NCBI GenBank assembly: GCA_017429945.1
Contig: JAFRNY010000010.1
Span: 1 to 42,299, forward strand
Source: Bacteroidaceae bacterium
GTDB lineage: Bacteria > Bacteroidota > Bacteroidia > Bacteroidales > Bacteroidaceae
Direction: 5' to 3'
DNA: 42,299 bases
The notes beneath the pieces are model-generated. The model did no database searches. It was not told the origin of the DNA and saw nothing but the letters and a program-made list of their open reading frames with translations. Both the position numbers and the translations under genes were made by a program. Positions 1 through 42,299 of the stretch are shown here, one piece after another; the first letter of the stretch is position 1; every line of letters starts with the position of its first letter.

Positions 1-28
1 TTATGAATTAGCAAGAATCAAAAGAAGG

Positions 29-47
29 TTTTTGCTTTGCAAAAACT
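29..47. terminator. Small hairpin downstream of the lyase gene
   Basis: A perfect stem GTTTTTGC/GCAAAAAC with a 3-base loop lies about 100 bases past the stop of the minus-strand lyase gene. Read on the minus strand it is followed by CTTCTTTT, so it could act as a weak terminator. The stem is AT-rich, so the call is tentative. The rest of 1-148 is AT-rich and shows no gene. Confidence 0.35.
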
Positions 48-148
48 TTTCTCCAATTCTTAATAATTCAATGTTTGCCTGCTTTGAACAATTCTCTAAA
101 TCTCTAATTCTTGATATAAATAATTACATCCGAAACTTGAACTCTTAA

Positions 149-2932
149 TTATTTCACTAGGATTTTGCGTCCGTTGACGATGTAAACGCCGCGCGATTTA
201 CTATTTAAGGATTCACCATTCACTATTTGGCGCCCTGCGAGGTCGAAACATTTACTTTTTATCAATTTACTATTTACTGAGTTGTATTCGTCATTCGAAA
301 TTCCCTGGATTCCGTCGACGTCGCCGGCAGGGATGAGGAGGTAAGGGAAGGGAGTGATGGTGGACGAGGCGACGACGGAGCCGTCGGCGGCAGTGTCCCA
401 ATACTTTATGGCTGAGGCTGTGGCGCCAGAGTGTATGGCCAGTCGGTCGGAGCCTTCGGCCTGCTCTATGAAGAACGGGAAATAGGCTGAGGCTACGAGC
501 TTTGAGGCGGTGTTGATCCTGAGGCTGTCGGCATCGGCAAGGCTTACGAGGCCATACTTGGGTGTCGCGGCCGTGGAACGCTCGAGCCACCAGAGCTGGT
601 TGGCATCGCTCTCATCGAGGGCTTCGAAAGTGACGAGCTGGTTCTTGCCGTGGGCGGTTAAATAGGTGTCGGAGAGGACGTGGCGCAGGCGATAGCGACC
701 GGGCTCGAGAGCGGCGACGTCGGCGGGAGTGACAAAGACGTTGAAGGTGACGACGTATTCAGTGCCGCGCAGGTCGAAGGTGGCGGTGTAGGTGCCCGAG
801 GTCTGGAGACCGTCAATGGTGAGCGTAGCTCCCGTGGTGCCGTCGCTCCAGGTGACATTGGCAGCCTTGACGGCTGTGGGCAGTGTGAGGCCGAGCGTCA
901 CGCTCTGTCCCGCCTTCACGGCAACCTCTGATGTGGCCTTTGCGGCTGCGGTGCCCACTTGCACGTAAGGCTTGGCTGCGAGCATGTGGAGGCTGAAGGT
1001 CTGCGTGGAGACGGCTCCGCCCTGGTTCTTGAATTCTACGGTGTAGTGGGCGTCGGCAGTGACGCTCTTGGTGATGCTCTCAGTGGTGGCGCCGGTGCTC
1101 CATTTGTAGGTACCCCAACCACGAGAGGGTATGGCTGCGAGAGTGACCGACTGTCCGTAGAGGACGTCCATGGTGGTCGTCTCTGTGGTCTCACCGGCAA
1201 GGGTGATGCGCGGCGTGAGGCGGTCGGGCTGGCAGTCGCCGGCAACGGCTATCGGGAAGCAGAGCTCACTTTGGATGCCGCGTGAGTTGGTATAGGTGAC
1301 GCGGTATATATAGCTGCGCGAAGTCTGGACGGTGATGTCGCGAGTGGTCTCGCCGGTATTCCACTGCCAGCGGCCGGTGTCTTCCTCGTCTGCAGGCAGC
1401 TGTGGCATAAGGCGGATAGTCTCGCCCGCGGGCACGCACGTGTTATTATTTATTGTGTAGGTGTTGACGAGTCCGCCGAGCTCGTTGTGGCTGATGACTT
1501 TGCCATCGACGAGCTTGCGCGAGCGCTCCTGCGCGAGCGAGGGGATGAGGTTGGCGGTGAGAGTGCCGCTGTACTCCATGCGTGGCGTGAGTTCGGTAGG
1601 CACCTTGTCGGCAGGACATAGCTGCGGCTCGCGGGTGTTCATGAGTACGGAGTAGCCGAGATGGTCGTAGCCGCCGCTGGTGCCGCCCTCGCCGCCGCCG
1701 TCGATGCCCATGGCCTTGTACGACGCCTCGGAGAACGGCATCTGCACACCCTTGACGCCTTCGTAGATGCCGATGACGGAGCCCCAGTAAGGTCGCATCT
1801 GCGCGCCGAGGGCCGGCTCGGTCATGACGTAAGCGCGCGAGTCAGTATAGTAATAGCCTGAGGAGCCATACTGATAGTTGACCCACGGCAGGTCAGCAAC
1901 GCTTTGAGTCTGTGCTGCGATGTATTCGATGCCGGCGGCAAGGCGATGGTCCATGTAGGCGAAGAGGTCGTCGCCCTGGCTCCAGCCTATCTTGGCCATA
2001 TCAATGGCCAGTCCAAGGGCCATGGCAGAGTGACCTGTGTCGCGCCCGCTCTCGTTCATCTGTCCGAGTTGGCCGTAGGCCCCGGTCTCGAGGTCGGAGG
2101 CTGAGGTCGTTACGACGAGGTTGCCGAGGAACTCGGTGAGGCCGTCGTTCTTGATGGGCACGTCGGTACGCTTCTCGCGGAAGGTGCCACACTGGTCGTA
2201 CTTGAAGTAGGACATAGCCTGATTGTAGATGAAGACGTCGTCGCAGAGAATGCCTATCATGGCCACGCACATAGCGTTACAGAGGCCCCAGTTGCTCCAG
2301 TAGTGCCCGGGTGCCTGCCACCATTTGCCCGCGTTTTCCCACGTGCCGTTGCGGCCGCGGAGGAAACCTATTGCCTTGGGGTACCACACACTGAGCATCC
2401 ACTGCTTGAACTGCTCGAACTCTTCGCGGTCCCAGCCATCGTAGTCGCGCATAAGTTCGGCGGCCTGAGCAAACTGGTAGCCGTAGAGTCCGCTGGCGAG
2501 GGCGTAGTTACTGTCGCCGCTGATGTCGCGAGTAGTGTTGGCCCAGGCCATGAGAATGCGCACGGCGGCGTTGGCGTTGGACTTGGTGCCGGCAATCTTC
2601 CAGCGCAGGGCGTTCTGGTAGGCCATAGTGGCCCCACGGCAGGCGTTGATATAGTTCTCGCCCGAACCTCCGCCACGAACGATTACTTCTACGGGGTAGG
2701 TCTGCACGGACGACTGAGCGTAGGCCGCCGAGGTGAGCTTCTGATAGGCTTGCTTGACAAGTGTGTTGCCGTCAGAGAGCTGTTGCTTCACGCGGTCGAA
2801 GTCGGCCTGGGTGTGGAGGCCTCCGGGATGGCGGAAGCCGCGGTCGGTGTCGTAGGAAGTGGTCTGAGCTTGTGCTGCTGTGGCCATCAACAGTGCGAGA
2901 GTCAGCAGTAGGGGCTTAAATAGTCGTTTCAT
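149..2932 (-). CDS. Secreted alginate-lyase-family polysaccharide lyase with sorting tail
   Basis: A 927-residue secreted protein. Residues 1-22 form a signal peptide (cleavage near AQAQ). Residues about 35-440 resemble the alpha/alpha-toroid alginate lyase superfamily, with the aromatic motif WWQAPGHYWSNWG (His210, Tyr211, Asn214) where such lyases place catalytic His, Tyr and Asn. Two or more Ig-like segments follow (about 450-740). Residues about 745-880 contain a ricin-like NQLWWLE motif. The last 40 residues resemble the Bacteroidales sorting tail (FDLAGRQ, then RGVYIVNGRKILVK), implying export to the surface or outside. The substrate is probably a uronic-acid polysaccharide; PL38 or a PL5-like family is possible but not settled. 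It starts 15 bases after the GH43 stop, so the two are probably co-transcribed. The tail holds an extra ESLNSK segment encoded by AT-rich repeat DNA. Confidence 0.8.
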   Translation of the reverse strand: MKRLFKPLLLTLALLMATAAQAQTTSYDTDRGFRHPGGLHTQADFDRVKQQLSDGNTLVKQAYQKLTSAAYAQSSVQTYPVEVIVRGGGSGENYINACRGATMAYQNALRWKIAGTKSNANAAVRILMAWANTTRDISGDSNYALASGLYGYQFAQAAELMRDYDGWDREEFEQFKQWMLSVWYPKAIGFLRGRNGTWENAGKWWQAPGHYWSNWGLCNAMCVAMIGILCDDVFIYNQAMSYFKYDQCGTFREKRTDVPIKNDGLTEFLGNLVVTTSASDLETGAYGQLGQMNESGRDTGHSAMALGLAIDMAKIGWSQGDDLFAYMDHRLAAGIEYIAAQTQSVADLPWVNYQYGSSGYYYTDSRAYVMTEPALGAQMRPYWGSVIGIYEGVKGVQMPFSEASYKAMGIDGGGEGGTSGGYDHLGYSVLMNTREPQLCPADKVPTELTPRMEYSGTLTANLIPSLAQERSRKLVDGKVISHNELGGLVNTYTINNNTCVPAGETIRLMPQLPADEEDTGRWQWNTGETTRDITVQTSRSYIYRVTYTNSRGIQSELCFPIAVAGDCQPDRLTPRITLAGETTETTTMDVLYGQSVTLAAIPSRGWGTYKWSTGATTESITKSVTADAHYTVEFKNQGGAVSTQTFSLHMLAAKPYVQVGTAAAKATSEVAVKAGQSVTLGLTLPTAVKAANVTWSDGTTGATLTIDGLQTSGTYTATFDLRGTEYVVTFNVFVTPADVAALEPGRYRLRHVLSDTYLTAHGKNQLVTFEALDESDANQLWWLERSTAATPKYGLVSLADADSLRINTASKLVASAYFPFFIEQAEGSDRLAIHSGATASAIKYWDTAADGSVVASSTITPFPYLLIPAGDVDGIQGISNDEYNSVNSKLIKSKCFDLAGRQIVNGESLNSKSRGVYIVNGRKILVK

Positions 2933-2947
2933 ATCGATTGGGTTAAT

Positions 2948-4576
2948 TTATTTCGTGATGTGTAGCCAGTCCACGTCGAGCCATCCGCGGTTGCCGGGCT
3001 GTGGGGCGCTGGCGGCGAAGAAGCCGAGCTTGGCGCCAATCCATTTGCCTTCTTTCAACGTGAAAGGCTCGCCGGCCGTGCGGAAGCGGCGGCCGTCGGT
3101 GCTGTAGGCGAAGCGGCAGCGGCCGTCGGCAATGGTGGCACGGAGGAAGAGGTCGATGTGCGTGGCGGGTGAATAGGGAATAGTGTCGCGCGCCGTGGGC
3201 TGGAGCGTGGCGAGCGTAGTGGCTTGCTCGGGCTGCCCTTCGTCGGCGCCGAGGCACGTGAGTTGCTGCAGCAGGAAGGTGCTGTCGGGCGTGCTGCGAA
3301 CGACGAGGGCTGAATAGTCGCGCCCCATGAGCAGGAGACCGCCGTACTGGTCGGCCTGCTTGGCGCTGAAGCGCACCTTGGCTGTGGCGGTGAAGGCCGG
3401 AGCGGCGAGCTTCTGAAGCAGCAGATTGGGTGCCGCCCAAAGTGTGGAGGGCTGCGCCATGGTGTAGAGACGCATACAGCCGTCGGCCGTAGGGAAGCCG
3501 AAGGTCTCGGCGTAGTTGGCGTGCCACTGCCATTGGAGGCCGAGGCGACCGTCGTTGAAATCATCGGACTCCTGCGGGGCTGAGGGCTGCGCGGCAGAGG
3601 ACTCCACGCTCGTAGGTTTGCGATAACGCTCGTAGGGCTCGCCGCTGTCGCCCATCATGGGCCAACCCGATGACCAGTCTATGGGCTGCAGGTAGACGAC
3701 GCGGCCGTAGGCTCCCTTGTCGTTGAAGTGCAGGAACCAATCCTCGCCATAGGGCGTATGCACCCAAGCACCCTGATGCGGACCATTGATATCTGTGCGG
3801 CCTTGCCAGAGCACACGCTTCCATTCGTAAGGGCCGTAGACCGAGCGCGAGCGCATAGCCAGCTGCCAGCCCATAGCCACACCGCCGGCAGGACAAAGAA
3901 TCCAATAGTAACCATCGCGGCGGTAGAGCTTGGGACCTTCGGTGGTATGATTGACTTGTCCGCCGTCGAAGACGATGCGCGGAAGGCCGATAGCCCGGCG
4001 GCCGTCGGCTGAGAGCTCGCGCATGGTAAGCACTGAATTGAAGCCGGCACGTGAGGCGGCCCAGGCGTTGACGAGATAGCAGCGACCGTCGTCGTCCCAC
4101 AGCGGGCAGGGGTCGATCAACCCACGCCCCTCGACTACGCAGACGGGGCGGCTCCAACCGCTGTCGGGGCGCTCACTCTCAACCATAAAGATGCCGCGGT
4201 CAGGGTCGCCCCAATAGATATAGAAACTGCCGTCGTGGTGGCGGATGGCCGGCGCCCAGACGGCGGCTCCGTGCTGCGGTTGCGCGAAAAGCTCGCGCGG
4301 CTCCAGCTGGGGCAGGGCATGGCCAATGATGCGCCAGTTGACGAGATCACGGCTGTGGAGGATGGGCAGCCCGGGCACGCACTGGAACGATGAGGCCGTC
4401 AGGTAGTAGTCGTCGCCCACGGCGCAGGCGTCGGGGTCGGAATAGTCGGCGTAGAGCACGGGGTTACGGAAGGTGCCATTGCCGAGGTCTGCCTGCCAAA
4501 CGGCCTGCGAAGGCTGTGCCACAGCAATTGAACAGATGCCAAGCATGGCAATGGCTATTAGAACATTTGTGCGCAT
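2948..4576 (-). CDS. Secreted glycoside hydrolase family 43 enzyme
   Basis: The chosen start (MRTNVLIAIA) gives 542 residues with a clean signal peptide ending near AVAQ. An upstream in-frame ATG at 4618 would only add 14 polar residues. The five-bladed propeller domain shows the GH43 acidic residues: Asp47 in YSDPDA (general base), Asp155 in LIDPCPLW (pKa modulator) and Glu213 in TTEGPKL (general acid). Residues about 350-540 form a C-terminal beta-sandwich of the kind seen in beta-xylosidase and arabinofuranosidase GH43 proteins. It would remove xylose or arabinose side groups in the periplasm or at the surface. It is the first gene of a likely two-gene unit with the lyase; subfamily and exact sugar cannot be read from the sequence. 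Confidence 0.9.
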   Translation of the reverse strand: MRTNVLIAIAMLGICSIAVAQPSQAVWQADLGNGTFRNPVLYADYSDPDACAVGDDYYLTASSFQCVPGLPILHSRDLVNWRIIGHALPQLEPRELFAQPQHGAAVWAPAIRHHDGSFYIYWGDPDRGIFMVESERPDSGWSRPVCVVEGRGLIDPCPLWDDDGRCYLVNAWAASRAGFNSVLTMRELSADGRRAIGLPRIVFDGGQVNHTTEGPKLYRRDGYYWILCPAGGVAMGWQLAMRSRSVYGPYEWKRVLWQGRTDINGPHQGAWVHTPYGEDWFLHFNDKGAYGRVVYLQPIDWSSGWPMMGDSGEPYERYRKPTSVESSAAQPSAPQESDDFNDGRLGLQWQWHANYAETFGFPTADGCMRLYTMAQPSTLWAAPNLLLQKLAAPAFTATAKVRFSAKQADQYGGLLLMGRDYSALVVRSTPDSTFLLQQLTCLGADEGQPEQATTLATLQPTARDTIPYSPATHIDLFLRATIADGRCRFAYSTDGRRFRTAGEPFTLKEGKWIGAKLGFFAASAPQPGNRGWLDVDWLHITK

Positions 4577-4935
4577 TGACAAATTATTTATTGGAAATGA
4601 GTAATTCAACTTTCGCAAGCTCCGCTTGCATTGGAAGTTCTTCGCAGAGCGAAGCGACCAGAGGTCGAGCGAAAGAAGTTAAAGAAGTTATGTGGCCTTC
4701 GGCCACGGAAGTTCTTGAAGTGTCAAGCGAGCAAGCTCGAGCGAAAGACGATACCTTAGCCAAGCAACCGCTTCCAGAAGGAAAACAGCACTCGGATCTA
4801 TCGTCTTTAACTTCTTTAACTCCCTTAACTTCTTTAACTTCCATAACATGCGAAACTTGAGTGAGTAATTTATTCGTGCGTTTTATTTCGGATGTCGTGA
4901 CTCACGAAAAAACTATTTACGTGGCAAAACCGTTG
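4577..4935 (-). other. Long repeat-rich leader of the GH43-lyase unit
   Basis: No gene is supported here. The stretch contains the repeat unit gaagttaaagaagtt at about 4670-4690 and its inverted form (cttctttaactcccttaac) at about 4804-4845, so it can fold back on itself. A perfect small hairpin GTGGCC-TTC-GGCCAC lies at 4692-4706. If the -7 box at 4936-4943 is used, all of this is the 5' untranslated leader of the GH43 mRNA. Open frames here (for example plus-strand 4390-4860) are repeat artefacts. Confidence 0.5.
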
Positions 4936-4943
4936 CAAAAATA
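4936..4943 (-). promoter_or_regulatory. Putative -7 box for the GH43-lyase unit
   Basis: On the minus strand this reads TATTTTTG, matching the Bacteroidetes TAnnTTTG consensus. It lies about 360 bases upstream of the chosen GH43 start. A TTG on the minus strand at 4961-4963 is slightly too close for an ideal -33 element. Confidence 0.45.
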
Positions 4944-5112
4944 CAATTATTCTGCCACCCCCAAGAATTTATCGATATTTTTTTGAGGGCTTTCATGATT
5001 ATTTACGATATATCGGGCAGTTTTACTCAATGATTTGTTGATGTGAGTCAAGGAAAAGGCCAGTTTTTATGTTTTATAGCATATTTATAGCTCATATTCC
5101 TGCAAAAGCCCG
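4944..5112. other. Divergent AT-rich intergenic region, no gene seen
   Basis: AT-rich DNA between the GH43 promoter (minus) and the small-peptide promoter (plus). No open frame with a plausible start was found. It probably holds upstream control sites for both, but I recognise no named operator. Confidence 0.4.
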
Positions 5113-5120
5113 TACCTTTG
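5113..5120 (+). promoter_or_regulatory. Promoter -7 box of the 41-residue peptide gene
   Basis: TACCTTTG is a perfect TAnnTTTG match, followed by GCA as at other Bacteroidales promoters. It lies about 130 bases upstream of the peptide ATG. The same octamer stands ahead of the outer-membrane barrel gene, the cupin gene and leuS in this window. Confidence 0.7.
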
Positions 5121-5143
5121 CACCAGCAAATCAAAAGAAGGGC

Positions 5144-5218
5144 GAGCCGAGCGCGGCTCATAGAAAGCCCCAAAGATAAAATATTAGGTAAAAGTCCCGT
5201 GAGCCCTCATGTGGCTCA
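5144..5218 (+). promoter_or_regulatory. Two related hairpins in the peptide-gene leader
   Basis: The leader holds two stems sharing the same arms: GAGCCG-agcg-CGGCTC at 5144-5159 and TGAGCC-ctcatgt-GGCTCA at 5200-5218. Because the 5' arm of one can pair with the 3' arm of the other, the leader could switch between two folds. No known riboswitch class was recognised. The second stem ends 33 bases before the start codon. Confidence 0.4.
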
Positions 5219-5251
5219 GGTATATGATTGTTTAATTAAAGGATAACAGAA

Positions 5252-5377
5252 ATGAATGCAATGACTATTGTACTGCTTGCAGTAGCAGCTATTGCAGCAG
5301 TAATGGGATTTGGAATGCGCAACAACAGCAACAACGAATTTACCCCAACAGGTACGTTCCCCGTTCAGCTGGGTTAA
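5252..5377 (+). CDS. 41-residue single-span membrane peptide, unknown function
   Basis: A small open frame beginning MNAMTIVLLAVAAIAAV. Residues 5-22 form one hydrophobic helix, followed by a polar, Asn-rich tail (RNNSNNEF) and a Pro/Thr/Gly end. A purine-rich AAAGGA at 5238-5243 sits 8 bases before the ATG, a better ribosome site than most genes here have. The frame is the only one between a perfect promoter box at 5113 and a strong terminator at 5474, so it makes a complete single-gene unit. It could be a small inner-membrane protein; a signal peptide with a short mature part is the alternative. No family recognised. Flanked by GH43 (divergent) and GH2 (convergent), with no evident link to either. 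Confidence 0.6.
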   Translation: MNAMTIVLLAVAAIAAVMGFGMRNNSNNEFTPTGTFPVQLG

Positions 5378-5473
5378 CGCCCAATCCCTGTCACCAAGCC
5401 GCTGGCACGCGAGTGCCGGCAACCAAAAAAAGAAGAGATTTAGTTAGTTTATAAGGTAAATGATTTTTCAGAG

Positions 5474-5508
5474 AGAACGGCTGTCCGTGAGGATAGCCGT
5501 TCTTTTGT
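5474..5508 (+). terminator. Intrinsic terminator of the small-peptide gene
   Basis: A perfect 9-base stem, AGAACGGCT/AGCCGTTCT, with a 12-base loop is followed by TTTTGTTATATT. A second hairpin, GGCAC-gcga-GTGCC, lies between the peptide stop and this terminator at about 5402-5415. Confidence 0.85.
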
Positions 5509-5567
5509 TATATTATTGCCATTAATTAAGCTCCGCATACTTCTGCTGTTATGCTCTGAGGGCACTG

Positions 5568-5935
5568 CTCTGGGTTAGCTTGTCAGCAATATACGCGCCC
5601 TGACGGGGCAAAAGCATTAAATAATTGGAACTTAAATCTTCCTTAAATCTCACCTTAAATCTTTTCTTAATGCTTCTTCGGCTTATCGCCTCAGAAGTTT
5701 ACGGCCGCATACGGCCTACTCGCTCGTGCCTGCCCTGCGTAGGCTCTGTGGAGCCGTAGCTTCTCGTGTGGCCGATTAGGCACACGAGCTGTAAAGTCAG
5801 CAATGATTTAAGGTGAGATTTAAGGAAGATTTAAGTTCTACATATCTGTTCGCAATAGTGCTTTTGCCCCGTCAGGGCGAATATACCTTTGTCACGGGTT
5901 ACCCAGGGCGTGCCCTGGGCTAACTGCTATATCAT
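5568..5935. repeat. Large foldback (inverted-repeat) element
   Basis: The arms are nested: 5596-5616 pairs perfectly with 5859-5879 (21 bases), and 5628-5661 pairs perfectly with 5805-5838 (34 bases). Weaker outer pairing includes gggttagc/gctaac. The central part has its own stems (GGCTC-tgtg-GAGCC; CTCGTGTG/CACACGAG at 5763-5788), and a perfect palindrome CCCAGGGC-gt-GCCCTGGG lies at 5902-5919. No open frame is present. It fills the gap between convergent genes. The G/C palindromes resemble REP-type sequences, and the whole resembles a non-autonomous, MITE- or BIME-like element. Confidence 0.75.
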
Positions 5936-5940
5936 TGCCT

Positions 5941-7749
5941 CTATTTAAGGTTGTTCACAATCTCCTGATTGACCTGTCGCATCGCATCTTCCTTGATCTT
6001 GATGACGCGGCGGTCATAGGTCATGAGGCCGTTGACCTCGATCTCGACGTCGGTGGTCTGCGTGTAAACAGCAGCCGAGAAGCCACGACTGATGAAGGGC
6101 TTGAGAGCACGCATATTCTCGACATAGCGCTCGGTGACCTCGTCGATGTTCTTGAACTGCACGTAGCCCCAGTTGCGATCGGGCTGCCAGAGATGGCCTT
6201 CGAGTGCCAGGCCGAGGCCTCCGAACTCGCCCAATACAGTGGCGCGCGTGGCATCGAAGAGATACATATCAGGGCCAGGATAATTATGCAGGTCGAGAAT
6301 GTCGCCCGTGAGATGATGGTTGCCACCGCTTGCGGGGTTAACGAGGCGGTTGGGGTCGAGCTGCTTGGTCCACTCCGAGATTTCCTTGGTCTTGAACTGA
6401 CCCCACGACTCGTTGAAGGGCGTCCATACAACCACGCAGGGGTAGGCGCTGAACTGCTCGATAATCTCCTGCCACTCGGCGCGGAAGTTGTCCTCCGACT
6501 CCTTGGAGCGGCGGCCTTCGTCGCTGCGGTTCCAGTAGGTACGGCTGTTCCAGCCTGGACCATTGTCGCTCATAGGCTGATCCTGCCACACGAGGATGCC
6601 GAGGCGGTCGCAATGAGTGAACCAGCGGTCGCTCTCGACCTTCATGTGCTTACGTATCATATTGAAGCCGAAGTCCTTAGTCTTCTTGATGTCGTAGAGG
6701 AGGGCTTCGTCGGTGGGTGCGGTATAGAGGCCGTCGGGCCAATAGCCCTGATCGAGGGGACCGAGCTGGAAGAGTGGCTTGTTGTTGAGCATCAAACGCG
6801 TGATGCCATCTTTGTCGCGGCCGAGAGAGATCTTTCGCATGGCAGCGTAACTCTTGACGGCATCGACAGCCTTGCCCTGCGAGAGCAGCTCTACGTCCAT
6901 ATCATAGAGGAAGGGGCTGTCGGGGCTCCAGAGCTTGGCCTCGCGCACGGCGAGCTCCGCCGTCTGCCCGGCAGCAGCCTTGGCCGTTGCCACAATGGTC
7001 TTGCCATCGCGCAGCGTCACTCGCACAATGTCGGCGGCAGTGGTGCCGGCAGTGGCGGCAGTAACGACGAGCTTATTGCGATCTATATCTGGCACGGCCA
7101 CGACACGCTCGATGTGCTTAGCTGCCACTGGCTCCAGCCACACCGTCTGCCAGATGCCCGTCACGCTCGTATACCAGATGCCATTAGGTTCCTTGCGCTG
7201 CTTGCCAATACCGCCGAAACCGTCATCGGTGGGGTCCCACACGCGAACGGCCAACTCCTGGCTGCCACTCTCGAGATAGGGCGTAATGTCAAACGAGAAA
7301 GCGGCATAACCACCCTGATGGCCACCTATTTTAACGTCGTTGACATAGACCTCGCAGCGCCAGTCGACGGCGCCGAAGTGGAGCAGCACATGGCGACCTT
7401 TCCACGACTTAGGCACAGCGAAAGTGGTGCGATACCAGAGATCCTTATCGCGACCTACCGTCTTCTGCACGCCCGAGAGGCTCGACTCGATGGCGAAAGG
7501 CACCAGGATCTTGCCATCGAACGTCGATGGGCACACCTCGCCGCGACGGCGGATGGCGTAGTCCCAGAGTCCGTTAAGATTCTTCCATTCTGAGCGCTCC
7601 ATGATGGGACGCGGGTATTCGGGCAGAGGGCTGGCGGGGTTGACCTGAGCGGCCCACTGCGTCTTGATCTTCTCGCCCTGCGGTTGCCATTGGGCATAAG
7701 CAGCAGTGATTACGAACGAAGCCAAAAGGCTCAAAAAGATTTTCTTCAT
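5941..7749 (-). CDS. Secreted glycoside hydrolase family 2 enzyme
   Basis: The start at 7749 (MKKIFLSLLASFVITAAYAQ) gives 602 residues with a typical signal peptide. The longer frame to 7932 runs through the promoter and is not credible. Domain order is the GH2 one: sugar-binding jelly roll (about 45-210), Ig-like domain (about 215-305), TIM barrel (about 310-600). Glu447 in PFNESWGQF is the expected acid/base and Glu508 in VLGEFGGLG the expected nucleophile. Likely a periplasmic beta-galactosidase or beta-glucuronidase acting on plant or algal oligosaccharides; the sugar cannot be decided. It is short for the family, lacking the C-terminal domains of LacZ-type enzymes. It is transcribed alone, towards the foldback element. 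Confidence 0.9.
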   Translation of the reverse strand: MKKIFLSLLASFVITAAYAQWQPQGEKIKTQWAAQVNPASPLPEYPRPIMERSEWKNLNGLWDYAIRRRGEVCPSTFDGKILVPFAIESSLSGVQKTVGRDKDLWYRTTFAVPKSWKGRHVLLHFGAVDWRCEVYVNDVKIGGHQGGYAAFSFDITPYLESGSQELAVRVWDPTDDGFGGIGKQRKEPNGIWYTSVTGIWQTVWLEPVAAKHIERVVAVPDIDRNKLVVTAATAGTTAADIVRVTLRDGKTIVATAKAAAGQTAELAVREAKLWSPDSPFLYDMDVELLSQGKAVDAVKSYAAMRKISLGRDKDGITRLMLNNKPLFQLGPLDQGYWPDGLYTAPTDEALLYDIKKTKDFGFNMIRKHMKVESDRWFTHCDRLGILVWQDQPMSDNGPGWNSRTYWNRSDEGRRSKESEDNFRAEWQEIIEQFSAYPCVVVWTPFNESWGQFKTKEISEWTKQLDPNRLVNPASGGNHHLTGDILDLHNYPGPDMYLFDATRATVLGEFGGLGLALEGHLWQPDRNWGYVQFKNIDEVTERYVENMRALKPFISRGFSAAVYTQTTDVEIEVNGLMTYDRRVIKIKEDAMRQVNQEIVNNLK

Positions 7750-7789
7750 GATGATAGTTGTTTTAAGTGTATGTGCGTCAGCTTTGCTG

Positions 7790-7797
7790 CAAAGGTC
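7790..7797 (-). promoter_or_regulatory. Putative -7 box for the GH2 gene
   Basis: On the minus strand this reads GACCTTTG followed by CAGC, one base from the TAnnTTTG consensus, about 40 bases upstream of the GH2 start. This supports the start at 7749. Confidence 0.5.
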
Positions 7798-7945
7798 GTG
7801 AAAATTCTTGAAGACGAAGGACAAAAACAAGTAAATAAGCAAAAAAATAATGTCAATTTTGTTTTTTCTGCAGTCCCCGAAAGCTATAAAGTTGAAGGGC
7901 GCAGAAAAAATGGAGCTAAAGTTTTGTAACACGACAAATTATATT

Positions 7946-7953
7946 TACTTTTG
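7946..7953 (+). promoter_or_regulatory. V-ATPase operon promoter
   Basis: TACTTTTG matches TAnnTTTG. A TTG at 7924-7926 lies 19 bases upstream, the expected spacing for the -33 element. The start codon of the first V-ATPase gene follows about 45 bases downstream. Confidence 0.65.
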
Positions 7954-7998
7954 CGCGCAAATTGAAGCGAACTCACACACAATAATTATAATACAAGA

Positions 7999-8586
7999 AT
8001 GGAAAAAATCCAAGAACTCACAGAAAAGATCCGTCGCGAAGGCGTAGAAAAGGGGCAGGAAGAAGCCGCCCAGATTATTGCCAAGGCAAAGGAAGAAGCT
8101 GCGAAAATCGTGGCTGACGCACGCACACAGGCCGAAGCCATTGAGCAGCAGTCGAAAAAAGAGGCTGCCGAGCTCGACAAGAACACGCGCAGCGAACTGC
8201 GCCTCTACACCGGACAGGCACTCAACGCCCTCAAGAGCGAGATCGCTAACGTCGTGACCGACAAGATCGTAGGCCAAAGTGTCAAAGGACTTGCCGACGA
8301 CAAGAACTTCCTCGGACAGTTTGCCGTGGCTATAGCCTCACAGTGGGCCAAGAAGCAGGAGCTCGTCATCAGCAGCGAGCAAGCCGAGGCCCTCAAGGCT
8401 TACTTTGCGAAAGAAGCCAAGGAACTGCTCGACAAGGGCGTGAAGATTGAGAAGGTCAACGGCAAGCAGACTCTCTTCACCGTGCAGCCCGCCGACGGCA
8501 GCTATCGCGTAGACTTTGGCAAAGAGGAACTCGAGAGCTACTTCAAGAATTTCCTCCGCCCACAACTGATTGAAATGCTGTTCTAA
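7999..8586 (+). CDS. ntpE: V-type ATPase subunit E
   Basis: A 195-residue peripheral stalk subunit. Residues 1-70 form a long charged Ala/Glu/Lys helix (EEAAQIIAKAKEEAAKIVADAR) typical of the coiled-coil half of subunit E; residues about 75-195 form the globular end that binds the catalytic head. It opens the operon, as is usual for Bacteroidetes V-type ATPases. Its partner stalk subunit G is not found in the operon. Confidence 0.85.
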   Translation: MEKIQELTEKIRREGVEKGQEEAAQIIAKAKEEAAKIVADARTQAEAIEQQSKKEAAELDKNTRSELRLYTGQALNALKSEIANVVTDKIVGQSVKGLADDKNFLGQFAVAIASQWAKKQELVISSEQAEALKAYFAKEAKELLDKGVKIEKVNGKQTLFTVQPADGSYRVDFGKEELESYFKNFLRPQLIEMLF

Positions 8587-8589
8587 ACT

Positions 8590-8715
8590 TTAAGTTGACA
8601 AGTAAACAAGTTGACAAGTAAACAAGTTGTGTCTTAATGGCTTTGTTATCAACTATTGCAGAGATTCAACAATCAACTCGTCAACTCGTTAACCCTTCAA
8701 CTCGTTAACTAAAAG
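8590..8715. repeat. gttgacaagt-type repeats between E and DUF2764
   Basis: Copies of gttgacaagtaaacaa on the left and the inverted form tcaactcgtcaactcgttaac on the right frame a short unique centre, so the spacer can form a long stem. The same family fills the A-B spacer. No promoter box seen. Confidence 0.7.
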
Positions 8716-8717
8716 AT

Positions 8718-9560
8718 ATGGCAAACTACTATTGTTTCATGGCAGGCCTGCCGACGGTAAAGCTCACTGATGCACAGCCGCAGCAGTCGCTCCTTCAGCT
8801 TAAGGAGGAACTGGCCGACGTGCTCGAGCCACAAGACGCCCGGCTGATGCAGCGCTACTTCATGCGCTTCGACTGCGAGAACCTTGCGACACTGCTCGCC
8901 GACGAGGCCGCCGAAATCGACCAACGTGGCAACTACGACCGCGAAGCCCTGAGCCTGCTCATCGAAGAGGCACGACAGACGGACAGCGCCGTAAAGGGCT
9001 TCCCTGCCTTCATGGCTGACTTCGTGCGCGACTACGACGCCCACGCCGGCCAAACCAACTGGTTCGCACGCGACGCAGCACTGCTCGCCTACTACAACTA
9101 TGCCCGCGAGTGCCCCAACGCGATGATGGCCGATTGGTATAGCCTCAACTTCAATATCCTCAATATCCTCACTGCACTAATAGCCCGCCGACAGGGCTGG
9201 GCGCTCGAAAACTATGTGCAAGGCGACGGACCCGTCGTAGAAGCACTGCTGAAGCAGTCCACACAAGCTGATTTCGGACTCAACGGCGAGCTCGACTACA
9301 TGAAGGATCTCATGCAGGCTGCCGATACGACCGACCCCGTTGAGAAAGAGCGACAGATCGACGGACTGCGCTGGAACTGGCTCGAGGACAAGACGTTCTT
9401 CGAACCGTTCGACATCACAGCGCTCTTCGCATACGTCGTGCGCAACGAAATCCTCGAGCGTTGGGCTCTACTCGATCCGGAACAAGGCCGCGAACGCTTC
9501 ACCCAGATAATCGAAAACCTGAGAGGCGAAGCCAAAGTGCCAGAAGAATTTTTAAGATAA
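8718..9560 (+). CDS. DUF2764 protein, probable V-ATPase subunit C equivalent
   Basis: A 280-residue, helix-rich, acidic soluble protein (MANYYCFMAGLPTVKLTD) of the DUF2764 family, which is found inside Bacteroidetes V-ATPase operons. Its position between E and A is where a C-type (central-stalk adaptor) subunit is often encoded, and no separate subunit C gene is present, so a C-like role is the natural inference. There is no signal peptide or membrane span. The family name is from recognition of context and length. Confidence 0.75.
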   Translation: MANYYCFMAGLPTVKLTDAQPQQSLLQLKEELADVLEPQDARLMQRYFMRFDCENLATLLADEAAEIDQRGNYDREALSLLIEEARQTDSAVKGFPAFMADFVRDYDAHAGQTNWFARDAALLAYYNYARECPNAMMADWYSLNFNILNILTALIARRQGWALENYVQGDGPVVEALLKQSTQADFGLNGELDYMKDLMQAADTTDPVEKERQIDGLRWNWLEDKTFFEPFDITALFAYVVRNEILERWALLDPEQGRERFTQIIENLRGEAKVPEEFLR

Positions 9561-9600
9561 TTCATAATTCATAATTTTCAATTCATAATTATAAGGCCAA
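9561..9600. repeat. aattcataatt repeats left of the four-helix gene
   Basis: Four near-copies of aattcataatt directly follow the DUF2764 stop. Related repeats in the opposite orientation stand at 9955-9992, so the four-helix-bundle gene is framed by inverted copies. Confidence 0.65.
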
Positions 9601-9620
9601 TAGAGGATAATATCATTGCG

Positions 9621-9911
9621 ATGAAGAGTAAATCTTTCGCTGTGAAATGCATCAGATTGCGCACTTATCTTTGTGAACAGAAACATGAATTTGATTTGTC
9701 CCGGCAACTTCTTCGAAGCGGAACCAGTATTGGTGCCAATGTGAAGGAAGCTTTAAGAGGCCAATCTCGGCCTGACTTTGGTTCGAAGATGAACATAGCT
9801 TTAAAAGAAGCTAGCGAGAGCGAATATTGGATTGAATTATTGATAGAAACTTCATATATCAGACCAGAACAAGGAGATAGCTTGCTCAATGAATGTAGAG
9901 AAATCATTTAG
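9621..9911 (+). CDS. Four-helix-bundle (S23/IVS-like) protein
   Basis: A 96-residue protein of the four-helix-bundle family first found inside 23S rRNA intervening sequences. Family marks are FAVKCIRL near the start, LLRSGTSIGANVKEA in the middle (residues about 31-45) and the acidic, aromatic ESEYWIELL (about 66-74). Members fold like the accessory protein Avd of diversity-generating retroelements, and their cellular role is unknown. Here it sits inside the V-ATPase operon, between DUF2764 and subunit A. It is clearly more AT-rich than either neighbour and is flanked by aattcataatt repeats, so it looks like a later insertion. It has the same orientation as the operon and leaves no broken gene. 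No reverse transcriptase or rRNA gene is nearby. Confidence 0.85.
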   Translation: MKSKSFAVKCIRLRTYLCEQKHEFDLSRQLLRSGTSIGANVKEALRGQSRPDFGSKMNIALKEASESEYWIELLIETSYIRPEQGDSLLNECREII

Positions 9912-9954
9912 TTATTGACCAGCATCGTTAAATCTACGTTCAACCAGCCAACTC

Positions 9955-9992
9955 CTTAATTATGAATTATGAATTAATAATTGTGAATTAAA
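9955..9992. repeat. Inverted aattcataatt repeats before subunit A
   Basis: Reads ttaattatgaattatgaatt and then a diverged copy, ending 4 bases before the subunit A start codon. It is the reverse orientation of the repeats at 9561-9600. Confidence 0.65.
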
Positions 9993-9996
9993 TAAA

Positions 9997-11736
9997 ATGA
10001 CTAAAGGAACAGTTAGCGGCGTTATCGCAAACATGGTAACGCTTCGCGTGGACGGGCCAGTGAAGCAGGGTGAGATCTGCTATATCGAGACCGGCGGCGA
10101 CCGCCTCATGAGCGAGGTCATCAAGGTCATCGGACAGGACGTCTACGTGCAGGTATTCGAGAGCACCCGCGGCCTGAAAGTAGGTGCCACGGCCGAATTC
10201 ACAGGCCACATGCTCGAAGTGCAGCTCGCACCAGGCATGCTCAGTAAGAACTTCGACGGTCTGCAGAACGACCTCGACAAGATGGAGGGCGTATTCCTCA
10301 AGCGCGGACAGTACACCGACCCGCTCGACCGCGAACGCCTTTGGGACTTCGAGCCCATCGTGAAGGCTGGCGACAAAGTCATCGCCAGCGACTGGCTCGG
10401 CAAGGTCGAGGAGAACCACCAGCCGCTGAAAATCATGGCACCCTTCCAGATGAAGGGCACGGCTACGGTCAAGAGCATCGCCAAGGCTGGCAAGTACAAG
10501 GTCGACGACACCATCGCCACGCTGACCCTCGAGGACGGCACCGACCTCGACGTCAACATGATCCAGCACTGGCCCGTGAAGTTCGCCATGACCAACTACC
10601 GTGAGAAGCCCCGTCCCTTCAAGCTCCTTGAGACCAGCGTGCGCACCATCGACACCTTCAACCCCATCGTCGAGGGCGGAACGGGCTTCATCCCCGGTCC
10701 CTTCGGTACGGGTAAGACGGTGCTGCAGCACGCCATCTCCAAGCAGGCCGAGGCCGACATCGTGATCATCGCCGCCTGCGGTGAGCGCGCAAACGAGGTC
10801 GTGGAAATCTTCACCGAGTTCCCCGAACTCGACGACCCCCACACCGGCCGCAAGCTGATGGAGCGTACCATCATCATCGCCAACACCTCTAACATGCCTG
10901 TGGCAGCCCGTGAGGCTTCTGTCTATACGGCTATGACCATGGCCGAGTACTACCGCTCGATGGGTCTGCGTGTCCTGCTCATGGCCGACTCCACTTCTCG
11001 TTGGGCACAGGCTCTGCGCGAGATGTCCAACCGTATGGAAGAGCTGCCTGGTCCCGATGCCTTCCCGATGGACCTTTCCGCTTTGATCTCCAACTTCTAC
11101 GGTCGTGCCGGCTACGTCTATCTGAACAATGGCCAGACCGGTTCCATCACCTTCCTCGGAACGGTGTCGCCTGCCGGCGGTAACCTGAAGGAGCCCGTCA
11201 CCGAAAGCACCAAGAAGGTGGCTCGCTGCTTCTACGGACTGGAGCAGGAGCGCGCCGACAAGAAACGCTATCCCGCCGTCAACCCCATCGACTCCTACTC
11301 CAAGTACCTCGAATATCCCGAGTTCGCTGCCTACATCAAAGAGCACATCAACGAAGAGTGGATCCCGAAGGTGCTGGCACTGAAGACCCGCATGCAGCGC
11401 GGTAAGGAAATCGCCGAGCAGATCAACATCCTCGGTGATGACGGCGTACCCGTAGACTACCACGTAACGTTCTGGAAGTCAGAGGTCATCGACTACGTCA
11501 TACTCCAGCAGGACGCCTTCGACGAGGTCGATGCCGTGACACCGCTCGAGCGCCAGGAAGAGATTCTCAACATGGTCACCACCATCTGCGAACGCGACTT
11601 CCAGTTCGACACCTTCCTCGAAGCCACCGACTTCTTCCGCAAGCTCATCAACCTGTGCAAGCAGTGGAACTACTCGGTCTACAAGAGCGAACAGTACTAC
11701 GACTTCAAACGTCAGATAGAGGAATTCATTAAATAA
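9997..11736 (+). CDS. ntpA: V-type ATPase catalytic subunit A
   Basis: A 579-residue catalytic subunit that hydrolyses or makes ATP in the soluble head. The Walker A motif GPFGTGKT lies at residues 234-241. The stretch LLMADSTSRWAQALRE is the family's Walker B and signature region, and the extra 'non-homologous' domain that distinguishes A from F-type beta lies before the P-loop. Length matches the family. Codon use and GC fit the other ATPase genes. The start is the first ATG after the repeat; MTKGTVSGVIANMVTLRV aligns with the expected N-terminal beta barrel. Confidence 0.95.
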   Translation: MTKGTVSGVIANMVTLRVDGPVKQGEICYIETGGDRLMSEVIKVIGQDVYVQVFESTRGLKVGATAEFTGHMLEVQLAPGMLSKNFDGLQNDLDKMEGVFLKRGQYTDPLDRERLWDFEPIVKAGDKVIASDWLGKVEENHQPLKIMAPFQMKGTATVKSIAKAGKYKVDDTIATLTLEDGTDLDVNMIQHWPVKFAMTNYREKPRPFKLLETSVRTIDTFNPIVEGGTGFIPGPFGTGKTVLQHAISKQAEADIVIIAACGERANEVVEIFTEFPELDDPHTGRKLMERTIIIANTSNMPVAAREASVYTAMTMAEYYRSMGLRVLLMADSTSRWAQALREMSNRMEELPGPDAFPMDLSALISNFYGRAGYVYLNNGQTGSITFLGTVSPAGGNLKEPVTESTKKVARCFYGLEQERADKKRYPAVNPIDSYSKYLEYPEFAAYIKEHINEEWIPKVLALKTRMQRGKEIAEQINILGDDGVPVDYHVTFWKSEVIDYVILQQDAFDEVDAVTPLERQEEILNMVTTICERDFQFDTFLEATDFFRKLINLCKQWNYSVYKSEQYYDFKRQIEEFIK

Positions 11737-11893
11737 GTTGACAAGTAAATAAGTTGACGAGTAGACAAGGTGATTCTCTATGAAATCACCGTCGCACGTC
11801 AAGAAACCAAGCATCAACTCGTCAACTTGTTAACTCGTCAACTTGTCAACTTGTTAACTCGTCAACTTGTTAACTCGTCAACTATATAAAACT
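11737..11893. repeat. gttgacgagt/aactcgtcaac repeats between A and B
   Basis: The left part has gttgacaagtaaataagttgacgag; the right part has at least six inverted copies of aactcgtcaacttgtt. A small stem GGTGATT/AATCACC lies at the centre. The whole spacer can fold into a long imperfect hairpin, yet no T-run terminator or promoter box is visible. Confidence 0.75.
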
Positions 11894-13216
11894 ATGGCAC
11901 AAGCATTTCAGAAAATCTATACAAAGATCAGCCAGATCACGAAAGCTACCTGCTCGCTCAAGGCGACGGGCGTAGGCTACGATGAGCTGGCCACCATCGA
12001 CGGCAAATTGGCGCAGGTGGTGAAGATTATGGGTGACGATATCACCCTGCAGGTGTTCGAAGGCACAGGCGGTATTCCCACTAACGCCGAAGTCGTATTC
12101 CTCGGCAAGGCCCCGACGCTGAAGGTCAGCGATCAGCTGGCCGGCCGCTTCTTCAACGCCTACGGACAGCCTATCGACGGCGGACCTGCCATCGAGGGTA
12201 AGGAAGTGGAAATCGGCGGACCTTCGGTCAACCCCGTACGCCGCAAGCAGCCCAGCGAGCTCATCGCCACGGGTATAGCTGGTATCGACTTGAACAACAC
12301 GCTCGTCTCCGGTCAGAAGATTCCTTTCTTCGCCGACCCCGACCAGCCCTTCAACGAGGTCATGGCTATGGTGGCCCTGCGCGCTAAGGTCGACAAGATC
12401 ATCCTCGGCGGTATGGGTATGACCAACGACGACTACTACTTCTTCCGCAACACATTCTCCAACGCCGGCGCCCTCGACCGCATCATATCGTTCATGAACA
12501 CCACCGAGGACCCCGCCGTAGAGCGTCTGCTGATTCCCGACATGGCCCTGACGGCTGCCGAATACTTCGCTGTGGAGAAGCACGAGACAGTGCTCGTACT
12601 GCTCACCGACATGACCTCCTACGCCGACTCGCTCTCCATCGTGTCGAACCGTATGGATCAGATTCCCTCGAAGGACTCCATGCCTGGCTCGCTCTATTCC
12701 GACCTGGCCAAGATCTACGAGAAGGCCGTGCAGTTCCCCGAGAGCGCAGGTGGCGGCTCCATCACCATCATCGCCGTGACAACCCTCTCGGGCGGCGACA
12801 TCACACACGCCGTGCCAGATAACACGGGTTACATCACCGAGGGTCAGCTCTACCTGCGCCGCGACTCCGACATCGGCAAGGTCATCGTAGACCCCTTCCG
12901 TTCGCTCTCACGTCTGAAGCAGCTCGTAGCCGGAAAGAAGACGCGCAAGGACCACTCACAGGTCATGAACGCAGCTATCCGCTTGTACTCCGACGCCGCC
13001 AACGCCAAGACCAAGCTCGAGAACGGTTTCGACCTCACCGACTACGACAACCGCTGCCTCGATTTCGCCAAGGACTACGCCACGGCAATCCTGGCCATCG
13101 ACGTCAACGTCGACACCACCGAGATGCTCGACGTCACGTGGAAGCTCTTCCGCAAGTACTTCAAGCTCGAGGAGGTCAACATCAAGAAGGAGTTCACCGA
13201 CATTTACTGGAAATAG
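11894..13216 (+). CDS. ntpB: V-type ATPase regulatory subunit B
   Basis: A 440-residue non-catalytic nucleotide-binding subunit that alternates with A in the hexameric head. The start MAQAFQKIYTKI is preferred; the upstream ATG at 11867 lies in repeat DNA and adds only MLTRQLYKT. The family stretch NRMDQIPSKDSMPGSLYSDL is present (here after SIVS), and the classic Walker A is absent, as expected for B. Same orientation as A and D. Confidence 0.95.
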   Translation: MAQAFQKIYTKISQITKATCSLKATGVGYDELATIDGKLAQVVKIMGDDITLQVFEGTGGIPTNAEVVFLGKAPTLKVSDQLAGRFFNAYGQPIDGGPAIEGKEVEIGGPSVNPVRRKQPSELIATGIAGIDLNNTLVSGQKIPFFADPDQPFNEVMAMVALRAKVDKIILGGMGMTNDDYYFFRNTFSNAGALDRIISFMNTTEDPAVERLLIPDMALTAAEYFAVEKHETVLVLLTDMTSYADSLSIVSNRMDQIPSKDSMPGSLYSDLAKIYEKAVQFPESAGGGSITIIAVTTLSGGDITHAVPDNTGYITEGQLYLRRDSDIGKVIVDPFRSLSRLKQLVAGKKTRKDHSQVMNAAIRLYSDAANAKTKLENGFDLTDYDNRCLDFAKDYATAILAIDVNVDTTEMLDVTWKLFRKYFKLEEVNIKKEFTDIYWK

Positions 13217-13340
13217 TGGACCCTCCCCCCGCCCTCCCTTGTAGGGAGGGGGTGGTCACTCTCAAGAAATGACTCAAATTAGTAACCAATAGCAAAAGTA
13301 TCTACTCCCCGCCCTACAAGGGAGGGGCAGGGGGGTGGGT
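13217..13340. repeat. G/C-tract palindromic element between B and D
   Basis: The left arm (gaccctccccccgccctccc) pairs with the right arm (gggaggggcaggggggtgggtc), about 30 bases each with a few mismatches. Each arm also contains a local stem (CCCTCCC-ttgta-GGGAGGG on the left). The right arm closely resembles 32727-32768 inside porZ, and a related element lies in the methyltransferase gene at 38014-38112. Confidence 0.75.
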
Positions 13341-13348
13341 CCTATCTT

Positions 13349-14032
13349 ATGGCTATCAAATTTCAATACAACAAGACATCGCTCCAGCAGATCGAGAAGC
13401 AACTCAAGATGCGACAGCGTACGCTCCCTATCATCAAGAATAAGGAGACCGCGCTGCGCCTTGAGGTGAAGAAATGCAAGGAAGAGGTGACGGCGTTGGA
13501 GGCCAAGCTGCAAGAACAGATTGCCGGCTATGAGCGTATGTACGCCCTGTGGGGCGAGTTCGACGCATCGCTGGTAGAGCTGAAGGACGTCGAGATGGAT
13601 GTTAAGAAGGTTGCGGGCGTACGCGTACCTATCCTCACTAACATCAAGCTCGAGGCCAAGCCCTTCGGCATCTTCAGCGCTCCGAAGTGGTACTTCGACG
13701 GCATCAACCTGCTCAACGGCCTGGCCAAGACAGCCGTAGAGCGAGAGTTTGCCGTCGCCAAGCAAGACCTGCTTGACCACGCCCGCCGCAAGACGACGCA
13801 GAAGGTCAACCTCTTCGAGAAGGTGCAGATTCCCGGCTTCCAGGAAGCGGTGCGCAAGATCAAGCGATTCATGGAGGACGAGGAGAACCTCTCCAAGTCC
13901 AGCCAGAAGATTCTGAAGTCGCTGCAAGAGAAGCGTCGCGATGCCGACGGCAACGGCATTGACGATGCCGACGATGCCGCAGCCACGGCCGCTGCCCTGA
14001 GCGCGCAGATGAAGGAAGGAGGTGACGTATGA
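13349..14032 (+). CDS. ntpD: V-type ATPase subunit D
   Basis: A 227-residue central rotor shaft. It is helical throughout, with long N-terminal and C-terminal helices that would pair as a coiled coil; KFQYNKTSLQQIEKQL at the start is typical of the family. The tail after about residue 200 is an unusual Asp/Ala-rich stretch (DADGNGIDDADDAAATAAA). Its stop overlaps the next start (ATGA at 14029-14032), so D and I are translationally coupled. Its usual partner subunit F is missing. Confidence 0.9.
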   Translation: MAIKFQYNKTSLQQIEKQLKMRQRTLPIIKNKETALRLEVKKCKEEVTALEAKLQEQIAGYERMYALWGEFDASLVELKDVEMDVKKVAGVRVPILTNIKLEAKPFGIFSAPKWYFDGINLLNGLAKTAVEREFAVAKQDLLDHARRKTTQKVNLFEKVQIPGFQEAVRKIKRFMEDEENLSKSSQKILKSLQEKRRDADGNGIDDADDAAATAAALSAQMKEGGDV

Positions 14033-15846
14033 TAGAGAAAATGAAAAAGCTCACATTCCTGGTCTACCACCGGGAATACGACGATTTCCTGCACCGGCTG
14101 CAGGAGCTCGGCGTCATGCACGTCGAAGGCGGAGCGCTTGCCGACAGACAATCCGATGCCGTAGCTGCCGACATGGCAGAGATACGCCGCATCGACGCCC
14201 TCCAGAAACACATGGAAGACGTGGTGCTGCCTAAGGGCGAGCCCATATCTCCAGCCGACACTGCCGCCGCCAGCAACTGCGTAGCAGAGATGGAAGCTGC
14301 CTTTGCACGGCAGACTGAGCTCACCCGGCGCCAAGCCGAGCTGGCCGAACAGATTGCGCTCATGGAACCCTGGGGTGAGTTTGACCCTGCCGATGTGCGC
14401 GCTCAGTTGGCCAAAGCCGGCTGCGAGATGCGCTTCTTCACTGCACCTGCCAAGACTTTCAAGAAGGAAATAGAGCCCAACTTCACCGTTGAGGCAATCA
14501 ATGACGTCAAAGGCACAACCTACTTTGTAGCTATCGACCACGATGAGCAGCAGGAAATTCCTGCCACGCCCGTCACCCTGCCCGAGGCTGCCCTCAGCGC
14601 ACTACGCGCAGAGCATGACAGCGTAACCGCCGCCCTGGCCGAGACAACGACTCAGTTGCAACAGCTCACAGCCGCTAATAAAGCCGGACTTCAGGCCTAC
14701 CGCGAACAGCTGCAGGGTCGTATGGACTTCGACAACGTACGTTTCGGAACAGAGACCACAGCCGACGACCACCTGATGGTGCTCCGCGGATGGTTGCCCG
14801 CCAAAGACGAGGCCAAGCTGCAAGCAGCCTTCGCCGACAGCGGAGCGTGGTTTGAGATTGCCGACCCACAGCCGGGCGACGACATCCCCATCTGTCTGAA
14901 GAACAACCGTTTCTTCCGCCTCTTCGAGATGTTCACAGAGCTCTATATGCTGCCTAAGTACAACGAGCTCGACCTCACGCCCTTCCTGGCGCCCTTCTAC
15001 ATCCTCTTCTTCGGACTGTGCCTGGGCGACTCGGGCTACGGACTATTCATCACGCTGGCCGTGCTGGCAGTGAAGTATTTCAAGAAAGACCTCAGCCAGA
15101 GCATGAAGGCAGCCATGAACCTGCTGCTCATACTCGGACTCTCGGCCTTCTTCTGCGGCCTGCTCTCGGGCGCCTTCTTCGGCTTCAACCTCTACGACCT
15201 GAACGTGCCGCTGTTCGACCGCATCGGCAATGTCGTGCGCCTGGACAACAGCCAGATGTTCAACCTCTCGCTCATCCTCGGCTTCATCCAGATCATCTTC
15301 GGTATGTGTCTGAAGGCTTACAACCAGACTATCCAGTTCGGTTTCCGATACTCGCTGGCCACCATAGGCTGGATGATGGTCATCCTCTCGCTGGCCGTCA
15401 CGCTGCTCATGCCCGCCTACTCGGGCATCTCCAAGTGGTTCACCTACGCCGGCCTGCTGATAGCTTTCTGCTACAACAGCCCCGAGCGCTACGAGAAGAA
15501 CCCCGCCACCGGCTTCCTCATCAACGTAGGCACGGGCCTGTGGGACGCTTACAACACTGCCACCGGCATGCTCGGCGATATGCTCTCGTACGTCCGTCTG
15601 TTTGCTCTAGGACTCTCGGGCGGCATCCTCGCTACAGTCTTCGACAGTCTGGCCACAGGCTTGGCTCCGGACAATGCCGTGCTCGGTCCCATCGTCATGG
15701 TGCTCATCTTCGTCGTAGGCCACGCCCTGAACATGTTCATGAACGTCCTCGGCGCCTTTGTCCACCCGATGCGTCTGACCTTCGTAGAGTTCTTCAAGAA
15801 CGCCGGCTACGAGGGCGGCGGTAGCGCCTACAGGCCGTTTAAGTGA
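14029..15846 (+). CDS. ntpI: V-type ATPase membrane subunit I (a-type)
   Basis: A 605-residue stator subunit. Residues 1-310 are soluble and helical and contact the peripheral stalks; residues about 318-585 hold a cluster of seven or so membrane spans (for example FYILFFGLCLGDSGYGLF). The essential arginine of ion translocation is most likely Arg523 in LSYVRLFALGLSGG. The start is fixed by the 4-base overlap with D. Confidence 0.93.
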   Translation: MIEKMKKLTFLVYHREYDDFLHRLQELGVMHVEGGALADRQSDAVAADMAEIRRIDALQKHMEDVVLPKGEPISPADTAAASNCVAEMEAAFARQTELTRRQAELAEQIALMEPWGEFDPADVRAQLAKAGCEMRFFTAPAKTFKKEIEPNFTVEAINDVKGTTYFVAIDHDEQQEIPATPVTLPEAALSALRAEHDSVTAALAETTTQLQQLTAANKAGLQAYREQLQGRMDFDNVRFGTETTADDHLMVLRGWLPAKDEAKLQAAFADSGAWFEIADPQPGDDIPICLKNNRFFRLFEMFTELYMLPKYNELDLTPFLAPFYILFFGLCLGDSGYGLFITLAVLAVKYFKKDLSQSMKAAMNLLLILGLSAFFCGLLSGAFFGFNLYDLNVPLFDRIGNVVRLDNSQMFNLSLILGFIQIIFGMCLKAYNQTIQFGFRYSLATIGWMMVILSLAVTLLMPAYSGISKWFTYAGLLIAFCYNSPERYEKNPATGFLINVGTGLWDAYNTATGMLGDMLSYVRLFALGLSGGILATVFDSLATGLAPDNAVLGPIVMVLIFVVGHALNMFMNVLGAFVHPMRLTFVEFFKNAGYEGGGSAYRPFK

Positions 15847-15885
15847 AGAATGAAGAATGAAAAGTGAAGAATGAGAATCACCTTT
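15844..15885. repeat. gaagaatga repeats between I and K
   Basis: Four near-copies of gaagaatga/aaaagtgaagaatga directly follow the subunit I stop. The inverted form (ttttcacttttcattttt) occurs at about 28003-28035. K starts 55 bases later. Confidence 0.6.
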
Positions 15886-15909
15886 CTATATCAGTAAAAA
15901 GTAAAATAA

Positions 15910-16407
<498 letters not shown>

Positions 16408-16430
16408 TTTCTGCAACGAACGATAACCCA

Positions 16431-16470
16431 CGAGCCCCCGAGCCACAGCGCCTGGGGGCTCGTTTGTTTT
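16431..16470 (+). terminator. Terminator of the V-ATPase operon
   Basis: A perfect 9-base stem, CGAGCCCCC/GGGGGCTCG, with a 14-base loop is followed by TTTGTTTT. It lies 24 bases past the subunit K stop. Confidence 0.9.
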
Positions 16471-16570
16471 CTGTTGGGCATACCTTAGAATGCGTGCATT
16501 TCCCCCTCTGCGATAGGGAAAGTCTCTACCAATTTAGGACAAATCCTTCGCCTGCCTAAGAGTTAACGCC

Positions 16571-16578
16571 TACCTTTG
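16571..16578 (+). promoter_or_regulatory. Promoter -7 box of the barrel-protein gene
   Basis: TACCTTTG, a perfect match followed by CCACAGC, lies 30 bases upstream of the chosen start at 16609. This argues against the longer frame starting at 16576. Confidence 0.65.
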
Positions 16579-16608
16579 CCACAGCAAATCACAAAAAGCG
16601 TTACCACT

Positions 16609-17340
16609 ATGAAGCAGATTATCCTTACCCTCGCCTGCTGCCTCGCCACGCTGACCGCAGCAGCCCAATATCGCCCGGGCTATCGCATCGAGCGCCCGCG
16701 CACCGTTCACGTCGCACGCACCCCGGCACCCCCATCTCCCATCAGCAATCGATACCGCAGTCGCTACGATGGGCGCTATGCCAGCGGCTTCCGCTACAAC
16801 GATGCCTACTTCGGCCTGCGCCTGGGCATGAGCCTGGCCTCTGTTCGCACTGCAGACCCTTATCTCGACGGCGGCCGCGTAAAAGCAGGCCTTAACATCG
16901 GTGCCGTGGGCGGCTTCCAACTTGGCCGCTACACTCCACTCTACCTCGAGACGGGCCTCTACTATCACGAGAAAGGCGGGCGCGGACGCTCCGACGGCTA
17001 CACCTTCACCTACGGCCTCAACTATCTCGAGGTGCCTATCCTCTTTAAATACCGAGCCGACATCACCCCTTGGACGAGCGTGCAGCCCTTCGCCGGCGTC
17101 TATGGCGCCGTAGGCGTGGCAGGCCACATCAAGGACTTCGGGCTGCGCGAGGCTTACAGCAGCTTCGACGAAGCCGGCTTCCGCCGGTGGGATGGCGGCC
17201 TACGTCTGGGTCTGGGCCTGCAGTGGCGCCACCTCTATGCCGAGATGGCCTACGACGTCGGTCTGGCCAACGTCAGCCACGACTACTTCGACAGCGCCCA
17301 CACCGACAGCTTCACAGCCACCCTTGGTGTGAATTTCTGA
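16609..17340 (+). CDS. Outer-membrane beta-barrel protein (PorT-like)
   Basis: The start at 16609 (MKQIILTLACCLATLTAAAQ) gives 243 residues with a signal peptide of about 20. The mature part has alternating aromatic/hydrophobic strands (LRLGMSLASV, LYLETGLYYHEKGG, LNYLEVPILFKY, VQPFAGVYGAVGV) ending in a strand TATLGVNF, the pattern of the outer-membrane beta-barrel domain common in Bacteroidetes. LNYLEVPILFKY is a frequent family motif. The Arg/Pro-rich stretch after the signal peptide (about 22-60) is probably periplasmic. Function unknown. Single gene with its own promoter, convergent with dacB. Confidence 0.75.
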   Translation: MKQIILTLACCLATLTAAAQYRPGYRIERPRTVHVARTPAPPSPISNRYRSRYDGRYASGFRYNDAYFGLRLGMSLASVRTADPYLDGGRVKAGLNIGAVGGFQLGRYTPLYLETGLYYHEKGGRGRSDGYTFTYGLNYLEVPILFKYRADITPWTSVQPFAGVYGAVGVAGHIKDFGLREAYSSFDEAGFRRWDGGLRLGLGLQWRHLYAEMAYDVGLANVSHDYFDSAHTDSFTATLGVNF

Positions 17341-17344
17341 TGCA

Positions 17345-17598
17345 ATTATAAGGCGAATGACGGCTTCGCCTTATAATGACAAATGACGAATGACAAATGA
17401 CGAATGACAAATGACGAATGACAAATGACAAATGACGAGTGACAAATGACGAGTGACGAATGACGAATGACGAATGACAAATGACGAATGAAAGTTACTT
17501 CGATTGTGTGAAGCTAATTTTCATTCGTCATTCGTAACTCGTCATTCGTCATTATGAGGCGAAGCCGTCATTCGTCATTCGTCATTCTTCACTCGTCA
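17345..17598. repeat. gacaaatgacgaat foldback between convergent genes
   Basis: A 13-base inverted pair (17345-17357 with 17365-17377) opens the element. A run of about 11 near-copies of gacaaatgacgaat (17378-17489) follows, then a short unique centre, then the inverted repeats (gtcattcgtcattc)n from 17521. The two halves can pair over most of their length. The last unit supplies the end of dacB. Confidence 0.8.
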
Positions 17599-18897
17599 CT
17601 CACTTATTGCCGCACACACGCGGTCCTGGAAGTTGCGGGCTTCGGCCATCGTGCGCACGCCCTGATTCATGATGGCGAAAGCTATGAGGTGGCCTGTGGA
17701 GCGCTGTGTGGTGTAGCCTACGAGCGAACTCACGGCGCTGACCGAGCCCGTCTTGGCGCGCACGTTGGCCTCGGCCGTGGTGCCTGCCATGCGCTTCTTC
17801 AGCGTGCCATCGACGGAGGCTATGGGCAGCGCCTGCATCAGCGGCGTAAGAATCTGGTCGGGGCGCGAGGCGGCATAAGAGAGCAGGCGCGTGAAGGTCT
17901 CCGGCGTCTGATAGTTGTAGAGCGAGAGGCCACTGCCATCAGCTATAGTGGAGGCCCCGGGGCCGCTGCCAGCTAGCGGAAATTCGACATAGGCGCGGGC
18001 TATGACGTCGGCTACGATTGCAGCCACCTGCTTGCGCGTGCGCCCGAGCTGATAGAATACGGCTTCGGCACAGAGATTGTCGCTCTCCTTCATCATAGGC
18101 AGCAGCACGGCTGTGAGCGGTCGGGCCACGGTGGCCAGCACGCGGGCTGAAGCCGGCGCCGTGCCCACCGAGAGTCCGCGGGCCACGGCAATCCCGTTGG
18201 CGCGGAGGGCGGCCACGAGCTGATCAGCAAGGCCGGGCTTGCCGCCACAGAGCAGAGGCGTGAGCGTGGGGTTCTCGTCGTCCCAGCACCAGCCCCAGCC
18301 CAGCTCGTCGGAGTCCTTCTGCGAGGCGTCGGCTATAAGTCGGCCGCTGATGCGATTGATGCCGGCTGAGCGCAGCTGTGCTGCCAGCGACCGCACGTCG
18401 GCCACCGTGAGCAACGGGTCCATCGCACCCTTAACATAAACGTCGCCTTGCACAACGCTGCCGCTGACAGCAGCCGTAGTCAGCAGCTGCGTCTGCAGCT
18501 GAAAGGCGGGTCCCAGGCGGTCGAGGGCCGCGATGGCAGTCACCACCTTCTCCGTCGAGGCCGGGCGCAGGCGCTGCCGCGCGCCGTAGCTCGCCAACAC
18601 CTGCCCCGACGTCAGGTCGACGATGTGGAGCCCCAGCTGCGATGTCTCCAGCAGCGTGTCGGCCAAGAGGGCCTGCAGCTGCTGCTCCAGGGGCGAGAGC
18701 TCGGCCTTCTTCCTCTTGCGGGCATGCAGAGCCTCGACATCGGCAGAGCTGATGCTCTCGTGCACCACGGCAGGCGCCAACGCATCGTCTGGCTGGGCCT
18801 GTCGCCGCTGTGCCACGCGCGACGTAGTGCCGCAACCGGCAATTAATGAAACACTTATGAGGGCAGTGATGAGATTTAGTAACTTACGTGATGCCAT
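17596..18897 (-). CDS. dacB: D-Ala-D-Ala carboxypeptidase/endopeptidase, PBP4 type, lipoprotein
   Basis: From the start at 18897 the protein has 433 residues and begins with a lipoprotein signal, LIAGC, with Cys22 as the lipid site. It carries the three penicillin-binding motifs of peptidase family S13: Ser114-Thr-Glu-Lys117 (PASTEKVV), an SDN in MKESDNLCAEAVF, and KTG in RAKTGSVSAVS. It would trim or cut peptidoglycan cross-links in the periplasm, held to a membrane by its lipid. The insertion domain of the PBP4 group lies between the first two motifs. Its last residues and stop are encoded in the 17345-17598 repeat. The frame upstream of 18897 adds only MVEYS. Confidence 0.92.
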   Translation of the reverse strand: MASRKLLNLITALISVSLIAGCGTTSRVAQRRQAQPDDALAPAVVHESISSADVEALHARKRKKAELSPLEQQLQALLADTLLETSQLGLHIVDLTSGQVLASYGARQRLRPASTEKVVTAIAALDRLGPAFQLQTQLLTTAAVSGSVVQGDVYVKGAMDPLLTVADVRSLAAQLRSAGINRISGRLIADASQKDSDELGWGWCWDDENPTLTPLLCGGKPGLADQLVAALRANGIAVARGLSVGTAPASARVLATVARPLTAVLLPMMKESDNLCAEAVFYQLGRTRKQVAAIVADVIARAYVEFPLAGSGPGASTIADGSGLSLYNYQTPETFTRLLSYAASRPDQILTPLMQALPIASVDGTLKKRMAGTTAEANVRAKTGSVSAVSSLVGYTTQRSTGHLIAFAIMNQGVRTMAEARNFQDRVCAAISE

Positions 18898-19136
18898 ACT
18901 ATATTCGACCATTTATTTAACTCAACTTTCACACGCTTCAGTTTCGTTAGGTTTGCAGGTTTTTAGGTCGCTTCGCTTTCGGGTATTAAGGTGAGAATAG
19001 CTACCAAAATGACAGAAGAAACATATTTCACCTCATAACCTTACGACCTAATAACCTTACGACCTAAGAAGTTGAGCATTTGCGAAACTTCAATATTTAA
19101 TTATAAGCCTTGGCGCGAGCCTGTCAATTATGGCTG

Positions 19137-19144
19137 CAAAGTTA
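19137..19144 (-). promoter_or_regulatory. Putative -7 box for dacB
   Basis: Reads TAACTTTGCAGCC on the minus strand. A clear -33 TTG is not visible. Confidence 0.45.
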
Positions 19145-19228
19145 ACGTTTTTGGAGGAGAATGAGAAACAATCATTAAATAAATGGTAAAAAAAGCGGCA
19201 AATAATATTGTAAACAAAGATAATTTCA

Positions 19229-19236
19229 TAACTTTG
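19229..19236 (+). promoter_or_regulatory. Promoter of the dehydrogenase gene
   Basis: TAACTTTG with TTG at 19208-19210, 18 bases upstream. The leader is about 35 bases and ends in the repeat ttcataattcataattcac immediately before the ATG. Confidence 0.65.
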
Positions 19237-19273
19237 CAAGCGGAAAACGATTTATTCATAATTCATAATTCAC

Positions 19274-20077
19274 ATGAACCCATATCTCAACTTCTCGCTC
19301 GAGGGTAAAGTAGCTCTCGTCACCGGTGCAAGCTACGGCATCGGCTTCGCTATCGCCAGCGCTTTTGCTGAGCAGGGCGCCACCATTTGTTTCAACGACA
19401 TCAACCAGGAACTCGTAGACCGCGGCCTGAAAGCCTATGCCGAGAAAGGCATCAAGGTGCACGGCTACGTCTGCGATGTCACCGACGAGCCCGCTGTGCA
19501 GGCCATGGTGAAGCAGATCAAGGAGGAAGTGGGCACGATCGACATCCTCGTGAACAACGCCGGCATCATCCGTCGCATCCCCATGCACGAGATGGAGGCC
19601 GCCGACTTCCGCAAGGTCATCGACATCGACCTCAACGCTCCCTTCATCGTCTCGAAGGCCGTACTGCCCGACATGATGGCCAAGGGCCACGGCAAGATCA
19701 TCAACATCTGCTCCATGATGAGCGAACTCGGCCGCGAGACCGTCAGCGCCTACGCCGCCGCAAAGGGTGGTCTGAAGATGCTCACACGCAATATCTGCTC
19801 AGAGTATGGCGAGTACAACATCCAGTGCAACGGCATCGGCCCGGGTTACATCGCTACACCCCAGACCGCTCCTCTGCGCGAGCGTCAGCCGGACGGCAGC
19901 CGCCACCCGTTCGACAGCTTCATCTGCGCCAAGACGCCCGCCGGCCGCTGGCTCGACCCGCAGGAACTCACCGGCCCCGCCGTGTTCCTCGCCTCAGAGG
20001 CCTCAAATGCCGTCAACGGTCACATCCTCTACGTGGACGGCGGCATACTCGCCTACATCGGCAAGCAGCCTAAGTAG
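19274..20077 (+). CDS. Short-chain dehydrogenase, gluconate 5-dehydrogenase type
   Basis: A 267-residue classical SDR. The cofactor motif TGASYGIG lies at 17-24, NNAG at 94-97, and the catalytic Ser147, Tyr160 and Lys164 are all present (YAAAK). The N-terminus MNPYLNFSLEGKVALVTG and the insert near PLRERQPDGSRHPF match Bacteroides proteins annotated as gluconate 5-dehydrogenase, which act on 5-ketogluconate or on the diketo-uronate made after uronate-lyase action (KduD-like). The latter would suit the lyase at the left of the window. Substrate is inferred, not shown. Single gene with promoter and terminator. Confidence 0.85.
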   Translation: MNPYLNFSLEGKVALVTGASYGIGFAIASAFAEQGATICFNDINQELVDRGLKAYAEKGIKVHGYVCDVTDEPAVQAMVKQIKEEVGTIDILVNNAGIIRRIPMHEMEAADFRKVIDIDLNAPFIVSKAVLPDMMAKGHGKIINICSMMSELGRETVSAYAAAKGGLKMLTRNICSEYGEYNIQCNGIGPGYIATPQTAPLRERQPDGSRHPFDSFICAKTPAGRWLDPQELTGPAVFLASEASNAVNGHILYVDGGILAYIGKQPK

Positions 20078-20131
20078 GCATCGCCGCACGCGCAAGCCGC
20101 AACACACCATGGTCAGTGACAAAGACCATAT

Positions 20132-20170
20132 CCCGCCGGGAGCCATAAGCTTACCCGGCGGGATTTTTTT
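20132..20170 (+). terminator. Terminator of the dehydrogenase gene
   Basis: Perfect 9-base stem CCCGCCGGG/CCCGGCGGG, 13-base loop, then ATTTTTTT. Confidence 0.92.
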
Positions 20171-20493
20171 CGTAAATCTGCGGCGAGACGCAAAAGGCTG
20201 CAAGACTTCAAGGCTCCAGCCGCGAAAAGGAAAACGTCGGTTCGCTCAAAGGTAAAACAACTTGTTTTACCTCCAATCAGCTAGGCTTATCTGCAGATTC
20301 AACCGGTCGCGTGAAAGTAAAACAACTTGTTTTACCTCCAAACACTTGGCCTGCGAAACTGCAACCTCTGGCTTTTGGCGTGGATAATCGCTATTCAATT
20401 ATCATTAAGCTGCAACAGTCTGATTGTTACTCCACCGCTCCTACTGTACATTTCCAAGTGTACAATGTTATTTATAATTTTTTGTAGAGAAAA
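20171..20493. other. Intergenic region with twin 19-base palindromes
   Basis: No gene is supported. The palindrome GTAAAACAACTTGTTTTAC occurs at 20252-20270 (extended to GG/CC at 20251-20271) and again at 20317-20335, each followed by CTCCAA/CTCCA. The second is preceded by aaccggtcgcgtgaaa, similar to the ACCGGT repeat downstream of trmH. The right part (about 20340-20490) is AT-rich without visible structure. Confidence 0.6.
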
Positions 20494-20524
20494 GCCCCGC
20501 CACGTCATCTCGACGTAGCGGGGC
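20494..20524 (-). terminator. Terminator of the sigma-factor operon
   Basis: Stem GCCCCGCcACGTC/GACGTaGCGGGGC with one mismatch and a 5-base loop. On the minus strand it is followed by TTTTCTCTACAAAAAATT. It ends 29 bases past the stop of the 20554-20952 gene. Confidence 0.85.
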
Positions 20525-20553
20525 TAATAGTGTATTGTAATAGTGAGAGTATT

Positions 20554-20952
20554 TTATGATTCAGCTTGTTGACCTTGTTCTTGCTGATCTTTCTTCGTGA
20601 GCTTGTACTCGATGACGAAGGCGATGAGCATTCCTACGCCGATGCCACCTAAGATGGCCATCCAGAAATAGATATCGTCGGCGCTGACACCGCATAGGGC
20701 GTTGCACATTGCGCCGAGTCCGGCGCCGAGGAAGAAGCAGCCACCGCGCAGGGTGCCATATTTGCTGTCCTTGCTGGCCTTTTCCTCGATGAGGATTTTG
20801 GCCGTTTCGGCATCGGTGCCTGCTTGGATGAGTGCCAGGCGCAGGTCGGTTTCGTTCTTCTTCTTCTTGATTTCGCTGGTGAAAACCATCACGATGCCAA
20901 TGATGGGGATGGAGAGGCTGAGGACGATAGCCATGAGACCTTCTAATTCCAT
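20554..20952 (-). CDS. Two-span membrane protein, DUF6249-like
   Basis: A 132-residue protein with an N-terminal membrane helix (LMAIVLSLSIPIIGIVMVF), a charged cytoplasmic-type middle (KKKKNETDLRLALIQAGTDAE), and one or two hydrophobic segments (GCFFLGAGLGAMCNALCG; FWMAILGGIGVGMLIAFVI) followed by a Gln/Glu tail. The arrangement matches DUF6249 proteins, which in Bacteroidales commonly sit downstream of an ECF sigma factor and a small membrane protein, as here. A role in sensing or holding the sigma factor is an inference from position. It is separated from the middle gene by 90 bases with no promoter box. Confidence 0.7.
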   Translation of the reverse strand: MELEGLMAIVLSLSIPIIGIVMVFTSEIKKKKNETDLRLALIQAGTDAETAKILIEEKASKDSKYGTLRGGCFFLGAGLGAMCNALCGVSADDIYFWMAILGGIGVGMLIAFVIEYKLTKKDQQEQGQQAES

Positions 20953-21042
20953 AATTCTATTTTATGAGCTTTATAAGAGTTAATAATTCGGTTCATTGCA
21001 GAGAGCGCTTTCTATGAGTAAGACCCTCAAGGGGCTGTTTTA

Positions 21043-21366
21043 TTACACTTCGCCGGGCGAAAAATCGCTTACGGCACGATAAGATGCGTAGATGAGTGCC
21101 AGCGCAGGCCACAGCATCAGCGAGAGGGTGAAGGGCGTGGCGCCGTGCTCCTTTACATAAATGTACGCGCCGGCAAGGCTGACGAGCAGCACCAACGGCA
21201 GCCCGAAGCTGAAAGCCACGATGCGCGCCCATCGGCGCAACCACGCACGGCGTGTGCGGCGACGCACGTCGGCGATAATGAGGCTGTCCAAGTCCTTCAA
21301 GAGTTCCTGGCGGTTGAGGGTGTCGGCGATGAGGCGGTCCAGGGAGGTGTCAGTCATTTCGGTCAT
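21043..21366 (-). CDS. Small membrane protein, possible sigma-factor partner
   Basis: A 107-residue protein with a soluble N-terminus (about 1-45, DTSLDRLIADTLNRQELLKDLD and an Arg-rich RRRTRRAWLRRW), then two membrane helices (FSFGLPLVLLVSLAGAYIYV; LSLMLWPALALIYASY). It overlaps the end of the sigma gene by 17 bases (or by 8 if the second ATG at 21357 is used), so the two are translationally coupled. Coupling, size and layout suit an anti-sigma role, but no zinc-type or FecR-type anti-sigma motif is present. Confidence 0.65.
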   Translation of the reverse strand: MTEMTDTSLDRLIADTLNRQELLKDLDSLIIADVRRRTRRAWLRRWARIVAFSFGLPLVLLVSLAGAYIYVKEHGATPFTLSLMLWPALALIYASYRAVSDFSPGEV

Positions 21367-21898
21367 GGTTCATTGCTTTTTTTAGTCGTTCACGAATACG
21401 ATGCAGCCGTACGAGCACATTGCTCTGCGAGAGACCTGTCTGGCGGGCGATGTCGGCTGTGCGGAGCTGGTCGTAGTAATGAAAGTGCAGGAGCTGCTGG
21501 TCTTGCTCGGACAGCTGGGCGATGGCTGCTTCCATTTGCTGAAGGCGGGCTTCGCGGTCCTCGGAGTAGGGTGGTTCGGAGCTCTCAGAGAGGACAGAGG
21601 ACACAGAGAGGTCATCCACAGATACTGTTCGCCGTCGGCGTTCTTTGTCGAGGAGCTTCAGGGCGGTGTGTGTGGCGATGGCAGTGAGCCACGGGGCGAG
21701 TTCTGTGCCGCGCCAAGAGTCGAGCCTCTCAAAGGCCCGCACGAAGGTCTGCTGCGTCACTTCGGCCGCCCCTTCTTCGGAGTGCATCACGCCTAAAGCT
21801 TTCGAGAAGATCATCCCCGAGTAGCGGTGAACGATCTCAGCGAATGCCTTGTGGCTGCCGTGCTGCACTACTTCCAGTGCGAGTTCCTTATCTGTCAT
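21350..21898 (-). CDS. ECF-type RNA polymerase sigma factor
   Basis: From MTDKELALEVV the protein has 182 residues. Region 2 is at about 15-75 (FAEIVHRYSGMIFSKALGVM, then EVTQQTFVRAFERLDSW) and region 4 at about 120-175 with the helix-turn-helix LRTADIARQTGLSQSNVLVRLHRIRERL. The linker between them is Ser/Glu-rich and encoded by a degenerate cagagaggacagagg-type repeat at 21578-21617. The upstream in-frame extension to 21976 overlaps the transposase end and is unlikely. It is the first gene of a sigma, small membrane protein, DUF6249-like set ending at the 20494 terminator. No clear -7 box was found in the 67 bases upstream. Confidence 0.9.
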   Translation of the reverse strand: MTDKELALEVVQHGSHKAFAEIVHRYSGMIFSKALGVMHSEEGAAEVTQQTFVRAFERLDSWRGTELAPWLTAIATHTALKLLDKERRRRTVSVDDLSVSSVLSESSEPPYSEDREARLQQMEAAIAQLSEQDQQLLHFHYYDQLRTADIARQTGLSQSNVLVRLHRIRERLKKAMNHDRND

Positions 21899-21965
21899 TC
21901 TTGAGTTGTTTCTGCCTATAAGACCCACAGGCATCAAGATTATTACACCTCGTTCGTCACTTTTT

Positions 21966-23255
21966 TCATTTTTCAAGAGATGCCAGTTCCTGTGCCATGA
22001 GGTTCAGGGATTGGCATTGCTGTGCGGTGAGCTTATGGCGGTCGTTGTGATGAGGCCAGGGGGAGAGCATGAGCAGACGGCCTTCGGCGCAGGCATAGAA
22101 TTGTTCACCATGGGGCTTAGAGAACGGGGTGAAACCATTTTCCAAGATGACGATGGTGGGGAGCTTAGCGTCGAAGGCGGCACGCATGACGCGTTTCTCG
22201 CCAGGAGAAATGGCAGGGGAAATAAGGACGGTGCCAGATTGTGCAGCAGTCAGGTAGCGGCGTACTTCGTCCTGAAGCTGTGCTTCATTGTTGCGCCGCG
22301 AAACGCGGACTGCAAGGCGGTGAGGAGCGTTGAGAAGGGTGAGGTTGCCAATCCCGTTGTAGGTGTGAGAGCCTATGCGGAGGTCGAAGAAAGGGCGGAG
22401 GTATTCAGGATGGGCGCGCTTCATGAGCAGGCGGCGGGGGTTGTCCTTGACGTAGTTGATGAGGGTGGGGAGCATGTCGTAGCTCTTGCAGATAAGGTCG
22501 TTGTAGTTAGGCTCGAAGAGGAGGCCGTGGTTGCGATCCTCGCGGCGCTCGCGCCTCGCTTTCTGCTGACGTTGCTGACTTAGCTGCGGCACTGCCGCAG
22601 CATACACTGAGCAAGGGTTACCTCCACTGATCTCTACACTGCTGCTTAGCTGCCCTTGGCCGCTGCCACCGGCATTCTCGCCGCCGCCTGGCTGCCCTTG
22701 TCCGCTGCCGCTGGTATTCTCGCCGCCGCCTGGCTGCCATTGGCCGCTGCCGCTGCCATTCTCGCCGCCTGTCAGCCATTGGCCGCTGCTGCCTTGTCCT
22801 TGGCTGTGATTGTGTTCCTTGCTGGGCGTAGACTGCGGCAGTGCCGCAGTGAAGAATCGGTAAGCCTTGTTGCACCCCGTCTTGAATCCGCCAATGATAT
22901 GGCCGAGGTGCTGCTGCGTTTCCTCTTTTATCCATAGAATGCCATGCAGGTGGTCGGGCATAATCTGGAGGGCAAGTATCTCCACCTCTGGATGCCGCTT
23001 TGGAATCTGCTGCCAGCAGTCAAATACAGCTCCTCCCATCGCAGATAGCTCAATCCGCGGCGCATCAGCACTGCCTTCAGCTGCCAGCGGATTACCCACC
23101 ACCTGTCCCAGCAACGGCCGTCGCCCTTCCACCGCCAGCGTCACTAAGTAAATATGACGGCCATGGTAGTCGTTGAGATCGCTGCGCCGCTTCATGGACG
23201 GTTGCTTCTCGCCTGCAAATTCCTCTATGTCCTTCTTCCGTTTTTCGGTCATCAT
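21966..23255 (-). CDS. REP-associated tyrosine transposase (RAYT) with C-terminal domain
   Basis: A 429-residue relative of IS200-type Y1 transposases. The HUH metal site is His102-Leu-His104 in MPDHLHGILWIKE, followed by GHIIGGFKTGCNKAYR (118-133). Candidate catalytic tyrosines lie in FEPNYNDLICKSYDMLPTL (Tyr251, Tyr259) and INYVKDNPRR. Residues 156-206 are a Gly/Gln-rich linker of three to four 14-residue repeats (GGENTSGSGQGQPG) between the two halves of the active site. Residues about 340-425 form the extra domain usual in Bacteroidales members (VLISPAISPGEKRVMRAAFD), which looks Rossmann-like and DprA-like. RAYTs are single-copy and act on REP palindromes rather than moving as insertion sequences; no terminal repeats were seen here. 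Confidence 0.88.
   Translation of the reverse strand: MMTEKRKKDIEEFAGEKQPSMKRRSDLNDYHGRHIYLVTLAVEGRRPLLGQVVGNPLAAEGSADAPRIELSAMGGAVFDCWQQIPKRHPEVEILALQIMPDHLHGILWIKEETQQHLGHIIGGFKTGCNKAYRFFTAALPQSTPSKEHNHSQGQGSSGQWLTGGENGSGSGQWQPGGGENTSGSGQGQPGGGENAGGSGQGQLSSSVEISGGNPCSVYAAAVPQLSQQRQQKARRERREDRNHGLLFEPNYNDLICKSYDMLPTLINYVKDNPRRLLMKRAHPEYLRPFFDLRIGSHTYNGIGNLTLLNAPHRLAVRVSRRNNEAQLQDEVRRYLTAAQSGTVLISPAISPGEKRVMRAAFDAKLPTIVILENGFTPFSKPHGEQFYACAEGRLLMLSPWPHHNDRHKLTAQQCQSLNLMAQELASLEK
22583..22850. repeat. Matching 19-base palindromes around the RAYT linker repeats
   Basis: GCTGCGGCACTGCCGCAGC at 22583-22601 and ACTGCGGCAGTGCCGCAGT at 22832-22850 differ only at the ends and centre. Between them lie three to four imperfect 42-base tandem repeats (about 22638-22790) encoding the Gly-rich linker. 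Both palindromes are within the transposase reading frame. Confidence 0.75.
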
Positions 23256-23303
23256 GCCCTTTTTCTATTCACTTCTCAGGATTCCTAAACAGTCCGCCTC
23301 ATA

Positions 23304-23648
23304 CTACGGCACAGCCACCTCGTCGAAGTGCTGCAGCGCCCATTCTATGAGCGCATTCACAGGAGGCATAAGGGACTGTCCTGTTGGCGTGAGGGAGTAT
23401 TCCACCCGGGGCGGCACCTCGGGGAAGACCTCGCGACGAATGAGGTTCATCTGCTCCAGACGCTTCAGCGTGGCGGAGAGCATCTTCTGGGAGCAGTCGG
23501 TCATCTGGCGGCGCAGCTCGTTGAAGCGCAGTGTGCCCGAGGCACTGGTGTGGAGGGAATAGAGCACGAGCAGCGACCACTTGTCGCCAAAGCGGCTGAT
23601 GACCTGACGTATGGGGCAGGTGAGGTAAGAGGCTTGAATGTCTGACAT
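23304..23648 (-). CDS. HxlR-family transcriptional regulator
   Basis: A 114-residue winged helix protein with the family pattern: CPIRQVISRFGDKWSLLVLYSL (about 10-31), FNELRRQMTDCSQKMLSATLKRLEQMNLIRRE in the DNA-binding part, and the wing VPPRVEYSLTPTGQSLMP. There is one N-terminal cysteine (Cys10), the position used for redox or electrophile sensing in some members. The start at 23648 is preferred because the TACCTTTG box lies just upstream. It diverges from the cupin/oxidase pair, which it probably regulates. Confidence 0.92.
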   Translation of the reverse strand: MSDIQASYLTCPIRQVISRFGDKWSLLVLYSLHTSASGTLRFNELRRQMTDCSQKMLSATLKRLEQMNLIRREVFPEVPPRVEYSLTPTGQSLMPPVNALIEWALQHFDEVAVP

Positions 23649-23665
23649 AATCGTAGGTTTTGGCG

Positions 23666-23686
23666 CAAAGGTAACCAAAAGTTACC
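23666..23686 (-). promoter_or_regulatory. hxlR promoter overlapped by a palindrome
   Basis: The minus-strand -7 box TACCTTTG (23666-23673) overlaps GGTAACCAAAAGTTACC (23670-23686), a perfect 6+6 inverted repeat with a 5-base centre. This placement is what an autoregulatory operator would look like. Confidence 0.6.
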
Positions 23687-23757
23687 GCAGCACAAGCGCC
23701 GCCGATGTTAATCTACGTTAAAGCCATAAAACGTCAGGCCGTATTACAGCCTAATTC

Positions 23758-23772
23758 CTACCTTTTGGTAAC
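23758..23772 (+). promoter_or_regulatory. Second operator-like palindrome, upstream of the cupin promoter
   Basis: CTACCTTTTGGTAAC shares the core of the hxlR palindrome (TAnCTTTTGGTnAC when that one is read on the minus strand). It lies about 45 bases upstream of the cupin -7 box. Confidence 0.5.
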
Positions 23773-23817
23773 TATCTCACTTTTTGGTGCCCTCTTGCGC
23801 GGTTGGCAGAAAGGCCG

Positions 23818-23825
23818 TACCTTTG
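23818..23825 (+). promoter_or_regulatory. Promoter of the cupin/oxidase pair
   Basis: TACCTTTG followed by CAGC, with TTG at 23795-23797, 20 bases upstream. The start codon lies 50 bases downstream. Confidence 0.65.
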
Positions 23826-23875
23826 CAGCGCAAAAAGAAATAAACTTTAATCATAACTCAAAACATTCAACAACA

Positions 23876-24331
23876 ATGAAACAGATCGAAAACATCAAGA
23901 GCGGCAAGAACTTCGCCGCAGTGAGCGTAGGCAAGTTGGACGAAATCATCGAGCACGTGCTCCCCATGGGCCCGGGCGTGACCATCCAGGGCAAGGTGTT
24001 TGCCGGGCAGGCCGTAGGAGCCACGGGCAGCGAGCTATCCTTCCAGACGCTCGTTCCCGGTCAGGACAGCGGCTTCCTCCACACCCACAAGACCCACGAG
24101 GAGCTCTACATAATCCTCCGTGGCGAAGGCCACTATCAGGTTGATGGCGACATCTTCCCCGTCGGCGAGGGCACCATCGTCCGCGTGGCCCCCGATGGCA
24201 AGCGTGCGCTGAAGAACACCGGCACGGAGCCGCTCGTCATGCTCTGCATACAATACAAGGCCAACGCCTTCACCGAGGCCGATAGCCCCATGACCGACGG
24301 TGTCATCCTTCAGGAGCCCTTAAACTGGTAA
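23876..24331 (+). CDS. Cupin-domain protein
   Basis: A 151-residue single-domain cupin. The metal-binding set is HTHKTHEELY (His69, His71, Glu75 or Glu76) with the second motif around VGEGTIVRVAPDGKRAL. The longer frame to 23705 runs through promoter DNA, so MKQIENIKSGKNF is taken as the start. It is co-transcribed with the flavin oxidase (9-base gap) and diverges from hxlR. Substrate unknown; cupins in such settings often act on quinones, aldehydes or other reactive compounds, but that is only a guess here. Confidence 0.85.
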   Translation: MKQIENIKSGKNFAAVSVGKLDEIIEHVLPMGPGVTIQGKVFAGQAVGATGSELSFQTLVPGQDSGFLHTHKTHEELYIILRGEGHYQVDGDIFPVGEGTIVRVAPDGKRALKNTGTEPLVMLCIQYKANAFTEADSPMTDGVILQEPLNW

Positions 24332-24340
24332 GCAGACGCT

Positions 24341-24808
24341 ATGGAACGAGCATTGAAATTTCTGCACGAACACAAGGAGGTAGCCTTCGCCACGGTCGGT
24401 GGCGAAGGTTCTCTGCCTAAGCTGCGCGTCATGCAGGTGATGCGGCAAAAGGGCACTGTACTCTACTTCGCCACCAACGCCAAAAAGGCCGTCTATCGCG
24501 AGTTGTGCGAGAACCCGAATGTGGAACTGCTGGCCATGGAGGGAAATGTCTCTGTGCGCTGCGCCGGTATAGTGAACTTCCATGTGGAGGATGAAGTGAA
24601 ACGTTGGATCTACGACCACAACGCCGTCCTCAGCCGCCTCTACGAGTGCTATGACCAGATGACTTATTTCTGCCTGCCCATCGCCGAGATGGACTACTAC
24701 GACCTCTCACCCACGCCTCCCCTATTCCTGCACTTCGACCTCATCACGGGCGAGACTGGCCGCGGCTTCGTCGGCACTCGGTTTGAGCAGAAGAAAAACA
24801 ATGAATAA
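24341..24808 (+). CDS. Pyridoxamine 5'-phosphate oxidase-family flavoprotein
   Basis: A 155-residue split-barrel protein. EVAFATVGGEGSLPKLRVMQV (13-33) and LYFATNAKKAVYRELCENPNVELL (41-64) are the usual FMN-binding strands of the small PNPOx-like family. It is probably an FMN or F420-type oxidoreductase acting on a small substrate in the cytoplasm, not true PdxH. Second gene of the unit controlled by HxlR, ending at a terminator. Confidence 0.85.
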   Translation: MERALKFLHEHKEVAFATVGGEGSLPKLRVMQVMRQKGTVLYFATNAKKAVYRELCENPNVELLAMEGNVSVRCAGIVNFHVEDEVKRWIYDHNAVLSRLYECYDQMTYFCLPIAEMDYYDLSPTPPLFLHFDLITGETGRGFVGTRFEQKKNNE

Positions 24809-24812
24809 TAAA

Positions 24813-24839
24813 AAGGTGGTTTCGAAGCCACCTTTTTTA
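24813..24839 (+). terminator. Terminator of the cupin/oxidase unit
   Basis: Stem AAGGTGG/CCACCTT extended by a G-T pair, then TTTTTTAT, directly after the stop. Confidence 0.85.
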
Positions 24840-24919
24840 TATCATTTAACTCCGTACATACAATAAAGCGCGCGATGTGGCCGTTTTACTAAAGAAAATC
24901 ATCAAAACATCAGACCATC

Positions 24920-25639
24920 ATGCAGCAAAAACTCCACAGACAAAGAGCGTGTATTTTTCACTTTTCACATTACATCCTTCTCTTTTCATTATTTCTCCTG
25001 GCTTCCTGTGACCGCGGCGTGACTATCCACCCCTCGAAGCTGACGCCGGAGATGCGGAAAGAGTGTGCGGCGGCGATAGCGGGGCTCTACGACGCACGGG
25101 TGCACATAATCTCGACCATAGCCGGCGCGGAGCGCGAGGTGAGGATAGAACATGGCAAGCGCGTGGAGTACTTCGAGAGCCAGGACACGACGCTGCAACT
25201 GAAAACCACCATTCTGGACTATGACAACGGCATGAAACTCATTCTACACAGCTTCCCGCTCTCCACCGTAGCCACTGCCCTGCCCGATTCCCTCGGCGAC
25301 CTGCGCACAGCCATCGCCGAAGAAAGCGATAAAGAACTGACTGTAGGCTATCAGTTCTCCTACTCCGACCAGCTCTACCTCGAATTCACGCCTCATGACT
25401 TGCCCTTCACCTGCCAGACGAAGGACGGCCGGCAGCACCACCTGCGCCTCTGCTTCGCCAGCCAGATGAACTGGGCGATAGGCGCACTGGAAGATAGGAT
25501 CCTGAATATCAATCTCATTCTCGAAGGCCAGTCACTGCAACTGAGCGCCACTGCCCTCTACGAGGACGACCGCCTCATCTTCGCTTTCGACGAATGGGAA
25601 AGCGGTGACTTCTACAACCTCTTGGTTCAATTGTACTGA
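24920..25639 (+). CDS. Lipoprotein of unknown function
   Basis: A 239-residue protein with a long, His-containing lipoprotein signal (FSLFLLASC; lipid site Cys30). The mature part is acidic and beta-rich, without cysteine pairs or catalytic motifs that I recognise. It ends in FDEWESGDFYNLLVQLY. It may belong to one of the small Bacteroidales lipoprotein DUF families (DUF4840-like is possible). Single gene, convergent with the dipeptidyl peptidase. The DNA for the signal peptide (tttttcacttttcacatt) resembles the ttttcacttttcattttt intergenic repeat. Confidence 0.65.
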   Translation: MQQKLHRQRACIFHFSHYILLFSLFLLASCDRGVTIHPSKLTPEMRKECAAAIAGLYDARVHIISTIAGAEREVRIEHGKRVEYFESQDTTLQLKTTILDYDNGMKLILHSFPLSTVATALPDSLGDLRTAIAEESDKELTVGYQFSYSDQLYLEFTPHDLPFTCQTKDGRQHHLRLCFASQMNWAIGALEDRILNINLILEGQSLQLSATALYEDDRLIFAFDEWESGDFYNLLVQLY

Positions 25640-25665
25640 TTCACGCGCTGGGCTTCCCTTTTTAA

Positions 25666-27930
25666 CTATTTCAAGTAGTCCTCGAAATATCGCGTTATGC
25701 GCTCATGGAGGTGAATCTGGTCGGTGCCGAACATATTGTGGCCGTCGCCGGGGTATGTGAAGAGGTCAGGCTGGGTTCCGGCATCTATGCAGGCTCGGAT
25801 GAACGACAGTGTGTGCTGCGGCACGCAGGTGGGGTCGTTGTAGCCGAGGATGATCTGCAGGCGGCCCTTCAGGTTCTTGGCTTTAGGCAGCAAGCTGCTC
25901 GAGGCATAGCCCTCGGCGTTGTCGTCGGGGCGGTCCATATAGCGCTCGCCGTACATCACCTCGTAGTATTTCCAGTCGATGACAGGCCCACCGGCCACGC
26001 CTACCTTGAAGACGTCGGGATATGTGCACATGAGGTTGGTGGTCATGAAACCACCAAAGCTCCAGCCGTGCACGCCGAGGCGGTCGGCATCGACGTAAGG
26101 CAGCGTCTTGAGGAACTTCACGCCGCAGATCTGGTCGCGCATCTCCTCATCGCCCAGATGGCGGAAAGTAGCCTGCTCGAACTTCAGGCCCCGGTACTGC
26201 GAACCGCGGTTGTCGAGCACGAAGATGACGTAGCCCAGCTGTGCCATATAGATTTCCCATCCGCGGAAATAGTAGCCGCGCGAGGCCTGCACGTTGTGGG
26301 CGTGGGGGCCGCCATAGACGTAGACGACGGTAGGATATTTCTTCGACGGGTCGAAGCCTACGGGCTTTATGAGGCGGTAGTAGAGGTCGGTGACGCCGTC
26401 GGCGGCCTTTATGCTGCCGCTGGTGATCTCGGGCACGGCGTAGTCGCGCCACGGGTCGTCGGCAGTGAGCAGGCTCGCTTCATCCTTGCCTGTGAGTGAA
26501 GGGGTATGATTCAACAGGGATGAGGGGTCGCCAGGCATCGCCGTGCCTTTGTTGGTTGAGAAGAGAGAGACTTGGCGCGTCACCGTTGGCGAGGAGTAGG
26601 TGTCGATAATCTTTGCTCCGCTGGCGCTGAGCGTAGCCGAGTGAACTCCTTCGCCGGCTCCTATGAGTTTCATCTTGCCTTTTCGGCTGACGGGGGCGCT
26701 CCACACTGTGTGGTGCAGCGGATGCGTCACGTTGCCTATGAACAAAACAGCCTTAGTCTTCTCATTAAAGCCCAGGAAGTCGCGCACGACGAAGTCGCCG
26801 GGCGTCAGCAGGCTCACGCGGCGATGGTCACATACGGTGCCGCCACCGTCGGCATTGCGCCACTCGGGATAGACGTGGTTGTTGAAATCTATGAGGTAGA
26901 GATGGTTCCAGTTGTCGCGCTGACTTTGCATGACTGCTTTCGAAGCGTCCCACGGCAGGAATGTCAGTCCGTGCAACGGCTCCACATATTTCGGGTGGCG
27001 CTCCTCGATGACGGGCTCAGTGTCCTTAGCACCGGTGGCGCCATCGTAACCAAAGAGCTGCATGAAGTTTTGGTCGCGGTTGAGCTCGAAGACGTAGAGT
27101 TTCTTAGAGTCGGGTGCCCAAGAGATGTTGGTCATATAATCGGTCTTGGGCTTGTCGTTGGCCAGCCACACCGTGCGCTGGCTCACTACATCGTAAACGG
27201 CCACGCTGACGTCCTCAGTCTCGCAGCCGGCCATAGGATATTTGTCGACATAGGTGGCTGCAATGCGCTGACTGATATCCACTTGCGGATACGAAGGAAT
27301 ACGCCTCTGGTCTTTCTTGTAGAAAGCCAGGCGCTGGCCGTCAGGGCTCCAGAAGAGACCGCCGGAGATGCCGAATTCGTCGCGGCTGACACTGTGGCCA
27401 TAGACGATGTCGTCGTCGCCGTCGGCAGTCAGCTGGCGCCGCTCGCCCTCGGCCGTCTGCACGAACACATTGCTGCCGATGCAATAGGCCAGGGCACGGC
27501 TCTCCTTGCTCCACGTCAGTTCGCTGGCGCCCTCAGGGATCTGGCCGCGCCAGACCACGGTGCGCTGCTCGAAGTCTATAAGGATAATTTCCTTTGATGT
27601 CTGGACTTTCACCACAGGCTTATCGGCATAAGGGAAGCTAAGGCCCGTGCACGAGCGCACCAGCTTCTCGCCGAGAATGGCATTAAGGTCTTCAGCCGTG
27701 AACAGGGCACGGCCGCGTGAGCCGTCGGCCCCGATGCACTGTGCCTGCTCCACCGTCAGCTCCAGCGGCTGCTCGCCCCACCACGTGGAGAACATATATT
27801 TTGGTTGTACGTTCCAGTAGGTGGACCCTCCACCAAGCAAGTCGTTAAGCGTAAAGCTCTTCTTCGTAGTCTGTGACATAACCATCGCGGCAGCCAGGAG
27901 CATGGCTGCGAGTAAATTTAATCGTTTCAT
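25666..27930 (-). CDS. Dipeptidyl peptidase IV family serine peptidase
   Basis: From MKRLNLLAAMLLAAAMVMSQ the protein has 754 residues with a signal peptide; the upstream extension to 28011 is repeat DNA. The N-terminal propeller (about 50-490) is the DPP_N domain, and the C-terminal alpha/beta hydrolase has Ser624 (GWSFGG), Asp699 (YNDPTCVP) and His731 (GDGHNMFG), the S9B triad. It would cleave Xaa-Pro dipeptides from peptides in the periplasm, feeding amino-acid fermentation. Length matches the family. Divergent from leuS. Confidence 0.93.
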   Translation of the reverse strand: MKRLNLLAAMLLAAAMVMSQTTKKSFTLNDLLGGGSTYWNVQPKYMFSTWWGEQPLELTVEQAQCIGADGSRGRALFTAEDLNAILGEKLVRSCTGLSFPYADKPVVKVQTSKEIILIDFEQRTVVWRGQIPEGASELTWSKESRALAYCIGSNVFVQTAEGERRQLTADGDDDIVYGHSVSRDEFGISGGLFWSPDGQRLAFYKKDQRRIPSYPQVDISQRIAATYVDKYPMAGCETEDVSVAVYDVVSQRTVWLANDKPKTDYMTNISWAPDSKKLYVFELNRDQNFMQLFGYDGATGAKDTEPVIEERHPKYVEPLHGLTFLPWDASKAVMQSQRDNWNHLYLIDFNNHVYPEWRNADGGGTVCDHRRVSLLTPGDFVVRDFLGFNEKTKAVLFIGNVTHPLHHTVWSAPVSRKGKMKLIGAGEGVHSATLSASGAKIIDTYSSPTVTRQVSLFSTNKGTAMPGDPSSLLNHTPSLTGKDEASLLTADDPWRDYAVPEITSGSIKAADGVTDLYYRLIKPVGFDPSKKYPTVVYVYGGPHAHNVQASRGYYFRGWEIYMAQLGYVIFVLDNRGSQYRGLKFEQATFRHLGDEEMRDQICGVKFLKTLPYVDADRLGVHGWSFGGFMTTNLMCTYPDVFKVGVAGGPVIDWKYYEVMYGERYMDRPDDNAEGYASSSLLPKAKNLKGRLQIILGYNDPTCVPQHTLSFIRACIDAGTQPDLFTYPGDGHNMFGTDQIHLHERITRYFEDYLK

Positions 27931-27959
27931 TTCTTTAGGGTTTTTCTTGCATTTGGCCA

Positions 27960-27967
27960 CAAAGTTA
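27960..27967 (-). promoter_or_regulatory. Promoter -7 box of the dipeptidyl peptidase
   Basis: Reads TAACTTTG on the minus strand, about 30 bases upstream of the chosen start. Confidence 0.6.
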
Positions 27968-27972
27968 CGAAT

Positions 27973-28035
27973 AAATGACAAATGACGAATGACGAATGCT
28001 GAATTTTTCACTTTTCACTTTTCATTTTTCATTAT
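27973..28035. repeat. Mixed gacaaatgacgaatg and ttttcactttt repeats
   Basis: A short run of the 17378-type gacaaatgacgaatgac repeat joins directly to ttttcacttttcacttttcatttttc, between the divergent promoters of the peptidase and leuS. Confidence 0.6.
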
Positions 28036-28041
28036 TATACG

Positions 28042-28049
28042 TACCTTTG
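28042..28049 (+). promoter_or_regulatory. Promoter -7 box of leuS
   Basis: TACCTTTG followed by CGCCC, about 35 bases upstream of the leuS start. The region upstream is repeat DNA with no good -33 TTG. Confidence 0.6.
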
Positions 28050-28084
28050 CGCCCGAAAAAAAACGGATAAAATTATCTTTTTAA

Positions 28085-30970
28085 ATGGAATACAATTTCA
28101 GAGACATTGAGAAAAAGTGGCAGCAACGGTGGGTGGCTGCACAGACTTACAAGGTGACAGAGGACGAGAACCGGAAGAAGTTCTACGTCCTGAATATGTT
28201 CCCCTACCCCAGCGGCGCAGGCCTCCACGTAGGCCACCCGCTCGGATATATAGCCTCCGACATCTATGCCCGCTACAAGCGCCTGCAGGGATTCAACGTG
28301 CTCAATCCCATGGGCTACGATGCCTACGGCCTGCCCGCCGAGCAGTACGCCATACAGACGGGTCAGCACCCCGCCATCACCACCGAGCAGAACATTGCAC
28401 GCTACCGTGAGCAGTTGGACAAGATAGGCTTCTCATTCGACTGGAGCCGCGAGGTGCGCACCTGCGACCCCCAGTACTACCACTGGACGCAGTGGGCCTT
28501 CCAACGCATGTTCGGCTCGTTCTATTGCAACACTTGCCATAAAGCCCAGACCATAGAAAAGCTGATAGAGCATTTCGAGAAGCAAGGCACAGCCGACCTC
28601 GACGTCGCCCAGACCGAGGAGCTCTCGTTCACAGCCGATGAATGGCGCGCCAAGAACGATGTGGAGAAGCAGCAGGTGCTCATGAACTACCGCCTGGCCT
28701 ACCTGGCCGAGACGATGGTCAACTGGTGCCCGGCACTGGGCACGGTGCTGGCCAACGACGAGGTGGTCAACGGCGTGAGCGAGCGCGGCGGCTATCCCGT
28801 GGAGCAGAAGCGGATGAAGCAATGGTGCCTGCGCGTCTCGGCCTATGCCCAGCGCCTGCTCGACGGCCTCGACACCATCGACTGGACCGATTCGCTCAAG
28901 GAGACGCAGCGCAACTGGATTGGTCGCTCCGAGGGTGCAGAGATTGTGTTCAAGGTGAAAGATTCTGATAAGAGCTTTACCATCTTCACCACGCGTGCCG
29001 ACACTATGTTCGGCGTCACCTTCATGGTGCTGGCTCCTGAGAGCGAGCTGGTGCAAGAACTGACGACTGCTGAGCAGCGCGCTGCCGTCGACGAATACCT
29101 TGCCTACGTGAAGAAGCGCACCGAGCGCGACCGCATCAGCGACCGCAAGGTCACAGGCGTCTTCTCAGGCTCCTACGCCATCAACCCCTTCACGGGCGAG
29201 GCCAATCCCATCTGGATCTCAGAATACGTGCTCGCCGGCTACGGCACGGGCGCCATCATGGCAGTGCCCGCTCACGACTCGCGCGACTATGCCTTCGCCA
29301 AGCACTTCGGCCTGCCCATAGTGCCGCTTGTCGAAGGCTGCGATATCAGCGAGGAGAGCTTCGATGCCAAGGAAGGCATCGTCTGCAACAGTCCGCGCAC
29401 GGGTGTCACTCCATATATTGATTTCTCGCTCAACGGCCTCACCATCAAGGAAGCTATCGCAGCCACGAAGAAATACGTGCGCGAACACAACCTCGGCCGC
29501 GTGAAGGTCAACTACCGCCTGCGCGACGCCATCTTCTCGCGCCAGCGCTACTGGGGCGAGCCCTTCCCCGTTTACTACAAGGATGGTATGCCGCAAATGG
29601 TGCCCGAGGAGTGTCTGCCGCTGGAGCTGCCCGAGGTAGATAAGTTCCTGCCCACCGAGACGGGCGAGCCGCCTCTTGGCAACGCCAAGCGCTGGGCGTG
29701 GGACACGAAGACAAAGACAGTAGTCGATAATTCCGCTATCGACAACGTGACCGTCTTCCCCCTCGAACTCAACACCATGCCGGGCTTCGCAGGCTCATCG
29801 GCCTACTATCTCCGCTATATGGACCCGAAGAACGACGAGGCACTCGTCTCGTCAAAGGCCGACAACTATTGGCAGTCCGTAGACCTCTACGTAGGCGGCT
29901 CGGAGCACGCCACGGGTCACCTCATCTATTCGCGTTTCTGGAACAAGTTCCTCTTCGACCTCGGCGTGAGCTGCAAGGAAGAGCCCTTCCAGAAGCTCGT
30001 CAACCAAGGCATGATCCAAGGCCGCTCAAACTTCGTTTACAGAATTAACACTGAGGGCGCAGAGAATAATGCAGAGCTCAAAGAGATGATGGCCAAGGGG
30101 CCCGTCTTCGTCAGCGCAGGTCTCAAGGACCAATATGATGTCACGCCCCTGCACGTCGACGTCAACATCGTCAGCGCCGACGTTCTCGACATCGAAGCCT
30201 TCAAGGCTTGGCGCCCCGAATACGCCAATGCCCAGTTCATTCTCGAGGACGGTCGCTACGTCTGCGGCTGGGCTGTGGAGAAGATGTCTAAGTCGATGTT
30301 CAACGTCGTCAACCCCGATATGATTGTCGAGAAGTTCGGCGCCGACACACTCCGCCTGTATGAGATGTTCCTCGGCCCTGTAGAGCAGGCCAAGCCCTGG
30401 GACACCAACGGCATCGACGGCTCGCACCGCTTCCTGAAGAAGTTCTGGAACCTGGCACAAAGTATTATAGCACAGAGCGAACAGAATACTCCGAGCAATC
30501 CGAGCCCTGCCGAGCTGAAAGCGCTGCACAAGCTCATCAAGAAGGTGACCGAGGACATCGAGGTCTTCTCTTACAACACCTCAATCCCCGCCTTCATGAT
30601 TGCCACCAACGAGCTCTCGCAGCTCAAGTGCACGAATCGCGCCATCCTCGAGCCCATGGTCATTCTCATCGCTCCCTTCGCACCGCACATCGCCGAAGAA
30701 CTGTGGGAACAGCTGGGCCACACCACCTCGGTCTGCGATGCCCAGTGGCCGGTGTTCGAGGAGAAATACCTGGTCGAAGACACGGTGAAGATGATGGTTG
30801 CCTTCAACGGCAAGACACGCTTCAGCATCGACTTCCCTGCCGATGCCGACAATGCCACCATCGAAGCCGCCGCACGCGCCCATGAGCTCACGCCCAAGTA
30901 TCTCGAAGGCAAGTCAATCATCAAAGTGATCATCGTGCCTAAACGCATGATAAACATCGTAATGAAATAA
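28085..30970 (+). CDS. leuS: Leucine-tRNA ligase
   Basis: A 961-residue class I synthetase that charges tRNA-Leu. The HIGH-type motif is [15 protein letters not shown] (about 40-54) and KMSKS lies at 733-737. The editing domain is in the usual CP1 insertion (about 230-430), with the threonine-rich [13 protein letters not shown] near residue 300. Gene length is a little over the norm. A likely extra is [18 protein letters not shown] (about 655-672), where relatives I recall have a short loop; its DNA resembles a cagagggcgcagagaa-type repeat. Own promoter and strong terminator. Confidence 0.97.
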
Positions 30971-30976
30971 ACACAA

Positions 30977-31021
30977 AAAGCCCACCTCGCACAGACGATT
31001 GTCGTAGGCGAGGTGGGCTTT
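30977..31021 (+). terminator. Terminator of leuS
   Basis: A perfect 14-base stem, AAAGCCCACCTCGC/GCGAGGTGGGCTTT, with a 17-base loop. The next gene starts 18 bases later, so some read-through or an internal start must feed it. Confidence 0.85.
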
Positions 31022-31039
31022 ATCATTCAACAAAAAACT

Positions 31040-31930
31040 ATGAAAAGCCCAAAACTAAGTTGGATTATTGATGAAGTAAAAGACTACGTCTTCATCGCTC
31101 TCGGATGCCTTGGCTATTGCATAGGCTTCTGCACTTTCATGCTACCTTATGAGTTCACACCGGGAGGTATGACCGGTGTCTCGGCCATCATCTATTATGC
31201 CACAGGCTTCCCTACACAGTACAGCTATTTCATCATCAACGCCGTGCTGCTGGCCGCAGGACTGAAAATCCTCGGCTTCAAATTCTTTGCCAAAACAATT
31301 TACGCCACGCTCTGCATCACCTTCTTCCTCGGACTCGTACAGAGCGTTATAGCACAGCCTGACGGCACACTACCGAAAGTCGTAGGCGACCAGCCCTTCA
31401 TGGCAGCCGTGCTCGGCGCCTGCATCGAAGGTGCTGCCCTGGCGCTGGTGTTCATCAACAACGGCTCCACCGGCGGCACGGATATCATAGCCGCCATCGT
31501 CAACAAGTACAAGAACTTCTCCATGGGACGTGTGCTCATGTGGTTGGACTTCATAATAGTCTCGTGCAGCTTCTTCGTCTTCCACGACTGGAACAAGGTC
31601 GTGACGGGTTATGTCATCCTGCTCATCTCTATGCTCCTGCTCGACTACACCATGACGTCGGCTTCTCAGAGCGTGCAGTTCACCATCATCTCCGACAAGC
31701 ACGAAGAGATAGCTCAGCAGATCAACAAGGATGTGCAGCGCGGCGTCACCGAGCTCTACGGTGAAGGCTGGTACTCCAAGCAAGAGCGCCGAGTGCTGAT
31801 CGTCATGGCGCGCCGCCGCGAAAGCCAGCAGATATTCCGCCTAATAAAACGAATAGACCACAAAGCCTTCGTCACGATGACCAAAGTCGTCGGCGTCTAT
31901 GGAGAAGGATTCGACAGAATAAAAACGTAA
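31040..31930 (+). CDS. YitT-family membrane protein
   Basis: A 296-residue protein: about five membrane helices in residues 14-200 (DYVFIALGCLGYCIGFCTFM, YFIINAVLLAAGLKILGF and others), then the C-terminal soluble DUF2179 domain (about 205-290, VQFTIISDKHEEIAQQI, VLIVMARRRESQQIFRLIKRID). The family pattern TPGGMTGVS and NNGSTGGTDIIA is clear. Transport role unknown. The start MKSPKLSW is chosen because the upstream ATG at 31013 lies inside the leuS terminator stem. Confidence 0.9.
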   Translation: MKSPKLSWIIDEVKDYVFIALGCLGYCIGFCTFMLPYEFTPGGMTGVSAIIYYATGFPTQYSYFIINAVLLAAGLKILGFKFFAKTIYATLCITFFLGLVQSVIAQPDGTLPKVVGDQPFMAAVLGACIEGAALALVFINNGSTGGTDIIAAIVNKYKNFSMGRVLMWLDFIIVSCSFFVFHDWNKVVTGYVILLISMLLLDYTMTSASQSVQFTIISDKHEEIAQQINKDVQRGVTELYGEGWYSKQERRVLIVMARRRESQQIFRLIKRIDHKAFVTMTKVVGVYGEGFDRIKT

Positions 31931-31932
31931 TT

Positions 31933-31964
31933 CTCAATTCACAATTCATAATTCATAATTCATA
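31933..31964. repeat. aattcataatt repeats touching the rdgB start
   Basis: Three or four near-copies of aattcataatt run directly into the rdgB ATG, so the ribosome entry region of rdgB is repeat DNA. Confidence 0.65.
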
Positions 31965-32555
31965 ATGAAAATAGTCTTTGCCACAAACAACGCACACAAG
32001 CTGCAGGAGGTGCGGCAGATTCTCGGCGAGCGCTTTGAGGTAGTGGGCTTAAAAGATATAGGCTGCCACGAAGACATTCCCGAGAACGCCGAGACGCTCG
32101 AAGGCAATGCCCTCGAGAAGGCACGCTACGTTAAGGAGCACTACGGCCTCGACTGCTTTGCTGACGACACAGGTCTCGAGGTAACAGCACTCGGCGGCGC
32201 ACCCGGCGTCCACACCGCGCGCTATGCCGAACTCTTCGGCGAAGGCATTACTCACGACAGCAACGCCAATATGGCACTGCTTTTGCATAATTTAGAAAAA
32301 AAGTCGGACCGCAGCGCACGATTTCGCACCGTTATTGCGTTAATATACAAGGGGGAGGAGCATTTGTTCGAAGGCGTTTGCGAAGGCGAAATACTCAGCG
32401 AGCGCCACGGCACCGAAGGCTTCGGCTACGATCCTGTGTTCCGCCCCACAGGCTTCGACCGCTGCTTCGCACAGATGAGCGCCGAAGAGAAGAACGCCAT
32501 CAGCCATCGCGGCCGCGCCACACGCAAGCTCGTGGAGTTTCTAAAAGGCTCTTAG
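31965..32555 (+). CDS. rdgB: Non-canonical purine NTP pyrophosphatase (RdgB/HAM1)
   Basis: A 196-residue enzyme that hydrolyses ITP, dITP and XTP, keeping them out of DNA and RNA. The signature [13 protein letters not shown] at the start, [25 protein letters not shown] (about 66-90) and the C-terminal [10 protein letters not shown] are all present. Length matches the family. It lies 34 bases after the YitT gene and is probably co-transcribed with it. Confidence 0.95.
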
Positions 32556-32666
32556 CAAGTCTTAAATAACTCTTGAAAAGACTCTTTAAAAAGCCCGCAA
32601 ATGTTTTTGAAGTATCAAACCTCATTTCGGGCCGGTCCAAAGAATACACAATAAGACCTACATCCT

Positions 32667-35024
32667 ATGACCAAGCGATTCTATCTTTTTTATTGTCTGA
32701 TAGTATTATCCATCTTTCATATACATTCTACTCCCCTCCCTTTGGAGGGAGGGACTGGGGGTGGGTCTTCGTGGCAGATATTTCCCGCCTACAGCTGCTG
32801 CACAGATAATATAGTAGTAGGTCAACGCGTCTATGCCTTGGCCGAGCACAATCTCTTTGCCTACGACAATGAGGACGGCAGTGTTGTGACTTTCGACTGG
32901 GAACAACAGCTTAACGACGTAAGCATTCAGCTCATACGCTATAACGACGATGTCAAGCGCATCATCATCGTCTATGACAACGGCAATATCGACCTGCTCT
33001 CCACCACCGACGACAACAATGTGATCAACCTGGCGCAGCTGAAAAACAATACGTCCTACACCAAGACCGTCAACTATATCCAAATCTCCGGCCCCCGAGC
33101 TTATCTCTGCACCTCCTTCGGAATAATTGTAGTGAACATGGAGGAGCAAATCATAGAAAACACTTATCAGCTCGGAATGAACGTGCGCTCGTGTGCACTC
33201 TCGCCTACAGCCATCTTTGCAGGCACCGACTCGGGACTCTGGACCTGCGCGCTCTCCGACAACCTCATGGACAAGAGCAACTGGATGCTGGTGAAAAGCG
33301 ACCTGCGCGCCGAACGCCTCGAATTCTTTGCCGACCGCATCTGGGCCCTTGCCGGACGAAATTTATTCGTAAGCAATGCCGATGTCTCGAGCTTCAGTTC
33401 GCTGCTCTCGCCAATGAGTTCTACGCCGGCTTTCATGAAGGTGAGCGACGGAAAACTAATTCTCAGCAGTTCGAACAAGACCTATATCTTCAGCACACCC
33501 GACCAATATAAAGAGCTAAACGGCACTTTCACCTGGAGTGCCCTCACCACCGACGGCCACCTCTATTGGGCTGCCGACAACTACGATGGCCTACAAGCCT
33601 ACACTCTCAATGGCAACACTTTTGAAAAGGCAGTATCGTCAATTCAGCCAAACAGCCCGCTCCACAACTATGGTCTCCACCTGCGCTTTGTCGGCGACCG
33701 CCTGCTTGTCTCAGGAGGCAACTGGAACTATGCCGACGTCTCGTTGCCCGGCACAGCCATGATTCTCGAGCCCGACGGCAAGTGGATTAACTTCGACTAC
33801 AACTCAGTACTCGAGCAGGCACCTGCTGAGAAGTACATAGACGTAACGAACATAGCACAAGACCCTAAAGACGAGAACCATCACTACGTGGGCACCGCCC
33901 GCAGTGGCATTTTCGAGTTTCGCGATGCCAAATGCGTCGGGCACATAGGTCTTGAGAACAGTCCCCTGCGCTCAATCCTTCCAGATGTAGCAAAACCGCA
34001 GAACTTTGTCTCGGCCGATGGTCTCATCTACGACAACGACGGCAATCTCTGGATGCTCAACTGTATTGAAGCCGCAGGTGACTCAGTAATCCGAATCATG
34101 TGCCCCGACGGTTCGTGGCTCGCCCTGCCTACGAAAGCCGAACTGCCCGAGGTGACTACGGCCGACAAGATATTCTTCGACAGCACAGGCCGCGTGTGGG
34201 TCAACTGCCGCCGCGCAGGCTCGCGAGGAATTTATCAATTAGACACCAACGGCACGCTCGACCGCCCCTCAGACGACCGCCGGTTCCTCCGCTCTACAAT
34301 CGTTAATCAAGACGGCACAGTCTACAGTCCCGACCATTTCTACGATATTGCCGAAGACCACCAAGGCCAGATTTGGATCTGCACCAACATCGGTCCTTTC
34401 CTCATCAACAATCCCGATGATTTCCGCTCTCAGTCGTTCACCTTCGAGCAAGTGAAAGTGGCGCGCAACGATGGCTCCGGCTTGGCCGACTATCTGCTCA
34501 GCGGCCTCACCACAACCTGTGTTGCCATCGACGGCGCCAACCGCAAGTGGTTTGGCTCTATGAACAACGGCGTCTATCTCATCAGCGATGATTGTCAGGA
34601 AGAAATTTATCACTTCACAACAGCCAATTCGCCCATGCCGTCAGACAATGTCTACGACATAAAAGTGCACCCGCAGACGGGGCGCGTCTTCATAGCCACC
34701 GACAAAGGCGTCTGCGCCTTCCTATCAGATGCCACCGAAGGCGAGGACGAACTCAAAAAAGAAAACATCTACGCCTATCCCAACCCCGTAGATCCCGACT
34801 ATAGCGGACAGATTGTAGTAAGAGGGCTAGTAGAAAACAGCGAGGTGAAAGTAGTGGCGCCAAACGGACAACTCATAGTCAGCGGGCGCTCAGCCGGCGG
34901 CACCTTCACCTGGAACGGCTGCGACAGGCGCGGCCGCCGTGTGGCTTCGGGCGTCTACACAATCCTTGCCAACACCACCGACGGCAAGAAAGCAGCCTCA
35001 ACAAAGCTTACTGTGATACGGTAA
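32667..35024 (+). CDS. porZ: PorZ-like type IX secretion protein with propeller and sorting tail
   Basis: A 785-residue secreted protein. Residues 1-20 are a hydrophobic signal. The bulk is two-component-regulator-type beta-propeller repeats (for example ITEDHQGQIWIC-like turns, DNDGNLWMLN, DSTGRVWVN, GANRKWFGSMNNGVYLI). It ends with YAYPNPVDPDYSGQIVV and a sorting domain (GRRVASGVYTILA, TKLTVIR). The N-terminal block WQIFPAYSCCTDNIVVGQRVYALAEHNLF-like pattern and overall length match PorZ, which in Porphyromonas gingivalis helps the sortase PorU attach A-LPS to exported proteins. The junction after the signal (STPLPLEGGTGGGSS) is encoded by a G/C-tract palindrome at 32727-32768. No other type IX genes are nearby. 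Confidence 0.75.
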   Translation: MTKRFYLFYCLIVLSIFHIHSTPLPLEGGTGGGSSWQIFPAYSCCTDNIVVGQRVYALAEHNLFAYDNEDGSVVTFDWEQQLNDVSIQLIRYNDDVKRIIIVYDNGNIDLLSTTDDNNVINLAQLKNNTSYTKTVNYIQISGPRAYLCTSFGIIVVNMEEQIIENTYQLGMNVRSCALSPTAIFAGTDSGLWTCALSDNLMDKSNWMLVKSDLRAERLEFFADRIWALAGRNLFVSNADVSSFSSLLSPMSSTPAFMKVSDGKLILSSSNKTYIFSTPDQYKELNGTFTWSALTTDGHLYWAADNYDGLQAYTLNGNTFEKAVSSIQPNSPLHNYGLHLRFVGDRLLVSGGNWNYADVSLPGTAMILEPDGKWINFDYNSVLEQAPAEKYIDVTNIAQDPKDENHHYVGTARSGIFEFRDAKCVGHIGLENSPLRSILPDVAKPQNFVSADGLIYDNDGNLWMLNCIEAAGDSVIRIMCPDGSWLALPTKAELPEVTTADKIFFDSTGRVWVNCRRAGSRGIYQLDTNGTLDRPSDDRRFLRSTIVNQDGTVYSPDHFYDIAEDHQGQIWICTNIGPFLINNPDDFRSQSFTFEQVKVARNDGSGLADYLLSGLTTTCVAIDGANRKWFGSMNNGVYLISDDCQEEIYHFTTANSPMPSDNVYDIKVHPQTGRVFIATDKGVCAFLSDATEGEDELKKENIYAYPNPVDPDYSGQIVVRGLVENSEVKVVAPNGQLIVSGRSAGGTFTWNGCDRRGRRVASGVYTILANTTDGKKAASTKLTVIR
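32727..32768. repeat. G/C-tract palindrome inside porZ
   Basis: The stem CTCCCTTTGGAGGGAG is followed by gactgggggtgggtc. From tctactcccc to gtgggtc it aligns with the right half of the V-ATPase B-D spacer element (about 13302-13338). Confidence 0.7.
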
Positions 35025-35081
35025 ACAAGCGTTCGTCAAATAATAATTGACAGCCCGTGTTCACAACTCAGAAATAACTCG

Positions 35082-35242
35082 CAATAACTTTTTCAATAAC
35101 CCTAAAAAACGTCCACTTGTAATTTTCCGCTAAAATCCAAAAAAGTTATTGTAAAGTTTTAAAAAAGTTTTCAACAGGTTTTACGCAAGTTATTGACAAC
35201 AGAAACTACTGATTCTCGGCACTTTTACATAGTTATTGACAA
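35082..35242. promoter_or_regulatory. Cluster of five GTTATTG motifs upstream of nadA
   Basis: In the AT-rich 35025-35313 spacer, GTTATTG occurs on the plus strand at 35145-35151, 35189-35195 and 35232-35238, and on the minus strand at 35082-35088 and 35094-35100. The last two plus copies are part of an exact 12-mer AGTTATTGACAA. Spacing of the plus copies is 44 and 43 bases, about four helical turns. No standard -7 box was found. Confidence 0.45.
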
Positions 35243-35313
35243 ATTTGACAGGCAATAATCATCATCATAAACTCTTTTTTTCGATAAAAGAAATTAACAA
35301 GTATAATAATACA

Positions 35314-36282
35314 ATGACGAAAACTCAGCTGAAATACGAAATTCGCAGGCTTGCCCGCGAGAAGAATGCCATCATCATGGCTCACTACTACGTCGATGGT
35401 GCCGTGCAGGACATCGCCGACTTCATTGGCGACAGCCTCGCTCTGGCACAGAAGGCTGCAAAGACCGATGCCGACATCATCGTGCTCTGCGGAGTACATT
35501 TCATGGGCGAGACGGCTGCAATCCTCTGCCCCGACAAGCGCGTGCTGGTGCCCGACACGGCCGCCACGTGCTCGCTGGCCGAGAGTTGTCCGGCCGATGA
35601 GTTCAAGGCTTTTGTCGAGGCTCATCCCGGCCACACCGTCGTGAGCTACGTAAATACCACTGCCGCCACTAAGGCTGTGACCGATGTCGTAGTCACGTCG
35701 AGCAACGCGCGCCAGATCGTAGAGTCGCTGCCCGCTGATGCCAAGATCATCTTCGGGCCCGATCACAACCTCGGGTCGTACATCAGCGACATCACAGGCC
35801 GCGAGATGCTCCTATGGAACGGAGCCTGCCACGTGCACGCACGCTTCAGCGTAGAAAAGATTCTCGAGCTCAAGGCTCAGCACCCGCAGGCCAAGGTGCT
35901 CGTGCATCCCGAGTGTAAGGGTCCGGTCGTGAAGCTCGCCGATAAGGTAGGCTCCACTGCTGCCCTTCTCAAATACGCCATTGCCGACCAGGCCACCGAA
36001 TTCATCGTGGCCACCGAAAGCGGAATCCTGCATGAGATGCAGAAGGCAGCGCCCGCGAAGACCTTTATTCCTGCGCCGCCCGAGGTGGCGATGGACGAGT
36101 CGGGCAACGCCCGTAGCTGCGCCTGCAACGAGTGTGAATACATGAAGATGGTTACGCTCGAGAAAATCTATGCCTGTCTGCGCGACGAACAGCCCGTAGT
36201 CACCGTAGAGCCCGAAGTGGCTGCGAAAGCCATTCGTCCGATTGAGCGCATGCTCGAGATCAGCGCCAAACTCGGGCTTTAA
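35314..36282 (+). CDS. nadA: Quinolinate synthase
   Basis: A 322-residue 4Fe-4S enzyme that condenses iminoaspartate with dihydroxyacetone phosphate to quinolinate, in NAD synthesis. AHYYVDGAVQDIADFIGDSL (23-42) is the family start. The three iron-sulfur cysteines are probably Cys86 (TCSLAE), Cys172 (GACHVH) and Cys271 or Cys274 (CNECEYMKM). The start MTKTQLKYEI is used; the upstream frame from 35236 is AT-rich leader. nadB and nadC are not in the window. cotH follows after 5 bases. Confidence 0.96.
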   Translation: MTKTQLKYEIRRLAREKNAIIMAHYYVDGAVQDIADFIGDSLALAQKAAKTDADIIVLCGVHFMGETAAILCPDKRVLVPDTAATCSLAESCPADEFKAFVEAHPGHTVVSYVNTTAATKAVTDVVVTSSNARQIVESLPADAKIIFGPDHNLGSYISDITGREMLLWNGACHVHARFSVEKILELKAQHPQAKVLVHPECKGPVVKLADKVGSTAALLKYAIADQATEFIVATESGILHEMQKAAPAKTFIPAPPEVAMDESGNARSCACNECEYMKMVTLEKIYACLRDEQPVVTVEPEVAAKAIRPIERMLEISAKLGL

Positions 36283-36287
36283 GGGTT

Positions 36288-37655
36288 ATGCGGAGGTCTG
36301 TGGCTTTAGTTTTATTGTTCCTGTCTGTGGTGACCGCAGTTGCCCAGACAGGAACTCTACCTATAATATATATAGAGACCGAAGGCCGCCAGCCCGTCAG
36401 TTCAAAGACAGAATATCTCTCCGCCACCTATTTCATAGTTGACAGCGTAAATTCTGAATATAATATAGGCTCACAAGAGTCGCCTCTGCCGCTCGATATA
36501 CGCGGACGCGGACATTCGTCGTGGCGGGGTAATAAGAAGCCCTATAAGATAAGATTGGCCGCGAAGGCTCCGCTGCTCGGCATGGAAAGCCATCGCCACT
36601 GGGCGCTGCTGAAGTTCTACGAGCCCACTGTGGCCGGCCTCGAGCTGGGAAAGATTATGGGCATGGACTGGACGGCCTCGGCCAAGCCGCTAGAGGTGGT
36701 GCTCAACGGCAAGTTTCTCGGCCTATATCTTCTCACGGAGACTAATCGCATCAGCAGCAACCGCCTCGACATCTTTGAGCAGCCCGATGGTAATGAAGAC
36801 GAAGAACTCCTGCCCTACGGCTGGCTTGTGGAAATCGATAACTACCGTGAAGACAATCAGATTAGCATAGCAGAAAACTCAAAGTGGACACTGCGCATCA
36901 CCGTGCACTCGCCCGATTCTATGTCTCAAGCGCAAAAGAATTGGCTGACCGATGAGTTTAAGCGAATAAATTCAGCCATCTATGCCGAGGACAAGACTGG
37001 CAGCACGTGGGAGCAGATGATAGATGTTGATGCCATGGCGCGCTTCTTCATCATTCAGGAAGTGATGGACAACAGCGATGGTTTCCACGGCAGTTTTTAT
37101 CTCCACAAAGACTGGACCGAAGATTCACGTTGGGTTGCCGGTCCGATCTGGGATCTCTCGTCTAATCAGCGCGAGAAGACTGACTACACTTTCCGCATGA
37201 AAACGTCCTACAGTTTCACTCCGCACTGGATTGGCGAACTGATTAAGGACGATGATTTCTGCGCTGCCGTGCGCCAGGCGTGGGATGAGTTCTATCCCTC
37301 GGAGGTTGATTCGTGGATGGAATTTATCTCAGAGCATCTCTCGCCCTGCCAGGAGGCTTACGAAACCGATAAGAAGTTGTGGAGCTACGCCAATCAGAAT
37401 TCCCTCTCTGCGAGGACCGAGAATTTGAAGACTGCGCTGCTCGCAAACATTGAGTGGTTCAACAATAATCTGCCCGAAGGTCTTAACAACGCTATCGACG
37501 ATATTGATTTTGCCGATAAGAAGGTTGTGAGAGTAGAATACGTCAGCATGGCGGGCCTGCGCAGTTCCAAGCCTTGGCCGGGAATAAACATTAAGGAGAC
37601 CTTCTACACTGACGGTTCCACTTCTACAAGTAAAGTTATAATTAAAGAAAGATAA
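36288..37655 (+). CDS. CotH-family secreted kinase-like protein
   Basis: A 455-residue protein with a signal peptide (MRRSVALVLLFLSVVTAVAQ). The CotH kinase-like domain spans about 65-370: IRGRGHSSWRGNKKPYKIRL, then LNGKFLGLYLLTETNRIS and GPIWDLSSNQ, where the Asp is the expected metal-binding residue. The end (VEYVSMAGLRSS, FYTDGSTSTSKVIIKER) resembles a degenerate sorting tail. CotH proteins phosphorylate other secreted proteins in spores and pathogens; the target in Bacteroidetes is unknown. It lies 5 bases after nadA and 4 bases before the methyltransferase, so it is probably co-transcribed with both. Confidence 0.85.
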   Translation: MRRSVALVLLFLSVVTAVAQTGTLPIIYIETEGRQPVSSKTEYLSATYFIVDSVNSEYNIGSQESPLPLDIRGRGHSSWRGNKKPYKIRLAAKAPLLGMESHRHWALLKFYEPTVAGLELGKIMGMDWTASAKPLEVVLNGKFLGLYLLTETNRISSNRLDIFEQPDGNEDEELLPYGWLVEIDNYREDNQISIAENSKWTLRITVHSPDSMSQAQKNWLTDEFKRINSAIYAEDKTGSTWEQMIDVDAMARFFIIQEVMDNSDGFHGSFYLHKDWTEDSRWVAGPIWDLSSNQREKTDYTFRMKTSYSFTPHWIGELIKDDDFCAAVRQAWDEFYPSEVDSWMEFISEHLSPCQEAYETDKKLWSYANQNSLSARTENLKTALLANIEWFNNNLPEGLNNAIDDIDFADKKVVRVEYVSMAGLRSSKPWPGINIKETFYTDGSTSTSKVIIKER

Positions 37656-37659
37656 TTCA

Positions 37660-38298
37660 ATGTATCGCAAGTTGAAGATAACTGAGATGGGGCGCATGAG
37701 CATCGAAGAATTCCACGATGCCGACAAGCTGCCGCTCGTGGTGGTGCTCGACAGCGTTCGTTCGCTATACAATGTAGGCAGCGTCTTTCGCACGGCCGAT
37801 TCCTTCCGCCTCGCAGGCGTAGTGCTCTGCGGCATCACCGCCACGCCGCCTAATTCCGAGATACACAAGACGGCGCTCGGAGCCGAGGATAGTGTTGCCT
37901 GGCGCCACTTTACAGATACTATGGAGGCTGTGGCTTGGCTCCGCTCGGAGGGTTATACGCTCCTGGCCGTAGAGCAGTGCGAAGGCTCAACTATGCTTCA
38001 AGATTTTAATCCGAAAGCCCCCTCCCAACCCCCCCGAGGGGGGGCGTCCATATCCTCGGGCGAACAAGTGGAAAGGGTCGCCCCCCCTTGGGGGGGACGG
38101 GAGGGGGCTCCCAATGTCCCTTACGCCGTCATCCTCGGTAATGAGGTCAAGGGTGTACAGCAGCAAGTCATCGACGCCTGCGACGGATGCCTGGAAATTC
38201 CGCAGTTTGGCACTAAGCATTCTATGAACGTCAGCGTCACCGCAGGCATCATAATTTGGCACTTCGTGAACCTTTTAAAACTTCGACCGGTTGTATGA
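37660..38298 (+). CDS. SpoU/TrmH-family RNA methyltransferase with repeat-encoded insert
   Basis: A 212-residue SPOUT enzyme that 2'-O-methylates tRNA or rRNA using S-adenosylmethionine. Motif 1 is NVGSVFRTAD (38-47), motif 2 VILGNEVKGV (157-166), motif 3 EIPQFGTKHSMNVSVTAG (179-196); together they form the knot. Residues about 119-151 (for example QPPRGGAS, APPWGGREGAP) lie in the loop before motif 2 and are encoded by a G/C-tract palindrome at 38014-38112. The frame is kept and all motifs are intact, so the enzyme may still work. The last residues (RPVV) and stop are encoded by the ACCGGT repeat. Confidence 0.9.
   Translation: MYRKLKITEMGRMSIEEFHDADKLPLVVVLDSVRSLYNVGSVFRTADSFRLAGVVLCGITATPPNSEIHKTALGAEDSVAWRHFTDTMEAVAWLRSEGYTLLAVEQCEGSTMLQDFNPKAPSQPPRGGASISSGEQVERVAPPWGGREGAPNVPYAVILGNEVKGVQQQVIDACDGCLEIPQFGTKHSMNVSVTAGIIIWHFVNLLKLRPVV
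38014..38112. repeat. G/C-tract palindromic element inside the methyltransferase gene
   Basis: The left arm (about 38016-38045, agccccctcccaaccccccc) pairs with the right arm (about 38079-38109, ggggggacgggagggggct) over about 30 bases with three mismatches. The centre is a 33-base spacer, atatcctcgggcgaacaagt and on. In-frame length is about 99 bases, a multiple of three. Confidence 0.8.
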
Positions 38299-38384
38299 GC
38301 CAATTCGACCGGTTGTATGAGCCAATTCAACCGGTCGCATAAGCCAATCCAACCGGTCGCATAAGCCAACGCGACCGGTTGAAT
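38283..38384. repeat. 22-base ACCGGT direct repeats
   Basis: Two copies of gaccggttgtatgagccaat, then two copies of aaccggtcgcataagccaat, then a partial gcgaccggttgaa. The unit is 22 bases and each carries the palindrome ACCGGT. The second pair looks like a diverged version of the first, with the half-sites swapped. The methyltransferase stop is in the first unit. Confidence 0.8.
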
Positions 38385-38429
38385 TTTTATGGCAATTATA
38401 TAGGAGTTGACCTATTGAGAGGAAGTGAG

Positions 38430-38639
38430 CCCCAGAGGGGCGTAGGAATTTAGGCAGGCGGTGAAGTGAGCGAAGCGAACGAAACCCCTGTATCATGTCA
38501 GAAGGTATATAGAGTGCCGTAGGTACGCAGGAACAAACTCAATAATTCCGTCGTACCTACGGCACTCTATATACTATGTTCTCTGAACAGGGGTTCCGCT
38601 CCGCTTCACCCCTGCCTAAAATCCTTCACCCCTACGGGG
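38430..38639. repeat. 210-base inverted-repeat (MITE-like) element
   Basis: The inner arms are perfect: 38506-38527 pairs with 38552-38573 (22 bases, tatatagagtgccgtaggta and on) around a 24-base loop. The outer arms pair with gaps and mismatches out to cccc/gggg at 38430 and 38639 (aacccctg, aggcaggnggtgaag, gcgaagcg-type blocks). No coding capacity. It lies between convergent genes. Confidence 0.8.
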
Positions 38640-38671
38640 TTTGCAGGTCATCTGCTATATCATTCCCATTT

Positions 38672-39979
38672 TTATTTATAGCTATAGGCCTCTTTCTTAT
38701 CTATTCTAAACAGCTTGTCGGACTTGCGAATCTTTGCATCTACGTGGAAAGCCACGTTTGAGCCTTGGTGGGCTACATCTACGGCCGAGTTGCTGTCGTC
38801 GTGCATTTTTTCTATCACTCCATAAACGGCGCCCGTGGTGGGACCTGTGACGAGGAAACGGTCGCCCACGTGCAGTTCGGCCGCCTCTATATGGAACTCT
38901 CCCAGGCCGAGCTTGGAATAGTATTTTGTGCCACGGCCTATATAAACCTTTTGCTCCGTGGCCTGCGAGCCATAGACTTCGGTCCATTCCCCTAAGCGCT
39001 GGCCCTGGTAATAGCCGTCCCAGAAGCCGCGGTTGAAGACGCGCGCGAGTCGTTCGTCCCAGTCATCGAGATGCGAACTCAGGCTCGGATGCTGGAACGA
39101 CAATGGTCCATTGTCCACTGTCCACTGTCCATTGTCCATTTTCAATTTCAAGTCTATCGCCTCGCGATAGCACTCTACGACCGTGCGCACATATTCTGGC
39201 CCGCGCGCACGCCCTTCGATCTTAAACACGCGCACGCCGGCATCTACCATCTGATCGAGGAACCGAATCGTCTTGAGGTCCTTGGGCGACATAATATATT
39301 TATTGTCCACCTCAAGCTCGATGTCTGTCTCCTTGTCCTTGACGATATAGCTGCGCCGGCAGATTTGCATGCACTCGCCGCGGTTGGCCGAGCGCCCTGT
39401 GTTCTGCAGGCTCAGGTAGCATTTGCCCGATACGGCCATGCAGAGCGCTCCGTGGCAGAACATCTCTATTCGCACTTGCTGTCCGCTTGGTCCGCAGATA
39501 TTCTCATTTATGATGGCTTCGTAAATCTCGCGCACCTGTTTGATATTAAGTTCGCGCGCGAGCACCACTACGTCGGCAAACTGGGCATAGAAGCGCAGGG
39601 CCTCAGTGTTTGAGATATTCAGCTGTGTTGACAGGTGAACTTCGAGTCCGATACGGCGGGCATACGTCATCACGGCTATGTCTGAGGCTATGATAGCGCT
39701 TATCTCGGCCTCCTTGGCGGCCTCGAGAATCTCGCGCATGAGCGGCAGGTCCTCGTCGTAGATGATGGTGTTGACGGTGAGATAGCTCTTCACGCCTGCC
39801 TGGCGGCACGTGGCAGCTATCTCCTTCAGGTCGTCGATGGTGAAGGCCGATGCCGAGTGTGCGCGCATGTTCAGGTGCGATATTCCGAAGTAGATGCTGT
39901 CGGCACCGGCCTGCAGCGCCGCCGTAAGGCTGTCGCGCGACCCTACTGGCGCCATTATTTCAAAGTCTGCTCGAGTCAT
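38672..39979 (-). CDS. U32-family peptidase (tRNA hydroxylation type)
   Basis: A 435-residue protein. MAPVGSRDSLTAALQAGADSIYFG (9-32) opens the family barrel. The U32 signature is EMFCHGALCMAVSGKCYLS (172-190), with Cys175, Cys180, Cys187, Cys203 and Cys207 as candidate iron-sulfur ligands. Related proteins such as TrhP take part in prephenate-dependent 5-hydroxyuridine formation in tRNA; others were described as collagenases. Residues about 280-293 (KMDNGQWTVDNGPL) are encoded by a tccactgtccattg repeat at 39101-39139 and look like an in-frame insertion. The C-terminal beta-barrel (about 340-430) is typical. Single gene, minus strand. Confidence 0.9.
   Translation of the reverse strand: MTRADFEIMAPVGSRDSLTAALQAGADSIYFGISHLNMRAHSASAFTIDDLKEIAATCRQAGVKSYLTVNTIIYDEDLPLMREILEAAKEAEISAIIASDIAVMTYARRIGLEVHLSTQLNISNTEALRFYAQFADVVVLARELNIKQVREIYEAIINENICGPSGQQVRIEMFCHGALCMAVSGKCYLSLQNTGRSANRGECMQICRRSYIVKDKETDIELEVDNKYIMSPKDLKTIRFLDQMVDAGVRVFKIEGRARGPEYVRTVVECYREAIDLKLKMDNGQWTVDNGPLSFQHPSLSSHLDDWDERLARVFNRGFWDGYYQGQRLGEWTEVYGSQATEQKVYIGRGTKYYSKLGLGEFHIEAAELHVGDRFLVTGPTTGAVYGVIEKMHDDSNSAVDVAHQGSNVAFHVDAKIRKSDKLFRIDKKEAYSYK
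39101..39139. repeat. tccactgtccattg repeat inside the U32 gene
   Basis: Four to five near-copies of the heptamer-based unit gtccatt/gtccact in a row. This kind of repeat is normally intergenic. Confidence 0.7.
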
Positions 39980-40000
39980 ATTTATTTATTAATTGATTAG

Positions 40001-40060
40001 AAGGGAAGTATAAGGGGAGTTAAAGGGGAGTTAAAGGGGAGTTAAAGGGGAGTTAAAGGG
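40001..40060. repeat. ggggagttaaa direct repeats (left copy)
   Basis: About five copies of the 11-base unit ggggagttaaa between the U32 start and the unknown secreted protein. The inverted set is at 41031-41087. Confidence 0.8.
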
Positions 40061-40141
40061 ACTATACTTTTGATAATTGGTTATTATTATGGCAATTATA
40101 TAGATTTAAATTCCAATAGTCATAATAGTGAAGTGTCAATT

Positions 40142-40870
40142 TCATTGCTTCTTTCTTTTCTTCGCTATGTCCCAATCAAACGAGAACACTTTCCCCTCGA
40201 TTGGTATGTTAACTGTCATACGTATTCCTTTTTGATGCTTGATGTTAAGATATCCAATGATGCCCTCATCGGGGTGAATAGTTGTCAATTTCAAATAGCC
40301 TTGTGAAATTGTTTTCTGGTCATCAGACATCATCTTACTGAGTGTCATTATCTGCGTGGTCGCGGCCATATTTGCAGCCGAAGCCGCAGCATAATTGTAT
40401 GTTGTATTAACTTGTGTATAAGGCACCATTCCTGCTCCGTATGTTGTGGTGTACGTTGTCTGATAAGCTGCCGTGCTCGCATTCATACCTGCTGAAAAAC
40501 CTGTCAAAGCCATTGCCCAAGCTTGCAGCCTCTTGACTTTCTTCATATATTGCTCGTAGTTATAGACCTTCATTTCTTCTGTTTTTCCGTGTTTGTCAAC
40601 AAGCACAGAGGTAACTAAGGAAGGGTCGAATAGAGCAGATGCCTCACCCAGGTTTTTTATGTAAATAAGAATTTGGTAATTTTTGCCATAGTCATCCTTG
40701 TTTACATAGTTTGTCATCCCCACCACGAAATCACCTATTTGTCTATATAACCACTGTCGACCGTCATTGTATTCAGTCAGTACAGTCGTGTCGTTTTCTT
40801 GTGAAGGAAAATCTTGTGCTTGAACAGACATCGATAGAGCAAGCAAAGCAATGGTTAGTATCTTATTCAT
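40142..40870 (-). CDS. Secreted protein of unknown function
   Basis: A 242-residue protein with a signal peptide (MNKILTIALLALSMSVQAQ). The first half is acidic and beta-rich (YRQIGDFVVGMTNYV, NYQILIYIKNLGE), the middle is low-complexity Ala/Thr/Tyr (about 120-170, TAAYQTTYTTTYGAG), and the end is beta-rich (LTTIHPDEGIIGYLNI, VFSFDWDI) with a basic tail. No family recognised. The gene and its surroundings are clearly more AT-rich than the rest, and it is framed by inverted ggggagttaaa repeats, so it may be an acquired cassette. Confidence 0.65.
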   Translation of the reverse strand: MNKILTIALLALSMSVQAQDFPSQENDTTVLTEYNDGRQWLYRQIGDFVVGMTNYVNKDDYGKNYQILIYIKNLGEASALFDPSLVTSVLVDKHGKTEEMKVYNYEQYMKKVKRLQAWAMALTGFSAGMNASTAAYQTTYTTTYGAGMVPYTQVNTTYNYAAASAANMAATTQIMTLSKMMSDDQKTISQGYLKLTTIHPDEGIIGYLNIKHQKGIRMTVNIPIEGKVFSFDWDIAKKRKKQ

Positions 40871-41030
40871 AAATATCTATTAGTGATATATGAGTTAACC
40901 TATAAATGTTATTAAATCTGCCAAATAAGGCTATTTATTTTGACCTTCGGGGTCTGATTGTATATAATTGTCATTATTTTTGATTGATAGCAATTTATTA
41001 TTATATAATTTCTAAAAGCAGAACATTCGT

Positions 41031-41087
41031 CCTTTTAACTCCCCTTTAACTCCCCTTTAACTTCCCTTTAACTTCCCTTTAACTCCT
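41031..41087. repeat. tttaactcccc direct repeats (right, inverted copy)
   Basis: Five units of tttaactcccc/tttaacttccc, inverted relative to 40001-40060. The glycosyltransferase tail GVKGKLKGS and its stop are translated from this repeat. Confidence 0.8.
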
Positions 41088-42265
41088 CTACTCATCGCCG
41101 CCAGCATAATAATGAATGGCATGAAAGGTATGTGGAAGCGGGCTTCGCCGTGACCTATGAGCAGCAGCACCAGTGTGCCTGCTACGACTACTGCCACTGG
41201 CAGCGTGTGAGTGGTGTGGCGATAGAAAAAGAGTGAGATAAGTGCTGCAAGGAGTATTGCATAATATATTAGCAGGTTAACGACGGCAAGCCACTGCACG
41301 GCGCTCAGTCGCGGAAACTCGCGGGCGAGAGTGCGGAGGCTCAGCGGTTCGTACATATAAGTCCGCTCATGCTTGTCGGGCAGGAACGTGCAGAGGTTTA
41401 CGTTGTCGCTGGCGAAGGTGCCCACGAGTTTCTTTGGCATCTGCGCCACGTAGTCGCCAGGGTGCTCGGCAATCCAATCGATGGCCATCGCTCGCCAGGC
41501 TGAATCTTTCTGCGTCACGTCCCAGTCGTTGCGCTCGCGAACGGCCATCGAGCGGGGATCGTTGCCCGAGGAATAGTCCATGAGCGACATCCAACCCGTC
41601 TTGGCTTGATACAGAAACAGTCCGCTCTGCGCTTTATGGCACATGCCTATCACGGCTATCATTGCTACGAAGCCGGCGGCAAACCGCAAGCTCTTGCGCC
41701 ATTCGCTGAAATAGTAAGCCGCCATAGCCACGAGGAATACAAGAGCCATGGGACGGAAATAGTTAGCCACGGCAAGCAGAGCACCGCCGTAGGCTATTTG
41801 CTTCTTCACTATAGCCAAGTGAATGCTTGCGATGACGAAGAACATAAACGGCAGCTCGCTCAGCGCCGATGTGCCTTCGCCGTAGTTGGCGGGATAAAGG
41901 AGATAGATGCAGAGCGCCGTGAAAGCCACGCGCTGGCCGCACAACTTCTTCGTAAGCGAATAGAACAGGACGGTGGTGATAGCTTTCAGGAGCGTATAGA
42001 AAAGCAACAGGGGCGTGATGCTGCCCGTGAGGGCCAACGAGCATTCGGCGGCATTAATAGGGCCTAAGTTCCAGAGAAAAGGGTACTGTGTGAGCAAAGC
42101 CTTGGCCGGATAAGCGTCGCGGAGGGCCAGACTCTCGGCAGCATAGGCGATATAGCCGTCGCTGTCGGGGTACGGAGTGTAGCCAAACAGAGCGAGGATC
42201 GCTATCTGTGCGATGGCGAAGGCGGCTATGAGCATGGCTGCGCGATTATCGGTTTTCCCTTTCAT
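41057..42265 (-). CDS. GT-C-type membrane glycosyltransferase
   Basis: From MKGKTDNRAAM the protein has 402 residues and about ten membrane helices. After the first helix comes an acidic loop YTPYPDSDGYIAYAAE, the place of the metal- or lipid-phosphate-binding acids in GT-C enzymes. ALSELPFMFFVIASIHLA and the end GHGEARFHIPFMPFIIML are typical of dolichyl- or undecaprenyl-phosphate-sugar-dependent transferases (GT39/GT83-like). It would add a sugar to a surface glycan or protein outside the inner membrane. A TATCTTTG box lies 6 bases upstream of this ATG, so a later start (MLIAAFAIAQ at 42235) is possible. The tail is repeat-encoded. Confidence 0.75.
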   Translation of the reverse strand: MKGKTDNRAAMLIAAFAIAQIAILALFGYTPYPDSDGYIAYAAESLALRDAYPAKALLTQYPFLWNLGPINAAECSLALTGSITPLLLFYTLLKAITTVLFYSLTKKLCGQRVAFTALCIYLLYPANYGEGTSALSELPFMFFVIASIHLAIVKKQIAYGGALLAVANYFRPMALVFLVAMAAYYFSEWRKSLRFAAGFVAMIAVIGMCHKAQSGLFLYQAKTGWMSLMDYSSGNDPRSMAVRERNDWDVTQKDSAWRAMAIDWIAEHPGDYVAQMPKKLVGTFASDNVNLCTFLPDKHERTYMYEPLSLRTLAREFPRLSAVQWLAVVNLLIYYAILLAALISLFFYRHTTHTLPVAVVVAGTLVLLLIGHGEARFHIPFMPFIIMLAAMSRGVKGKLKGS

Positions 42266-42270
42266 GGCTG

Positions 42271-42278
42271 CAAAGATA
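42271..42278 (-). promoter_or_regulatory. Putative -7 box for the glycosyltransferase
   Basis: Reads TATCTTTGCAGCC on the minus strand, a perfect match and followed by the usual GCAGCC. Its closeness to the ATG at 42265 raises doubt about the start codon. Confidence 0.5.
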
Positions 42279-42299
42279 AGCATAAATTGAAAATTGAAA

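Follow-up and report, generated by a model that had tools for sequence, protein, structure and literature searches.

The window, a 42,299-nt stretch of DNA from a bacterium of the family Bacteroidaceae, carries on its forward strand a compact candidate transcription unit with the following features.

5038 to 5051, forward strand: CRP/FNR-type palindrome TTGATGTGAGTCAA, termed the N-box, its first base 75 nt upstream of the -7 box
5068 to 5083, forward strand: Cur/BT4338-like palindrome TATGTTTTATAGCATA, with one mismatch in its second half-site
5113 to 5120, forward strand: -7 promoter box TACCTTTG, read from the sequence and kept in relatives
About 5123 (approximate start) to 5251, forward strand: 5′ leader of ~129 nt
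5140 to 5170, forward strand: leader hairpin 1, formed by GAGCCG (5144 to 5149) and CGGCTC (5154 to 5159) and lengthened by GGGC (5140 to 5143) and GCCC (5167 to 5170)
5183 to 5248, forward strand: predicted sRNA-complementary site (RNAduplex −38.7 kcal/mol against nucleotides 1 to 50 of the BTnc060-like sRNA of genome G111)
5199 to 5219, forward strand: leader hairpin 2, formed by TGAGCC (5200 to 5205) and GGCTCA (5213 to 5218)
5238 to 5243, forward strand: AAAGGA, the ribosome-binding region
5252 to 5377, forward strand: 41-codon ORF for a putative one-helix membrane peptide, MNAMTIVLLAVAAIAAVMGFGMRNNSNNEFTPTGTFPVQLG (ATG at 5252, stop codon 5375 to 5377)
5440 to 5466, forward strand: 27-nt 3′ segment, defined by alignment of relatives and partly complementary to the BTnc060-like sRNA
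5474 to 5506, forward strand: intrinsic terminator found by sequence reading and folding, with stem 5474 to 5486 / 5491 to 5503, a GTGA loop, and a U run to 5506

A preliminary description of this DNA had reported the -7 box, the leader with its two hairpins, the AAAGGA sequence, the ORF, and the terminator. All are present, and their positions were re-checked. Frame, leader, and terminator are all kept in relatives among the genus loci compared. The sequence of the terminator stem varies in the alignment, with pairing mostly preserved as judged by reading. Folding of 5124 to 5520 yields a z-score of −5.8, and the leader alone folds at z −2.0, a level matched by 4 of 200 shuffles. A search of the unit against Rfam returned no family at its gathering score; a further search for known RNA families yielded tRNAs alone, and all other matches were weak and below threshold. 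The best weak match, L20_leader in the 3′ region, reached 27.5 bits versus the 58.7 needed, and the unit was not assigned to any riboswitch or cis-regulatory family. On the 3′ side of the terminator lies a long nested inverted repeat (5590 to 5667 and 5799 to 5885), whose arms show 89% complementarity over 47 nt and 90% over 30 nt. This repeat is perhaps a small palindromic element.

The two leader hairpins had initially been noted to share the same arms, which raised the idea that two competing folds control expression. Arm sharing holds in the window genome (G000), but not in G111, where GAACC/GGTTC stands against GAGCC/GGCTC, and is only partly kept in G027. Reading of the orthologous loci also showed that a second hairpin of this kind is absent in G126, G010, G114, and G072. 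A cis-acting switch, based either on competing folds or on a riboswitch that controls the peptide, would draw on the shared arms in the window genome and on a closing helix that leader folding predicts between the RNA start and GAUUGUUU. In the predicted fold, this helix could mask that portion of the sRNA-pairing site. We consider such a switch very improbable, because the shared arms are not conserved, no Rfam family was matched at its gathering score, and several conserved leader blocks coincide with the blocks that are predicted to pair with an sRNA.

The preliminary description regarded the 41-codon frame as a genuine small gene with one membrane helix, and pointed to peptide searches in relatives and codon-substitution patterns as ways to examine it. 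Both approaches bear out the proposal. When the peptide was searched against a genus set of 139 genomes, matches at E-values up to 1 appeared in 21. Three clear orthologs outside the window genome were evident at 90, 90, and 80% identity, and a fourth (G017), only 35% identical, was recognized through its leader. The matches kept were those in G000, G011, G111, G027, and G017; the remainder were dropped as unrelated frames. Six pairs within the close group gave dN/dS values of 0.11 to 0.38, and six pairs of a second ORF group gave 0.28 to 0.40 when aligned from the ATG without gaps despite unequal lengths (37 to 39 codons). Thus 12 of 13 pairs fall between 0.11 and 0.40, and the remaining pair (G017/G106) is undefined since it has no synonymous change. 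Summed pN/pS in the close group was 0.28 in frame versus 1.23 and 1.02 in the two alternative frames. Judged by these substitution patterns, the frame is under selection at the protein level.

Synonymous changes are unevenly distributed along the gene. Summed over six pairs, codons 1 to 24 (window 5252 to 5323) carry 17 changes on 106 sites versus 49 on 70.5 sites in the tail, and the scarcity in the former suggests that these codons may also be constrained as RNA. The peptide has a single hydrophobic stretch, with the highest 19-residue hydropathy mean (2.38) starting from residue 4. Comparisons with Pfam revealed no family, and those with PHROGs and NCBIfam gave only weak matches, the NCBIfam ones being under their cut-offs.

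A DNA search with 5430 to 5512 found matches in 38 of the 139 genomes at E-values up to 0.01, and 30 of these were recovered as loci and read. Outside the 30 are G094, which has a long match from which no locus was recovered, and weaker matches. In 20 loci the flanks read (up to 1.5 kb) include the C-terminus of metG or V-ATPase subunit E, and in eight they include both. This shared genomic setting, together with the sequence similarity, indicates that the unit is orthologous across the 30 loci. A GH2 gene separates the RNA from the V-ATPase gene in the window, L095, L118, L121, and L127.

The ORF is intact in 10 of the 30 loci and missing from the other 20, of which five retain the leader (G019, G130, G046, G059, and G138) and 15 are shorter. 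One of these shorter members, G022, possesses a leader-like site. Among the 20 ORF-less RNAs, 15 contain no frame of at least 15 codons and five have short frames that are unlike the peptide, the longest being 30 codons (G109). The peptide is therefore an optional part of the unit, whose promoter, 3′ segment, and terminator stay in place without the ORF.

A candidate binding partner, an sRNA, emerged from a family search and reading of its matches; its core is reverse-complementary to the conserved blocks of the window RNA. Among known systems, this partner comes closest to the Bacteroides sRNA BTnc060 and to the FopS/GibS group of Bacteroides thetaiotaomicron. Six of six loci tested in the genus match the Rfam family BTnc060 (RF04184) at 49 to 67 bits, and five loci of genus g6 match at 60 to 73 bits, mainly in the 3′ half of BTnc060. 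Because none of these 11 loci (49 to 73 bits) reaches the gathering score of 228.9, the partner is termed only “BTnc060-like”. The likeness concerns this partner and not the window RNA itself.

The sRNA pattern TTATCCTGN{2,8}CAATCNTTNTACCTT is present in 89 of the 139 genus genomes, with one match in 88 of them and two in G123, and the reversed pattern is found in none. Among the 30 genomes carrying a window-type RNA, 28 also have the sRNA. It was not found in the window genome, which is an 82%-complete draft, nor in the draft G109. As described for FopS in passages of two reports (PMC11697453; PMC7366714), the genus sRNA has a single-stranded 5′ part followed by a terminator. In contrast to the 12 to 15 FopS copies per Bacteroides genome given there, it mostly produces one match per genome.

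Ten of the 89 matching genomes carry an insertion variant of the sRNA, GAAATAAACAATC, and these are exactly nine ORF-bearing genomes plus G138, which has the leader and no ORF. In the leaders of these ten genomes the matching spacer is longer, and the insertion and the leader match may represent one shared event. Other sRNA insertions exist in G001, G119, G004, G006, and G069, where the search revealed no window-type 3′ region.

The predicted duplex between the window leader and the sRNA is built from six blocks (5184 to 5190, 5193 to 5197, 5199 to 5200, 5218 to 5222, 5226 to 5234, and 5240 to 5247), and the complementary blocks are spread over about 48 nt. Positions 5201 to 5217, which belong to hairpin 2, are looped out of the duplex. 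The last block spans the ribosome-binding region and ends 4 nt before the start codon. Across 15 leader-bearing genomes the duplex energies range from −31.9 to −42.1 kcal/mol, where G000, whose own sRNA was not found, was represented by the sRNA of G111. When 1,686 segments of 150 nt from both strands of the 42 kb were compared, the leader ranked first (z −5.3) and led the next-best region by 6 kcal/mol. The next-best regions, 28851 to 29050 (−31.1 kcal/mol) and 22301 to 22500 (−30.4 kcal/mol), overlap open frames. The 3′ element ranked only 22nd of the 1,686, and its consensus segment alone gave −19.3 kcal/mol (z −2.6).

Shuffling (100 RNA shuffles for each of the 28 genomes having both RNAs) separated the loci by type. 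In nine ORF-bearing genomes z ranged from −6.1 to −7.9 and no shuffle of 100 was equally good, in five leader-only genomes from −3.3 to −5.7, and in 14 short members from −1.4 to −4.0, which is modest complementarity. For G108, G081, G132, G125, and G097, 10 to 14 of 100 sRNA shuffles were equally good. The RNA used for G082 in the duplex and shuffle tests begins ~30 nt too early, and its pairing falls elsewhere. Extended leader complementarity to a conserved sRNA thus exceeds both shuffles and genomic background in leader-bearing members, and complementarity is weak in the short members without an ORF.

Some of the RNAs also favored the sRNA of their own genome, less cleanly when more variants were compared. 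Against 11 sRNA variants, and with relatedness ignored, the genome's own sRNA took the top rank for 15 of 28 genomes (once in a tie), with a mean rank of 3.07 versus the 6 expected. These 15 comprise the ten genomes with GAAATAAACAATC plus G019, G130, G046, G077, and G088 (tied), and most short members showed no preference for their own sRNA. When 20 chosen RNAs were compared with 21 variants, again ignoring relatedness, the own sRNA ranked first in 11 (two tied), second in G027, G126, G010, and G046, third in G059, G038, and G112, fourth in G026, ninth in G091, and tenth in G022.

Diverged RNAs of the genus are also predicted to pair. L150 to L153 pair with their own sRNA at z −3.7 to −4.4, and L156 pairs with a generic sRNA at z −6.7. 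For L141 with the generic sRNA, none of 300 target shuffles and two of 300 sRNA shuffles were equally good. L138 of genus g6, which had the look of a relative, was rejected (44 of 300 shuffles equally good), as were L154 (24 of 300) and L157 (239 of 300).

These findings bear on two alternative explanations. In the first, the 3′ segment together with the terminator constitutes a separate trans-acting sRNA that has its own targets or a site for a protein (an RRM protein like RbpB, for instance), and complementarity to the BTnc060-like sRNA is of secondary importance. Positions 5440 to 5466 are identical in 28 of 28 aligned sequences (two near-duplicates omitted), a figure that is partly a selection effect because the loci were found and excised by similarity to this same 3′ region. 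Even so, the segment varies less than the part of the sRNA available to pair with it, and weak pairing with so variable a region does not explain its identity. Because this constancy exceeds the needs of sRNA pairing, a protein or a second target was considered, and the segment may bind one or the other. Also compatible with an independent sRNA is the makeup of the short members, which consist of little beyond the 3′ segment and terminator. However, leader complementarity is far above background, and L150 to L153 and L156 pair despite missing the canonical 27-nt segment, so we view this alternative as somewhat unlikely.

An exact 20-mer was found in 46 stretches, of which 31 are Bacteroidales records, many with ruminant names. 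The other 15, from Pelagibacteraceae and other groups, were attributed to chance, and no plasmid copies of the unit were found. With the family model R1, matches below 46 bits were not counted as members. Genus g14 contains a short unit that combines TTAGTTAGTTAGTT with a hairpin whose loop is of the CGTGAG type (L079, L085, L088, and L090; in reverse L073, L078, L082, and L084).

The second alternative holds that the RNA is a plain mRNA for a small membrane peptide, and that a BTnc060-like sRNA targets its ribosome-binding region without any sponge activity. The position of the predicted pairing and the selection acting on the ORF are both in keeping with this arrangement, as is the statement, in passages of a report on Bacteroides thetaiotaomicron, that the FopS and GibS sRNAs bind mRNA start regions (PMC11697453). 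Against it stand the five loci where a complementary leader persists without the ORF, and the 15 further loci that lack such an ORF. With 20 loci lacking the ORF, five of them with a complementary leader, translation control cannot be the general function, and we judge a purely messenger role to be rather unlikely.

The promoter region furnishes additional clues. The palindrome TTGAYnnnnRTCAA is present in all 30 orthologous promoters. In 29 of them it begins 74 to 76 nt upstream of the -7 box, and in G088 the distance is 85 nt. For G082 this count uses the spacing of 75 from the true box, since the scripted value of 45 resulted from the choice of an upstream -7-like box. Promoters with an N-box at such spacing were detected in 138 of the 139 genus genomes, a few in each, and the reversed pattern in none. 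Among the matches listed, the units so equipped include divergent P-II/amtB and dapF, a semialdehyde dehydrogenase, RNAs upstream of mutS and of a pyrE-like phosphoribosyltransferase gene, a gene resembling DUF2807, mini-RNAs, and a further membrane peptide, 29 amino acids long. Pfam backs the gene names, with DUF2807 just under its cut-off. By its sequence pattern, then, the N-box promoter type is also found upstream of nitrogen-assimilation genes (P-II/amtB and dapF). The earlier view that the neighbors reveal nothing about function is not supported, given the orthology in 30 loci, the sRNA-complementary leader, and this nitrogen-gene promoter type.

Complementarity to the sRNA is found in only part of this promoter group. 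Among 44 N-box 5′ regions compared with the generic sRNA, 16 fell below z −3 (60 shuffles) and 28 lacked strong complementarity; excluding repeats (three places occurred twice) and three window-type RNAs, 13 of 38 fell below z −3. One N-box RNA, L261 (contig C18 of G000, from 53035), is located upstream of a pyrE-like gene and is near-continuously complementary to the BTnc060-like sRNA (−36.8 kcal/mol). Very short N-box RNAs (L237, L241, L242, and L243) contain TTTTTCATGGTATTAG, end in a terminator-like hairpin, and are sRNA-complementary. The second tiny membrane peptide gene with an N-box promoter is seen at L260 (contig C24 of G000, 24248, minus strand), L262, and L265 to L272. Its leaders carry AGGATAAC, and in G000, where it encodes 29 amino acids, AAAGGTAAAAGGATTATG is found at its start. 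These leaders pair weakly with the sRNA (z −0.4 to −2.6).

A short hydrophobic peptide whose ribosome-binding region is complementary to an sRNA would also be expected of a type I toxin–antitoxin-like system, in which a trans-encoded sRNA represses a small toxin. Such an assignment seems highly unlikely, because the sRNA pattern occurs in 89 of 139 genomes versus the ORF in 10 of 30 loci, and because the promoter type is common to metabolic genes.

The second palindrome resembles the binding site of Cur (BT4338), for which the consensus wwwTATGTTnTAnAACATAwww appears in passages of a published study (PMC6989115). A relaxed Cur-like pattern was found in 19 of the 30 orthologous promoters and is missing from 11, and a slightly different relaxed pattern occurs upstream of 34 of 39 BTnc060-like sRNA genes. 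Similar palindromes, in relaxed form, precede many of the window-type RNAs and most copies of the presumed partner, whereas the distal TTGAYnnnnRTCAA box differs from the Cur consensus as given in that source. The window genome encodes two CRP-type proteins.

On the basis of these observations, we propose that the unit produces a regulatory RNA that would pair with a BTnc060-like sRNA encoded elsewhere in the chromosome, mainly as a decoy, or sponge, and that would also gate synthesis of the peptide. We assign this interpretation a probability of roughly 0.6. It is supported by conservation of the unit, by coding selection, by leader complementarity beyond shuffles and background, and by the shared promoter type; from these we infer transcription, the actual pairing, titration, and the translational block. 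When its promoter is active, the window RNA would accumulate and pair with the sRNA, and thereby free the targets of the sRNA. The same duplex would block peptide synthesis until the sRNA is exhausted. Since the predicted duplex stops just 4 nt short of the start codon, peptide synthesis would require more decoy than sRNA.

A broader model can be sketched more tentatively. The N-box would tie the promoter of the decoy RNA to those of P-II/amtB and dapF, and the Cur-like box is common to many of these RNAs and to most copies of the sRNA. We speculate that an RNA circuit balances carbon and nitrogen, in which a Cur-type promoter drives one sRNA and a nitrogen-linked CRP/FNR-type promoter drives several decoy-carrying transcripts (the window RNA, the pyrE-upstream RNA, the mutS-upstream RNA, and the mini-RNAs). 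Their ratio would determine how strongly nitrogen genes, surface genes, and genes for tiny membrane peptides are translated; these peptides may act on the ammonium transporter or on the envelope. Here we infer the nitrogen and carbon signals, their direction, and the function of the peptide. In passages of a study of Prevotella ruminicola (PMC5552732), amtB, PRU_1977, glnK, and asnB changed most between ammonium levels, dapF belonged to a neighboring cluster, and glnK was higher on non-limiting ammonium, an unexpected direction. Given this observation, the proposed nitrogen signal could run either way. Such an RNA in an uncultured rumen-type bacterium, with its peptide and its predicted pairing, hints at a way in which carbon and nitrogen supply may be balanced there. 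If the proposal is correct, the locus provides a decoy directed at a widespread group of sRNAs, accompanied by easily missed membrane peptides, as well as a testable connection between the control of carbon and that of nitrogen in rumen bacteria.

Regulators of both kinds, sponge RNAs and dual-function RNAs, are already known. RNAs of the SgrS/SgrT type are dual-function molecules that regulate and also encode a peptide. Like them, the window transcript would both act as an RNA and encode a small protein, but its proposed role is that of an sRNA decoy and its ORF is present in only 10 of 30 loci. Among the matches listed in a literature search whose scope excluded preprints and most subscription journals, titles and the starts of abstracts described no sponge RNA for a Bacteroidota sRNA; among the matches listed, they likewise described no nitrogen regulon with a TTGAYnnnnRTCAA promoter. 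Bacterial sponge (anti-sRNA) RNAs, such as the feast–famine sponge of Caulobacter (PMC12559287), are likewise complementary to a regulatory sRNA and linked to nutrients. The window RNA differs from such sponges in that its pairing blocks extend over ~48 nt, an optional ORF is present with its ribosome-binding region inside the putative decoy, and several further loci share the same promoter.
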